Assembly (NCBI RefSeq): GCF_900636915.1
Contig: NZ_LR134327.1
Coordinates: 1,302,001 to 1,366,000 of the forward strand
Direction: 5' to 3'
Origin: Aggregatibacter aphrophilus ATCC 33389
GTDB lineage: Bacteria > Pseudomonadota > Gammaproteobacteria > Enterobacterales > Pasteurellaceae
Length of the DNA: 64,000 nucleotides
Both the position numbers and the translations under genes were made by a program. Under the pieces are notes generated by a model. That model had not been told where the DNA came from and ran no database searches. It saw nothing but the letters and a program-made list of their open reading frames with translations. Below, in pieces: positions 1-64,000 of the stretch (within the stretch, counting starts at the first letter, position 1; each line of letters begins with the position of its first letter).

Positions 1-249
1 CAGATTTTCTAACGTTTCTAAGAAATCATCGGCGTTGGCCGGCGGCTCACCGTCACCAAACGAACTGGTGATGACCAATAACAACGTTTGGCTATCCAAC
101 ATGGACGGATGGGTTTCATTTAAACTGCTTACCGAAACGGTATAAGCCTGCAAGAACGGCTGATTGGACAATTCCGTAGCCAAAGCTTGGGCATTGCCGG
201 AATCCGAGCCGTACGCGATATGAACGCGTGAAAGAGGATTGTTGCTCAT
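1..249 (-). CDS. Flavodoxin-domain reductase, N-terminal part (truncated by window edge)
   Basis: The first 83 codons, read leftwards from an ATG at 247-249, run off the window. The residues GSDSGNAQALA near position 14 fit the FMN phosphate-binding loop of flavodoxins, and SSFGDGEPPANADDF near 60-75 fits the second FMN loop. The GEPP form is typical of flavodoxin domains in diflavin reductases such as CysJ or cytochrome P450 reductase, so the full protein may carry a FAD/NADPH reductase module. That part cannot be seen. It lies 73 bp downstream of the PAS gene on the same strand, with a hairpin between them. The flavodoxin fold is well supported; the exact reductase type is not. Confidence 0.7.
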   Translation of the reverse strand, partial: MSNNPLSRVHIAYGSDSGNAQALATELSNQPFLQAYTVSVSSLNETHPSMLDSQTLLLVITSSFGDGEPPANADDFLETLENL

Positions 250-291
250 AGCATTACCTTTGAATATGTGAGAAAAGCTGCAGAAAAGAGA

Positions 292-315
292 AAGCGTGCC
301 GGTGACGACACGCTT
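292..315 (-). terminator. Hairpin between the PAS gene and the flavodoxin-domain gene
   Basis: A 7-bp stem (292-298 with 309-315) and a 10-nt loop lie just after the PAS stop codon. On the minus strand it is followed by a pyrimidine-rich run (TTTCTCTTTTC). It could be a weak terminator or attenuator that lowers transcription of the flavodoxin gene relative to the PAS gene. Confidence 0.45.
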
Positions 316-322
316 GGAGACC

Positions 323-754
323 TTATTTGTCGTAGTAGTCGTCGAATACTTCTTTGGATAATTCAACGGCGTCGAAGTTTTCCATTAAATCATTGATAAC
401 GCGACGCACGCTGATGTAGCCGGTAATTTTTCCTGCGTCATCAAAAATCGGTTGTACCGTGGTATCAACCACATAAATCACACCGCCTTTACCTACGTTC
501 GGAATAACGCCGGTCCAGATTTTACCGGCTTGGATAGTGTCCCACATGTCTTTGTACACCTCTTTTGGCACAGACGGGTGACGCACCAAATTATGCGGTT
601 TGCCCACCAATTCTTCACGAGAATAGCCGGTTAATTTGCAGAAAAGGTCATTTGCGTAGGTGATCACACCTTGTAAATCGGTGGTGGAAATCACGAGGGT
701 GTCGTGGACGGCTTTAAGAATTACATCATCGGAAGGAATGATTTGCTCTGTCAT
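323..754 (-). CDS. Stand-alone Aer-type PAS domain protein
   Basis: A 143-residue protein made almost entirely of one PAS domain (about residues 18-118). It is very close to the N-terminal FAD-binding PAS of the aerotaxis receptor Aer: AND at 34-36, PHNLVRHP at 53-60 and the DMW tryptophan at 71 all match the region that binds FAD in Aer. There is no transmembrane segment, HAMP or methyl-accepting domain, and no output domain; the last 25 residues are acidic and probably helical. Aer senses redox state through FAD, so a cytoplasmic redox/oxygen sensor is likely, but the output is unknown. The downstream flavodoxin-domain gene is a possible partner. Chemotaxis genes are not known in this family, so a role in aerotaxis is unlikely. 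Confidence 0.85.
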   Translation of the reverse strand: MTEQIIPSDDVILKAVHDTLVISTTDLQGVITYANDLFCKLTGYSREELVGKPHNLVRHPSVPKEVYKDMWDTIQAGKIWTGVIPNVGKGGVIYVVDTTVQPIFDDAGKITGYISVRRVINDLMENFDAVELSKEVFDDYYDK

Positions 755-860
755 GGTTAAGCTCCTAGCTATTAATTAATCTCATATTTTGTAAGGGTTT
801 CTTACATACCTAAACTTTCTTTCCTGAAAGGACGTTTAAAATACAGCACCATTCGACATA

Positions 861-875
861 TGTAAATAATTATCA
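861..875. promoter_or_regulatory. Candidate Fur box between the PAS gene and the metallo-hydrolase gene
   Basis: TGTAAATAATTATCA matches the 7-1-7 Fur consensus TGATAATNATTATCA at 12 of 14 defined positions and sits in the divergent intergenic region. The DNA is AT-rich, so a chance match is possible. Confidence 0.25.
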
Positions 876-998
876 TTTTATATTTAAGCTGATAGGATGT
901 CTTTGTATCCACACATGCCGTTGCCGTCGATTCAACAGCGTGGCAAATTTGACATATAATGTGGCCTTCGTCGTAATATCATAAAATTTTAATTCACC

Positions 999-2057
999 AT
1001 GAGACACAAGAAGAAACTGTTTACTTTGGCAGGTATGGCGATGGTAGGTTATTGGTTGTACCCCGACCGTTATCCTGTTTATCCGGAAAGCGATCACTAT
1101 GATCCCAAAACGCAAACTTTTTTTAATGCCGAACCACAACAACCCGTATCCGACATTGTGCGCGCCATGTGGACGCTGGTATTTGATGAACAATCATTGC
1201 ACCCGCCCAAACCATTGCCTATGTTAAAACCGGATTGGGCAAAATTTCTCGCCCCGGCGGAAAAAAGTCGTTTTATGTGGTTCGGGCATTCCACGTTGAT
1301 GATGCGGGTGGGCACGCAAACCATTATTACCGACCCGCTGTTCGGCAAAAGCGCCTCGCCTGTGCCGCTAATGATGACTCGCTTTCAAGACCCGCCGGCC
1401 TGGTTGGAAGAGCTACCGCCCATTGATGTAGTGCTGATTTCCCATAATCATTACGATCATTTGGAACAAGCGAGCGTTGAGAAACTCGCGAAAACGCAAA
1501 GCCATTTTGTGGTGTCGCTTGGCTTGGGGGTAATTTTGCAAAAATGGGGCGTACCGGCAGAACGTATTACCGAGCTGGATTGGTGGCAATCCACTGAACG
1601 CCATGGCGTCCGTTACACCGCGTTGCCGGCACGGCACGATTCGGGGCGTAGTTTGTTGGATCATAACAAAAGCCTGTGGTCGGGCTTTGTGATTCAACAT
1701 CAGGACGAAAGTTTCTATTTTCATGGCGATTCGTCTTACGGCAAACATTTCGATGCCATCGCCGAGCGTTTTAACGGGTTTGATATTGCGTTTATCGAGA
1801 ATGGCCAATATAACGAACGCTGGCCTAATAACCACCTGTTTCCACACCAAACCGCTGAGTTGGCCGCCAAGCTAAAACCGAAACGTTTCATGCCAATTCA
1901 CTGGGCAGCCTATCCGTTGGCATTACATAAATGGAACGAACCGGTATTACAAAGCCTGCCTATTGCCCGCAAGCTGGAAGTTAACCCGCTGACGCCGTTA
2001 ATGGGACAAGTATTTGATGCGGAAACCTTAACTGCAGATTGGTTTGCAGAGGATTAA
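999..2057 (+). CDS. RomA/NAPE-PLD-like metallo-beta-lactamase-fold hydrolase
   Basis: A 352-residue protein with a hydrophobic N-terminal segment (about residues 6-20) that could be a signal anchor. The metallo-beta-lactamase metal motif HNHYDH is at 149-154, preceded by FGHSTLMM (95-102) and TDPLFGK (111-117). Further likely ligands are in ARHDSGR, FHGDSSYG and PIHWAAYPL. The length and the order of motifs fit the RomA / N-acyl-phosphatidylethanolamine phospholipase D-like group rather than true beta-lactamases. The substrate is unknown; lipid or nucleotide phosphodiesters are possible. It is convergent with the tus genes. Confidence 0.8.
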   Translation: MRHKKKLFTLAGMAMVGYWLYPDRYPVYPESDHYDPKTQTFFNAEPQQPVSDIVRAMWTLVFDEQSLHPPKPLPMLKPDWAKFLAPAEKSRFMWFGHSTLMMRVGTQTIITDPLFGKSASPVPLMMTRFQDPPAWLEELPPIDVVLISHNHYDHLEQASVEKLAKTQSHFVVSLGLGVILQKWGVPAERITELDWWQSTERHGVRYTALPARHDSGRSLLDHNKSLWSGFVIQHQDESFYFHGDSSYGKHFDAIAERFNGFDIAFIENGQYNERWPNNHLFPHQTAELAAKLKPKRFMPIHWAAYPLALHKWNEPVLQSLPIARKLEVNPLTPLMGQVFDAETLTADWFAED

Positions 2058-2089
2058 GAAAGGATTAAAGCACGTGAAGAGAGTGTCGA

Positions 2090-2383
2090 TTACAACGCAA
2101 TCTGCGGAGAATATTGCTCGCTGATTGCCACAAAATCCGCCAAAGAAATCGACCGCACTTTTGCGTTTTCAGGTAAAAGTGCAGTTAAATTTCTGGCCAA
2201 AAGATCATTTTCCAACACAAAACAAGGCGCCTGACAACGCGCCAATACATCCGCCTGTTTTATCGCCAATAACACGCCATCTTGCCATAACACAATAGCA
2301 TCTGTAGCGTTGGCGTTACGCACATAAATTTCCAGCGTTTGTTGATCGTAATCGGCTTGTGAGAAGGTATAAAGCATAATCAA
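2090..2383 (-). CDS. tusB: TusB, sulfur relay protein (DsrH family)
   Basis: A 97-residue DsrH-like subunit of the TusBCD heterohexamer, which passes persulfide sulfur from TusA to TusE for 2-thiolation of U34 in tRNA Lys, Glu and Gln. MLYTFSQADYD starts the family fold. The start codon overlaps the end of tusC by 4 nt, a translational-coupling arrangement. In E. coli rpsL follows tusB; here the next gene is an unrelated convergent one, so the link to the str operon is broken. Confidence 0.9.
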   Translation of the reverse strand: MIMLYTFSQADYDQQTLEIYVRNANATDAIVLWQDGVLLAIKQADVLARCQAPCFVLENDLLARNLTALLPENAKVRSISLADFVAISEQYSPQIAL

Positions 2384-2742
2384 AAAGTCAGAATTTTTTC
2401 ACTTTGTTGCAACATCGCCAACAGTTGCGCGCGTGGCAACGGCCGGCAGTCTACTAAGAGATCTTGCGGGGTGAGGCTAAAACGTTGTAATGAATCGGCA
2501 CACACATAACGCTGCTCAATGTCGTATAAATCTAATAGCTTGAAAGCACTGGCGGTGTCTTTTTGCAGAATTTGCTCAGGCTGTTGTTCACGAAGCAGAT
2601 TTAACAGGCCGTCATCGAAGAAAAATACGGCGATTTCCTCTTCTTCACAAAATGCCGTGGCCGCCAATAACGCATCCAATCCCTCGCGGGCGGAAGCGCT
2701 GCCATAAGGCGGATGGCGAAAAATAAATGCCAGTTTACTCAT
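2380..2742 (-). CDS. tusC: TusC, sulfur relay protein (DsrF family)
   Basis: A 120-residue DsrF-like subunit of the TusBCD complex. The N-terminal FIFRHPPYGSASAREGLDAL matches the family, as does VDCRPLPRAQL near 97-107. It overlaps tusD by 4 nt upstream and tusB by 4 nt downstream, so the three subunits should be made in step. It has no catalytic cysteine of its own in the known mechanism; the active one is in TusD. Confidence 0.92.
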   Translation of the reverse strand: MSKLAFIFRHPPYGSASAREGLDALLAATAFCEEEEIAVFFFDDGLLNLLREQQPEQILQKDTASAFKLLDLYDIEQRYVCADSLQRFSLTPQDLLVDCRPLPRAQLLAMLQQSEKILTF

Positions 2743-3116
2743 AGGGTAATTACTCGATCGGCGCGGAGCAAGGCTTGGCTAAATTCGCCCAAACCGGCCA
2801 GCTGAAAAACGTTCGCTAAATTGACCGCACTTTTATCGGCGGCAGAGGCTTCATCCACCACACCACGTCGTTGCGCGGCAGCAACGCATAAATGCAACGG
2901 CACATTGTGTCGGCGGGCAAAATCCTGCCATGCGTTTACCAAATTAAATTCATCGTTGGCGGGATACGCCAAAGCGTTGCCGTTACTGATTCCTTCTTGA
3001 TAAAAAAAGATTTGGCAAATTCGGTGTTTTTGCACCAGTTCCTGCGCCAATTGATACGCCAGAAACGCCCCTTGGCTACCGTACACCGGCTGCTTTACCA
3101 CCAACACATAATCCAT
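2739..3116 (-). CDS. tusD: TusD, sulfur relay protein (DsrE family, catalytic cysteine)
   Basis: A 125-residue DsrE-like subunit of TusBCD. Cys77 in LHLCVAAAQRRGV corresponds to the sulfur-accepting Cys78 of E. coli TusD. VVKQPVYGSQGAFLAYQLA at the N-terminus is the usual start of the fold. The gene begins 3 nt after the upstream regulator's stop, giving a yheO-tusD-tusC-tusB operon as in E. coli. Confidence 0.94.
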   Translation of the reverse strand: MDYVLVVKQPVYGSQGAFLAYQLAQELVQKHRICQIFFYQEGISNGNALAYPANDEFNLVNAWQDFARRHNVPLHLCVAAAQRRGVVDEASAADKSAVNLANVFQLAGLGEFSQALLRADRVITL

Positions 3117-3119
3117 GAG

Positions 3120-3788
3120 TTACTCGTCTTGATCTTGTTTAATTTGGCGAATGTATAAATACACGGTATGGCGTGAAATATCCAAACGCTCTGCCACCAA
3201 ATTAATCGCGTCTTTAATGTCAAAAATGCCTTTTTCATATAAAGACATCACGATTTGGCGATTTTTGTTATTGTTCGCCACCATCCGATCGGAGGTGATT
3301 TCCTCAATGGTTTTTTCTACCGTTTGCACCACCAGATCTTCCACCGAGCTGGCAAAATTCACTGCGGATGTCTCGCCATGATCGGTTGCAGGCATAAAAT
3401 TTTGCAAGAATTGCGACACCGGCACGTCCAAATTAATGTTAATACAAAGCAGGCCGATAATGCGTTGAGTGCTGTTACGAATGGCGATCGTCACCGACTT
3501 CATCAAGCCGCTGCTTTTTTTCGCACGGGTAAAATAAGGTTTGCTAACGCTTTCCGATTTCATATTGTGTAATGAACGTAAAGCGAAATCCGTCATGGGC
3601 GAACCCACTTGTCGATTGGTATTGTGTCCGTTGGCAATATAAATGGCGGAATGCTCTAAATCTTCAAAGGAATGCAGAACAATCTCGCAATGTTGACCGA
3701 TAAGCGCACTGACGCCGTCAACCACGGCAATATACGAATTTAAAATCGTGCGATCTTCATCGGTAAAAGGTCGTTTATCCGTTAACAT
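3120..3788 (-). CDS. YheO-type transcriptional regulator (PAS-like plus HTH)
   Basis: A 222-residue member of the YheO family. Residues about 15-130 are the YheO PAS-like sensory domain (LIGQHCEIVLHSFEDLEHSAI; TIAIRNSTQRIIGLLCININ). The C-terminal third holds a helix-turn-helix (KGIFDIKDAINLVAERLD followed by ISRHTVYLYIRQ). It lies directly upstream of tusDCB, as yheO does in E. coli. The ligand is unknown; the related DauR regulates D-arginine use. The association with the sulfur relay may be no more than co-transcription. Confidence 0.88.
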   Translation of the reverse strand: MLTDKRPFTDEDRTILNSYIAVVDGVSALIGQHCEIVLHSFEDLEHSAIYIANGHNTNRQVGSPMTDFALRSLHNMKSESVSKPYFTRAKKSSGLMKSVTIAIRNSTQRIIGLLCININLDVPVSQFLQNFMPATDHGETSAVNFASSVEDLVVQTVEKTIEEITSDRMVANNNKNRQIVMSLYEKGIFDIKDAINLVAERLDISRHTVYLYIRQIKQDQDE

Positions 3789-3820
3789 GAAAGAGCATAT
3801 TTATTTTTATTCATATAAAT

Positions 3821-3856
3821 GACCGCACTTTCGCCACGAAGTCATAAAGTGCGGTC
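3821..3856. repeat. Inverted pair of uptake signal sequences between yheO and fkpA
   Basis: GACCGCACTTT at 3821-3831 and its exact complement at 3846-3856 form an 11-bp stem with a 14-nt loop. A T-run follows on the plus strand (3857-3862), but both flanking genes run on the minus strand. As a terminator for fkpA, its tail in the useful direction (ATTTATAT) is only moderately U-rich. Confidence 0.75.
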
Positions 3857-3866
3857 GTTTTTTCTA

Positions 3867-4595
3867 TTATTTTTTCGCCGGAACCACGTCTAATACTTCA
3901 ACATCGAAATACAACGTAGAGTGAGGAGGGATTTTATCGCCTGCGCCGTCTTCACCGTAAGCTAAATCCGCCGGCAGAACCAATTCAATTTTGCCGCCTT
4001 TTTTCACCAATTGCAGGCCTTCGGTCCAGCCTTTAATCACTTGATTCAATGGGAATTCAGCCGGTGTGCCGCGCTCACGTGAGCTATCAAACACCGTGCC
4101 ATCCGGCAATTTACCGGTGTAATGCACTTTCACCGTATCGGTAGCTTTAATCGGGTCACCGGAACCGGCTTTCTCAACACGATACAACAAACCTGATGCG
4201 GTTTTCTTCACGCCATCTTTTTTAGCGAATTCAGCGGCAAATTTACTGCCTTCTTCTTCCGCTTTTTTCACTGCGGCGGCCGCTCTTTTTTCGCTTTCCG
4301 CTCTTAATTTATTGTCGATACCTTGTAGCGCAGTTGCAACTTCCTTATTGCCTTCCAATTGCACTTTGCCGTTTAGCACATCGGAAATTCCTGCAATAAC
4401 TTTGGCATTGTCATAATCAATTACGCCTTTTTGCGCTTTAATTAAGCCTTGTAAATCCGTACCGAATAGCACGCCTACTGCGTAAGAAGAGTCTTCATTG
4501 AATTTTGCGTCGGTTTTACCTTCTGCAAAAACGTTTGTAGAAACAACCGCACTTAACATCAGTGCAACAGTAGAAATTTTCTGAATTTTTAACAT
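3867..4595 (-). CDS. fkpA: FkpA, periplasmic FKBP-type peptidyl-prolyl isomerase
   Basis: A 242-residue exported isomerase/chaperone. Residues 1-24 (ending NVFA) are a Sec signal peptide. A helical dimerisation domain follows, rich in Lys, Ala and Glu to about 125. The FKBP domain runs from about 140 to 238, with KVHYTGKLPDGTVFDSS, the EFPLNQVIKGW segment and LAYGEDGAG. It catalyses proline isomerisation and prevents aggregation of envelope proteins. It is divergent from slyX, the E. coli arrangement. Confidence 0.95.
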   Translation of the reverse strand: MLKIQKISTVALMLSAVVSTNVFAEGKTDAKFNEDSSYAVGVLFGTDLQGLIKAQKGVIDYDNAKVIAGISDVLNGKVQLEGNKEVATALQGIDNKLRAESEKRAAAAVKKAEEEGSKFAAEFAKKDGVKKTASGLLYRVEKAGSGDPIKATDTVKVHYTGKLPDGTVFDSSRERGTPAEFPLNQVIKGWTEGLQLVKKGGKIELVLPADLAYGEDGAGDKIPPHSTLYFDVEVLDVVPAKK

Positions 4596-4683
4596 TGTGT
4601 TCGATCCTTTATAATGAGTGAAACAAGCGTTGGATAGGGTAAAACGGATTCAACAAATTCACAACAGTTATTTAGGAATTATT

Positions 4684-4905
4684 ATGTCAATTCAACAAAA
4701 TTTAGAGCAACGAATTGCCGAATTGGAAATGAAATCCGCCTTTCAAGAAATGGCGATAGAAGAATTAAATCAATCACTTATAGAACAACAATTTCTGATC
4801 GACAAAATGCAGGTGCAGCTGCGTTATTTGGTCAACAAGCTCAAAGATATGCAACCTTCCAACATCGCCAGCCAAGCCGAAGAAACCCCACCTCCGCATT
4901 ATTAA
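4684..4905 (+). CDS. slyX: SlyX family coiled-coil protein
   Basis: A 73-residue protein read from the ATG at 4684, which follows a TTTAGGAATT ribosome site. An in-frame start further upstream at 4618 has no such support. The sequence is almost all one coiled coil ([20 protein letters not shown] then LNQSLIEQQ), with a short tail ending PPPHY, which is typical of SlyX. The function is not established in any species. Divergence from fkpA is conserved with enterobacteria. Confidence 0.9.
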
Positions 4906-5084
4906 TCAAAAAGTACGGTCAGAATTAGTAATAAAAAAACAATAAATTATGACACTCATATCCTTTCATAGAAACAAGATCGCTCAATGAAAATCTATGG
5001 AGATTTCGTTGTCAAAAGCCTTGAATATTGACTTCTTCCGCTTGCGTAGTAATATGCTCACACGTTTAATTACAGGCCTTTTTT

Positions 5085-6380
5085 ATGCTAGCGTTTTCAC
5101 ATCAGGAACATATTGAATCCTATTATTTCGTCACCCGTAATCAACATTTCGAGTTACCTCCATTAAATCAAAAAGAATCTGCCGATGTATGTGTCGTCGG
5201 GGCGGGCTTCTTCGGTTTATCTACCGCGTTAGAACTTGCTGAACAAGGCAAAAGCGTGATTGTGCTGGAAGGCGCGAGGGTAGGCTTCGGCGCATCTGGA
5301 CGCAGCGGTGGTCAAGCAATTAATGGATTTGAAGACGGCATTGATGAATATGTTGAACAAGTGGGCTTAGAAACTGCTCGCAAGCTGTGGCAAATGTCAC
5401 TGGAAGCTATTGATATTATCGACGAGCGCATTACGAAATATGGCATTCAATGCGATTGGAAGAAAGGCTATGCGACGTTGGCGTTAAATGCGCGCCGCAT
5501 GGAAGATTTAATCGCTATTGAGAAGGCAAGCCACGAGATTTTTGGCTATAAAAATATGCAACTATGGGACAAGGCAAAGCTAGAGCAACACCTTGGCAGC
5601 AAAATTTATTGTGGCGCCTTGTATGACAGCAATTCCGGACATTTGCATCCGCTCAATTATTGCTTAGGTTTAGCAAAAGCTTGTTTGGATTTTGGGGTAC
5701 GCATTTATGAACAATCGCCCGTCATAGATTTACGTGAAAAAGCGACAGAAATTGAAGTCATTACGGATAAGAGCATGGTTGTCGCCAAAGATGTGGTGTT
5801 GGCGACCAACGCCTATATTGCTTCAATGCCGAAAAGCATTCATCATGGCATTGCACGCAAAATTCTACCGGTAGAAAGTTTTATAATTGCCACCGAACCG
5901 CTGGATCAAGCTACCGCCGATTCAGTAATTAACAACGGTATGTCCGTATGCGACAGCAATTATCTACTGGATTATTATCGTTTAAGCGCCGACAATCGTT
6001 TACTGTTTGGTAGCGATTCTAGCTCAAAGAAAAATATGATTGAGGTGATGCGCTACAATATGTTGCGCGTTTTTCCACAGTTGGAAAATGTTAAAATTGA
6101 TTACGGCTGGGGCGGCCCTATCGACATGACGATCAACTCCAACCCGCACTTTGGACGGATTTCACCGCATATTTATTTCGCCCATGGTTATTCCGGGCAC
6201 GGTGTGGCACTCACCGGTTTGGCTGGGAGGGTTGTCGCAGAAGCTATTTTAGGCAACGACGAACGCTTAGCAACCTTCAGTAAATTAAAAGTGCCTTCAG
6301 TGTTCGGCGGTAAATTAGTGAAGAGCCTCGCATTAAAAATCGGCGTTAACTATTATCGTTTTTTAGATAAATATCGTTGA
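5085..6380 (+). CDS. FAD-dependent amine oxidoreductase, PuuB-like (DadA/DAO family)
   Basis: A 431-residue flavoprotein with a Rossmann FAD motif, VVGAGFFGLSTALELAEQGK, at about 37-56, then GFGASGRSGGQ. It aligns through its whole length with E. coli PuuB, gamma-glutamylputrescine oxidase: shared blocks include NYLLDYYRLSADNRLLFG, FPQLENVKIDYGWGG and YFAHGYSGHGVALTGLAGR. It should oxidise a primary amine or N-substituted amino acid to an aldehyde with release of hydrogen peroxide. No other puu gene is nearby. The next genes are an amino acid ABC transporter 123 bp downstream, so the substrate may be imported by that system. The exact substrate is unproven. Confidence 0.82.
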   Translation: MLAFSHQEHIESYYFVTRNQHFELPPLNQKESADVCVVGAGFFGLSTALELAEQGKSVIVLEGARVGFGASGRSGGQAINGFEDGIDEYVEQVGLETARKLWQMSLEAIDIIDERITKYGIQCDWKKGYATLALNARRMEDLIAIEKASHEIFGYKNMQLWDKAKLEQHLGSKIYCGALYDSNSGHLHPLNYCLGLAKACLDFGVRIYEQSPVIDLREKATEIEVITDKSMVVAKDVVLATNAYIASMPKSIHHGIARKILPVESFIIATEPLDQATADSVINNGMSVCDSNYLLDYYRLSADNRLLFGSDSSSKKNMIEVMRYNMLRVFPQLENVKIDYGWGGPIDMTINSNPHFGRISPHIYFAHGYSGHGVALTGLAGRVVAEAILGNDERLATFSKLKVPSVFGGKLVKSLALKIGVNYYRFLDKYR

Positions 6381-6503
6381 TTAAGAAACCATCAAATTTT
6401 ATTTCTTTTAGTTATAAACTAGAGAAAACAATTATTTTGTTTCCTAAAAATTTACTGCAATAATCCACCGCACTTTTAACTTTGTTAAACAAAAGGAAAC
6501 TTT

Positions 6504-7283
6504 ATGAAAAAATCTCTTTTGGCGAAAGCTTTATTGTTATCCGGCTTAGCTTTAGGTATTGCTACTCAAGCCATGGCAGGTGAAATTTCTGATCGTGTAG
6601 AAAAAACTAAAACCTTGTTAGTGGGTACGGAAGGCACTTATGCACCGTTCACCTTCCACGATGACAGTGGTAAATTAACCGGCTTTGACGTGGAAGTGAT
6701 TGAAGCAGTGGCACAACGTTTAGGCTTAACAATTCAATTTAACGAAACCCAGTGGGATTCCATGTACGCGGGTTTAAACGCCAAGCGTTTCGACTTAATC
6801 GCCAACCAAACCAATCCAAGCCCGGAACGTTTGAAAAAATACCTTTACACCGCGCCGTATAACTATTCCACCGCCGTTATCGTGACCAAAGAAGGCGACG
6901 ACAGCATTAAAACCTTTGAAGATTTAAAAGGCAAAAAAGCGGCACAATCCTTAACCAGCAACTACGGCAAAATCGCCAAAGCCAATGGTGCAGAATTAAT
7001 CGTGGTGGACGGTTTAGCACAAGCCTTAAAATTAATTACGCAAGATCGCGCCGAAACGACAGTAAACGACCAACTTGCAGTGTTAGATTATTTCAAAAAA
7101 CAACCAAATTCCGGTTTGAAAATAGCCGTAAAACGTGAGGAAAAAGTGCCTTCCGGCTTTGCAGTATTAAAAGGTGAAGAACCTTTGGTAGAAAAAATTA
7201 ACCAAGCGTTGGAAGAATTAAGAAAAGACGGTACCTTAAAACAAATTTCAATCAAATGGTTTGGCGATGACATTACTCAATAA
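6504..7283 (+). CDS. Amino acid ABC transporter substrate-binding protein (cystine family)
   Basis: A 259-residue periplasmic binding protein (family 3). The signal peptide ends at AMAG (about residue 25). The mature domain starts [20 protein letters not shown], the hallmark of polar amino acid binders, and carries [15 protein letters not shown] and the ligand region [15 protein letters not shown]. FliY/TcyA-type cystine binders are the closest recalled relatives. The permease begins inside its last codons, so the three genes form one operon. Confidence 0.88.
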
Positions 7284-7983
7284 TTTCCTTGCCTCCCTTC
7301 CTTTTATGAATGCAGAAAGAGCTGATGAAATCATCAGCTCTTTTTGGCCTATGATGGAAGCCGCAATTGATAAAACTATTCCGCTGGCGGTGATTTCTTT
7401 CTTTGCCGGGGTGTTTATCGCGTTAATAGTAGCCTTGATTCGCATTGTGGAAAAGCCGAATATCGGTATTCGCTTATTGCAAATTCTTTGCCGCATTTAT
7501 GTCTCCACCATTCGCGGCACGCCGATGTTGGTACAGATTTTCATTATTTTCTACGGGTTACCGGAAGTAGGCATTAAACTCGATCCCTTCCCAACGGCGG
7601 TTATCGCCTTTTCCATTAACATCGGCGCTTATGCTTCGGAAACCATTCGTGCGGCGATTTTATCCATTCCGAAAGGACAGTGGGAAGCATCCTATTCCAT
7701 TGGCATGAATTATTATCAAACCTTCACCCGCACTATCATGCCACAGGCCTTGCGCGTATCCGTGCCACCGTTGGCAAATACTTTTATCAGCAACGTGAAA
7801 GATACTTCTTTGGCGTCGTTGGTGTTGGTGACGGAAATGTTTCGCGTAGCGCAAAACATCACCGCGGAGAACTATGAATTTATTATGATTTATAGCGAGG
7901 CAGCGCTGATTTACTGGTGCATTTGTTTGATTTTATCCTTCGCCCAAGACCGTTTGGAAAAACGGCTTTCCCGCCATTTATAA
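7267..7983 (+). CDS. Amino acid ABC transporter permease (HisM/GlnP family)
   Basis: A membrane protein of about 238 residues with roughly five transmembrane helices. The EAA loop near 165-185 is represented by [20 protein letters not shown], the contact for the ATPase. [20 protein letters not shown] is the family signature for polar amino acid permeases. The ATG at 7267 overlaps the binding-protein gene by 17 nt; a TTG at 7261 in the same frame is the alternative. A single permease gene implies a homodimer. Confidence 0.86.
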
Positions 7984-7995
7984 ACAGGAGGTAGC

Positions 7996-8763
7996 ATGTT
8001 AGAAGTACGTAATCTTCACAAAACTTTCAACGGCAACCCTGTGTTGAAGAGTGTGGATTTCGATATTCAAAAAGGTGAAGTGGTGGCGATTCTCGGCCCT
8101 TCCGGCTCGGGCAAAACCACCTTTTTGCGCTGTTTAAACTTATTAGAGCATCCTGAGCTTGGCACGTTACGCTTTTGTGACGGCAGTTTAACGCTAGATT
8201 TCTCTCACAGAATCAGCAAAGCAGACGAACTGGCATTGCGTCGTCGCTCATCTATGGTGTTTCAGCAATACAATTTGTTCCCTCATCGCACCGCACTTGA
8301 AAATGTGATGGAAGGCATGGTTGTAGTACAAAAGAAAAGCAAAGTAGAAGCGAAACAACGCGCGATGGAATTGCTGACTAAAGTCGGTTTAAAAGACAAA
8401 ATGCACTTATATCCGTCACAACTCTCCGGCGGTCAACAACAACGAGTAGGAATTGCCCGAGCTTTGGCAGTACAACCGGACATTATTCTACTGGATGAAC
8501 CCACCTCAGCATTAGATCCGGAATTGGTAGGTGAAGTGCTACAAACCCTAAAACTGCTGGCACAAGAAGGCTGGACAATGATTATCGTCACCCATGAAAT
8601 GCAATTTGCCCGCGATGTAGCAGATCGTGTAATTTTGATGGCAAACGGCAACGTTGTAGAACAAAACAGCGCCCGTGAGTTTTTTGAAAATCCGCAACAT
8701 GAACGCACCAAACAATTCTTGTTACAGGCCAAAATACCGGTGTGTGTGGAATATCAGATTTAG
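7996..8763 (+). CDS. Amino acid ABC transporter ATP-binding protein
   Basis: A 255-residue ATPase with Walker A GPSGSGKTT (about 34-42), signature LSGGQQQRVGIARALA, Walker B IILLDEPTSALDP and switch histidine in VTHEM. It belongs to the GlnQ/HisP/TcyC group of polar amino acid importers. A good ribosome site (AGGAGGT) precedes the ATG, 12 nt after the permease stop. It completes a binding protein-permease-ATPase operon. Confidence 0.92.
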   Translation: MLEVRNLHKTFNGNPVLKSVDFDIQKGEVVAILGPSGSGKTTFLRCLNLLEHPELGTLRFCDGSLTLDFSHRISKADELALRRRSSMVFQQYNLFPHRTALENVMEGMVVVQKKSKVEAKQRAMELLTKVGLKDKMHLYPSQLSGGQQQRVGIARALAVQPDIILLDEPTSALDPELVGEVLQTLKLLAQEGWTMIIVTHEMQFARDVADRVILMANGNVVEQNSAREFFENPQHERTKQFLLQAKIPVCVEYQI

Positions 8764-8844
8764 TCGATTCACCTCTACAGAAAATAGGGAGAATCTAACG
8801 TTTCGAATGTGTGTGAGCGATGAAAACCAAGGCCATTACCCTGC

Positions 8845-8910
8845 AAAGTGCGGTCAATTTTGTGGATGTTTTTTATATAAATAAAACAGTTAAAATTTTT
8901 ACCGCACTTT
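8845..8910 (+). terminator. Inverted uptake-signal pair after the ABC transporter operon
   Basis: AAAGTGCGGT at 8845-8854 is complementary to ACCGCACTTT at 8901-8910, and AT-rich inner flanks extend the pairing. It is followed by a T-rich run. The 46-nt loop is long for an efficient terminator. Confidence 0.5.
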
Positions 8911-8954
8911 TAATCATTATTCTTCCTTTTATTATTTCTAAATTCCAACCAAAC

Positions 8955-8983
8955 AAAAAGGCGTATCATTCGATACGCCTTTT
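8955..8983 (-). terminator. Rho-independent terminator of tuf
   Basis: An 11-bp perfect stem (8957-8967 with 8972-8982) and loop ATTC lie just after the tuf stop codon. The minus-strand transcript ends CCTTTTTG. Confidence 0.88.
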
Positions 8984-9000
8984 CAATTCGGCTTTATCAA

Positions 9001-10221
<1,221 letters not shown>

Positions 10222-10279
10222 TCAACTTACCAGATTAACCAAAGTATTAAAATTTGTAATGGAGAGATTGATTAAGAAG

Positions 10280-10355
10280 TGGTGCTGATAGGCAGATTCG
10301 AACTGCCGACCTCACCCTTACCAAGGGTGCGCTCTACCAACTGAGCTATATCAGC
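10280..10355 (-). tRNA. thrT: tRNA-Thr (anticodon GGT)
   Basis: A 76-nt cloverleaf including an encoded CCA. The anticodon stem CACCC/GGGTG encloses TTGGTAA, giving anticodon GGT. As recalled, it matches E. coli thrT along its full length. It is the last tRNA before tuf. Confidence 0.98.
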
Positions 10356-10358
10356 GCT

Positions 10359-10433
10359 TGGAGCGGGCAGCGGGAATCGAACCCGCGTCATTAGCTTGGA
10401 AGGCTAAGGTAATAGCCATTATACGATGCCCGC
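10359..10433 (-). tRNA. glyT: tRNA-Gly (anticodon TCC)
   Basis: A 75-nt cloverleaf with encoded CCA. The anticodon stem TTAGC/GCTAA encloses CTTCCAA, giving anticodon TCC. Only 3 nt separate it from the next tRNA, so the precursor must be cut by RNases. Confidence 0.98.
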
Positions 10434-10472
10434 CGTTCTTAATTCATCTGTCCCATTGGTTGCTCTTAGAAA

Positions 10473-10557
10473 TGGTGGAGGGAGAAGGATTCGAACCTTC
10501 GAAGGCTGAGCCGGCAGATTTACAGTCTGCTCCCTTTGGCCGCTCGGGAATCCCTCC
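10473..10557 (-). tRNA. tyrU: tRNA-Tyr (anticodon GTA)
   Basis: An 85-nt class II tRNA with a long variable arm and encoded CCA. The anticodon stem GCAGA/TCTGC encloses CTGTAAA, giving anticodon GTA. Confidence 0.98.
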
Positions 10558-10586
10558 ACTCTAAGTTTGAACTTGTATACGAGAAA

Positions 10587-10662
<76 letters not shown>

Positions 10663-10682
10663 GTCGTAAACAAGTGACGCGT

Positions 10683-10710
10683 ATTATAGGGATTTTTTTA
10701 TGACTGACAA
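10683..10710 (-). promoter_or_regulatory. Sigma-70 promoter of the tRNA-tuf operon with GC-rich discriminator
   Basis: On the minus strand, a -35 TTGTCA (10705-10710) and a perfect -10 TATAAT (10683-10688) are 16 bp apart. The discriminator ACGCGTCAC follows. GC-rich discriminators at stable-RNA promoters are a known mark of ppGpp (stringent) control. Transcription should begin near 10676, about 14 nt before the first tRNA. Confidence 0.88.
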
Positions 10711-10877
10711 GTTTTTTTTTAGCAAATAAACTTTTTTTCCACTATTCGTTTAATTATCAAGCAAAAATAAAACCAATTCGTTTAATTTATACGCTTATCT
10801 AAAATTTTTACTGCTCAATCGCCTATTTATAAGGTATATTTCGCAACTAATTTTAGTCAAATAAGTGTAATTTAATC

Positions 10878-11831
10878 GTGGAATTTCCTATTTCTGATGC
10901 AATTTCAGCCCAACTAACGCCATTTTTGTCTTTTGAACGGCAACATTGGGCAGAATTACGTAAATCCGTGCCGTTAAAATTAACCGAACAAGATCTCAAA
11001 CCATTATTAGGATTTAATGAAGAATTGTCGCTTAATGAAGTACGCACGATTTATCTGCCGCTCACCCGTTTAATTAACTACTATATAGATGAAAACATTC
11101 GTCGGCAGGATGTACTCCACCGTTTCCTTGGTGGCGAAAGTCCTAAAGTGCCATACATTATTAGCATCGCGGGTAGTGTCGCAGTGGGCAAAAGCACCTC
11201 GGCGCGTATTTTGCAATCACTGCTGAGTCATTGGCCAATCGATCGGAAAGTAGATTTAATTACTACCGATGGTTTTTTACATCCGCTCTCTTATTTACAA
11301 AAGCATCAATTATTACAAAAGAAGGGGTTCCCGATTTCCTATGATACGCCGAAATTAATTCGTTTTTTGGCCGATATAAAATCCGGTAAGCATCATGTGA
11401 AAGCGCCGATTTATTCTCATTTGACTTACGACATTACTCCCGATCAATTTAATGTTATTGATCAGCCGGATATTCTGATATTAGAAGGACTCAACGTCCT
11501 ACAACCGAATGACAATCACGCCAACCAAATTTTCGTCTCAGATTTTGTGGATTTTTCCATTTATGTGGATGCAGATGAAGCTTTACTGAAAGAATGGTAT
11601 ATCCGTCGGTTTTTGAAATTCCGCCAAAGTGCGTTTTCTAACCCGAATTCCTATTTTAAACATTACGCAAATCTTTCCGAACAAGAAGCGATTGCCACCG
11701 CCAGTCACATTTGGGATGAAATTAACGGATTAAATTTAAAAGAAAATATTTTGCCAACCCGTGAACGCGCTAATTTAATCTTAAGGAAAGGCGCTAATCA
11801 TGAAGTGGAATTAGTGAAACTGAGAAAATAA
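10878..11831 (+). CDS. coaA: Pantothenate kinase, type I (CoaA)
   Basis: A 317-residue kinase that makes 4'-phosphopantothenate, the committed and CoA-inhibited step of CoA synthesis. The P-loop GSVAVGKS is at 99-106; [10 protein letters not shown] and [10 protein letters not shown] are family blocks. The start is a GTG at 10878: it gives the N-terminus expected from E. coli CoaA, and no ATG lies nearby. No clear Shine-Dalgarno site is seen. It is divergent from the thrU tRNA operon, an order kept from E. coli. Confidence 0.95.
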
Positions 11832-11840
11832 ATAAAAAAA

Positions 11841-11887
11841 GACCACACTTTAAATAGAATAGAGAAATCCAAGTGCGGTCGTTTTTT
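11841..11887. terminator. Terminator between coaA and gyrB built from two uptake signals
   Basis: GACCACACTT (11841-11850) and AAGTGCGGTC (11871-11880) pair over 10 bp. There is one A-C mismatch in the plus transcript, which becomes a G-U pair in the minus transcript. The minus transcript ends in a long T-run, so gyrB is the better served gene. Confidence 0.75.
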
Positions 11888-11897
11888 ATGATGAATT

Positions 11898-14336
<2,439 letters not shown>

Positions 14337-14443
14337 TCATAAAAAATTGGGCGGGATTATAGCAAAATTTTGCGTCATTAGCTAAAAATAAGTGAGATAA
14401 CGCGCATAAAAAGGGGTAAAATCAATCACAACAACGTGTTTTA

Positions 14444-16336
14444 TCATTCTGCTTTACGGGCATTTTTGTGTTCACGAATTAATGCCATAAAGGGTTGACC
14501 AAAACGTTCCAGTTTAATGCTTCCCACGCCGTTAATTTGCAACATTTCAATGTTACTGACGGGTTGATACTGCGCCATTTCCTGCAAGGTCGCATCATTA
14601 AATACGATATACGGTGGAATGTTTTCTTTGTCGGCAATTTGTTTGCGTAAAAAACGCAGACGGGCAAACAGATCTTTGTCGTAAAAACTGACCGCACTTT
14701 TCTGTGTCATCGCGGTAGTGACAATGGAAGATAAACGTGGTGTTGCCAATTCTAACGGGGTTTCACCACGCAAAATCGGCTTAGCATTTTCCGTCAACTG
14801 CAAAGTGTTACCGTATTCGCCGATAATTTGACGCACCAAGCCCAAGTGAATTAACTGGCGTAATACTGACTGCCAATATTCCGCGCTGTGTTCTTTGCCG
14901 ATACCGTACACGCTAAGTTGATCGTGCTGCTGATCGCGAATCTTCTGGTTATTCATGCCGCGCAATACGGCAATGACATAATGGGCGCCATAACATTGGC
15001 CGGTGCGATAAATCGCCGACATGATTTTTTGTGCGTCCAATAAACCGTCATATTTTTTCGGAGGATCGAGACAAATGTCGCAATTTTGGCAGGGTATTTG
15101 GCGATGTTCGCCGAAATAATTCAATAAGACCAAACGGCGACAGGTTTGACTCTCGGCAAATTCGCCGATAGCTTGCAATTTATGTTGTTCGATTTGGCGT
15201 TGTGGCGTTTCCGGCTTTTCCATGAGCATTTTGTTCAACCACACATAATCCGCCGGATCGTAAAATAACACCGCTTCTGCCGGCAAATCGTCCCGCCCTG
15301 CACGGCCGGTTTCTTGATAGTAGGATTCAATGCTACGCGGCAAATCAAAATGCGCCACAAAGCGTACATTGGATTTATTGATCCCCATGCCGAAGGCAAT
15401 AGTCGCCACCACCACTTGAATGTTATCCCGCTGAAAATCCCGTTGCACCTTTTCCCGCAAGGTGTTTTCCATGCCCGCATGATATGCCGCTGCACGCACG
15501 CCTTTGTTACACAGCGTTTCCGCAATGCGTTCCACCTTATTGCGACTGTTGCAATAAACAATACCGCTTTTGCCTTTTTGGGCGAGCACGAAACGACAAA
15601 GCTGTTCCATCGGCTTAAATTTCTCCACTAAGGTGTAGCGAATGTTCGGGCGGTCAAAACTGCCCACGTGAAAGTGCGGTCGATTTAGTCGGAGATTTTG
15701 CAGAATATCTTGTTGCGTCGTCTGATCCGCCGTGGCGGTAAGCGCCATAATTGGCACCTTAGGGAAACAACCTTTTAGCCCGCCCAGTTGGGTATATTCA
15801 GGACGAAAATCATGGCCCCATTGGGAAATGCAATGTGCCTCGTCGATAGCAATAAAGCTGACGTTGCAATGAGAAATAAATTGGAAAAAGCTGTTCGTCA
15901 TGACTTTTTCCGGCGACAAATACAATAATTTTAGTTGCCCGGAAATCGCCCTATTTTGCACCTGTTGCTGTTCTTCAAAAGTTTGTGTGGAGTTAAGATA
16001 ATCCGCTTCAATGCCGTTGGTGCGAAGCTGATCCACCTGGTCTTTCATTAAAGAAATCAACGGCGAAACCACTAACGTCATGCCGTCAAAACACAACGCA
16101 GGGATTTGATAACACAGCGATTTGCCCGTGCCGGTGGCCATAATCACTAGACAATCCTGTCCGCTTAGGGCTGCATGAATAATCTCTTGTTGACCTTTGC
16201 GGAAAGATTGATAACCGAAAACGGAATGTAAAACATCCAATGTGGTGGAAGAAAGTGCGGTGAGATTTTCCGGCGATTTATCGGAAAAATCCACCGCACT
16301 TTGTTGAAGGGATGAAGATGGGGCTGAAACGGACAT
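14444..16336 (-). CDS. recQ: ATP-dependent DNA helicase RecQ
   Basis: A 630-residue 3'-5' helicase of the RecF recombination pathway. Walker A is MATGTGKSLCYQ and the DEAH box is IAIDEAHCISQWGHDFRPEY. Motifs IV-VI include YYQETGRAGRDD. The zinc-binding RQC region has the cysteines of CRRLVLLNYFGE and CQNCDIC, and the C-terminal HRDC domain holds MLQINGVGSIKLERFG. Its ATG overlaps the cyaY stop by one base (TAATG). The sequence around the stop contains uptake signals. Confidence 0.97.
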   Translation of the reverse strand: MSVSAPSSSLQQSAVDFSDKSPENLTALSSTTLDVLHSVFGYQSFRKGQQEIIHAALSGQDCLVIMATGTGKSLCYQIPALCFDGMTLVVSPLISLMKDQVDQLRTNGIEADYLNSTQTFEEQQQVQNRAISGQLKLLYLSPEKVMTNSFFQFISHCNVSFIAIDEAHCISQWGHDFRPEYTQLGGLKGCFPKVPIMALTATADQTTQQDILQNLRLNRPHFHVGSFDRPNIRYTLVEKFKPMEQLCRFVLAQKGKSGIVYCNSRNKVERIAETLCNKGVRAAAYHAGMENTLREKVQRDFQRDNIQVVVATIAFGMGINKSNVRFVAHFDLPRSIESYYQETGRAGRDDLPAEAVLFYDPADYVWLNKMLMEKPETPQRQIEQHKLQAIGEFAESQTCRRLVLLNYFGEHRQIPCQNCDICLDPPKKYDGLLDAQKIMSAIYRTGQCYGAHYVIAVLRGMNNQKIRDQQHDQLSVYGIGKEHSAEYWQSVLRQLIHLGLVRQIIGEYGNTLQLTENAKPILRGETPLELATPRLSSIVTTAMTQKSAVSFYDKDLFARLRFLRKQIADKENIPPYIVFNDATLQEMAQYQPVSNIEMLQINGVGSIKLERFGQPFMALIREHKNARKAE

Positions 16337-16644
16337 TAAGCGAAATGTACTTGTTCACCATGTTTGGCACAGGCTTCGGTTAAAGCTTGCCAGAAATCCA
16401 AGCCCTCATGATTCACCCAACGCCCATCTTTGTAAGCAAAATGGAAACCGCCATTCTGGCTTGCCAACCACAATTCTAATAACGGTTCCTGTTTATTAAT
16501 CACCACTTGGCTGCGATTTTCAAAGGTAATGGTGAACACGGAACCTTGGCGATCACAATCCATATCACAATCTTGCGCTTCTAATTGTTCCTCGATTTGA
16601 TTCCAAATTTGTTCAATATTTTGATGAAATTCCACAACATTCAT
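16336..16644 (-). CDS. cyaY: CyaY, bacterial frataxin
   Basis: A 102-residue frataxin homologue that modulates iron-sulfur cluster assembly on IscS. The start at 16644 (MNVVEFHQNIEQIW) follows a GAGGAG ribosome site; a longer in-frame reading has no family similarity. The acidic first helix and the core QVVINKQEPLLELWLAS, with the WQALTEAC end, are typical. It is coupled to recQ by a one-base overlap and divergent from lptM, as in many gamma-proteobacteria. Confidence 0.93.
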   Translation of the reverse strand: MNVVEFHQNIEQIWNQIEEQLEAQDCDMDCDRQGSVFTITFENRSQVVINKQEPLLELWLASQNGGFHFAYKDGRWVNHEGLDFWQALTEACAKHGEQVHFA

Positions 16645-16766
16645 AAAACCACTCCTCGTAAATCCTGTTAAAATGGCGATTATAAAGATTTTCTGTGCTT
16701 TGTGATAGCACAAAGCCGGGTTTAGTGGTAAAAAGAGCAGTCAATGTTATGAACAAGGAATATCCC

Positions 16767-16880
16767 ATGAAAAAATTCATTTCCCTTCTGTTACTCGGCG
16801 CTATTTGCGTATTAAGCACCGGTTGTGGCGTCAAAGGCCCACTTTATTTTCCGGAACAGGAACAAGCGTCAAACAACTAA
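16767..16880 (+). CDS. lptM: LptM (YifL) small lipoprotein
   Basis: A 37-residue lipoprotein: a signal sequence of about 18 residues, lipobox LSTGC and mature CGVKGPLYFPEQEQ. The CGxKGPLYxP block is the family signature. In E. coli LptM binds the LptD/LptE translocon and helps LptD disulfide maturation; lptD itself lies 2.9 kb downstream in this window. The gene is 35 nt upstream of lysA, so the two are likely co-transcribed. Confidence 0.9.
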   Translation: MKKFISLLLLGAICVLSTGCGVKGPLYFPEQEQASNN

Positions 16881-16915
16881 TCTAAACACAAAGTCGCTCT
16901 CTACAAGGATTTCCA

Positions 16916-18166
16916 ATGGATTTTTTCCAATATCAACACCATCAACTTATGGCGGAAAATCTGCCGGTGAAACAACTTGCCGAACAATTCGGCACACCTT
17001 TATATATTTATTCCAAAGCCACGCTTGAACGCCACTGGCATGCCTTTGACAAAGCCTTTGGTGAGCATCCTCACCTGGTTTGCTACGCTGTGAAATCTAA
17101 CCCGAATATTGCTATTTTGAACGTGATGGCAAAGCTCGGCTCGGGATTTGATATTGTGTCACAAGGAGAGTTGGAACGCGTGCTAGCCGCTGGTGGCGAA
17201 CCGGCGAAAGTGGTCTTTTCCGGTGTGGCGAAATCCGAGCCGGAAATCACCCGTACGCTAGAGGTTGGTATTCGGTGTTTCAACGTGGAATCGGAGGCGG
17301 AGCTACTCCGCATTAACGAAGTCGCCGGTCGATTAGGTAAAACCGCTCCGATTTCGCTACGCGTTAATCCCGACGTGGACGCCCACACCCACCCTTATAT
17401 CTCCACCGGTTTGAAAGAAAATAAATTCGGCGTGAGCGTGGAACAGGCTCGGGAAGTCTATAAATTAGCCGCCACCTTACCGAATATTGAAATCGTCGGT
17501 ATGGATTGCCACATCGGCTCTCAACTCACGGAATTACAACCGTTTTTAGATGCGGTAGATCGGTTAATTGTGCTCATGGAACAATTAAAACAAGACGGCA
17601 TTGCTTTAAAACATTTAGATTTGGGCGGTGGCTTGGGCGTGACTTACACCGATGAAACGCCGCCACACCCAACGGAATATGCCAAAGCGCTATGGGAAAA
17701 ATTAAATGCTTTTAGCGAGTTGGAAATCATCGTCGAACCGGGGCGTGCCATTACCGCTAATGCAGGGATTTTAGTCACCAAAGTGGAATACTTAAAATCT
17801 AACGAAAGCCGCAATTTCGCCATTGTGGATGCTGGCATGAACGATATGATTCGTCCGGCGCTGTATCAGGCTTACATGAACATTCTGGAAATCGACCGCG
17901 CTTTAACGCGCGAAGAAAAAATTTATGATGTCGTCGGCCCCATTTGCGAAACCTCCGACTTCCTCGGCAAACAACGTAAACTGGCTATTGCACAAGGCGA
18001 TTACTTAGCACAACGTTCTGCCGGTGCTTATGGCGCAAGCATGTCCTCCAACTACAATTCCCGTCCGAGAACGGCCGAAGTCATGGTAGACGGCGATAAG
18101 GCGTATCTGATTCGCCGCCGTGAAACCTTAAATGAATTATGGCAACTGGAAAGTTTGTTACCATAA
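16916..18166 (+). CDS. lysA: Diaminopimelate decarboxylase
   Basis: A 416-residue PLP enzyme that makes L-lysine from meso-diaminopimelate, the last step of the pathway. Lys60 in CYAVKSNPN binds PLP. HIGSQ (about 199-203), the glycine-rich LGGGLGVTY and EPGRAITANAG hold the cofactor phosphate. GPICETSDFLG carries the active-site cysteine of the partner subunit. Length and motifs are normal. No lysR regulator is adjacent. Confidence 0.97.
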   Translation: MDFFQYQHHQLMAENLPVKQLAEQFGTPLYIYSKATLERHWHAFDKAFGEHPHLVCYAVKSNPNIAILNVMAKLGSGFDIVSQGELERVLAAGGEPAKVVFSGVAKSEPEITRTLEVGIRCFNVESEAELLRINEVAGRLGKTAPISLRVNPDVDAHTHPYISTGLKENKFGVSVEQAREVYKLAATLPNIEIVGMDCHIGSQLTELQPFLDAVDRLIVLMEQLKQDGIALKHLDLGGGLGVTYTDETPPHPTEYAKALWEKLNAFSELEIIVEPGRAITANAGILVTKVEYLKSNESRNFAIVDAGMNDMIRPALYQAYMNILEIDRALTREEKIYDVVGPICETSDFLGKQRKLAIAQGDYLAQRSAGAYGASMSSNYNSRPRTAEVMVDGDKAYLIRRRETLNELWQLESLLP

Positions 18167-18172
18167 CGATTA

Positions 18173-18204
18173 AAAAATCCCGCAAGTTAATTTGCGGGAT
18201 TTTT
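18173..18204. terminator. Bidirectional terminator between lysA and yagU
   Basis: AAATCCCGCAA pairs with TTTGCGGGATTT across a short GTTAA-type loop, with an A-run before and a T-run after. It serves lysA and the convergent yagU. Confidence 0.88.
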
Positions 18205-18211
18205 CGTTTGA

Positions 18212-18814
18212 TTAACGATACTGACCTAACGGCACTTCAGGATCCGGCTCGTGAGTAATACGATTACGCAAATCACGACGAATAAGCTCAATGGTCCAGA
18301 ACCAGAAAATATGACCGACTAATTCGGAAATATGTTCATACAAAGGCCACTCAGCAACCGGCGGAGTTAAACCGAGTAACGGGAAAGTAATGTAATGCAC
18401 GCCGATATTACAAATAATACCGAATAACACACCTTGCCATAATTTAATTTTCGGGAAGCGTTCCGCCACGACACAATAAAACACGGCGAACACAATGGAG
18501 AAGGTAATATGGGTAACACCAATCCAGTTAAACCCATGATCGGCAAACGTGAACACAGCTTCAGTCGGGTCAATACCGATATAATCACGTAGGAAAACGT
18601 GTGGCGGATTTAAAAACGCACGGGAACAAACCTCGAGGGCTTGGCTTGGATCTTTACAGGCTGCAGTGAATAAATCTAATGGGCTGCGCGGTGGGAAAGG
18701 ATGCTCAGCTCCCCATTTCACAAAGGCGGAAATAAGACCTGCGATAATACCAACGAACACGGCGACACTGTAATGACGACGAGATGGATCAGTTCGCTCA
18801 AATAGTCCTGACAT
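18212..18814 (-). CDS. yagU: YagU family inner membrane protein
   Basis: A 200-residue protein with about four hydrophobic segments (residues 17-35, 90-120, 122-145 and 160-178). It resembles E. coli YagU (DUF1440): [38 protein letters not shown] and [15 protein letters not shown] are recognised blocks. YagU is linked to acid resistance in E. coli; the mechanism is unknown. A good GGAG site precedes the ATG. An uptake signal lies in the 268-bp upstream region. Confidence 0.82.
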
Positions 18815-19082
18815 AATATGCTCTCCAATTTAAAATAAATGAATAAAGTGCGGTCACAAAAAATAACGTTTTTGACTTTATCAACAACGCTATAAAGGTG
18901 AATAAATCGCCTTTTGTGAGCTGTGAACAATCTTTCAGCATTTTTTTATGTTAGTCAAGTTCCATTACTCCCAAAAAGGTATTACCATTTCTTTTTCATT
19001 AACTTAGCCACATTTTGTGACAAATAGGCAATTATTCTGTCAAAAAATATTACCCAATAAAATTAAGTGAAAAGGAATAACA

Positions 19083-19649
19083 ATGGCAAGGCGTTGTGCA
19101 TGGGCGGAAAGCTCACAATTGTATCGGGATTATCATGATAACGAATGGGGTAAGCCACAATTCGATAGTCATAAATTATTTGAAAAACTCTGCTTAGAAG
19201 GGCAACAAGCAGGGTTGTCGTGGATTACCGTGCTACAAAAACGGGAAAATTATCGGCAGGCGTTTTGTCATTTTGATCCGCAAAAAATCGCGCAAATGAC
19301 TGACAAGGACATTGATCAATGTATGCAAAATCCAGGACTGATTCGCCATCGGGCAAAATTGGAAGCTATTGTAAAGAACGCCAAGGCATATTTAGCCATG
19401 GAAAAGTGCGGTGAAAATTTCAGTCGTTTTATTTGGTCATTTGTGAATCATCAACCACAGATCAATGATGTGCCCGACTTAACTAAGGTTCCCGTACAAA
19501 CGGCTGTTTCCACGGCACTATCAAAGGCGTTAAAAAAACGCGGTTTTGTGTTCGTCGGTCCAACTACCTGTTACGCCTTCATGCAATCCATGGGGTTGGT
19601 CAACGATCACTGGAATCAATGCCACAGTAAAACGGCAAATAAGGCGTAA
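19083..19649 (+). CDS. tag: DNA-3-methyladenine glycosylase I
   Basis: A 188-residue base-excision repair enzyme that removes 3-methyladenine. The N-terminal CAWAESSQLYRDYHDNEWG and the C-terminal HWNQCHSK supply the Cys/His zinc-binding residues of the Tag family. FEKLCLEGQQAGLSWITVL is the conserved core with the catalytic glutamate. An AAGGAA ribosome site supports this start. Confidence 0.96.
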   Translation: MARRCAWAESSQLYRDYHDNEWGKPQFDSHKLFEKLCLEGQQAGLSWITVLQKRENYRQAFCHFDPQKIAQMTDKDIDQCMQNPGLIRHRAKLEAIVKNAKAYLAMEKCGENFSRFIWSFVNHQPQINDVPDLTKVPVQTAVSTALSKALKKRGFVFVGPTTCYAFMQSMGLVNDHWNQCHSKTANKA

Positions 19650-19733
19650 ATAACGCTGATTAAACCATGCGATTTAGCACGTTTTACAGTATAATCACGC
19701 CATCTTTGGCTAGAAAAATGGTTGTCTAATCTA

Positions 19734-22079
19734 ATGAAGAAAAATACTTACAAATTAATTTCGTTGTCAATTTTGACCGCACTTTACAGCGCCGAGAGCG
19801 CAGCCGATTTAGCAAAACAGTGCTTATACGGCGTTCCGCATTTTACCGGTGAAGTCGTTACTGAAAATCCAAATGATCTGCCAGTTTATATTGAAGCGGA
19901 TCAAGTCGAAGTGACACAACCTAGTGGCGGTATTTACAAAGGCAATGTAGATGTAAGACAAGGCAATCGCCATTTGCAATCTGCCGAAGTAGAAGTGCAG
20001 CAACAGGGTGACAACAATAATGTCCAGCGTTATGCCTTTGCCCGTGGCGGATTTGATTACCGAGACAACCAAATCAATCTGTTAGGTGACGATGCCAAAA
20101 TTCATTTAAATACCAAAGACACCGATATTCACAACGCTAATTATCAATTAGTGGATCGCCAAGGACGTGGCTCAGCAGAAAATGTGGAACTACGCGATAA
20201 TTATCGTTTAATGAAAAACGCCACTTTCACCTCCTGCTTGCCGGATGATAATTCGTGGTCAATTTATGCCAGCGAAATGCGTCAAAACATTAAAGAAGAA
20301 TATGCGGAAATGTGGCACGCCCGTTTGAAAGTGCATGGTGTACCGATATTCTACACACCGTATTTGCAACTACCGATTGGCGATCGTCGTCGTTCCGGTT
20401 TGCTCGTGCCGTCAGCCGGGCATTCCAGCCGTGACGGTTATTTCTACGCCCAACCGGTATATTGGAATATTGCACCAAATCTTGACGCCACCGTGACACC
20501 AAAATATATGTCCCATCGTGGTTGGCAACTCAATGGTGAATTTCGTTATTTAACCCTCTTAGGTGAAGGACGAATTGCCGGTGAATATTTGGGCAATGAT
20601 CGTTTGGAAGATTACACCAGCGAGAACCGTAAACGCCATTTGTTGCATTGGAAACATAACGCCGCATTCGCCCAAAATTGGCGCTTAGATGTAGATTACA
20701 CCAAAGTCAGCGATAAACGTTATTTTACCGATTTTGATTCCGAATACGGTAGCAGTACCGATGGCTACGCCGACCAAAAAGCCCGTTTGACCTACTATCA
20801 ACCAAACTACAATTTGGCAATCTCCGCTAAACAATTCCAAATCTTTGATGAAGTGGCAATCGGACCATACCGCGCGTTGCCACAAATTGACTTTAACTAC
20901 TACAAAAACGGTTTGTTAGATAATAAAGTCGATTTCAAACTCTTCTCCCAAGCGGTACGCTTTGACAATGATAGCACCCAAATGCCAAAAGCTTGGCGTT
21001 TCCACTTAGAACCGAGTTTGAACAGTACCTTGTCCAATCGCTATGGCAGTGTGAATTTTGAGACCAAATTGTACGCTACCCACTACTTGCAACGGAAAGG
21101 CAAAGCAACTGATGCGGAAGAGGTTGAACGCAGCGTTACTCGCGTGTTGCCACAATTTAAAGTAGATTTCCAAACGGTGTTGGCCAGTGCAAAAAGTTTC
21201 TTGGAAGGTTACACTCAAACCCTTGAGCCACACGTGCAATATTTATACCGTCCGTATAAAAACCAAAGTAATATCGGCTCTAAACGGAATACAGAATACC
21301 TCGGTTTCGGTTACGATTCCTCCCTGTTACAACAAGATTATTTCTCATTATTCCGCGACCGCCGCTATAGCGGGCTAGACCGTATTGCTTCCACCAACCA
21401 AGTCACTGTGGGTGGTACCATGCGTTTCTTTGATGAAACCAAAGAAGAGCGCTTTAACATCGCCGCCGGCCAAACCTATTATTTGGAACCTTCACGCATT
21501 GACAACAACTCGCGCAACAAAACGTCCGGTTTATCTTCTTCTTGGGCCCTCGAATCGAACTGGAAAATCAGCGAACAATGGCACTGGCGTGCAAGTTTCC
21601 AATATGATCCGCAACTCAAACAAGTGTCTTTGGGAAACACCGGGTTGGAGTTTAACCCGACCAAAAATAATATTGTTCAATTGAATTACCGCTACGTCAG
21701 TAAGGAATATATTAATCAAAACTTAACCTCCAACGCCAACCGTTATAATCAGGACATTAATCAACTTGGCCTTCAATTAGGTTGGGAACTCACCGATAAC
21801 TGGGCGGTAGTTGGCCGTTATTATCAAGACCTTGCCCTCAAAAAACCGGTAGAACAATATCTTGGTGTGCAATATAACACCTGCTGCTGGAGCGTTGGTG
21901 TCGGCGCAAGACGTTATGTGACCAGCCGTCAAAATCAACGGAATGACGAGATTTTTTATGACAACAGCGTAGGTGTGACTCTTGAATTACGTGGTTTCAG
22001 TAACGATCATAAGAGCGGTATTGAAGAAATGATGAAACAAGGAAAATTGCCTTATTTAAAAGCATTTAGTTTGTACTAA
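19734..22079 (+). CDS. lptD: LPS-assembly outer membrane protein LptD
   Basis: A 781-residue outer-membrane beta-barrel that, with LptE, inserts lipopolysaccharide into the outer leaflet. The signal peptide ends SAESAA; an in-frame TTG at 19722 is a less likely start. The OstA/jellyroll domain follows (IEADQVEVTQPSGGIYKGNV), then the barrel. Cys30, the cysteine in FTSCLPDD and the pair in NTCCWSVG match the four disulfide-forming cysteines of E. coli LptD. An uptake signal is encoded within the signal peptide (codons for LTALYS). Confidence 0.96.
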   Translation: MKKNTYKLISLSILTALYSAESAADLAKQCLYGVPHFTGEVVTENPNDLPVYIEADQVEVTQPSGGIYKGNVDVRQGNRHLQSAEVEVQQQGDNNNVQRYAFARGGFDYRDNQINLLGDDAKIHLNTKDTDIHNANYQLVDRQGRGSAENVELRDNYRLMKNATFTSCLPDDNSWSIYASEMRQNIKEEYAEMWHARLKVHGVPIFYTPYLQLPIGDRRRSGLLVPSAGHSSRDGYFYAQPVYWNIAPNLDATVTPKYMSHRGWQLNGEFRYLTLLGEGRIAGEYLGNDRLEDYTSENRKRHLLHWKHNAAFAQNWRLDVDYTKVSDKRYFTDFDSEYGSSTDGYADQKARLTYYQPNYNLAISAKQFQIFDEVAIGPYRALPQIDFNYYKNGLLDNKVDFKLFSQAVRFDNDSTQMPKAWRFHLEPSLNSTLSNRYGSVNFETKLYATHYLQRKGKATDAEEVERSVTRVLPQFKVDFQTVLASAKSFLEGYTQTLEPHVQYLYRPYKNQSNIGSKRNTEYLGFGYDSSLLQQDYFSLFRDRRYSGLDRIASTNQVTVGGTMRFFDETKEERFNIAAGQTYYLEPSRIDNNSRNKTSGLSSSWALESNWKISEQWHWRASFQYDPQLKQVSLGNTGLEFNPTKNNIVQLNYRYVSKEYINQNLTSNANRYNQDINQLGLQLGWELTDNWAVVGRYYQDLALKKPVEQYLGVQYNTCCWSVGVGARRYVTSRQNQRNDEIFYDNSVGVTLELRGFSNDHKSGIEEMMKQGKLPYLKAFSLY

Positions 22080-22150
22080 AGAGACTAAAGTGAGGTGAGT
22101 TTTTCCATTGTTTTTCAGCAAGCAGCACGCTAACAAAAATTTATTCATTA

Positions 22151-22188
22151 TCACAAAAACGTGAGCCAAATGACTCACGTTTTTGTGA
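22151..22188. terminator. Bidirectional terminator between lptD and lldD
   Basis: A perfect 15-bp stem (22151-22165 with 22174-22188) and an 8-nt loop. The stem contains A5/T5 runs so that it works for both convergent genes. Confidence 0.92.
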
Positions 22189-22200
22189 TTGAACATTACA

Positions 22201-23346
22201 TTAGGCTTTGTTGGAACTCACCAACGCATCAGCAGTGATATTGGAAATGTCCTTCGTGCTGGTTAAGGTTAACGCCACGCGCATTTCTTTCTTGAAGATA
22301 TCGAGCAAGTTTTCAACACCACGTTGTCCGTCAGCGCCCAAGGCATATACAAATGGGCGACCAATCATCGTCGCATCCGCACCTAAAGCCATCATACGCA
22401 CCACATCCAAACCGTTGCGAATACCGCCGTCAACCAAGATTTTGATGTCGCCTTTTACAGCGTCGGCAATCGGCGGTAAAGCACGAGCGCTTGATAACAC
22501 GCCGTCTAACTGACGACCACCATGGTTAGACACCACAATACCGTCAGCCCCGAAATGTACGGCATCTTTGGCATCTTCAGGATCCAAAATGCCTTTAATC
22601 ACCATTGGGCCATCCCAGAAATCACGAATCCATTCCAAGTCTTTCCAAGAAATAGATGGGTCAAAGTTTTCTGTAAGCCAACCGATATAATCATCTAATG
22701 CCACCGGTTTACCCATGTATTTTGACACATTACCCAAGGTAAACGGACGGCCTTTTGTCATCATATCGTATGACCAGAACGGATGAGTTGCTCCTTGAAT
22801 CACACGACGCAACCATTTGTAATCGCCGCTCATGCCAGAATGCATATCACGATAACGAGCCCCCGGAGTCGGCATATCAACAGTGAACACGAGGGTTGAA
22901 CAACCGGCGGCTTTTGCACGCTCAAGGGCATTTTTCATAAAACCGCGATCTTTGAGCACATATAACTGGAACCACATTGGGCGATTAATTGCCGGAACAA
23001 CTTCTTCAATAGGACAAATGGACACAGTTGATAACGTAAATGGCAACCCTTTTGCCGCCGCCGCTTTTGCCGCCTGCACTTCGCCACGGCTGGCATACAT
23101 TCCACATGCTCCCACCGGCGCCAAAATAACCGGCATTGATAATTTTTCACCGAATAATTCAATTTCGGTGTTTAGTTGCGACATATCGTTTAACACACGC
23201 TGTCTTAATGCAATTTCAGATAAATCACTCACATTGCGCGCTAAAGTATATTCAGTGTAAGAACCACCGTCCGCATAGTGAAACATAAACGGGGGAACAC
23301 GACGACGGGCTGCTGCGCGATAGTCATTAGCTGATGAAATGATCAT
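22201..23346 (-). CDS. lldD: L-lactate dehydrogenase, FMN-dependent (LldD)
   Basis: A 381-residue membrane-associated flavoenzyme that oxidises L-lactate to pyruvate and feeds electrons to quinone. Recognised blocks are the N-terminal [20 protein letters not shown], the flavin-site [15 protein letters not shown] and the catalytic histidine in [12 protein letters not shown]. The C-terminal [19 protein letters not shown] binds FMN phosphate. It is monocistronic, with no lldP permease or lldR regulator beside it. Confidence 0.96.
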
Positions 23347-23363
23347 TTTTACCTCTTTTTAAT

Positions 23364-23378
23364 TAACAATTATTATCA
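23364..23378. promoter_or_regulatory. Candidate Fur-like site upstream of lldD
   Basis: TAACAATTATTATCA matches the Fur 7-1-7 consensus at 12 of 14 defined positions, 18 bp before the lldD start. The AT-rich setting makes chance likely. Confidence 0.2.
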
Positions 23379-23575
23379 TTTGTTCTTATTGTAATCAAAA
23401 TTTTAAAAGAAATGTACAAAATGTTTCAAGTTTGTTTAAAAATGTGGAAGGGATCACAAAATCCTTTTAACTTAAGGCAAGAATAGAGGTTACTTATAGT
23501 TAAAAAGGTGGGCTTAATCTTCTCATAAAAGAACCGACGTTCATTTTATTATCAAAAGTGCGGTCATTTTTTCTA

Positions 23576-24040
23576 TTATTTTCTGGATAATGGCGGAACA
23601 AAACAAATACCCATATCCCAAGGCTGCTCAATCCAGGTATTTTGCGGAATATCTACCACATAATCATCCACTAACTCAGCGCCGGCAGGTTTGGCAAAAA
23701 CCGTCACAAAACGGGCTTTCGGATACATTTTGCGAATGGCTCTGGCCGTATTACCGGTATCTACCAAATCATCCACCACGATAAAACCTTCACCGCCATT
23801 CGGCACATCCGCAGCATGAAGGACTTGCAACTCACCCTGGGAATCGTGGTTATAGCTGGCGATACACACGGTTTCCACATGACGAAGGCCCAATTCACGG
23901 GCAATCACTGCTGATGGAAATAACCCGCCACGGCTTACAGCAATAACACCTTTCCATTGAGAAGCGGGAAGCAAACGCTCAGATAATTTACGTGCGTGCA
24001 TATGAAACATATCCCACGTCACAACATATTTTTCACTCAT
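23576..24040 (-). CDS. gpt: Xanthine-guanine phosphoribosyltransferase
   Basis: A 154-residue purine salvage enzyme that converts guanine and xanthine to GMP and XMP with PRPP. The PRPP-binding motif VVDDLVDTG is at 88-96. The start at 24040 ([10 protein letters not shown]) matches known Gpt proteins; the longer reading frame upstream has no support. The stop is next to an uptake signal. It is divergent from pepD. Confidence 0.95.
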
Positions 24041-24154
24041 AATGTCACCTTTCAGGAATTTTTGTGGCGCGTAGCCCAAGAAATAAAATTGCGTTAGGAT
24101 AACCCGAAATGGCATTTTATGCTATTATTTTCCCCAATTTTTTAAGGAGGAACT

Positions 24155-25615
24155 ATGTCAGAAATACAACAATTAAGCCCAAATTTATTATGGAAATGGT
24201 TTGATCAAATCTGCGCAATTCCGCATCCGTCCTATCAAGAAAACGAACTTGCGGAATTCATAGTCAACTGGGCAAAAGGTAAAGGGTTCTACGCAGCACG
24301 CGACGAAGTAGGCAATGTGTTAATCCGCAAACCGGCCACCAAAGGCATGGAAAATCGCAAAAAAGTTGCCTTGCAGGCACATTTGGACATGGTGCCGCAA
24401 GCCAACGAAGACAGTAGCCATAACTTCGCCACCGACCCGATTTTGCCTTACATTGACGGCGAATGGGTTCATGCCACCAACACCACTTTAGGTGCCGATA
24501 ACGGCATCGGTATGGCATCGACTTTAGCTATTTTAGACAGCGAGGATATTGCTCATCCGGATTTGGAAGTATTGCTCACCATGACCGAAGAACGTGGCAT
24601 GGAAGGCGCCATTGGTTTACGTCCAAATTGGTTACAAAGTGAAATCATGATTAACACCGATACGGAAGAAAATGGCGAAATTTATGTAGGCTGCGCCGGT
24701 GGCGAAAATGCTAATATCACGTTGCCTGTTGAATACCAAAATAACCTCTTCTCTCACAGTTACCAAATCATTCTTAAGGGTTTACGCGGCGGACATTCCG
24801 GTTGCGACATCCACACCGGACGCGCCAATGCGATTAAAGTGTTAGCTCGTTTCTTAGCAAAACTCACGCAAAATCAACCGCACTTTGACTTCCTTTTAAG
24901 TGACATTCGCGGCGGTTCTATTCGTAACGCTATTCCGCGCGAAGCTTTTGCGACGTTAAACTTCAACGGTGATGTGACTCAACTAAAAAGTGCGGTGGAA
25001 AATTTTGGTATTTTGTTAAAAACCGAACTGGCATTAGTTGAACCGAATCTTACCTGTGATTTACAACCAATTAATAAGCCGGAAAAAACCTTTACAGCTT
25101 CCACTACGCAACGTGTGATTAATTTATTGAACGTACTGCCAAATGGTGTGATTCGTAACAGCGACGTATTAGAAAACACCGTGGAAACCTCCCTCAGCGT
25201 CGGTGTATTAAAAACAGAAGAAAATCAAATTAAAGCCACAATTTTAGTGCGTTCGCTCATTGATAGCGGCAAAGAATATGTCACAGAGATGTTGCAATCT
25301 CTTGCTTCATTAAGTGGCGCGTGCGCCGAATTCTCCGGTTCCTATCCGGGTTGGGAGCCACAAGCGCATTCACCAATTGTTGATTTAACCCATAAAATTT
25401 ATGCCCAAGTGCTAGGTTATGAGCCGACAATCAAAGTGATTCACGCCGGTCTAGAATGTGGCTTGCTGAAAAAAAGCTATCCGAATATGGATATGGTTTC
25501 CATCGGGCCAACGATTAAAAACGCGCACTCACCGGATGAAAAAGTGCATATCCCGGCAGTGCAAATTTATTGGTCGTTAATCACGAAATTATTGGCGGAA
25601 ATTCCAGCAAAATAA
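24155..25615 (+). CDS. pepD: Aminoacyl-histidine dipeptidase (peptidase D)
   Basis: A 486-residue M20-family zinc dipeptidase that hydrolyses Xaa-His and other dipeptides. Metal-site motifs are [11 protein letters not shown] (His and Asp), [21 protein letters not shown] and, at the end, the histidine in [33 protein letters not shown] is the family dimerisation/active-site block. An ideal AAGGAGG site precedes the ATG. Confidence 0.96.
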
Positions 25616-25636
25616 ACTGTTTTTTAAGGAAACAAA

Positions 25637-25666
25637 AACCCGCTCTCAATGGAGCGGGTTTCTTTT
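25637..25666. terminator. Terminator between pepD and rpoH
   Basis: A 9-bp stem (25637-25645 with 25652-25660), loop TCAATG and a T-rich tail in the plus direction; an A-run on the other side makes it usable by rpoH as well. Confidence 0.88.
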
Positions 25667-25685
25667 TATAAACTTTAAAAACACA

Positions 25686-26534
25686 TTAAAAACTGACCGC
25701 ACTTTTTAATTTCTTCAGTGCGTTGGTTTCTAATTGACGTACGCGTTCGGCAGAAATGTTGTATTTTTCCGCCAAGTCTTGCAAGGTGGCTTTGGTTTCA
25801 TCCAACCAACGGGCTTTGATAATGTCTTGGCTACGGGCATCCAAATTATCCAACGCAACAGCGAGTTGGTCAGTGGCTTGCGCTTCGTAGTTTTCATTTT
25901 CTAACTCGGCAGCAAAATTGGAACCTTTATCTTCCAAGTATAATGCCGGCGCATAGGTTTCTTCATCGTGATCATCTGTTGGTAAATCAAAGGCAACATC
26001 CGCCCCGGTCATGCGAGACTCCATTTCCACCACGTCTTGCGGAGAAACACCTAACTCATTGGCCACCATGTCTACTTCATTTTCGTTAAACCAACCCAAA
26101 CGTTGTTTCGTTTTACGTAGATTAAAGAATAACTTACGTTGTGCTTTGGTTGTGGCGACTTTCACAATACGCCAGTTACGCAAAACGTATTCGTGAATTT
26201 CCGCTTTAATCCAATGCACCGCAAAAGATACCAAGCGAACGCCTACTTCCGGATTAAAACGCTTAACCGCTTTCATTAAGCCAATATTGCCTTCTTGAAT
26301 TAAATCCGCTTGTGGCAAACCATAACCGGAATAACCACGGGCAACATGGATCACAAAGCGCAAGTGAGATAACACGAGTTTTTTTGCCGCCTCAATATCT
26401 TCTTGGTAATACAAACGTTCTGCCAATTCCTTTTCTTCTTCCGCCGTTAACATCGGGTATTCATTCGCCGCGCGAATATAGGCTTCTAAACTTCCTTGGG
26501 GAACCAACATCATTGTTTGAGTTTCTTTATCCAT
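25686..26534 (-). CDS. rpoH: Heat-shock sigma factor RpoH (sigma-32)
   Basis: A 282-residue sigma factor that directs RNA polymerase to heat-shock promoters. Region 2 reads [20 protein letters not shown] and [20 protein letters not shown]. The RpoH box [17 protein letters not shown] is intact, and region 4 ends in [20 protein letters not shown]. Two adjacent ATGs exist; the second (26534) has the better spacing from AAGGAAG. As recalled, rpoH is next to murB-narQ in Haemophilus influenzae; here tehA and a small gene lie between. Confidence 0.97.
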
Positions 26535-26671
26535 CATCTTCCTTCTTACTAAAGTCACTGGATCAAATTAAATCTAGTTATAACACAATCTATGAGAAAT
26601 TCAATCGGTTTTAGCGATTGGAATCCGTTTTTTCATAGTTTATATGACCAAATTTTAGCCTAAAAGTTCTT

Positions 26672-27625
26672 TTACTTCACAAAAAAACGTCCGCGCATAA
26701 TGAGGTAAAGCGTCCCAAAAATCAATAGTCCAATTATTATTGACGCAAACCAAAACAGGGATAAACCCAAAATTCCTAGAATCATATTAGATGTACCTTG
26801 GTATAAATGTAATCCCACGTTTGCCATAGACGCCAGTCCAAAAGAGAATGCCCAAAATGAAACCGTGAAACCATTTTGGAATAGCCAAGGTAGCAAGCGA
26901 ATTAAGAACAATAATTGCAATACACCATAACCGATAAGTAGCTTAACCAACAAATCTATTTCGCCGCCATTTAACACCAAGTAAGTGGAACAACCCACAA
27001 AGGCCGGAGCAAGTTGAATGCCAATCGCCGGACGAACGGCAGGCGCAACAGGTTCTAAATTGCGTAATCGATGCAAAATTGCCGGCTCAAGACTGAGCCA
27101 TGAAAACACGCCGGCGCCAAAAAAGAGCATGCCGACCTCGCTGTAACCCAAATAGCCTAATGCGGTGCCGCTAACAAAATTGGTTGCCACTGTCGGCAAG
27201 TACATAATCGGTGTTGTGGCTTCCACTTTATGAATACCACGCCACAACCCGGCAGCACGGTAAGCAGCAAAAACCAACTGCCCGATGATACCCAATGTAA
27301 TTAACCCAACAGACAATGGGAACCCATATGGCAATGCTGCCAAGCCCATTAAAATAGTAGTAATCGGAATCAAGCTGATAAAACAGCACTGAATTAAATT
27401 CTGCAATTCTGCTTTGGCCTGATGTCGGAAACGCAACCATTTCACGCCATAAGCGACAATAAATATCAACCAAATGACGGTTGCCAAACCAAGTAACGTT
27501 TCACCAACAATCGTTGGCAGTGCTACAGCATGAGCGCCATAACGCCAAGCCAAGCCTAATGCGGATAAACCTAAAACGATACTGAAATAACTGACCGGAA
27601 TAGGAAAAGGTTTTTGCTGTTCCAT
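26672..27625 (-). CDS. tehA: TehA, SLAC1-type anion channel / tellurite resistance protein
   Basis: A 317-residue protein with about ten transmembrane helices. It aligns with H. influenzae TehA, whose structure defined the SLAC1 anion channel fold: ALIPITT-type block (SLIPITTILMG), LPTVATNFVSG, LFFGAGVFSWLSLEP and WAFSFGLASMANVG, the last containing the gating-phenylalanine region. Tellurite resistance is incidental; anion flux is the likely role. Its ATG touches the stop of the upstream small gene. tehB is not adjacent. Confidence 0.9.
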   Translation of the reverse strand: MEQQKPFPIPVSYFSIVLGLSALGLAWRYGAHAVALPTIVGETLLGLATVIWLIFIVAYGVKWLRFRHQAKAELQNLIQCCFISLIPITTILMGLAALPYGFPLSVGLITLGIIGQLVFAAYRAAGLWRGIHKVEATTPIMYLPTVATNFVSGTALGYLGYSEVGMLFFGAGVFSWLSLEPAILHRLRNLEPVAPAVRPAIGIQLAPAFVGCSTYLVLNGGEIDLLVKLLIGYGVLQLLFLIRLLPWLFQNGFTVSFWAFSFGLASMANVGLHLYQGTSNMILGILGLSLFWFASIIIGLLIFGTLYLIMRGRFFVK

Positions 27626-27933
27626 TAATTTGCCTCAATTTGATAACACAAGTCTTGTTCAATAACGCGCAACAACAAATCAATATTCGGGTGTTTTCCT
27701 GTATTTTTGCGGGCATCTTGCGTGTGTTCGGCGAAGAGTTGCAATCCTTTTTGTGCCGAAGTGCGGTCTAATTTTCCGTTAAATTCTTGGGCTAAAGCAT
27801 TGTACACCCGCAGCGAGCCCAACTTACCTGCGACGGCAGGAATATGATGAACCATCGTTCCGTTGTCCAAAACGGTTAATCCGGAAAGATGATCAATAGA
27901 AGGTAATGTATCTAATATTGTTTTAAAATCCAT
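27625..27933 (-). CDS. Small conserved protein, DUF2322-like
   Basis: A 102-residue soluble protein without signal or membrane segment: MDFKTILDTLPSIDHLSGLT, LGSLRVYNALAQEFNGKLD, and a histidine/asparagine-rich HTQDARKNTGKHPNIDLLLR. It resembles the DUF2322 family of Pasteurellaceae and some beta-proteobacteria as recalled; no function is known. It ends at the first base of tehA's start codon region, so the two are translationally coupled. It may regulate or assist TehA, but that is inference. Confidence 0.7.
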   Translation of the reverse strand: MDFKTILDTLPSIDHLSGLTVLDNGTMVHHIPAVAGKLGSLRVYNALAQEFNGKLDRTSAQKGLQLFAEHTQDARKNTGKHPNIDLLLRVIEQDLCYQIEAN

Positions 27934-27962
27934 AAGGTTTCCTTCGGTAAGAGGTTGAAAAA

Positions 27963-28988
27963 CTAACGAATAGTTTGTTGGCTATCGACTTCGCCCCGTT
28001 TTCCGATAAAGCGCACTTCCGGTTGCAGGCGAACATCAAAACGCAATGCCACAAGCTGATAAATATGATGGGCAAGCTCTACAACATCAGAAGCCGTGGC
28101 ATTGCCTTTATTAATCAAAACTAATGCCTGTTGCTGATGCACTGCCGCGCCACCGATTTGGAAGCCTTTCAAGCCACATTGATCGATAAGCCAACCTGCG
28201 GCTAATTTTATGTTGCCGTCAGGTTGCGGAAAATGTGGGATCGTCGCATATTCTTGTTGTAATCGCTCAAATTGTTGTGCAGGAATCACCGGGTTCTTAA
28301 AGAAACTCCCTGCGTTGCCAAACTCTTTCGGATCCGGCAATTTACTTTGACGCACGGCACAAATTTCGGCAAAAACGTCCGCAGAAGTGACCGCACTTTT
28401 ATCCAGATTGGCTAAATTGCCGTATTTCAACACCGGTTTCCATGCCTTCGCTAACTTCAACCCAACGGCAGTCACCACATAACCTTGAGCATATTTATGC
28501 TTAAATACGCTCTCCCGATAACCAAATTCACATTCAGCATTGGTTAGGCGAAACAGCTCACCGGAGTGAAGGTTAATCACTTCCACATAATCACATACAT
28601 CTTTAAATTCTACGCCATAGGCACCGATATTTTGAATCGGCGCAGACCCCGCACAGCCAGGAATGAGCGCCAAATTTTCCAAGCCATAATAACCCCGCTC
28701 GATGCTCCATCTCACCAAGTCATGCCAGACTTCGCCACCATTAACGTGTAAATAATGAAAATCCGCATCTTCCCGATGTTCAATGCCAAGCATGCGATTA
28801 AGTAAGACGGCGCCGTCAAAATCCTCTACAAATAACACATTGCTACCTTGCCCTAAAAAAAGCACAGGCAACTGCTCCGCCAAGCAGTCTTGCCAAGCCT
28901 GTTGCAATTGCGGAATAGAGTGAATCTCAATGATCTTTTTGGCTTTCGCAGGAAGAGAAAACGTATGAAAAGGTTGTAAATTTTGCAT
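27963..28988 (-). CDS. murB: UDP-N-acetylenolpyruvoylglucosamine reductase
   Basis: A 341-residue FAD enzyme that reduces UDP-GlcNAc-enolpyruvate to UDP-MurNAc in peptidoglycan synthesis. [10 protein letters not shown] and [20 protein letters not shown] bind FAD. The proton-donor serine lies in [10 protein letters not shown], and the catalytic glutamate in LQPEVRFIG near the end. It is a type I MurB by length. It is downstream of narQ with a 12-nt gap, so the two are co-transcribed. Confidence 0.97.
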
Positions 28989-29000
28989 GTATCCGTCCTT

Positions 29001-30707
29001 TTAATATAACACGTGAGCCAAAGTGACTTTCACTTCCGTGCCGCCACTTGCTCGAGGAGAAATTGTTAATTTGGCATTAAGTTGTGCACTGCGCTCTTGC
29101 ATAATGTTTAAGCCGTAATGCCCGTCAGGTTCTTCCAAACTTGGAATACCCACACCGTTATCGCGCACAATGAGTTCGTATTCGCCATCTTCGTTTGTGT
29201 GCGCAATCACCTCAATTAAGGTGCCCTGCGAATGTTTAATGGCATTTAATACCGCTTCACGCACAATTTGCAACGCATTCACTAACTGTGGCGCATTAAA
29301 ACTTTGCGATGGCAACGTGCAATCCACACTCATTTGCATGTCGGTTTGATTGCGTAAGGAATCAATCACTTGCTCCAATGCCAGTTTTAAATTCGCCTCC
29401 TGAATGGTTAAACTGAAGGTCGCCAACAGCTCGCGCAATTGGCTATAACCATCGCTAAGCGCGCGTTCAAATTGACGAATAATCGACAAACTCTTATTTT
29501 TAGAGTCCGGTTCATCTTTATTCAAATTATGTTTTAACAAGGTTAATTGAATTTGTAAAAAAGCCAACACTTGTGCCAAAGAATCATGTAGCTCACGTGC
29601 AATAATAGAACGCTCTTCCATTAACAACAATTGCTCTTGCTGACGTTGGGTTTTATGGAAATAGAGAGAACGACTAAGCATTTGCGCCAAGTTGTTCATG
29701 GTGCGCAAATCCGGGCAAGGCAACCCCGCCTGCCAGTGTAAAACAGCCAAAGTTTCGCCTTCCATACTCACTTCGGTTTGCTGACATTCGATTAACGGTT
29801 GTTTCGTACCAAGGCAAATGTTCCAATGCTCCGCATCCAACACTTTTAATTCTAAATAACGCAAGTGTTCGCTGCTCATAATATTTTGCATCACCATTTG
29901 TAAAATCTTACCGTTAATATTATTGGTGGTAACCAGTTGTGAGCAATGGTACAAGGTGGTTAAAGAACGGTTGGTTTGTTGCAACTTTTGTGTTTTTTCA
30001 TTCACAGTCGCTTCTAGGCTGGAATATAGCTTACCCAATTCGGAAGACATTTTGGTAAACGTACGCGCCAAATTGCCAATTTCATCTTCTTTATTCACAT
30101 CTAACGGGATATGTTTAAATTGCCCCATTTGCACTTGAATACTGGCCTTAGTCAGTTGTTCCAACGGACGCGCCACTGCCTTGCGGGTGTACCAATTCAC
30201 ATACGAAACCATCACAAAAATCAATAATAATGACAAGGAGATCACCCACACCGCCAAAATCCAACGTTGCTCGGCAGAATATTGCAACGCTGACACAAAC
30301 TGATCTACTTGCGCCACATAGTTGGCAATATGATGTTGATACTCAACAAGATTTTTTTGTTTTGCCAACGATTCCATCTTCTCCCAACGCTTAATGAGAT
30401 TGTTATAAGAAGATTTCACATCCTCAGAAACAAAAAACTGATGGTGAATATCTAACAGCGATTGTGAATGCAGACTTTCACGATATTGTCGCAAACTTTT
30501 TTCTACTGATTCCAGTTCATGTTCCATTTCATACAGCAAGCGATAACTCTGCATACGCAACGAGCCGGACACATTAATGGCTTCCGCATACGATTTATTG
30601 CCCGCCATTAAAGCGAAGCTTAAAGATGCAATCACGCCAACAAAGATAATAATAACAATAAGATAGTTGGCAATGCGGGTGGAAACGGAATGTTTAATTT
30701 TAACCAT
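29001..30707 (-). CDS. narQ: NarQ-type nitrate/nitrite sensor histidine kinase
   Basis: A 568-residue membrane sensor. Transmembrane segments lie at about 13-35 and 150-170 and flank a periplasmic helical domain. The nitrate-binding P-box NVSGSLRMQSYRLLYEME is at 45-62. Then come HAMP (171-223), a GAF-like linker, the HisKA_3 phosphoacceptor His374 in ARELHDSLAQ and the HATPase motifs NAIKHSQG and VRDNGVGI. It should phosphorylate NarP, which is not in the window. It is divergent from the nap operon that NarQ-NarP is known to control. Confidence 0.95.
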   Translation of the reverse strand: MVKIKHSVSTRIANYLIVIIIFVGVIASLSFALMAGNKSYAEAINVSGSLRMQSYRLLYEMEHELESVEKSLRQYRESLHSQSLLDIHHQFFVSEDVKSSYNNLIKRWEKMESLAKQKNLVEYQHHIANYVAQVDQFVSALQYSAEQRWILAVWVISLSLLLIFVMVSYVNWYTRKAVARPLEQLTKASIQVQMGQFKHIPLDVNKEDEIGNLARTFTKMSSELGKLYSSLEATVNEKTQKLQQTNRSLTTLYHCSQLVTTNNINGKILQMVMQNIMSSEHLRYLELKVLDAEHWNICLGTKQPLIECQQTEVSMEGETLAVLHWQAGLPCPDLRTMNNLAQMLSRSLYFHKTQRQQEQLLLMEERSIIARELHDSLAQVLAFLQIQLTLLKHNLNKDEPDSKNKSLSIIRQFERALSDGYSQLRELLATFSLTIQEANLKLALEQVIDSLRNQTDMQMSVDCTLPSQSFNAPQLVNALQIVREAVLNAIKHSQGTLIEVIAHTNEDGEYELIVRDNGVGIPSLEEPDGHYGLNIMQERSAQLNAKLTISPRASGGTEVKVTLAHVLY

Positions 30708-30810
30708 AGAAAACCTTTCTAATACAAACTGAGTTAGTGTAGCAAAAAAGTGCGGTGGATTTTAGCGGAATATTTTGATCTTCCCTGAGAATAAACGGTT
30801 GAAGGCAAAT

Positions 30811-30824
30811 TTGATCTAAAGCAA
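30811..30824 (+). promoter_or_regulatory. Candidate FNR site upstream of the nap operon
   Basis: TTGATCTAAAGCAA matches the FNR consensus TTGATNNNNATCAA at 8 of 10 defined positions. A TG-extended -10 (TATAGT, 30857-30862) lies downstream, which would centre the site near -51, an unusual position. The 296-bp region 30708-31003 contains no gene and must hold the narQ and nap promoters. Confidence 0.3.
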
Positions 30825-31003
30825 AGTAGATGAAAATTTAGTCCAAAATACCCTGTTATAGTGATATGAATTACCCTGCAACCAATTAATATGCAAGGCC
30901 TAAAAATAGGTTACCAATAACATCATTTATTGAAACACCTGTTGCAGTGATTACATTCAGTGTCGCCTAATTGGCACAGTGAAAATAACCAATTCAAATA
31001 AAA

Positions 31004-31288
31004 ATGAATAAAACAGATATTTTAACCATGGAAGAAGCGAAAGACTGGCACGTAGTCGGTTTGGTGGTGCATGGAAAACCCCCAAAAATACCTGCAATTC
31101 GTACTGCACTTTTAGCTATTCCGCACACAGAAGTTCCGACCTTTGATGAAAAAATAGGAAAGATTGTTGCTGTTATGCAATCTCACGATCAGCATATCTT
31201 GCTTAAAAACATGGAATCTGTGAAAGATATTGACGGCGTTATTACCGTTTCGCTGATTTATCATCAACAAGATGAACAGCCTGAATAA
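31004..31288 (+). CDS. napD: NapD, NapA maturation chaperone
   Basis: A 94-residue chaperone that binds the twin-arginine signal of NapA and holds it until the molybdenum cofactor is inserted. DWHVVGLVVHGKPPKIPAIR and KDIDGVITVSLIYHQQDE fit the NapD ferredoxin-like fold. No clear ribosome site is seen; an in-frame ATG at 31028 is an alternative start. It is the first gene of the operon here, because napF is missing. Confidence 0.92.
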   Translation: MNKTDILTMEEAKDWHVVGLVVHGKPPKIPAIRTALLAIPHTEVPTFDEKIGKIVAVMQSHDQHILLKNMESVKDIDGVITVSLIYHQQDEQPE

Positions 31289-31319
31289 CTCAAAAATCAT
31301 ATAGTGGGGGGAAAACACT

Positions 31320-33800
31320 ATGAATTTAAGTCGTAGAGACTTTATGAAAGCCAATGCTGCCATGGCTGCAGCAACGGCTGCCGGATTAACGATTCCGGTG
31401 AAAAATGTAGAAGCTGCCGAATCCGAAATTAAATGGGATAAAGCACCATGCCGCTTTTGCGGAACCGGTTGTTCTGTATTAGTAGGTACGAAAGATGGTC
31501 GTATTGTTGCTTCTCAAGGTGACCCAGATGCAGAAGTAAACCGTGGTTTAAACTGTATCAAAGGTTACTTCTTACCGAAAATTATGTACGGTAAAGACCG
31601 TTTAACCCAGCCGATGTTGCGTATGAAAGACGGCAAATATGATAAGAACGGCGATTTCACACCAGTTAGTTGGGATGTAGCATTTAAAACTATGGCAGAA
31701 AAATTCAAAGCTGCCGTAAAAGAATTAGGTCCAAACGGTGTGGGAATGTTCAGTTCCGGTCAAACCACCATCTTTGAAGGTTATGCCAAAGCCAAACTTT
31801 GGAAAGCCGGTTTCCGTTCTAATAATATCGACCCGAATGCGCGTCACTGTATGGCGTCTGCAGCGGTTGCCTTTATACGCACCTTTGGTATGGACGAACC
31901 GATGGGCTGTTATGATGACATTGAAAATGCCGAAGCCTTTGTGCTTTGGGGTTCCAACATGGCGGAAATGCACCCAATTTTGTGGTCTCGTATTACCGAT
32001 CGTCGCTTATCCAACCCAGATGTGAAAGTCGCCGTACTTTCTACTTTTGAACACCGTAGTTTTGAATTGGCGGATTACAGTTTAATCTTCAAACCGCACA
32101 CCGACTTGGTAATTTTGAACTACATTATTAATTATCTAATCCAAAACGATGCAATTAACTGGAATTTCGTCAATAAACATACTAAATTTAAACGTGGTGA
32201 AACCGATATCGGTTACGGCTTACGTGATAATCACCCATTGCAAAAAGCAGCAAAAAATCCGAACAGCGGCAAAATGTATGACAGCAACTTTGAGGAATTA
32301 AAAGCCTTAGTTGCTGAATACACCTTAGACAAAGCTCATGAAATGTCCGGCGTACCAAAAGATGTGTTGGAAAACTTGGCGAAATTATATGCTGATCCAA
32401 AACGTAAAGTGGTGTCTTATTGGACCATGGGTTTCAACCAACATACTCGCGGTGTGTGGGCAAACCACTTAATCTATAACATCCATCTATTAACTGGAAA
32501 AATTTCTATTCCGGGTTGTGGTCCGTTCTCCTTAACCGGTCAACCATCTGCGTGTGGTACAGCCCGTGAAGTAGGTACCTTTATTCACCGCTTGCCGGCA
32601 GACTTAGTGGTTACCAATCCAAAACACCGTGAAATTGCAGAAAAAATCTGGAAATTACCTGCAGGACTTATTACGGATGTATTAGGTTTCCATGCCGTTG
32701 CTCAAAGCCGTGCATTAAAAGACGGTAAAATGCGTGTGTTATGGCAAATGTGTACCAACAATATGCAAGGCGGTCCAAATATTAATGAAGAAACTTTCCC
32801 GGGCTGGCGTAATCCGGACAACTTTATCGTGGTGTCCGACCCATACCCAACCGTTTCCTGTTTAGCCGCAGACTTAATGCTTCCGACAGCAATGTGGGTA
32901 GAAAAAGAGGGGGCTTACGGTAACGCAGAACGTCGTACGCAGTTTTGGCGCCAACAAGTAAAAGCACCAGGTGAAGCGAAATCTGATGTATGGCAGTTAG
33001 TGGAGTTCTCTAAATATTTCACCACTGATGAAATGTGGCCGGCAGAAATTCTAGAGAAAAACCCTGAATATAAAGGTAAAACTTTATATGAGGTGCTATA
33101 TCGTAATGGCCAAGTGGATCAATTCCCACTAAGCGATCTTGCCGAAGGTCAATTAAACGACGAATCCCATCACTTCGGTTTCTATTTGCACAAAGGCTTA
33201 TTTGAAGAATACGCGTCATTCGGTCGTGGTCACGGACATGACTTAGCACCGTTCGACACCTATCACAAAGCACGTGGCTTACGCTGGCCTGTAGTGGACG
33301 GCAAAGAAACCTTATGGCGTTATCGTGAAGGTTACGACCCATACGTTAAAGAAGGTGAAGGCGTGGCGTTCTACGGTTACCCGGATAAAAAAGCGATTAT
33401 TCTTGCTGTGCCTTATGAACCACCTGCAGAGTCACCGGATGCTGAATACGATTTATGGCTATGTACCGGCCGTGTATTAGAACACTGGCACACAGGCACA
33501 ATGACCCGTCGTGTACCGGAATTGCATCGTTCCTTCCCGAATAACGTTGTTTGGATGCACCCGAACGATGCACAAAAACGCGGATTACGTCATGGTGACA
33601 AGATTAAAATTGCCTCACGTCGCGGTGAAGTGATTTCTTACCTAGATACACGTGGTCGTAATAAAGTGCCGGAGGGCTTGGTTTATACCACTTTCTTTGA
33701 TGCAGGACAGCTAGCCAATAAATTAACATTGGATGCAACTGACCCAATTTCTAAAGAAACCGACTTTAAGAAATGTGCGGTAAAAGTGGAAAAAGCTTAA
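31320..33800 (+). CDS. napA: NapA, periplasmic nitrate reductase catalytic subunit
   Basis: An 826-residue molybdoenzyme that reduces nitrate to nitrite in the periplasm. The twin-arginine signal [19 protein letters not shown] is at 4-22. The [4Fe-4S] cysteines are in [17 protein letters not shown] and NCIKGYF. The molybdenum ligand is the cysteine in [12 protein letters not shown]. The C-terminal Mo-bis-MGD domain includes [23 protein letters not shown] ribosome site precedes the ATG. It works with NapB, NapC, NapG and NapH encoded downstream. Confidence 0.98.
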
Positions 33801-33818
33801 AAAAACGGTGAGAAAAAA

Positions 33819-33840
33819 GACCGCACTTTATGGTGCGGTC
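33819..33840 (+). repeat. Uptake-signal hairpin between napA and napG
   Basis: GACCGCAC (33819-33826) pairs perfectly with GTGCGGTC (33833-33840) across a 6-nt loop. No T-run follows, so it is not a standard terminator. It could cap the 3' end of a processed napDA message. Confidence 0.7.
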
Positions 33841-33849
33841 ACTAAGACA

Positions 33850-34683
33850 ATGAAAAAACCAACAGTAACGCCTGAGCGCCGAAAATTCCTCAAAGAAGCA
33901 ACCCGAACTGCGGGTGGTTTAGTTGGACTCGGTCTCTTATTAGGTTTACAACAGAAACAAAGCTTAGCCCGTGAAGGGGTGGCATTACGTCCGCCGTTTG
34001 CCATTGAAGATGATGAAAAGTTTGCTGCTGCCTGTATTCGTTGCGGTCAATGTGTGCAAGCTTGTCCATATGATATGTTGCATTTGGCATCGTTACTTTC
34101 ACCTATGGAGGCCGGCACGCCATATTTTATTGCACGAGATAAACCTTGCGAAATGTGTCCGGACATCCCTTGTGCTCACGCCTGTCCAAGCGGTGCGTTA
34201 GATCGTGATGCGCAAGATATTAATGCATCCAGCATGGGTCTTTCCGTATTGCTGGATCATGAAACCTGTCTTAACTGGCAAGGCTTGCGCTGTGATGTAT
34301 GTTATCGTGTTTGCCCATTAATCGACAAAGCGATTACATTAGAAAGCCATCGTAACGAGCGTACCGGTAAACACGCCGTGTTTATTCCGACTGTGCATTC
34401 TGATGCTTGTACCGGTTGTGGTAAATGTGAGAAAGCTTGCGTATTGGAAGAAGCGGCAATCAAAGTATTACCGATGTCTCTTGCTAAAGGTATGTTGGGT
34501 AAACATTATCGTTTGGGTTGGGAAGAAAAATCGAAAGCAGGACATTCTCTTGCTCCGGACGATTTGATTTCCATGCCGACCCGATTGCCGGATGGTATAG
34601 CGCCACCAGCCGGAGCCATTCCGGCAACAGGTGTGGAAGAGATTCCAGAGCTGATTCTAGCACCGGTATTAGGAGGTAAGTAA
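33850..34683 (+). CDS. napG: NapG, ferredoxin-type quinol-linked subunit
   Basis: A 277-residue periplasm-facing iron-sulfur protein. The start at 33850 places a twin-arginine motif RRKFLKEA at residues 10-17; an in-frame GTG at 33808 would begin inside an uptake-signal hairpin. Four [4Fe-4S] clusters are indicated by [37 protein letters not shown] and [11 protein letters not shown]. With NapH it passes electrons from quinol towards NapC/NapB. Its stop overlaps the napH start by one base. Confidence 0.95.
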
Positions 34684-35564
34684 TGGCTAATTCACCGAAA
34701 CTTGCCGGGCGGGAAGCCAAAGAAAAACTAGGATGGTGGTATGCTAATCGCTTTTTATTTTGGCGACGTGTAAGCCAGTTAAGCATTTTGTTGATGTTTT
34801 TAAGCGGACCTTATTTTGGCGTCTGGATTTTAAAAGGCAATTATAGCGGAAGCATGCTTTTCGACATAATTCCGTTAAGCGATCCGTTGATTACCTTAGA
34901 AAGCCTGGCTGGCGGTCATTTGCCGGGGATTCTAACTCTCAGTGGTGCATTGATTATCTTTGTAACCTATGCATTGCTAGGTAGTAAGGTTTTCTGCGGC
35001 TGGGTTTGTCCGTTAAATGTTGTGACCGATTGTGCCGCTTGGATTCGTCGTAAACTGGGTATTCGCCAAACGGCAAAAATTCCTCGCAGTTTACGTTACG
35101 CTATCTTAGTGATGATTTTAGTCGGCAGTGCGGTAAGTGGCTTGTTATTATGGGAATGGGTGAATCCTGTTGCCGCATTAGGAAGAGCCTTAATTTATAG
35201 CTTTGGCGCAACAACTTGGTTAGTCTTGGTTGTTTTCTTCTTTGATTTATTCATTGTTGAACATGGATGGTGCGGACACCTTTGCCCAATTGGTGCGACG
35301 TATGGTGTTATCGGTGCAAAAAGTCTGCTTCGGATTAAAGTGATTGATCGGGCAAGATGCGATAATTGCATGGATTGCTACAACGTTTGTCCGGAACCTC
35401 AAGTGTTACGTTCACCGTTACACGGAAAAAATAATGAAAGCCTACTTGTGCTTTCTCAAGATTGTATCAGTTGTGGGCGTTGTATTGATGTCTGCGCTGA
35501 AAAAGTATTCACCTTTAGCCATAGGTTTAATAACGATATTCCTGTCGTGAATTTAAACCGATAA
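34683..35564 (+). CDS. napH: NapH, membrane ferredoxin-type protein
   Basis: A 293-residue inner-membrane protein with about four transmembrane helices. Two membrane-near Cys motifs are present, CGWVCPLNVVTDC and GWCGHLCPIGATYG. Two [4Fe-4S] clusters are indicated by CDNCMDCYNVCPEP and CISCGRCIDVC. It oxidises menaquinol or ubiquinol together with NapG. The TAATG junction couples it to napG. Confidence 0.95.
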   Translation: MANSPKLAGREAKEKLGWWYANRFLFWRRVSQLSILLMFLSGPYFGVWILKGNYSGSMLFDIIPLSDPLITLESLAGGHLPGILTLSGALIIFVTYALLGSKVFCGWVCPLNVVTDCAAWIRRKLGIRQTAKIPRSLRYAILVMILVGSAVSGLLLWEWVNPVAALGRALIYSFGATTWLVLVVFFFDLFIVEHGWCGHLCPIGATYGVIGAKSLLRIKVIDRARCDNCMDCYNVCPEPQVLRSPLHGKNNESLLVLSQDCISCGRCIDVCAEKVFTFSHRFNNDIPVVNLNR

Positions 35565-35596
35565 AAAATTTCCATCATTCGGGGGAGTGATTAAAA

Positions 35597-36046
35597 ATGA
35601 TTAGAAAGAACCTCTTTACTTTTAGCGGTGCTGTATTCGCGGCATTGTTTGCAACATCTGTCATGGCAGAACAATCAAACAAAGGTGCCGGAGACTTTTT
35701 CAATAATTCACCGGAAAGTGTGGCACCGGCATTCCACGATGCGCCGAAACAAAGTGAATTATCCGCATTAAATTATGTTAACCAACCACCAATGGTGCCA
35801 CATAGCGTAAAAAGCTATCAGGTCACTAAAAATGTTAACCAATGCTTAAACTGCCACAGTGTTGAAGCATCTCGTATCACCGGTGCAACCCGTATCAGCC
35901 CGACCCACTTTGCGGATCGCGATGGTAATATCGGCTCCAGTTCATCACCACGTCGTTATTTCTGTTTGCAATGTCACGTTTCTCAATCTGATGTTGAGCC
36001 AATCGTGCCAAACGAATTCAAACCAATGAAAGGTTACGGACAATAA
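35597..36046 (+). CDS. napB: NapB, diheme cytochrome c electron transfer subunit
   Basis: A 149-residue periplasmic cytochrome that delivers electrons to NapA. A signal peptide ends SVMAE (about residue 24). Two haem c sites are present, CLNCH and CLQCH. PTHFADRDG and SSPRRYFCLQCHVSQ are conserved in NapB. A GGGGGAG ribosome site precedes it. Confidence 0.96.
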   Translation: MIRKNLFTFSGAVFAALFATSVMAEQSNKGAGDFFNNSPESVAPAFHDAPKQSELSALNYVNQPPMVPHSVKSYQVTKNVNQCLNCHSVEASRITGATRISPTHFADRDGNIGSSSSPRRYFCLQCHVSQSDVEPIVPNEFKPMKGYGQ

Positions 36047-36058
36047 TAAGAGGTCATT

Positions 36059-36694
36059 ATGTCAGTGAAAATGCCTAACTTTTTAATGCGATTTTGGTGT
36101 TGGTTCAGATCGCCTAGTCGCATTGCGGTTGGAACTATTATCGTTCTATCCTTTATCGGCGGAATTTTATCTTGGGTCGGCTTCAACTACGGTTTAGAAC
36201 AAACCAATACCGAACAATTCTGTTCCAGTTGCCATACCAATGACGCATACCCGGAATACTTACACAGCGTACACTATCAAACTCGTACAGGCGTAGGAGC
36301 TAGTTGCCCGGATTGCCACGTTCCTCATGAATTTGGTCCCAAAATGTGGCGAAAAATGGTCGCAGCTAAAGAGGTTTACGCACATTATATGGGCTTAACC
36401 GATACGCTTGAGAAATTTAACGCACGTCGTCCGCACATGGCGGAAAATGAATGGGCGCGTATGAAAGCTAACAATTCTCAAGAATGTCGTAACTGCCATA
36501 AAATGGATCACATGGACTTCTCTCAACAAAAAACCGTGGCGCAAAAAATGCATAAATTTGCTCAAGAAAACGGCAAAACCTGTATTGACTGCCATAAAGG
36601 TATTGCACACAACTTACCGGATATGAGTAAAGTTGCTCCGGGTTGGTTGCAAGGTGCTGAGGTTGAGCCGGCTGAGTCAAAAGACAAAAAATAA
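36059..36694 (+). CDS. napC: NapC, membrane-anchored tetraheme cytochrome c
   Basis: A 211-residue NapC/NirT protein: one N-terminal transmembrane anchor (about 18-42), then four CxxCH sites (CSSCH, CPDCH, CRNCH, CIDCH). The conserved HSVHYQTRTGVGASCPDC and MWRKMVAAKEVYAHYMG are present. It oxidises quinol and passes electrons to NapB. It ends the operon; no ccm cytochrome c maturation genes follow here. Confidence 0.96.
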   Translation: MSVKMPNFLMRFWCWFRSPSRIAVGTIIVLSFIGGILSWVGFNYGLEQTNTEQFCSSCHTNDAYPEYLHSVHYQTRTGVGASCPDCHVPHEFGPKMWRKMVAAKEVYAHYMGLTDTLEKFNARRPHMAENEWARMKANNSQECRNCHKMDHMDFSQQKTVAQKMHKFAQENGKTCIDCHKGIAHNLPDMSKVAPGWLQGAEVEPAESKDKK

Positions 36695-36737
36695 ATCGGT
36701 TGAAAAACGTTAAATTTTTTCACCGCACTTTAAAATA

Positions 36738-36766
36738 AAAATAGGCACCTTGAAGGTGCCTATTTT
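36738..36766. terminator. Bidirectional terminator between napC and gss
   Basis: A perfect 13-bp stem (36738-36750 with 36754-36766) around a 3-nt loop, with A4 and T4 at the ends, between two convergent genes. An uptake signal lies just upstream. Confidence 0.92.
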
Positions 36767-36780
36767 GATCTTCTATAAAT

Positions 36781-38676
36781 CTATTTTATCTTCTGTGTAA
36801 ATGCCTTATCACTTAATATACGCAATGGTTGCATATCGCTATTACCGACAATCACACGGGTTGGATCGGAACGTAAACAGCTGCCGGCATAATGCCCACC
36901 TACGGTGAAAGTGCACACTTGCACATACTGCTCTTCAACTTTAGGCAAGCACCATAACTGTTGATAAATGTTCTCTTGTTTACTAAAACGCCCATTTGTA
37001 CTGTCTAGCACGCTTTTACATTCACCGATAAGTTTCACATTGTCTCCGCGCCGACCGGCAATCGGTTTTTGAGCATATCCATTGGCTATTAATTCCTGTG
37101 TGACTTCAAATCCTGCTTCTAGCAGATAACGGTGATTCGGGAACAGTGACCACAACACCGGTAAAATGGCTTTGTTACTCGGAATCGCCGTCCACAAGGG
37201 CTCATAAACCAACACTTCCGGCCGAAGTAACACGTCAATTAACCGCACTTTATCTTCCGGATAACCAGTACGAATCGGTGGAGCAACTTCACGACCCGTG
37301 GTATCTTCGCGTAATTGTTCCAGCACAGTTTCCCACGCCCAGGTTTTCCATACGCTTTGAACTCGTTGAGTTTCATCGTCTAATAATTGTCCACGCGTAT
37401 CCCAATGTAGTCCTTCTGTACCGTGAATAATCTTCGTTTTAAAGCCAGCTTGAGTTAGCGCATCACGCATAAGCAGAGCGTGGTACTCTTCCTCTGCATC
37501 ATGGTCCTGCATAATGTGTACTAACGGCGTGGCACAGCTGTGTTTCCAACTATCTGCTAACGCATTGCGTAAGCCTTCGCTCGGATCATGCCCTGCGCTA
37601 AGGCCTGCTTGTTTTGCCCAACGTGACAAGATTGCACCTGCTTCGGCATGACAAGAAGCAGAATCGGCATTGTATTCATACACTTTCAAACCACGTTCAT
37701 CCAGACAGAAATCCAATCTTCCACTGATGGTCTGATAACGACTATTTTGCCAAGATAACCGTAGGCGAGGCCAAAGCAGTTTCGGAATATTGAAATATTG
37801 TAATAAACTATCGTCTTTGAGCACCTTATCGGTGGCATGCAAATACATTAAATGTAACTCATTGGTGGCACGAATCAGTTCATGTTGTGCGCTTTCAGAA
37901 AGCGTAAAATAACGATATTGATCACCATGATTCACAATATGTCCTTGCATTGCGTTAACGTAAGCAGCCTCTAACGGTTTTGTTTCATCAAGCCAGTTTG
38001 TTGAAAACTGTCCTTGATTTTCAATGTGTTCCGCATAAATTTTGAGTTTATCCGGTTCCGGCATGGGTTGCGGCAGGCTAAATTCCTCATTATCCGTTTG
38101 AATCATCCAACCAAGAATTTGGGTATCATCAAAAGTATCCTGTAAGCGATAACCATCTTCTGTAGCTGTCATCGGCAATTCACGGGTCCATTGTTGACCG
38201 CTTGGTAGACGGGAATGAATTACATTTTGCTCAGCGATGCGCACTCTGTCCGTCAGCACTTCAGTAATAATAGCTACATGACCAGTATGTTTGAATTCAC
38301 CACCTTCCTGCCAAATTAGCAATGCGCCACATTCTGGCGCTCGCTTTCCGCCATTGGCAAAGGCTTGTAACGGTAATAAAGCATCATTTACCACTTGGCG
38401 TAAGAAACGTAAGGAAAAAATTTCATAAGCCATACCCACATCAGTGAACACCATGCCGTAATTAAGATAAAGATAGCGACGGGCGAACTCCACACACTGC
38501 CATTTGTAACCCATATATTCACCACCAAGGTAGCTACGAAAAGCCGCGTCGTCAGGGTATTCCTTCGCATCTGCCGTGTTGTAGTCCGAAGAATAAATGG
38601 CAACGCCGCCGGGTGCATAACCCAACAGGCTACCGAAAGGATCATGTGTTGTGATATTAGGTGAACGATCCGGCAT
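36781..38676 (-). CDS. gss: Bifunctional glutathionylspermidine synthetase/amidase
   Basis: A 631-residue protein, co-linear with E. coli Gss. The N-terminal CHAP amidase (about 1-200) has Cys61 in GYKWQCVEFARRYLYLNYG and a histidine in KHTGHVAIITE. The C-terminal ATP-grasp synthetase holds GRLDFCLDERGLKVYEYNAD, RLIDVLLRPEVLVYEPLW and YQQLWCLPK. It joins glutathione and spermidine with ATP and can cleave the product. In E. coli this makes mixed disulfides with protein thiols under oxidative stress. It lies 0.16 kb from the Prx-Grx gene on the same strand, but a terminator separates them. Confidence 0.95.
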   Translation of the reverse strand: MPDRSPNITTHDPFGSLLGYAPGGVAIYSSDYNTADAKEYPDDAAFRSYLGGEYMGYKWQCVEFARRYLYLNYGMVFTDVGMAYEIFSLRFLRQVVNDALLPLQAFANGGKRAPECGALLIWQEGGEFKHTGHVAIITEVLTDRVRIAEQNVIHSRLPSGQQWTRELPMTATEDGYRLQDTFDDTQILGWMIQTDNEEFSLPQPMPEPDKLKIYAEHIENQGQFSTNWLDETKPLEAAYVNAMQGHIVNHGDQYRYFTLSESAQHELIRATNELHLMYLHATDKVLKDDSLLQYFNIPKLLWPRLRLSWQNSRYQTISGRLDFCLDERGLKVYEYNADSASCHAEAGAILSRWAKQAGLSAGHDPSEGLRNALADSWKHSCATPLVHIMQDHDAEEEYHALLMRDALTQAGFKTKIIHGTEGLHWDTRGQLLDDETQRVQSVWKTWAWETVLEQLREDTTGREVAPPIRTGYPEDKVRLIDVLLRPEVLVYEPLWTAIPSNKAILPVLWSLFPNHRYLLEAGFEVTQELIANGYAQKPIAGRRGDNVKLIGECKSVLDSTNGRFSKQENIYQQLWCLPKVEEQYVQVCTFTVGGHYAGSCLRSDPTRVIVGNSDMQPLRILSDKAFTQKIK

Positions 38677-38788
38677 AACAACTCCGAAAAAGTAAATCAG
38701 GACAATAGTATAGATCTTTTAAGACATTGCCCCCAAAGGATTTATAGAAAGATTTTGTTGAAATTAATTTTTAAACAAAAAGAAAAAA

Positions 38789-38807
38789 GGGCGCTAAATT
38801 AGCGCCC
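38789..38807 (-). terminator. Terminator of the peroxiredoxin-glutaredoxin gene
   Basis: GGGCGCT pairs with AGCGCCC around AAATT; the minus-strand transcript then has a T6 run and further T-rich sequence. Confidence 0.88.
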
Positions 38808-38840
38808 CAAAAGAAAAGTTTTATAGTTATGATTATTGGA

Positions 38841-39569
38841 TTATTTTGCGAAATACGCTTCTAAATCATCGCTACCACCAATGTGTTTACCACCGATGAA
38901 GACTTGTGGCACAGTCGCACGACCAGAAACCGCACGTACGCTCACGATAGTTGCATCATGACCTAAAACGATTTCTTCAAAGCTTAAGCCTTTTTCATGT
39001 AACATTTGTTTTGCTTTCGCACAGAACGGACAACCAGGTTTTGTGAAGATCGTAATGGATTCTTGAACTTGGTGTTGTGGTGCAAGATATTTCAACATAG
39101 TGTCTGCATCAGACACTTTGAACGGATCGCCCGGCTCGTTTGGTTCGATAAACATTTTTTCTACTACACCGTTTTTCACAAGCATAGAATAACGCCATGA
39201 ACGTTTACCAAAACCTAAATCTTCTTTACCTACCAACATACCCATGCCTTCGGTGAATTCACCGTTACCGTCCGGAACAAAAGTGATGTTGTCGGATTTT
39301 TCATCTTCTTTCCATGCGTTCATTACGAAAGTATCGTTCACGGAAATAACAAGAATGTCATCAACGCCGTATTTTTTGAATACTGGTGCTAATTCATTAT
39401 AACGTGGTAAGTGAGAAGAAGAACAAGTTGGTGTGAATGCGCCCGGTAATGAGAATACGATGACGGTTTTGTTATCAAATAATTCAGATGTTGTTACGTC
39501 AACCCATTTGTCACCTTGACGGGTACGGAATGTAACCTGAGGAACTTTTTTTCCTTCCATAGTAGACAT
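38841..39569 (-). CDS. Hybrid peroxiredoxin-glutaredoxin (glutathione-dependent peroxidase)
   Basis: A 242-residue fusion. Residues 1-165 are a Prx5-type peroxiredoxin with peroxidatic Cys49 in [14 protein letters not shown]. Residues 170-242 are a glutaredoxin with active site Cys180-Pro-Phe-Cys183. It is nearly the same, residue for residue as recalled, as the H. influenzae hyPrx5 enzyme, which reduces peroxides with glutathione delivered by its own glutaredoxin domain. It is divergent from oxyR, so induction by OxyR is likely. Confidence 0.97.
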
Positions 39570-39730
39570 AGATTTTTCTCCTATCTATAAGTGTTGCTGT
39601 GAATTAGAAACTTCGCTTAAATTACAGGCTGTCTCTCTCTAAAGATGCGATGAATTATAGGTAATTTTGTGATATAGTCACAATCAATTAATTCTATTTT
39701 TTTAATTGCTACTTTCTATAATGAGGACAT

Positions 39731-40627
39731 ATGAATATCCGTGACTTAGAATACCTTGTTGCCCTTGCAGAATACAAGCATTTTCGACGTGCAGCAGACT
39801 CCTGCCACGTCAGCCAGCCAACTCTAAGTGGTCAAATTCGCAAATTGGAAGAAGAGCTTGGCATTATTCTGTTAGAACGTACCAGTCGTAAAGTGCTATT
39901 CACCCAATCGGGTTTATTATTGGTCGAGCAAGCTAAAACCATATTGCGTGAAGTAAAGTTATTAAAAGAAATGGCAAGCAACCAAGGCAAAGAAATGGCT
40001 GGTCCATTACACATCGGTGTAATCCCAACCATAGGGCCTTATTTAATGCCACACATTGTACCAGCATTACAAAAAGCCTTTCCGGATTTGGAATTGTTTC
40101 TCTATGAAGCACAAACCCATCAATTGTTGGAGCACCTTGAAACTGGTCACCTAGATTGCGCCATAGTAGCATCCGTACGTGAAACTGAACTATTTATAGA
40201 AGTACCCTTATTTAAAGAAAAAATGCTATTAGCTATTTCCGAAAAACACCCTTGGGCTAAAGAAATTTCAATGCCAATATCTATGCTAAAAGATCGCGAA
40301 GTTTTAATGCTAGATGATGGTCATTGTTTACGTAACCAAGCTCTTGGTTACTGCTTTACCGCTGGTGCAAAAGAAAATTCCCATTTCCAAGCCACAAGTT
40401 TAGAAACCTTGCGTAATATGGTAGCAGTTAATGCTGGAATCACATTAATGCCTGAATTAGCAGTATTAAGCGAAGGTGCACGTACTGGGGTAAAATACCT
40501 TCCATGCCATTCGCCAGAACCATTACGCGACATAATTTTAGTCTATCGCCCAGGTTCTCCTTTACGTAAGCGTTATGAACGTATTGCAGACGCTATATCA
40601 AATTTGATTAGATCTATTTTATCTTAA
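39731..40627 (+). CDS. oxyR: OxyR, peroxide-sensing LysR-type regulator
   Basis: A 298-residue LysR-family activator. The N-terminal helix-turn-helix reads [20 protein letters not shown]. Cys199 and Cys208, the pair that forms the redox disulfide in E. coli OxyR, are both present at the same positions ([11 protein letters not shown]). A GAGGA site precedes the ATG. The 161-bp region shared with the divergent Prx-Grx gene probably holds its operator. fabR follows after 11 nt, as one transcript. Confidence 0.97.
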
Positions 40628-40638
40628 CGGAGTATTCC

Positions 40639-41265
40639 ATGGTCGGTATTCGCGCGCAACAAAAAGAAAAAACCCGTCGCGCATTAATTAATGCGGCTTT
40701 TAACCAACTTACGGCGGAAAAAAGTTTTTCCAATCTAAGTTTAAGGGAGGTATCCCGCGAAGCCGGTATTGCGCCGACCTCGTTTTATCGTCATTTCCGA
40801 GATATGGACGAATTAGGCTTAACTATGGTGGACGAAGCAGGTTTAACTCTCCGTCAGCTCATGCGTCAGGCGCGTAAACGCATTGCCAACGGTGGCAGCG
40901 TGATTGTGATTTCGGTGGAAACGTTCTTTGAATTTATTAATAACAGCCCAAACGTATTCCGTCTGTTATTACGGGAAAGTTCCGGTACCTCGCAAGCCTT
41001 CCGTACGGCAGCTGCACGGGAAATTAAACATTTTACCGATGAACTTTCGGAATACATTGCGCGTAAAAACAATTACTCCCAATACATCGCTTATGTGCAG
41101 GCGGAAGGAATGGTAACCATTGTTTTTACTGCTGGTGCAAATGCCTTAGATATGAGCAGGTTAGAGCGGGAACATCTAAAAGATCGGTTGATTTTACAAC
41201 TAAGAATGTTAGCGAAGGGAGCTAAATATGAAACTAAGGATAAGTATAAGTCCCACTTATTTTAA
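40639..41265 (+). CDS. fabR: FabR, TetR-type repressor of unsaturated fatty acid synthesis
   Basis: A 208-residue repressor. The N-terminal [20 protein letters not shown] and the helix-turn-helix [19 protein letters not shown] are almost those of E. coli FabR, which represses fabA and fabB according to the unsaturated/saturated acyl ratio. The C-terminal half is the ligand domain. In E. coli sthA lies between oxyR and fabR; here they are adjacent. The end of the gene is divergent in sequence. Confidence 0.95.
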
Positions 41266-41372
41266 AAACCTACGAAAGAACATCAACTACTTTCGTAAAG
41301 GCAAAAAATAACCTGACTTCACGACTGAACTTATCAAGCTAACCGCATAATACTCCCTATTTTATACAAGGA

Positions 41373-41421
41373 TCGGACTCGTAGCACTTTACCAATGAAT
41401 TACAGTTTTTCCGAAGTCCGA
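41373..41421. repeat. Small inverted repeat in the fabR-nadN intergenic region
   Basis: TCGGACT (41373-41379) and AGTCCGA (41415-41421) are complementary across 35 nt. A second small hairpin (TACGAAAG 41271-41278 with CTTTCGTA 41290-41297) follows fabR. Neither has a T-run. The 193-bp gap holds no gene. Confidence 0.35.
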
Positions 41422-41458
41422 CTCTACATAAAGAAATAAAAGTACGGTCGATTTTTTG

Positions 41459-43273
41459 TTATTTTTTCGGCAATGCTTCGCTGGCAGCATTAAACTTCAC
41501 ATTTGATGTTGTAAACGCTTCAAAACGCGGATTTTTCTTCATAAATTTAATGAAGCTTTCTGCATCCGGAAGATAGGTATCTGTACCTTCATATTTCGGG
41601 TCATTGAAAAGATGACCAAAGGTTTTATATCCGTCTTTACCGCTGGCAATATAGGAATTGGTTCCCACTAGATAACGTTTATTATCGTCAATATCTTCCC
41701 ATTGTTGTTTTTGTTTATTGAAGACCTCAACGCTTACTAAGCGTTTACCATCGGCATTTGGCGTTTCATTGGCCTCATAACGAACACCCGCCCCGTAAGG
41801 GAAACCCCCGGTAGAACCGTCAACTAACGCAAATTGCAGAGCATCTTCCAAAGCTTGTTTAATCAATGAACCTTCCATTTTATAAGTAAATAAAGTATTC
41901 CCAAATGGTAAAAAGGTATAGGCATCATTAAAGGTGACGTCACCAGGTAAAATATCTGAACGCACACCTCCGGCATTTTGAATAACTAAATCTACATTTT
42001 TCAATTCGTTATACATTGTTTCTGCCACAAAACGGGTTGCAACCGAACCTTCAGGGTTAGAACCCGCTTTATTCGGAATGCGATTATCCGAGCCGCCCGG
42101 CATCGCTTGCCCAACGATTGAGCCGATGACTTCTTTTGCCAGTTGATCCTTTTCATATCGATATTTACTAATCAGTTTATCCGTTTTCTTATCATGATAA
42201 TCCAATGAAACGCTTTTCATCTTTTGTAAACTTTGAATTGCTTTTTGACGTTCTTCTCCACTAAGTTCCTGCCAATTACCGTCATTGTTTTTAACTTTTA
42301 ATTTATTTGTGCTCATTAATACATGTGGAGTTTTTCGGATTATGGAAGCGATCCCATCTTTGCTGAATTTAACGCCTAAATCGCCCACTACAGCGGAATA
42401 AGCCCAAGCTTCCATCACAAAAACAGGTTCACCATTCGAGCTTTTAAATTCTAAGGGATATTCATATACCACTGGTAATTTCAATTCACGCAACTCGTCA
42501 TTACCATATAAATAGTGGGAATCTCCGGTAACAATAATATCAATATCATTCACTTTTTGCGCAATTTCTATATTCTTTTCACTACCCGCATGAGAAAGTA
42601 AGATAATTTTGTTAACACCCTGTGCTTTTAAAGCATTCGCCATAATTTGGGCTGTTGCAATTTCATCATAAAATTTAACATCTTTCCCGGGGGAAGATGA
42701 ATTAACGGTTTTATTTACTGTATCTAACCCAATAATGCCAATATTTTCTCCATTCACCGAGAAAATATCATAAGGTTTCCATTTATTGTACAAAATAGAA
42801 CCTTTATCAGGAATGACATTAGCAGATAAAACAGGGATTTTTAGTGGTTCAAGTAATTTTAATAAACCTTCATTTCCCGCATCAAACTCATGATTGCCCA
42901 ATGTAAAATAATGAAAATTACCTGCATTCATTACCGCTGCATCGGCCGAACCACCAAAAAGGGTAAAATAAAGTGTTCCTGTAATAGCATCGCCTGCATG
43001 TAATACTAGCGGGTTTTTATATTTTTTGCGTAATTCATTAAGCTTGCTGTTAACTGCGGAAAAACCGCCAATATTTACTTTAGTTTCTTTACCGTTTAAT
43101 AAAATGCGGGCTTCGTGGGGCTCTAAATAAGAATGATGATCATTAATATGCAGAATGCTCAATTCAACAGCTTTGTGGTTATCTTCCGGCGGATTTGCCG
43201 CCAAACCGGAGGTTGAACAAAATACAAACGTAGTACTAAGAATGTGAGTAAGTGTTTTTTTAAGTGTAAACAT
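41459..43273 (-). CDS. nadN: NadN, periplasmic NAD nucleotidase / 5'-nucleotidase
   Basis: A 604-residue exported metallophosphoesterase, almost co-linear with H. influenzae NadN. The signal peptide is about residues 1-25. The metal motifs are LHINDHHSYLEP, HAGDAITGTLYFTLF, LGNHEFDAG and ILLSHAGSEKN. The C-terminal substrate domain has NAGGVRSDILPGDV and AYTFLPFGNTLF. NadN degrades external NAD to NMN, then nicotinamide riboside and adenosine, for uptake by NAD-dependent species. It follows an unrecognised exported protein by 26 nt. The region lacks perfect uptake signals; one imperfect copy lies after the stop. Confidence 0.95.
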   Translation of the reverse strand: MFTLKKTLTHILSTTFVFCSTSGLAANPPEDNHKAVELSILHINDHHSYLEPHEARILLNGKETKVNIGGFSAVNSKLNELRKKYKNPLVLHAGDAITGTLYFTLFGGSADAAVMNAGNFHYFTLGNHEFDAGNEGLLKLLEPLKIPVLSANVIPDKGSILYNKWKPYDIFSVNGENIGIIGLDTVNKTVNSSSPGKDVKFYDEIATAQIMANALKAQGVNKIILLSHAGSEKNIEIAQKVNDIDIIVTGDSHYLYGNDELRELKLPVVYEYPLEFKSSNGEPVFVMEAWAYSAVVGDLGVKFSKDGIASIIRKTPHVLMSTNKLKVKNNDGNWQELSGEERQKAIQSLQKMKSVSLDYHDKKTDKLISKYRYEKDQLAKEVIGSIVGQAMPGGSDNRIPNKAGSNPEGSVATRFVAETMYNELKNVDLVIQNAGGVRSDILPGDVTFNDAYTFLPFGNTLFTYKMEGSLIKQALEDALQFALVDGSTGGFPYGAGVRYEANETPNADGKRLVSVEVFNKQKQQWEDIDDNKRYLVGTNSYIASGKDGYKTFGHLFNDPKYEGTDTYLPDAESFIKFMKKNPRFEAFTTSNVKFNAASEALPKK

Positions 43274-43299
43274 AAGAACTCCTATGATTATTAAATAGC

Positions 43300-44070
43300 T
43301 TATTCTAAGCCTTCCAACATCGCCTGAAAGGTTTTATAACGGGTTGTATCATTATTGTGTTGCAAATTTTCACGCGGTTGATCCAAGTAAGAAAAATCAT
43401 CAACTTCAACCCCTTTAAACTGCTGATCAAAAATTGCAGCCGCTAAGGCAAGGCGCGGCTTAATAACGGAAGAAGGGGCAATAACACTTACTCGATTTTC
43501 AGTGATAGTAAACTGTATTTTATTAGGAAAGTCTTGGTGCATTTGTTCGCGGATTCGCCGGAAAATGGTTTTAGCAGGTTCTGCCAACACAGATATTTGT
43601 GTAGTCTTTGCTCCTTTTTCTGTTAAAAGCTGAACAAATTGATTGGTGTTTGGCATGTCTTTAATATAGATTCGAGCGTGTTCATTTGCCAAGAAGGAGA
43701 TCAGAAGATTTTTTTTCATCTCCTTCATTAGTATATCATCGGTCGTTTCAATCGGTTCAAAATATAGGTAATCAATAAATTTCGGGGTTAGATTTTTCTC
43801 GGTTTTAAAAATGCGGGTCAGAATTTTTTCTGTGGTACGAATTTGTTGTGCAAGTCGTTGTGGGGGTAAGGAAGATAACGACGTTAATCTTTCTTGTAAA
43901 ATGGTAATTTGTTTTTGCTCTTGTCTGGCAAGTGCAGTGACTAATTGTTGTTTTACATCATGTATAGATTGGTTTTGGTCTGTGTGTTCGATATTTTGCA
44001 TAGTTTGTCCTTGAATACTCAAAAAAAATGTGAACAAAAATAACGCTGAATGAATCCCTTTTTTAATCAT
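43300..44070 (-). CDS. Exported protein of unknown function, co-operonic with nadN
   Basis: I do not recognise this 256-residue protein. Residues 1-21 ([19 protein letters not shown]) look like a Sec signal peptide, and there is no lipobox cysteine. The mature part begins with a Gln-rich helical stretch (about 25-75), then a mixed region with [20 protein letters not shown] and a beta-like segment [18 protein letters not shown]. No cysteines, no catalytic motif and no repeats are seen. It is the first gene of a two-gene operon with nadN and has a leader with two hairpins. A periplasmic role linked to NAD use is an inference from position only. Confidence 0.75.
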
Positions 44071-44091
44071 GAATGAACCTCACGTTTTAAC

Positions 44092-44139
44092 AATAACCCG
44101 AAATGATAGGTTATTTTAACTACCTCTTTAGGAGGTAGT
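44092..44139 (-). promoter_or_regulatory. Two tandem hairpins in the leader of the nadN operon
   Basis: AATAACC/GGTTATT (44092-44098 with 44109-44115) and ACTACCTC/GAGGTAGT (44119-44126 with 44132-44139, loop TTTAG) lie 22 and 49 bp before the start of the unknown exported gene. They could be a leader RNA structure or operator palindromes. The second contains an anti-ribosome-site-like CCUCC on the minus transcript. Confidence 0.4.
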
Positions 44140-44322
44140 CTAGCGTAAAAATACTACAAATTAAATTGTAATTTAAAGTGATGAGAAAACATAATAATTA
44201 TAAACCTAATACAACTTTCAACGGTGTAAAAATTTTAACTACACTTTTATCCTTACCTTTTAGCGAGAGTGAAAATCTATTACAATGAATCACAATTTTT
44301 TATTTAGTAAAAGGACAGAACT

Positions 44323-45246
44323 ATGATTATCGTAACAGGCGGCGCAGGCTTTATCGGCAGCAACATCGTCAAAGCATTAAATGACATGGGTCGCAAAGAC
44401 ATTTTAGTGGTAGATAATTTAAAAGACGGCACAAAATTCATTAACTTAGTGGATCTTGATATTGCCGATTATTGCGACAAAGAAGATTTCATCGCCTCCA
44501 TTATCGCCGGTGATGATTTAGGTGACATCGATGCCGTTTTCCATGAAGGTGCGTGTTCCGCCACCACCGAATGGGACGGTAAATACATCATGCATAACAA
44601 CTACGAATATTCCAAAGAGTTGTTGCATTACTGCTTAGATCGCCAAATTCCGTTCCTCTACGCGTCCAGTGCCGCCACTTACGGCGACAAAACCGAATTC
44701 CGCGAAGAACGTGAATTTGAAGGTCCATTGAATGTGTACGGCTATTCCAAATTCTTATTCGACCAATATGTACGGGCCATTCTGCCGGAAGCCCAATCAC
44801 CGGTGTGTGGCTTCCGTTATTTCAACGTGTACGGTCCGCGTGAAGGGCACAAAGGTTCCATGGCAAGCGTAGCCTTCCATTTAAACAACCAAATCCTGAA
44901 AGGTGAAAATCCAAAATTATTTGCCGGCAGTGAGAACTTCCGCCGTGATTTCGTCTATGTGGGCGATGTCGCCGCGGTGAACATTTGGTGTTGGCAAAAT
45001 GGCATTTCCGGTATTTTCAACTGTGGTAGCGGAAACGCGGAATCTTTTGCTGAAGTAGCGAAAGCCGTGATTAAATTCCACGGCAAAGGCGAAGTAGAAA
45101 CCATCCCATTCCCGGAACATTTAAAATCCCGCTATCAAGAATACACGCAAGCGGATTTAACCAAACTCCGTGCTACCGGCTACGATAAACCGTTTAAAAC
45201 CGTGGCAGAAGGGGTGGCGGAATATATGGCGTGGTTGAATAAATAA
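44323..45246 (+). CDS. rfaD: ADP-L-glycero-D-manno-heptose 6-epimerase
   Basis: A 307-residue short-chain dehydrogenase/epimerase (also called hldD or gmhD). The NADP-binding GGAGFIGSN is at 6-14 and the catalytic Tyr139-x-x-x-Lys143 is in VYGYSKFLF. It converts ADP-D-glycero-manno-heptose to the L form used in the lipooligosaccharide inner core. It is next to rfaF, which uses the product. Confidence 0.97.
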
Positions 45247-45273
45247 TTACACATCTCTATTCAAAACAAAAAT

Positions 45274-45314
45274 AAAGTGCGGTTAAAATTCATTACGTTT
45301 TTTAACCGCACTTT
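45274..45314 (+). repeat. Uptake-signal hairpin between rfaD and rfaF
   Basis: AAAGTGCGGTTAAAA (45274-45288) is the exact complement of 45300-45314, an 11-nt loop between. A stem of 15 bp ending in T-rich sequence can act as a terminator or attenuator between the two heptose genes. Confidence 0.75.
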
Positions 45315-45330
45315 TAGCATAAGGCAAAAC

Positions 45331-46389
45331 ATGAATATCCTAATTATCGGCCCCTCTTGGGTCGGCGATATGATGATGTCGCACAGTTTGTATCAACAAC
45401 TTAAACTGCAATATCCAACTTGCCAAATTGATGTGATGGCACCGAATTGGTGTAAGCCGTTGCTGGCACGCATGCCGGAAGTGCGTAACGCCATTGAAAT
45501 GCCGCTCGGACACGGCAAATTTGCGCTGTGTGAGCGTTATCGTTTAGGCAAAGCATTACGTCATCAGTATGACATGGCGATTGTTTTGCCGAACTCCTTA
45601 AAATCCGCTTTTATTCCTTTATTTGCGAAAATTGCCGTGCGTCGTGGTTGGAAAGGGGAGAGTCGTTATTTTTTACTCAATGACTTACGTAACAATAAGC
45701 GGGATTACCCAATGATGGTGCAGCGTTATGTGGCATTGGCGTTTGAAAAAAATGCGGTGCCAAAAGCGGCAGATATCCCCGTCTTAAAACCTTACTTAAC
45801 CGTTGAACCAGCCCAACAGGCGGAAACCTTAAAAACATTTGAAAAACAGACCGTACTTTTAGGCAATCGCCCGATTATTGGTTTTTGTCCGGGGGCGGAA
45901 TTTGGCCCGGCAAAACGTTGGCCGCATTATCATTACGCTAAATTGGCGGAAATACTGATTGAAAAAGGCTATGCCGTGGAATTGTTTGGTTCACCGAAAG
46001 ACGTAGAAGCCGGCGAACAAATTCGCAACACATTGCCTGCCGAGCTACAACCGTTTTGTTTAAATTTAGCGGGACAAACTAACTTGAATCAGGCAGTAGA
46101 TTTAATTGCTCACTGCACGGCGATCGTGAGTAACGACAGTGGTTTAATGCACATTGCCGCTGCTACTGATCGCCCATTGGTGGCGCTTTACGGCCCAACC
46201 AGCCCAACGTATACGCCGCCACTGTCAGATAAAGCGGAAATCATCCGTTTAATTGAAGGCGATTTGATTAAAGTGCGTAAAAGTACCGACAGCACTGAAG
46301 GATATCATCAAAGTTTGATCGATATTACGCCGGAAAAAGTATTGGAAAAATTGACCGTACTTTTAAGTGCTAACAAAATGAGAATATAA
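45331..46389 (+). CDS. rfaF: ADP-heptose:LPS heptosyltransferase II
   Basis: A 352-residue GT9 glycosyltransferase (WaaF) that adds the second heptose to the lipooligosaccharide core. The start at 45331 (MNILIIGPSWVGDMMMSHSL) is the family N-terminus; the longer frame upstream runs through the uptake-signal hairpin. The nucleotide-sugar site has GFCPGAEFGPAKRWP and IVSNDSGLMHIAAATDRPLVA, then LYGPTSP. It works right after RfaD's product is made. Confidence 0.96.
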   Translation: MNILIIGPSWVGDMMMSHSLYQQLKLQYPTCQIDVMAPNWCKPLLARMPEVRNAIEMPLGHGKFALCERYRLGKALRHQYDMAIVLPNSLKSAFIPLFAKIAVRRGWKGESRYFLLNDLRNNKRDYPMMVQRYVALAFEKNAVPKAADIPVLKPYLTVEPAQQAETLKTFEKQTVLLGNRPIIGFCPGAEFGPAKRWPHYHYAKLAEILIEKGYAVELFGSPKDVEAGEQIRNTLPAELQPFCLNLAGQTNLNQAVDLIAHCTAIVSNDSGLMHIAAATDRPLVALYGPTSPTYTPPLSDKAEIIRLIEGDLIKVRKSTDSTEGYHQSLIDITPEKVLEKLTVLLSANKMRI

Positions 46390-46390
46390 A

Positions 46391-46951
46391 ATGGAAATTA
46401 CATATCAACCTGTATTAGATAAAAGTTATTCTAAAGTAGCTAGGAAAGTAAGTCGTGATATTTATAAACATAATAAATTTTGTAAGATAATGCATATTGG
46501 TGATTTCCTATTGTATTTATTATTTTTGATTCCAAGCTGTTTTATTGCCTTTGTAATGATGGATTGGGCTGAATATTTTTATGATTATTATGAAAATATT
46601 TTGGCTTGTTATGTGGGATATATATTACTTGTCATTTCTCTATTAGCATTTATATATGCAGTTTTAATTCGACCTTATTTAAATAATCGAGCAATTCAAA
46701 GCCAAGTACTTAATAGAATAGAGAAAGAAAAGACAACCGTACGTATTCAAGACGATGGGCTGTATATTGGAATAAACACCTGCCAAACTTTGTATAATTA
46801 TCAGTGTATTCATAACATTGAAAATAAATATGGCTACTTAACAATTCGAATTAGTACCGGTTTATTTTTAGCCATACCAGACCATGCTTTTAGCGATTCT
46901 ACACAACGTGATGAATTTAAAGCATTATTGGAAAGCAAGATAGCTCATTAA
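46391..46951 (+). CDS. Small membrane protein, YcxB-like C-terminal domain
   Basis: A 186-residue protein with two transmembrane segments (about 38-57 and 70-94) and a cytoplasmic C-terminal domain (TTVRIQDDGLYIGINTCQ, YLTIRISTGLFLAIPDHAFS). The domain pattern resembles YcxB-like proteins, whose function is unknown. The start is one base after the rfaF stop, so it is probably translated from the same message. The DNA is visibly more AT-rich than its neighbours. A role in lipooligosaccharide synthesis is not supported by sequence. Confidence 0.7.
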   Translation: MEITYQPVLDKSYSKVARKVSRDIYKHNKFCKIMHIGDFLLYLLFLIPSCFIAFVMMDWAEYFYDYYENILACYVGYILLVISLLAFIYAVLIRPYLNNRAIQSQVLNRIEKEKTTVRIQDDGLYIGINTCQTLYNYQCIHNIENKYGYLTIRISTGLFLAIPDHAFSDSTQRDEFKALLESKIAH

Positions 46952-46958
46952 CAGAAAT

Positions 46959-46986
46959 AAATTAGGCACCGATTGGTGCCTAATTT
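46959..46986 (+). terminator. Terminator after the rfaF operon
   Basis: A 12-bp perfect stem (46959-46970 with 46975-46986) and loop GATT, ending in T-rich sequence just after the stop codon. Confidence 0.88.
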
Positions 46987-47007
46987 TATAGAAAGTGGAA
47001 TATAAAA

Positions 47008-47055
47008 AATCTGCACTTTAATAATCAGAAAGTTTCTGAGATTAAGGTGCAGATT
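47008..47055 (-). terminator. Long hairpin terminator of the atp operon
   Basis: AATCTGCAC (47008-47016) pairs with GTGCAGATT (47047-47055), and inner segments (TTAAT/ATTAA, TCAGAAA/TTTCTGA) extend it with two small interruptions. The minus transcript ends in a T6 run. An uptake signal lies just upstream. Confidence 0.85.
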
Positions 47056-47074
47056 AAAAGTGCGGTCAAAAAAA

Positions 47075-47503
47075 TTAGCGTTTTGATTTCACTAGTTTTT
47101 CTGTAAGTTCGTAAGCGCGTAATTTTGCCAACTCTTTAGAAAGTTTCGCTGTTAACACTTCGTAGTTAGCATCGGAATGATGTTCACGAATATTGTCTTC
47201 AGCACGTTTTTTAGCGGCTAAAATACGTTCGCTATCCAATTCATTACCACGAATGGCAACATCGGCCAACACGGTAACAATGGTCGGTTGAACTTCTAAA
47301 AAACCACCAGAAACATAGATAACTTCTTCGTTATCGTCTTCTAAAGTTAGTTTAACAATGCCCGGTTTAATGGCAGTAAGCAACGGGGTGTGGCCCGGTA
47401 AAACACCGAGTTCACCCTCAATTCCTGTTGCTTGAATACTTTTCACATCGCCGGAAAAGATTTTTTCTTCTGCACTTACTACGGTTAAATTAAACGTTGC
47501 CAT
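47075..47503 (-). CDS. atpC: ATP synthase F1 subunit epsilon
   Basis: A 142-residue central-stalk subunit that inhibits ATP hydrolysis. The start at 47503 ([20 protein letters not shown]) follows [27 protein letters not shown] and [10 protein letters not shown] are conserved in the beta-sandwich, and a helical hairpin follows. It is the last gene of the operon. Confidence 0.97.
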
Positions 47504-47544
47504 ATTTTTCTCCTTCAAGATTGAGATGAATCAGCTTGAAGTGA

Positions 47545-49804
<2,260 letters not shown>

Positions 49805-49819
49805 CTTGTATCTCCGTTA

Positions 49820-51361
49820 CTACCACGCATTGTTGGCTTTGAAACTACCCAAAATGCCTTTTAATGTATTTTTAATCTCATCATTATAATTACCGGATTT
49901 GTTGAGATCTTGCATAAATTCAGCATGTTCACGGTTTGCATAATCTAAAAGTGCGGATTCAAAACTTCCAATTTTTGCCAATTCCACATCTTCTAAATAA
50001 CCAAATTCTACGGCAAACAATACAACAGCCTGTTCAGAAACTGAAAGTGGCGCATATTGTTTTTGTTTTAGTAATTCGGTTACTTTTTCACCATGAGAAA
50101 GTTGTTTACGGGTTGCATCATCAAGATCTGAGGCAAATTGCGCAAACGCAGCTAATTCACGGTATTGTGCAAGTGCGGTACGAATACCACCGGCTAATTT
50201 CTTAATAACTTTAGTCTGTGCCGCACCACCTACACGAGAAACCGAAATACCCGGGTTTACTGCTGGACGAATACCGGAGTTAAACAAGTTAGATTCTAAG
50301 AAAATCTGACCATCGGTAATAGAAATTACGTTAGTTGGAACGAAAGCAGAAACGTCACCCGCTTGTGTTTCAATAATCGGAAGTGCAGTTAAAGAACCTG
50401 TTTTTCCTTTAACTTCACCATTGGTGAATTTTTCTACATATTCTTCGTTTACACGAGAAGCACGTTCAAGTAAACGTGAGTGTAAATAGAAAACATCTCC
50501 CGGATAAGCTTCACGACCCGGTGGGCGACGTAATAATAAAGAAATTTGACGATAAGCAACGGCTTGTTTAGAAAGATCATCGTAAACGATTAACGCATCT
50601 TCACCGCGATCACGGAAATATTCACCCATGGCACAACCGGCATAAGGTGCTAAATATTGTAATGCTGCAGATTCGGATGCTGATGCAGCAACAACGATAG
50701 TATTGGCAAGTGCACCATGTTCTTCTAATTTACGAACAACGTTTGCAATAGTAGAAGCTTTTTGACCAATCGCTACATAGATACATTTAATACCTGAATT
50801 ACGTTGGTTGATAATCGCATCAATGGCAAGAGCTGTTTTACCGGTTTGACGGTCACCGATAATCAACTCACGTTGACCACGGCCTATTGGCACCATGGAG
50901 TCAACAGCCTTATAACCGGTTTGTACGGGCTGATCAACGGACTTACGTTCAATTACACCCGGAGCAATCACTTCAACGGGAGAAAAACCGTCATTTTTAA
51001 TTTCGCCTTTACCATCAATCGGCTGTCCTAAGGTATTAACCACACGACCTAATAGACCACGACCAACCGGTACTTCAAGAATACGACCGGTACATTGAAC
51101 TTCAACCCCTTCCGCAAGGTCTGCATAAGGGCCCATAACCACTGCACCGACAGAATCTCTTTCTAAGTTTAATGCCATTGCATAGCGATTTCCCGGCAAT
51201 GCAATCATTTCACCTTGCATTACTTCGCTTAAACCGTGAATACGAATAATACCATCACTTACTGAAACGATTGTACCCGTATTACGCGCTTCGCTTTCCA
51301 CATTAAACTGGGCAATGCGTTTTTTTATTAATTCACTAATTTCAGTTGAATTTAGTTGCAT
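49820..51361 (-). CDS. atpA: ATP synthase F1 subunit alpha
   Basis: A 513-residue non-catalytic nucleotide-binding subunit. The P-loop [15 protein letters not shown] is at about 170. The N-terminus [20 protein letters not shown] and the block [17 protein letters not shown] are standard. 12 nt separate it from atpH. Confidence 0.98.
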
Positions 51362-51373
51362 CTTCTAATCCTC

Positions 51374-51922
51374 TTATAATTGCAACTCATCTGCGAGACG
51401 GGCAAGTTGCCCACGGCTACTTCCATCAATCACAAAATCTTCAGTACGAATAATAACGCCGGCAATCAGCGCCTTATCCACGTTGCAATTTAACTTAACT
51501 TTCTGAGCTAATCTTTTTTCCATTGCGGCAACAATTTTTTCTTGTTGCGCGACACTTAATGGTTGAGCCGAAGTGACTTGAACTTCCGTAATAGCCTGAT
51601 GTTCTTCAACATAGCGTTGAAATTCTTTTAAAACTGCCGGAAGCACAGTTAAACGCTTATTTTCAGCCATTAACCGAACTAAGTTTTGCCCATATTGATC
51701 TAATTGTTCGCCACAAATTGAAATCACCGTGTCTGCTAATTTTTGTGCGGAAAATGATCCTGTTAAGAAAGCCTGCATGGTTTCGTTTTTTACCACTTCA
51801 GCAAGAAAACCCAACATTTTATTCCATTTTTCCACCGCACTTTTATCAGATGAACTCTGTTCTACGGCAAAATCAAATGCTGCTTTAGCATAAGGGCGAG
51901 CTATGGTAGTTAATTCTGACAT
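51374..51922 (-). CDS. atpH: ATP synthase F1 subunit delta
   Basis: A 182-residue peripheral-stalk subunit that joins F1 to subunit b. The start at 51922 ([20 protein letters not shown]) matches the family. The C-terminal part [20 protein letters not shown] is conserved. Its first codons lie next to the end of atpF. Confidence 0.96.
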
Positions 51923-51935
51923 AAGCTCAACCTTC

Positions 51936-52406
51936 TTATAGTTCTGCAACTAGTTTATCAATAATGTCGTTGTTGGCTGCTTCATCCACAGTACGCCCAA
52001 CAATTTTTTCTGCGCCAGCAATCGCTAAAGAGGCGACTTTCACACGTAATTCTTCTTGAACACGTTTACGCTCGGCTTCCACTTCGGCATAGCCTTGCTC
52101 AATAATTTTCGCTTTTAGCTCTTCTGCTTCTATCTTCACTTCGTCTAGCACTTCATTACGACGTTTATTGGCAGCATCTAAAATTTCTTGTGCTTTAATT
52201 TTAGCGTTAGAAATTTCTTGCTCAGCAAGCGCTTTGTTATCTGCTTGCTCTTTTTTAGCTTCTTCTGCCGATGCTAAAGCGTTCGCAATCTGGCTTTGAC
52301 GTGTTTCAATCGCATTAATAATTGGCGGCCAAACAAATTTCATGCAGAACCACACGAAAATTGCGAATGCTATAAGTTGACCAATCAATGTTGCATTTAA
52401 ATTCAC
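51936..52406 (-). CDS. atpF: ATP synthase F0 subunit b
   Basis: A 156-residue peripheral stalk subunit: one N-terminal transmembrane helix (about 5-27, [20 protein letters not shown]) then a long charged coiled coil, ending in the delta-binding region. The length is that of E. coli subunit b. Confidence 0.97.
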
Positions 52407-52455
52407 AACGTCCTCCTTACTATGCTTGTTTTACGTTGATAAGCAAATAAGGCAA

Positions 52456-52728
<273 letters not shown>

Positions 52729-52760
52729 TTAAGTTTAGCCCTAGAGCCGGTTAATAAAAA

Positions 52761-53576
<816 letters not shown>

Positions 53577-53951
53577 TTAAGACCTGTTTAGCAAAAATGG
53601 AACTAAATTGTTCAACACTAATGCAATAAAAAAACCTGCAAAAAACAAAAAAAACCGACTCACGCCTAACCACTTGAAAGATACCGCGATAAAAAGAATT
53701 GTTAGTATAAACTTTATCGCTTCACCACGATAAAGTGCGGTCAGTTTTGCTGATAAATTCTGTTTACGATAAAAAATAAGGTAAGTAAAGGCACAAAAAG
53801 GCAAAAAAGCACTAAAAAATCCAAGACAAAAATCAACCGCACTTTTCCATTGCCAAATGGATACTAACGCACCAAAAATGAGGATAAATCCCATTTCAAG
53901 CAATATAGCTTTTTGATAACGATTTTTAGCTTGCGTTAGAACCTGAGACAT
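53577..53951 (-). CDS. atpI: ATP synthase protein I
   Basis: A 124-residue protein with four hydrophobic segments, first in the atp operon. The start at 53951 (MSQVLTQAKNRYQKAILLEM) is preferred; an in-frame ATG seven codons upstream is possible. AtpI is thought to assist assembly of the c-ring. Two uptake signals lie within the gene. Confidence 0.88.
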   Translation of the reverse strand: MSQVLTQAKNRYQKAILLEMGFILIFGALVSIWQWKSAVDFCLGFFSAFLPFCAFTYLIFYRKQNLSAKLTALYRGEAIKFILTILFIAVSFKWLGVSRFFLFFAGFFIALVLNNLVPFLLNRS

Positions 53952-54078
53952 TACTTTATTTTTAAAATACAAAAACGTTTTAATTATACCGTTGCAGCAA
54001 ACAGTTTCAACTTAAAAAGACATAAAAAATGTTAAATAAATTACACTTTTAAAAAAATATTTAACAAACATGTAAACT

Positions 54079-54711
54079 TTATTTCAAAATGACCAAATGC
54101 CGTTCACCAACGAGCTCAGGAACATGAAGTTTTATAATATCTTTTATGGCGAATTTACCGTCTAATTCTTGCACTTCCTCATCACGACAAAGCCCTTTTA
54201 GCGCATAAAAAAGTCCATTTTCCGTAGGCAAATGACTACACCAATCAGTCATATCTTTAAGAGAGGCAAAAGCACGGCTTAACACACCATCAAATTGGTG
54301 ATCGGGTTGATATTCTTCCACCCGCTTAAGTACTGGTTCTACATTGGTTAGTCCTAGCTCACGCACTGCATGTCGAATAAAACTAATGCGTTTTCCAAGA
54401 CTATCTAGGAGCACAAAATGTTTATCCGGATTAATAATGGCTAATGGCAAGCCCGGTAAGCCCGGACCTGTACCCACATCAATAAAACGATCACCTTGTA
54501 AATAAGGGCTAACTACCAAGCTATCTAAAATATGTTTAACCAACATTTCCTGTGGATCACGCACAGAAGTCAGGTTATATGCCTTATTCCATTTATTGAG
54601 CAATGAAACCAACTTAACTAATTGTTGTTGCTGTTGTTCTGTAACAGAAAGTGCGGTCTGTTTTAATAATGTTTTTAGTTTATCTGCCAGTTGCATATCA
54701 AGGTTAGCCAT
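54079..54711 (-). CDS. rsmG: 16S rRNA (guanine-527-N7) methyltransferase RsmG
   Basis: A 210-residue SAM-dependent methyltransferase (GidB). The SAM motif [17 protein letters not shown] is at about 80-96; [20 protein letters not shown] and the RAFASLKDM block are conserved. Its ATG overlaps the mnmG stop (TAATG), the classic gidA-gidB coupling. Confidence 0.97.
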
Positions 54712-56600
54712 TATTCACCCCGCTTTAACATGCCTTGTTTTTTTAAGTTTACTAAAATAATGGAAATGGCCGCCGGCGTAATACCGGAAATACGACTGGC
54801 TTGTCCGATAGATACGGGACGATGTTGTTCCAGTTTGATACGAACTTCGTTAGATAATCCCGCAACTTTGGAATAATCAAAATGTGGCGGAATTGCCGTA
54901 TTTTCATGGCGTTTTTGCTTTTCGATTTCTTCTTGCTGATGTTCGATGTAACCTTGATATTTAATGGCAATTTCCACTTGTTCAATAGCTTCTTTATCGG
55001 CCATCGGCGGTTGAAACGGCGTAAGTGCGGTCAAAATTTGATAATTTATTTCCGGACGACGCAATAAATCTTCACCACTGGCTTCACGCACTAACGGACT
55101 GCCCAATACTTGGTTAGCTTCTTCTAAATATTCTGAACGCGGGTGTAACCAAATACTGCGCAAACGCTGACGTTCTTGTTCAATATTTTCCATTTTCCGA
55201 TTAAAACGCGCCCAACGGGCTTCATCAATTAAGCCTAATTCATGGGCAATCGGAGTCAAACGAATGTCGGCATTATCTTCACGTAATAATAAGCGATATT
55301 CCGCGCGGGACGTGAATACGCGATAAGGCTCTTTGGTGCCAAGCGTGCAAAGATCATCCACCAACACACCCATGTAGGCCTGATCACGGCGTGGGAACCA
55401 AGCCTCTTTTTCCTGCACATAAAGACCGGCGTTAATTCCTGCTAACAAACCTTGAGAGGCGGCCTCTTCATAACCGGTAGTACCGTTAATTTGACCGGCA
55501 AAGAATAAACCTTGAATGGATTTGGTTTCTAACGTTGGTTTTAAATCGCGCGGATCAAAATAATCATATTCGATAGCGTAGCCCGGTTTGATAATACGGG
55601 CATTTTCCAAACCTTTCATGGAATTGACGATTCCCATTTGCACGTCAAATGGTAGGCTGGTAGAAATCCCGTTTGGATAAATTTCATTTGTGGTTAAGCC
55701 TTCCGGTTCCAAATAAATTTGATGAGAATTGCGATCGGCGAAACGCATAACTTTATCTTCAATGGACGGACAATAACGCGGACCGATCCCTTCGATCACA
55801 CCTGTGTACATTGGGCTACGATCTAAATTATTACGGATCACTTCATGGGTTTTTTCATTCGTATGTGTAATAAAACAAGGAATTTGACGAGGATGCTGAT
55901 CAACCGATCCCATGAAAGAAAATACTGGCAACTGTGCATCGCCATGCTGTTCGGCAAGCACGGAAAAATCAATAGTGCGTGCATCAATGCGTGGCGGCGT
56001 ACCGGTTTTTAAGCGATCCACCCGTAAGTTCAAATCACGTAAACGTTGCGCTAATGTAATGGAAGCGGGATCACCGGCGCGTCCACCGGTGTAATTTTCT
56101 AAACCAATGTGGATCTTGCCGTCTAAAAATGTACCTAAAGTTAAAATCACGGATTTAGCATGAAATTTCAGCCCCATTTTCGTCACGACACCGGTAGCAC
56201 GATCCTGCTCAATTAAAATATCGCTGACTTCTTGCTGAAAAATATCTAAATTAGGTTGATTTTCAAGGGCAATGCGAACTGCCTGACGATATAACACACG
56301 GTCTGCTTGCGCACGGGTAGCCCGTACGGCCGGGCCTTTGCTACTGTTTAAGGTACGAAATTGAATACCGGCCTGATCCGCAGCTGTCGCCATTAAACCG
56401 CCCATGGCATCAATTTCTCTAACCAAATGGCCTTTTCCTATCCCGCCAATTGCAGGGTTACAAGACATTTGCCCTAACGTATCAACATTATGCGTAAGTA
56501 ACAGGGTTTTTAATCCCATACGGGCAGGCGCAAGCGCAGCTTCAGTTCCTGCATGCCCGCCACCAATGACAATGACGTCATAAGTATCCATATAAAACAT
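54711..56600 (-). CDS. mnmG: tRNA uridine-5-carboxymethylaminomethyl modification enzyme MnmG
   Basis: A 629-residue FAD protein (GidA) that, with MnmE, makes cmnm5U34 in tRNA. The N-terminal FAD motif is [38 protein letters not shown] and [14 protein letters not shown] are conserved. The start at 56600 ([10 protein letters not shown]) fits the family. It flanks oriC and is transcribed away from it, as in E. coli. Confidence 0.98.
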
Positions 56601-56764
56601 AATAATATTTATCTCTGATGTACTGATCTAATGCAAAAGAGATCCCTTGATCCCTTAAAAAAATTGCGTGCTATTCTACTGAAAAACGAAGGGGCTTGAA
56701 AGATAAGATTATGAGAATTGATGGCAAGGATCAATGTGAAAGATCCCTGTTTAATAAGTTATAA

Positions 56765-56839
56765 GATCTTTATATATAAATAAGTTTATTATTACTATTA
56801 TTAAGATCCTATTTTGTTCTGAATAAGATCCTTTTTTAT
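56765..56839. repeat. DNA unwinding element with three GATC 13-mers
   Basis: GATCTTTATATAT (56765), GATCCTATTTTGT (56805) and GATCCTTTTTTAT (56827) resemble the three E. coli 13-mers GATCTNTTNTTTT. The whole segment is over 80% A+T by eye. Confidence 0.85.
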
Positions 56840-56864
56840 AATGAAATGAAAGAGATAAAAGATT

Positions 56865-56877
56865 GATCAAACTGTTA
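56865..56877 (+). promoter_or_regulatory. Candidate IHF site in oriC
   Basis: GATCAAACTGTTA matches the IHF consensus WATCAANNNNTTR at all but its first base. It lies between the unwinding element and the DnaA boxes, the usual position for DNA bending. Confidence 0.5.
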
Positions 56878-56906
56878 AGATCTTACTGATCCTATACCTT
56901 AATTCC

Positions 56907-56915
56907 TGTGTATAT
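56907..56915 (-). promoter_or_regulatory. DnaA box (one mismatch)
   Basis: On the minus strand ATATACACA, one base from the consensus TTATNCACA. Confidence 0.6.
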
Positions 56916-56924
56916 CTTCGTTAG

Positions 56925-56933
56925 TTATCCACA
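56925..56933 (+). promoter_or_regulatory. DnaA box, perfect consensus
   Basis: TTATCCACA, the strongest DnaA-binding 9-mer (R1/R4 type). Confidence 0.92.
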
Positions 56934-56997
56934 TAATAGCTATACATAAAAGTTGTTATAGTGATAAAAACAGATTTTTAACAGTTTTAATCTAAAG

Positions 56998-57006
56998 TTA
57001 TACACA
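56998..57006 (+). promoter_or_regulatory. DnaA box TTATACACA
   Basis: TTATACACA fits the consensus TTATNCACA and is the R2-type box of E. coli. Confidence 0.88.
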
Positions 57007-57070
57007 GGAATAAATTGATAAGTTTGATTAAATTTTCATCATAAAAGAGATTTTTATTAAGAAGACTGGA

Positions 57071-57514
57071 CTAAATTTTTTGTATGAAGGTGGGTAACCA
57101 ATCTTCTGCACATTGATCATGATCGGCATCATTTAACACATCAATGCGTAAAGCATCGGCAATTTTAACCGCACTTTTAGTTTGTAGTGCTTCTTCTACG
57201 GTATCTACAGCAAAACAGAATGTGTCGTAATCGGAATTTCCTAAACCAATCACGGCAAATCTTAAATCTGAGAGATCTGCGTTGCTGTCTTTCAATGTTT
57301 CAAATAACGGTTTTAAATTATCCGGTAATTCCCCTGCGCCATGTGTGGAAGTAACAACTAACCATAATTTTTCATTGATAACATCGTCTAATGCCGGACC
57401 ATGATGTAATTCGGTAGTAAAACCTTGCTGTTGTAATACACTTTCCAAATGTTCGGCAACATATTCAGCACTGCCTAAGGTGCTGCCGGTAATTAAGCAA
57501 ATTTTAGGTTGCAT
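57071..57514 (-). CDS. mioC: MioC, FMN-binding flavodoxin-like protein
   Basis: A 147-residue flavodoxin. The FMN loop is [12 protein letters not shown] (10-21), then [12 protein letters not shown] and the third loop [16 protein letters not shown]. coli MioC supports biotin synthase in vitro, and its transcription reads into oriC. Here too mioC is transcribed towards oriC and ends at its border. A good AGGAGA site precedes the ATG. Confidence 0.93.
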
Positions 57515-57530
57515 TTTTTCTCCTAAAAAG

Positions 57531-57553
57531 AAGGCTTAGATTAACTAAGCCTT
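57531..57553 (-). terminator. Terminator of zapB
   Basis: AAGGCTTAG (57531-57539) pairs with CTAAGCCTT (57545-57553), loop ATTAA; the minus transcript continues CTTTTTA. Confidence 0.82.
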
Positions 57554-57569
57554 TGTTTTATAATATGTA

Positions 57570-57788
57570 TTAGATGCTGTCGGTAATACCTAAAAGTGAA
57601 CGTAAGCGCTCTTGGATATTTTGGTGTTCACCTCTTAATTGTTCATTTTCACCACGTAATGCATCATTTTCTTGTTGTGCTCTGCCGTTTTTCTCTCTTA
57701 ATTCATCCACTTCTAATTGAAGGAGTTGAATGGTCTCAACAGCTTGCTTAATTTTGTTTTCTAACTGATCTAAAACTTCGAATGACAT
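57570..57788 (-). CDS. zapB: Cell division protein ZapB
   Basis: A 72-residue coiled-coil protein that stabilises the Z-ring through ZapA. Almost all of it is heptad-like: FEVLDQLENKIKQAVETIQL then LQLEVDELREKN and repeated glutamate/glutamine segments. A GAGGAAA site precedes the ATG. It is divergent from glpX. Confidence 0.94.
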   Translation of the reverse strand: MSFEVLDQLENKIKQAVETIQLLQLEVDELREKNGRAQQENDALRGENEQLRGEHQNIQERLRSLLGITDSI

Positions 57789-57923
57789 AGTGATTTCCTC
57801 TAAAACAAATGGATAAAAGTGTGGGCTATTCTACATAGTTAATCGGATTTATTAAAGCAAAGAATCAAATTATCTGTGAATTCGTGATTTTTTGTTAAAA
57901 ATTTCTTTGTATTTTTTTTCTAT

Positions 57924-57937
57924 AGCAAACGTTTGCT
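57924..57937. promoter_or_regulatory. LacI-family operator palindrome in the glpX promoter
   Basis: AGCAAACGTTTGCT is a perfect 14-bp palindrome with the central CG of LacI/PurR/Cra operators, and is closest to the PurR consensus ACGCAAACGTTTGCGT. It lies 50 bp before glpX, directly upstream of a likely extended -10 (TGCTAAAAT, 57941-57949), a position that would give repression. Confidence 0.65.
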
Positions 57938-57986
57938 TAATGCTAAAATAAGCTAATTTTATTTCTCATTTTTTAAGGATTATGTC

Positions 57987-59000
57987 ATGAATAGATCATT
58001 AGCCATTGAGTTTTCAAGAGTAACTGAAGTTGCTGCCCTTGCTGGGTTTGCTTGGTTAGGGCGTGGGGATAAAAATTCGGCTGATGATGCTGCCGTGAAG
58101 GCCATGCGTTATATGCTAAATTTGATTCATATGGATGCGGAAATTGTCATTGGCGAAGGTGAAATTGACCAAGCGCCGATGTTATATATCGGTGAAAAAG
58201 TAGGTTCGGGTATGGGCGAATTGGTGTCTATTGCCGTGGATCCTATTGATGGTACGCGTATGACAGCAATGGGGCAAGCTAATGCCATTTCCGTATTGGC
58301 GGCAGGTGGTAAAAATACCTTTTTGAAAGCACCGGACATGTATATGGAAAAATTGGTAGTTGGTCCAGAAGCAAAAGGCATCATAGATTTAAATTTACCA
58401 CTTGAACAAAATTTGCGCCGTGTCGCCTCAAAGCTAGGCAAACTATTATCCGATTTAACGGTGATGATTTTAGATAAACCTCGTCATGAAGCCGTGATTG
58501 AAAAAATGCATCAACTGGGTGTGCGCGTATTTACGATTCCTGATGGTGATGTAGCAGCCTCAGTGTTATGTTGCTTGCCGGAAGCGGAAATTGACATGGT
58601 TTATGGCATTGGCGGTGCGCCGGAAGGTGTTGTGGCGGCAGCGGCTATTCGAGCCTTGGGTGGTGATATGCAATCCCGTCTATTACTGCGAGATCAGGTA
58701 AAAGGCGATACGCCGGAAAATAAGGCATTAGCCGCAGAAGAAATTCGCCGTTGTGCAGACATGGGCGTGGAAGTGAATACCGTATTACAATTGGAACAGT
58801 TAGTGCGGGATGACAATTTGGTGTTTGCCGCCACCGGTATTACTAACGGTGATTTATTAAAAGGTGTTCACCGTAAAGGCAATTTAGCTACCACGGAAAC
58901 CTTATTAATTCGTGGCAAATCTAGAACCATTCGCCGCATTCAATCTACCCATTATTTAGACCGAAAAGACACCGCACTTTCCCGTTTAATTAAAGCTTAA
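57987..59000 (+). CDS. glpX: Fructose-1,6-bisphosphatase class II (GlpX)
   Basis: A 337-residue Li-sensitive FBPase of gluconeogenesis. The metal site is DPIDGTRMTAMGQANAISVL; EIVIGEGEIDQAPML and the GIGGAPEGVVAAAAIRALGG block are conserved. The ATG at 57987 follows AAGGAT; an ATG five bases earlier meets a stop at once. The glpF and glpK genes of the E. coli operon are not here. Confidence 0.97.
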   Translation: MNRSLAIEFSRVTEVAALAGFAWLGRGDKNSADDAAVKAMRYMLNLIHMDAEIVIGEGEIDQAPMLYIGEKVGSGMGELVSIAVDPIDGTRMTAMGQANAISVLAAGGKNTFLKAPDMYMEKLVVGPEAKGIIDLNLPLEQNLRRVASKLGKLLSDLTVMILDKPRHEAVIEKMHQLGVRVFTIPDGDVAASVLCCLPEAEIDMVYGIGGAPEGVVAAAAIRALGGDMQSRLLLRDQVKGDTPENKALAAEEIRRCADMGVEVNTVLQLEQLVRDDNLVFAATGITNGDLLKGVHRKGNLATTETLLIRGKSRTIRRIQSTHYLDRKDTALSRLIKA

Positions 59001-59010
59001 GTTCAAAAAT

Positions 59011-59038
59011 AAAGCCGGTTTACATAACCGGCTTTTTA
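59011..59038 (+). terminator. Terminator of glpX
   Basis: A 10-bp stem (59011-59020 with 59026-59035), loop TACAT, then T-rich sequence. Confidence 0.9.
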
Positions 59039-59045
59039 TATGTGA

Positions 59046-59468
59046 TTATTCAACGACGTTAATAATAAATCTTTTCTTAAATAATTTTGGCGAATACGAC
59101 ATATTGCCATAAATTCCCCATTGTACATCCACAGAAATATTACCTTTAACCATAGGTTTTCCGCTAATGATTACCTGATTTTTAGCTTCATCGGCATTTT
59201 CGGTTAGTTGATAACCTGCTTTGATTCCATTGTTTATTGGGTTTATAACAACTCGTACAGAGGTTTCAATGGATTTGCCATTAGCTAATTTATCTAAATC
59301 GATCACATAGCCATATTCTTGGTTTAATTTAATTTCACCAAGAGATTCATCGGCTAACTTATTGATATTGTTTCCACAAGCTGCCAGAAATAATAGGCCA
59401 ATAAGAAACATACCAAGTTTTTTGATAGTTGAAAATAAAGGGTTGTTTAATTTTAATGTAAGTATCAT
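59046..59468 (-). CDS. Small lipoprotein of unknown function
   Basis: A 140-residue protein with a hydrophobic stretch and lipobox LFLAAC near residue 31, so a lipoprotein signal peptide is likely. The start could also be an in-frame ATG at 59411. The mature part has about 110 residues with a beta-rich look (VRVVINPINNGIKAGYQLTE, ISVDVQWGIYGNMSYSPKLF). I do not recognise the family. The A/T-rich coding differs from the surrounding housekeeping genes. Confidence 0.72.
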   Translation of the reverse strand: MILTLKLNNPLFSTIKKLGMFLIGLLFLAACGNNINKLADESLGEIKLNQEYGYVIDLDKLANGKSIETSVRVVINPINNGIKAGYQLTENADEAKNQVIISGKPMVKGNISVDVQWGIYGNMSYSPKLFKKRFIINVVE

Positions 59469-59512
59469 GGTTTATCCGTTTTAAAAATTAGTGTTAGGTT
59501 ATAAAAATAACA

Positions 59513-59563
59513 AAAAAACTAACCGCACTTTAAAACGTAATATAAAGTGCGGTCGGTTTTTAT
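59513..59563. terminator. Inverted uptake-signal pair, terminator of cysE
   Basis: Two uptake signals (near 59521 and 59548) form a stem of about 12 bp with A-run and T-run flanks, downstream of the cysE stop and upstream of the lipoprotein gene. Confidence 0.75.
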
Positions 59564-59588
59564 GATGCTTTTTATTTAATGATAGCGG

Positions 59589-60386
59589 CTAGATATTTAA
59601 TTCCATGCCGAGATCAATAAAGTTTTGGTTCATATCGAATGCCGGTTTGGCATCTCTGTCTTTGCCGATAATGCGTGCAGGCACTCCGGCTGCGGTGGCG
59701 TATTCAGGAACCGGTTGTAACACCACCGAATTGGCGCCAATTTTAGCATATTTACCCACCTCAATGTTACCTAAAATTTTCGCACCTGCACCAATCATGA
59801 CGCCTTCGCGAATTTTTGGGTGTCGATCACCACATTCTTTGCCTGTACCGCCGAGAGTAACACCTTGTAAAATAGACACATTATTTTCGATTACCGAAGT
59901 TTCACCTACCACGATGCCGGCGGCATGGTCAAACATAATTCCATGCCCAATGTTGGCGGCGGGGTGAATATCGACATCAAAAGCCACGGAAATTTGGTTT
60001 TGTAGGTAAATCGCCAAAGCTTTGCGATTTTGTTGCCATAAATAATGAGTGATTCGATAGCTTTGCAAGGCATGAAAGCCTTTTAAATATAGCAATGGTG
60101 TGGAGAGTAATTCTACTGCCGGATCCCGTTGACGTACGGCTGAAATATCGTACGCGGCACATTCGATAATACTTGGTTTTGCCAAATAGGTTTCTTCGAT
60201 AATTTCACGTAAGGCAATGGCCGGCATAATGGTGTTAGCTAATTTATTGGCTAAAATATAGCTTAGTGCACTGCCTAAATCATGATGTTTTAAAATGGTC
60301 GAATGAAAAAAACTGGCAAGCATAGGTTCGTTATCTACCAATTTTTTCGCTTCTTGACGAATATTTTGCCAAACTTCTAACAACAT
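59589..60386 (-). CDS. cysE: Serine O-acetyltransferase
   Basis: A 265-residue left-handed beta-helix enzyme that makes O-acetylserine for cysteine synthesis, subject to cysteine feedback. The helical N-terminal domain is followed by hexapeptide repeats from VDIHPAANIGHGIMFDHAAG to GANSVVLQPVPEYATAAGVP, with the catalytic Asp/His region FDHAAG and GDRHPKI. It follows gpsA by 3 nt. Confidence 0.97.
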   Translation of the reverse strand: MLLEVWQNIRQEAKKLVDNEPMLASFFHSTILKHHDLGSALSYILANKLANTIMPAIALREIIEETYLAKPSIIECAAYDISAVRQRDPAVELLSTPLLYLKGFHALQSYRITHYLWQQNRKALAIYLQNQISVAFDVDIHPAANIGHGIMFDHAAGIVVGETSVIENNVSILQGVTLGGTGKECGDRHPKIREGVMIGAGAKILGNIEVGKYAKIGANSVVLQPVPEYATAAGVPARIIGKDRDAKPAFDMNQNFIDLGMELNI

Positions 60387-60389
60387 GGA

Positions 60390-61403
60390 TTATTCCTCTT
60401 TACGTTCTCTGCCTAATAAATTGACTGCAGCCTCTTTTGCATTTTTACCACAGAACAACACTTGATAAATTTGTTCCGTAATAGGCATTTCAACGCCATA
60501 ACGCTGAGCTAATAAATGAGCTTCTTTGGTGTTGTAAAAACCTTCCACCACTTGTCCGATATTATCCATGGCAGTTTGGGCGGAAAAACCTTGTCCAAGC
60601 ATAATACCGAAACGACGGTTACGGGATTGGTTATCAGTACAGGTAAGCACTAAATCACCTAAGCCTGACATGCCCATAAAGGTGTTTGGATTGGCACCTA
60701 ATGCTGTGCCCAAACGGGATATTTCTGCAATACCACGGGTAATCAATGCTGTTCTGGCATTCGCGCCAAATCCCATGCCATCGGAAATCCCTGCGCCGAT
60801 AGCAATAACGTTTTTAATCGCCCCCCCCAGCTGCACGCCGAGCATATCGTCATTAATATAAACCCGAAAATGCTTACTGCAATGGATTCGTGCTTGAAAT
60901 TCACGCGCAAATTCTTCGTTATCGGAGGCTAACGTAATGGCAGTAGGTAAACCGGAAGCCAATTCTTTGGCAAAGGTTGGGCCGGAAAGAACGGCCAACG
61001 GGTAAGTGTTGCCTAATGTTTCCTTAATCACCTCTTCCAGCAAGCGCCCGGTATTCCGTTCTAGCCCTTTGGTAGCCCAAACAATTCGACTATCGGGGCG
61101 TAAGTGCGGTCGAATTTGCGAGAGAATTTCACCGAAACAATGGCTTGGCACAGCCAATAACAAATCCCGTGAAGCTTGAATTGCATTTCCCAAATCTGCT
61201 TCTATGTGTAACGCATCCGGGAAAATAATATCAGATAAAAATTCCGCATTTTGTCGTTCGGCGTTCAGTTTTTGCATTTTTTGCGGATTATGTCCCCAAA
61301 GATAAGTGGGGTGCCCATTGCGCGAAAATGTGATAGCCAAAGCGGTACCAAAAGAACCTGCGCCTAATACGGTGATAGAAGAATGGGTTAAGGTCGTATT
61401 CAT
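60390..61403 (-). CDS. gpsA: Glycerol-3-phosphate dehydrogenase (NAD(P)+)
   Basis: A 337-residue enzyme that makes sn-glycerol 3-phosphate for phospholipid synthesis. The dinucleotide fold is [26 protein letters not shown]-type block is [20 protein letters not shown]. Two adjacent ATGs exist; the second (61403) is better spaced from AAGGAGT. The order secB-gpsA-cysE is that of E. coli. Confidence 0.97.
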
Positions 61404-61448
61404 CATTTACTCCTTGAATGGTGAAAAAGACGGTAACAACGAAAGGAT

Positions 61449-61486
61449 AAAACCCGCTTTACGGTTTAATGAAAAGCGGGTTTTTG
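61449..61486 (-). terminator. Hairpin between secB and gpsA
   Basis: AAAACCCGCTTT (61449-61460) pairs with AAAGCGGGTTTT (61473-61484) around a 12-nt loop. The minus transcript ends in T-rich sequence, so it separates yibN-secB from gpsA-cysE. Confidence 0.85.
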
Positions 61487-61489
61487 AGA

Positions 61490-61996
61490 TTAATTAACAC
61501 TTGGTTGTTCGGCAGATTCTTGCTCTTGTTGCTGACGTTGTAAATATTCAACAAATAAAGCGTCAAAGTTTACCGGAGAAAGATTTAATGCCGGGAATGT
61601 ACCGCGATTGACTAAGTTGGACACTAATTCACGGGCATATGGAAATAACATATTTGGGCATTGTGATGTTAAGCAGTGCGCCATTTGCATATCGTCCAAA
61701 CCGCTAATGGTGAACACACCCGCTTGTTTAACTTCACAAATGAAGGCTACGTCACCGGAATCTTCTAAAGTGGTTTCCACAGAAATATTTAAGCAAACTT
61801 CGTATAAATCATCGGCTAATTTAACGGTTTCGGTGGATAAATCAAAAGCCAGTTTTGGTTTCCATTCTTGATTGAAAATGTGTGGTAAATTAGGTGCTTC
61901 AAAAGAAACGTCTTTTACATAAATACGTTGAATTTGAAGTACTGCTTGGACTTCTTGTTCCTCGTTGTTTACAACATCTTTGTTTTCTTCGGTCAT
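61490..61996 (-). CDS. secB: Protein-export chaperone SecB
   Basis: A 168-residue tetrameric chaperone that delivers unfolded pre-proteins to Sec[39 protein letters not shown] and the [20 protein letters not shown] block are conserved. An AAGGA site precedes the ATG. grxC, which sits between yibN and secB in E. coli, is missing. Confidence 0.96.
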
Positions 61997-62010
61997 TTTT
62001 GTGTCCTTAT

Positions 62011-62451
62011 TTATTTTTTAACTAAAGGTAAATTTGCTGCTCGCCAGCCTGCAATGCCTTCTTTCAAGGAATAAACGTGACTAACTCCTTGTTTTGCCAA
62101 AATTTCAGCAGAAGAAGCAGAAGTCACGCCGTTGGCACAAACTAAAATAACAGGCGTTTCTTTATGTTGTTCGATTTTGCCAACATTGTGATTTTTTATT
62201 TCGGTAGGAAGCAGGTTTAAACTGTTAATGATATGGCCTTTATTAAAGTCATCCATTGAGCGTAAATCAATAACAACAGCATTTTGGTTGTTGATTAACG
62301 CAATAGCTTCAGTATTTTCAATTACTTTGGTTTTGCTGGTGGCTGATTTGATGAAGTGGTAGATAACCATTAGAAAAATAGCGACCCAAGCAACAACAAT
62401 TAAAGAATGATTTTTGGCAAATTCAATTACCATTGGCATAAATTCTTCCAT
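62011..62451 (-). CDS. yibN: YibN-type membrane-anchored rhodanese
   Basis: A 146-residue protein with one N-terminal transmembrane helix (about 15-35) and a rhodanese domain: [28 protein letters not shown] and [18 protein letters not shown]. The start at 62451 ([20 protein letters not shown]) matches E. coli YibN; the longer frame does not. The active loop is CANGVTSAS with a cysteine present, unlike the loop recalled for E. coli YibN, so it may still carry persulfide. It is 14 nt upstream of secB. Confidence 0.9.
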
Positions 62452-62581
62452 ATATTTCTCAATAATTAGGTTTAAAAATAAGGGCTCAAGTATAACTTTA
62501 CTTTGACTATTTATCAAAAGTTATTGTTTCTATGGAGGGTGTTGATTTTGTTGAAATAATCATCAAATTTTTGTTTAAAAC

Positions 62582-62595
62582 CTGATATGGATCAT
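62582..62595 (+). promoter_or_regulatory. Candidate FNR site of the dcuB promoter
   Basis: CTGATATGGATCAT matches the FNR consensus TTGATNNNNATCAA at 8 of 10 positions. A TATAAT -10 lies at 62648-62653, which puts the site centre at about -71.5, a standard class I FNR position. The rest of the 323-bp gap (62452-62774) holds no gene. Confidence 0.5.
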
Positions 62596-62647
62596 AATTT
62601 AATGAGAACATTTGAAATCAGCCATACTCAGTGTTACAACATTCTTA

Positions 62648-62653
62648 TATAAT
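62648..62653 (+). promoter_or_regulatory. -10 element of dcuB
   Basis: A consensus TATAAT with a poor -35 (TACTCA, 17 bp upstream), as expected for an activator-dependent promoter. Confidence 0.45.
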
Positions 62654-62774
62654 TAAGCTGAATTTTGGGCTGTTAAATCCCGATTGCCTTGGGAAGGCAT
62701 CTCTATCAAAATATAACTGAGTATAATTTCTTATACGTTACACAGATTTTATTTTCATTCTCTAAGGAGGCAGT

Positions 62775-64000
62775 ATGTCTGCTATGTTTTTACTTCAATT
62801 CGCCATCGTGTTGCTCTGTATTTTGGTCGGTGCACGTGTTGGCGGTATCGGTTTGGGTGTTTTTGGTGGCTTGGGGCTTGCTATTTTGTCTTTCGGTTTT
62901 GGTTTAAAACCGGCAGGCTTGCCAATTGACGTTATGTTTATGATTATGGCCGTAGTTGCCGCTGCAGCAGCAATGCAAGCAGCCGGTGGCTTGGACTACA
63001 TGATTAAAATCGCTACCAACATTTTACGTCGTAATCCAAAATACATTACCTTTATGGCGCCGACAGTAACTTGGACGTTTACCTTATTAGCAGGTACAGG
63101 TCACGTTGCTTATTCTGTGTTGCCGGTTATCGCTGAAGTGAGTCGTCAAAACGGTGTTCGTCCGGAACGTCCAATGTCTATGGCGGTTATCGCGTCTCAA
63201 TTTGCGATTGTTGCCAGCCCGATTGCAGCTGCGGTAGTTGCTGTTGTGGCTTATCTTGAACCACAAGGTGTTCACTTGGGTGACGTGTTAATGGTCACCA
63301 TTCCATCGACTGTTCTTGGTCTTTTCTGTGCTTGTTTATTTGTGAACAAAATGGGTAAAGAATTAAAAGATGATCCAGAATACCAACGTCGTTTAAATGA
63401 CCCAAAATATGCTGAAGCCTTTAATTCAACTGTTAGCGGCAAAGAGCTTGAAATCAGCAAAACAGCGAAAATTTCTGTTTCTCTTTTCTTATTCGGTGCA
63501 TTGCTTGTTGTGTTAATGGGTGCAATGCCTTCTCTTCGCCCGGTGTTTGACGGCAAACCGATGGGTATGGCGCACACCATTGAAATCATTATGTTAGCTA
63601 TCGGTGCATTAATTATCTTAACGTGTAAGCCGGATGGCACAGAAATCACCAAAGGTTCTGTTTTCCATGCGGGTATGCGTGCGGTTATCGCTATCTTCGG
63701 TATTGCGTGGTTAGGTGACACCTTAATGCAAGCGCATATGGACGAAGTTAAAGGTTTAGTAAAAGGTTTAGTTGAAACTGCACCTTGGACATTTGCCTTC
63801 GCCTTGTTCGTACTTTCTGTACTCGTAAACAGTCAAGGCGCTACCGTAGCGACCTTGTTCCCATTGGGTATTGCTCTTGGTATTCCACCGGCAATCTTGA
63901 TTGGTGTGTTTGTTGCGGTAAACGGCTATTTCTTTATCCCGAACTACGGTCCAATCATCGCTTCACTTGACTTTGATACCACGGGTACTACTCGAATCGG
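62775..64000 (+). CDS. dcuB: Anaerobic C4-dicarboxylate transporter DcuB (truncated by window edge)
   Basis: The first 408 codons of a transporter of about 440 residues; no stop is reached. A perfect TAAGGAGG site precedes the ATG at 62775. The many hydrophobic helices and the blocks [40 protein letters not shown] and [19 protein letters not shown] are typical of DcuA/DcuB. It exchanges fumarate or aspartate for succinate during fumarate respiration. DcuB is favoured over DcuA by overall recollection only. Confidence 0.92.

Follow-up and report, generated by a model that had tools for sequence, protein, structure and literature searches.

The 470-bp gap between mnmG and mioC in Aggregatibacter aphrophilus ATCC 33389 represents, with a probability of about 0.93, the Aggregatibacter chromosomal origin of replication (oriC), and constitutes a full origin of the Escherichia coli type. 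It departs from E. coli oriC in two respects: the I2 position carries a near-consensus DnaA box, as it does throughout the family, and the exact R1 box is lost in Aggregatibacter (9 of 9 genomes). The origin type itself is known, and the value of the analysis is a comparative one. Across 100 Pasteurellaceae loci, R4 and R2 are near-invariant and the box at the I2 position stays close to consensus, whereas R1 shows the weakest conservation of the four. This pattern is relevant to the question of what starts the left DnaA oligomer, R1 or a central anchor.

Layout of the mnmG–mioC gap

The window, i.e., the whole stretch of 64,000 nucleotides that was analysed, comprises bases 1,302,001–1,366,000 of a single-contig genome of 2,337,153 bp. 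The gap has an A+T content of 74%, and its features are listed in Table 1. Both flanking genes and their directions are shared with oriC of E. coli K-12 (NC_000913.3), and the mioC gene presents itself as the ortholog of E. coli mioC by position and by 48% identity of the gene products. By MioC, the closest named relative is Aggregatibacter kilianii PN_528 (95% identical). Beyond mioC the neighborhoods differ, with asnC and asnA in E. coli but zapB (Pfam ZapB, window positions 57570–57788), which adjoins glpX, in A. aphrophilus.

Table 1. Features of the A. aphrophilus origin region, in window positions; offsets are counted from the start of the R2-position box.
Feature	Positions	Strand	Offset	Sequence	Basis or match
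mnmG (gidA), left flank, reads away from oriC	54711..56600	-			Pfam GIDA
oriC region, mnmG–mioC gap	56601..57070	none			
11-GATC cluster	56625..56891	none			motif count
Likely DNA unwinding element	56748..56815	none			the window's 15 least stable 50-mers start at 56748–56766
R1-position box, degenerate	56818..56826	-	R2-107	TTATTCAGA	one mismatch
IHF-site position	56845..56857	+	R2-80		2 mismatches to consensus
Alternative IHF-like match	56865..56877	+	R2-60		1 mismatch
R5M-position weak site	56873..56881	-	R2-52	ATCTTAACA	
I2-position box	56907..56915	-	R2-18	ATATACACA	one mismatch
R2-position box	56925..56933	+	0	TTATCCACA	exact
C3-position weak site	56953..56961	+	R2+28		
C2-position weak site	56964..56972	+	R2+39		
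I3-position site	56975..56983	+	R2+50	TTTTTAACA	one mismatch
R4-position box	56998..57006	+	R2+73	TTATACACA	exact
mioC, right flank, reads towards oriC	57071..57514	-			Pfam Flavodoxin_1

With an exact DnaA box defined as TTWTNCACA, the gap contains two exact boxes, at the R2 and R4 positions, and four sites with one mismatch (56735, 56818, 56907, and 56975), so that the two boxes and the further near-match named in the original prediction are confirmed. At least two exact boxes occurred in 0.13% of 3000 shuffles, and the combination of an inverted box (at most one mismatch) at -18, an exact box at 0, and an exact box at +72/+73 occurred in none of the 3000. The predicted cluster of 11 GATC sites within about 270 bp was likewise found, with starts from 56625 to 56888; shuffles that keep the dinucleotide composition yielded 1.8 GATC on average and at most 8 (n = 3000), and the densest other 267-bp stretch of the window contains 7. 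A chance origin of the box and GATC pattern is thus excluded by the shuffles.

The order of the E. coli sites is described as R1, tau1, R5M, tau2, I1, and I2 in one direction and R2, C3, C2, I3, C1, and R4 in the other (PMC5742627), whereby arrayed sites are spaced by two bases and R1 is separated from R5M by about 46 bp (PMC4451416, PMC6727663). From the spacings given in these papers, R5M is expected at -51, I2 at -18, and the right-hand sites in steps of 11 bp. The gap matches this scheme: R1, R2, and R4 have the same directions as in E. coli at nearly the same distances (R1–R2 106 in E. coli and 107 here; R2–R4 74 in E. coli and 73 here), and the weak sites between them are spaced in the predicted 11-bp steps. 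Shared with E. coli are also the oppositely directed left and right arrays, the GATC cluster, and the AT-rich element left of R1, and the E. coli-like layout and gene order that had been proposed for the gap are therefore supported. The visible boxes had further been noted to lie all on the mioC side. Their location is correctly described, but the arrangement is the same in E. coli, where the unwinding element has every DnaA site to its right (PMC6727663).

The gap had also been suggested to be compact, to hold fewer boxes, and to constitute a minimal origin for the family. A reduced origin of this kind, with a shorter layout, would be in line with the presence of just two exact boxes and with the absence of an exact R1 from all nine Aggregatibacter genomes, but the span from R1 to R4 differs from the E. 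coli span by no more than about one base, the weak sites at the R5M, C3, C2, and I3 positions are in register, and the I2 position carries a stronger site than its E. coli counterpart, which reads CTGATCCCA and is weak. Since the plan and frame of the E. coli origin are kept, with neither a shorter span nor a lost sub-region, the origin is not minimal, and we consider a reduced origin highly improbable. That fewer boxes are visible by eye results from the R1- and I2-position sites each being one base off consensus.

Apart from the degenerate R1, the gap differs from E. coli in poorly matching 13-mers and in a GATC-free section that starts at the I2 position and ends shortly after R4. The three predicted GATC-containing 13-mers are present (56765, 56805, and 56827), but with 3, 3, and 2 mismatches to the E. 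coli consensus GATCTnTTnTTTT, and the third is located to the right of the R1 position, outside the unwinding element. The latter is AT-rich, constitutes the least stable DNA of the window, and is located just left of the R1 position. An unusual GATC distribution was considered and dropped, as GATC is scarce in this section of 19 outgroup origins as well (mean 1.5, compared to 0.5 in Pasteurellaceae). At the place expected for the IHF site, between R1 and R5M, there are two mismatches, as in E. coli's own site at -79; the match with one mismatch lies 20 bp further right and is found only in A. aphrophilus and A. kilianii among the nine Aggregatibacter genomes.

GC skew was determined for the window and for 31 sampled stretches of 15 kb each. 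The cumulative minimum within the window falls at 56–58 kb and the sign of the skew switches at the gap, so that on the sampled sequence the predicted skew minimum was found where it had been placed. Between oriC and dif, all three stretches have positive skew. Among the 27 stretches outside this short arm and away from dif, 25 are negative and two slightly positive (+0.003 and +0.009); the remaining one, from 1,606,793, straddles the skew switch near dif, which occurs about 4 kb past that site. These data also bear on the idea that the gap is a relic and that replication begins elsewhere, e.g., at dnaA, which is located at 958 kb, about 400 kb away from the gap. Against it stand the skew switch at the gap, with none in the sampled stretches near dnaA, and the retention of the architecture in 100 of 100 loci, and we consider a relic highly improbable as well.

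Origin architecture across Pasteurellaceae

A MioC match was obtained in 139 of 140 Pasteurellaceae genomes, whereby the match of one genome (G008) was too weak to be MioC and was excluded. According to a hand count per genome, mnmG adjoins mioC in 69 of 138 genomes, is absent within about 1.5 kb of it in 67, and is cut off by a contig end in 2. For the comparison we used 70 distinct mnmG–mioC gaps (69 genomes and one MAG contig), anchored on three boxes after one gap of 3067 bp had been dropped as too long, as well as 30 further genomes with mioC missing or not beside mnmG, which were reached via mnmG. In all 30 of the latter the origin pattern lies upstream of mnmG, i.e., the origin stays with mnmG where mioC is separated from it. 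The same plan is present in all 100 loci.

Each locus was anchored where the -18 box, R2, and R4 (plus, lightly, R1 in the 30) together scored best, so that the following counts lean upward: R2 is exact in 93 loci and one base off in 7; R4 is exact in 98 and one off in 2, at an offset of +72 (69 loci), +73 (28), +71 (2), or +74 (1); the inverted box at -18 is exact in 80, one off in 19, and two off in 1; and R1, at -104 to -107, is exact in 44, one off in 43, two off in 11, and three off in 2. As a control, reverse boxes at five other offsets had at least two mismatches in every locus. The outgroup consisted of 18 genomes and E. coli (20 genomes were fetched, of which one had no mnmG beside mioC and one no anchorable box). 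These 18 origins, from the same order, keep a similar box frame, with exact boxes in 18 of the 19 outgroup origins for R2, 16 for R4, and 7 for R1, but an exact -18 box occurs in only 2 of the 19. In the 91 Pasteurellaceae loci outside Aggregatibacter, the mean number of mismatches dips at -51 (2.95), -18 (0.20), +28 (2.80), and +50 (1.98), compared to a left-side baseline of 5.15; the dip at +39 is weak (3.60), and no clear dip was detected in these loci at the sites expected at -40, -29, and C1.

Aggregatibacter deviates from its relatives at R1, which is exact in none of its 9 genomes compared to 44 of the 91 others and has at least two mismatches in 6 of 9 compared to 7 of 91 (Fisher 1e-4, where the genus is a single lineage and the decay of R1 may be one event). 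An IHF consensus with at most one mismatch at -78 to -81 is present in 68 of the 91 other Pasteurellaceae and in 4 of the 19 outgroup origins; all nine Aggregatibacter origins have two mismatches there, a count that proves nothing by itself, since the E. coli site has two as well. R5M is kept in Aggregatibacter, at -52 in eight genomes and at -51 in one; an apparent loss of this site was wrong, as the fixed offset of -51 had missed the site at -52.

A literature search on Pasteurellaceae oriC with DnaA box or mnmG yielded no paper. The close central box pair is already in print for Haemophilus influenzae and is not new in itself: an additional central high-affinity site, closely paired with R2 as in the gap, has been described, and a separate anchor for each oligomer has been suggested (PMC4451416). 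Five genomes of one genus in our set, presumably Haemophilus, deviate from consensus by one base in the I2-position box as well as in the R2-position box, unlike the gap with its exact R2, and in these genomes mioC is not beside oriC.

The conserved sequences and spacings suggest that DnaA would sit on R4 and R2 and then occupy the weak sites of the right array. On the left, DnaA bound to the near-consensus box at the I2 position would pair closely with R2, so that the left oligomer probably has its own central anchor, from which it would extend over R5M towards the degenerate R1. By analogy to E. coli, the AT-rich element at about 56748–56815 would open and receive the helicase. DnaA of A. 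aphrophilus is 62% identical to E. coli DnaA (464 positions), and the C-terminal motifs that we take to contact the box appear unchanged. SeqA (PF03925) and MethyltransfD12 (PF02086) are each encoded by one copy in the genome, the latter presumably being a Dam-type methylase; together with the GATC cluster they would presumably delay the re-firing of new origins.

It could even be that, in the left half of the Aggregatibacter origin, the DnaA oligomer no longer begins at R1 but has its nucleus in the middle of the origin, at the I2-position box next to R2, and extends outward until it reaches the unwinding element, with R1 and the IHF bend freed from selection, although we regard this as unlikely. 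If true, it would be a natural counterpart of the laboratory-made R1-less E. coli origins, with the direction of left-side assembly reversed. R1-less E. coli origins are reported to function but to become dependent on Fis and IHF (PMC4451416), which makes the combination of a weak R1 with a weak IHF site in Aggregatibacter of interest.

As a side observation, a contig labelled as a Bacteroidota MAG (L053) carries a Pasteurellaceae-like mnmG–oriC–mioC region, which is probably a binning error.

Unequal chromosome arms in the assembly

A search with a pattern that we assume to be that of dif gave a match without mismatches at 1,605,456, i.e., 246,856 bp from oriC (oriC–dif span 1358601–1605456). 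In this assembly, the shorter arm thus comprises 10.6% of the 2.34-Mb chromosome, compared to a median of 48.8% in 42 relatives, which makes the genome the most extreme of 43 in the family; among the others, only G108 (19.0%) and G090 (38.7%) have a shorter arm below 40%. The 43 genomes are 42 single-contig genomes and G128, which has both sites on its main contig. Other multi-contig genomes were left out, as were the single-contig genomes G005 (no dif match), G063, G094, and G103, and for G003 one of two dif matches was used. The origin was positioned by the mnmG-side architecture in 42 of the 43 and was assumed from mioC at a contig end in G129. Distances based on mioC were rejected where mioC is not beside mnmG, and mnmG positions were used instead. 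Like the skew, the directions of the six 16S genes agree with these arms: the five genes in the long arm are encoded on the minus strand, whereas the short arm has a single one, on the plus strand. The position of dif is also consistent with the KOPS counts (0 versus 8 and 1 versus 4, with none in the short arm), but these are too few to separate real from misassembled arms.

Unequal arms and a reshuffled gene order are known from the same genus: for three strains of Aggregatibacter actinomycetemcomitans, imbalances of 40.1%, 30.6%, and 13.8% have been reported (PMC2996985). By the same formula, the imbalance is 78.9% here compared to 40.1% in HK1651 and 30.6% in D11S-1, with the terminus taken from dif here and from Oriloc there. 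Recombination between rRNA operons has been cited for the JP2 clone (PMC2996985).

The rRNA operon at 1406 kb joins an upstream flank that corresponds to oriC+55 kb in A. kilianii G017 with a downstream flank that corresponds to oriC+899 kb, i.e., sequences about 840 kb apart in that genome, which has an operon at both places. In G021, which has balanced arms, the same flanks are also apart (about oriC+80 and +902 kb), whereby the second is not directly beside an operon. A rearrangement between rRNA operons, or a misassembly, is therefore the likely cause of the lopsided arms. In four of the 11 block pairs that could be matched, with about a fifth of each genome sampled, right-arm DNA of G017 is inverted in the left arm here; as blocks that are inverted when moved carry their skew with them, the skew looks consistent. 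A single rRNA-operon inversion as the whole cause was dropped, since at a second rRNA region only the upstream flank is as expected, the downstream flank having its matches elsewhere in G017, and one block near dif is also turned relative to G017. Two successive inversions between rRNA operons would yield the 1406-kb junction, with more changes needed for the whole. Unless the assembly is wrong, the simplest cause would be a series of rRNA-operon recombinations that moved right-arm DNA to the left arm.

That the arms are balanced in the living strain and the assembly was misrouted through near-identical rRNA operons is quite conceivable, albeit somewhat improbable. Among the six rRNA regions, pieces as long as 5.7 kb are 99.6–100% identical, and the junction that differs from A. 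kilianii and from the balanced G021 lies exactly at such an operon; a wrong path through these operons would look the same in the sequence as a true rearrangement. On the other hand, rearranged genomes with unequal arms are known in the genus from finished sequences with PCR-checked breakpoints (PMC2996985), and G108, a genome from another genus, is lopsided as well. If real, the lopsided A. aphrophilus chromosome would offer a natural test of the tolerance for unequal arms and of whether the forks meet at dif or opposite the origin.

The second lopsided genome, G108 (genus g35), has a shorter arm of 395 kb in a chromosome of 2.08 Mb, with the mioC side of oriC at 1846.7 kb and dif at 162.2 kb. 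Its skew is positive in 3 of 3 short-arm stretches and negative in 8 of 10 long-arm stretches, with the disagreement located around 720–890 kb.
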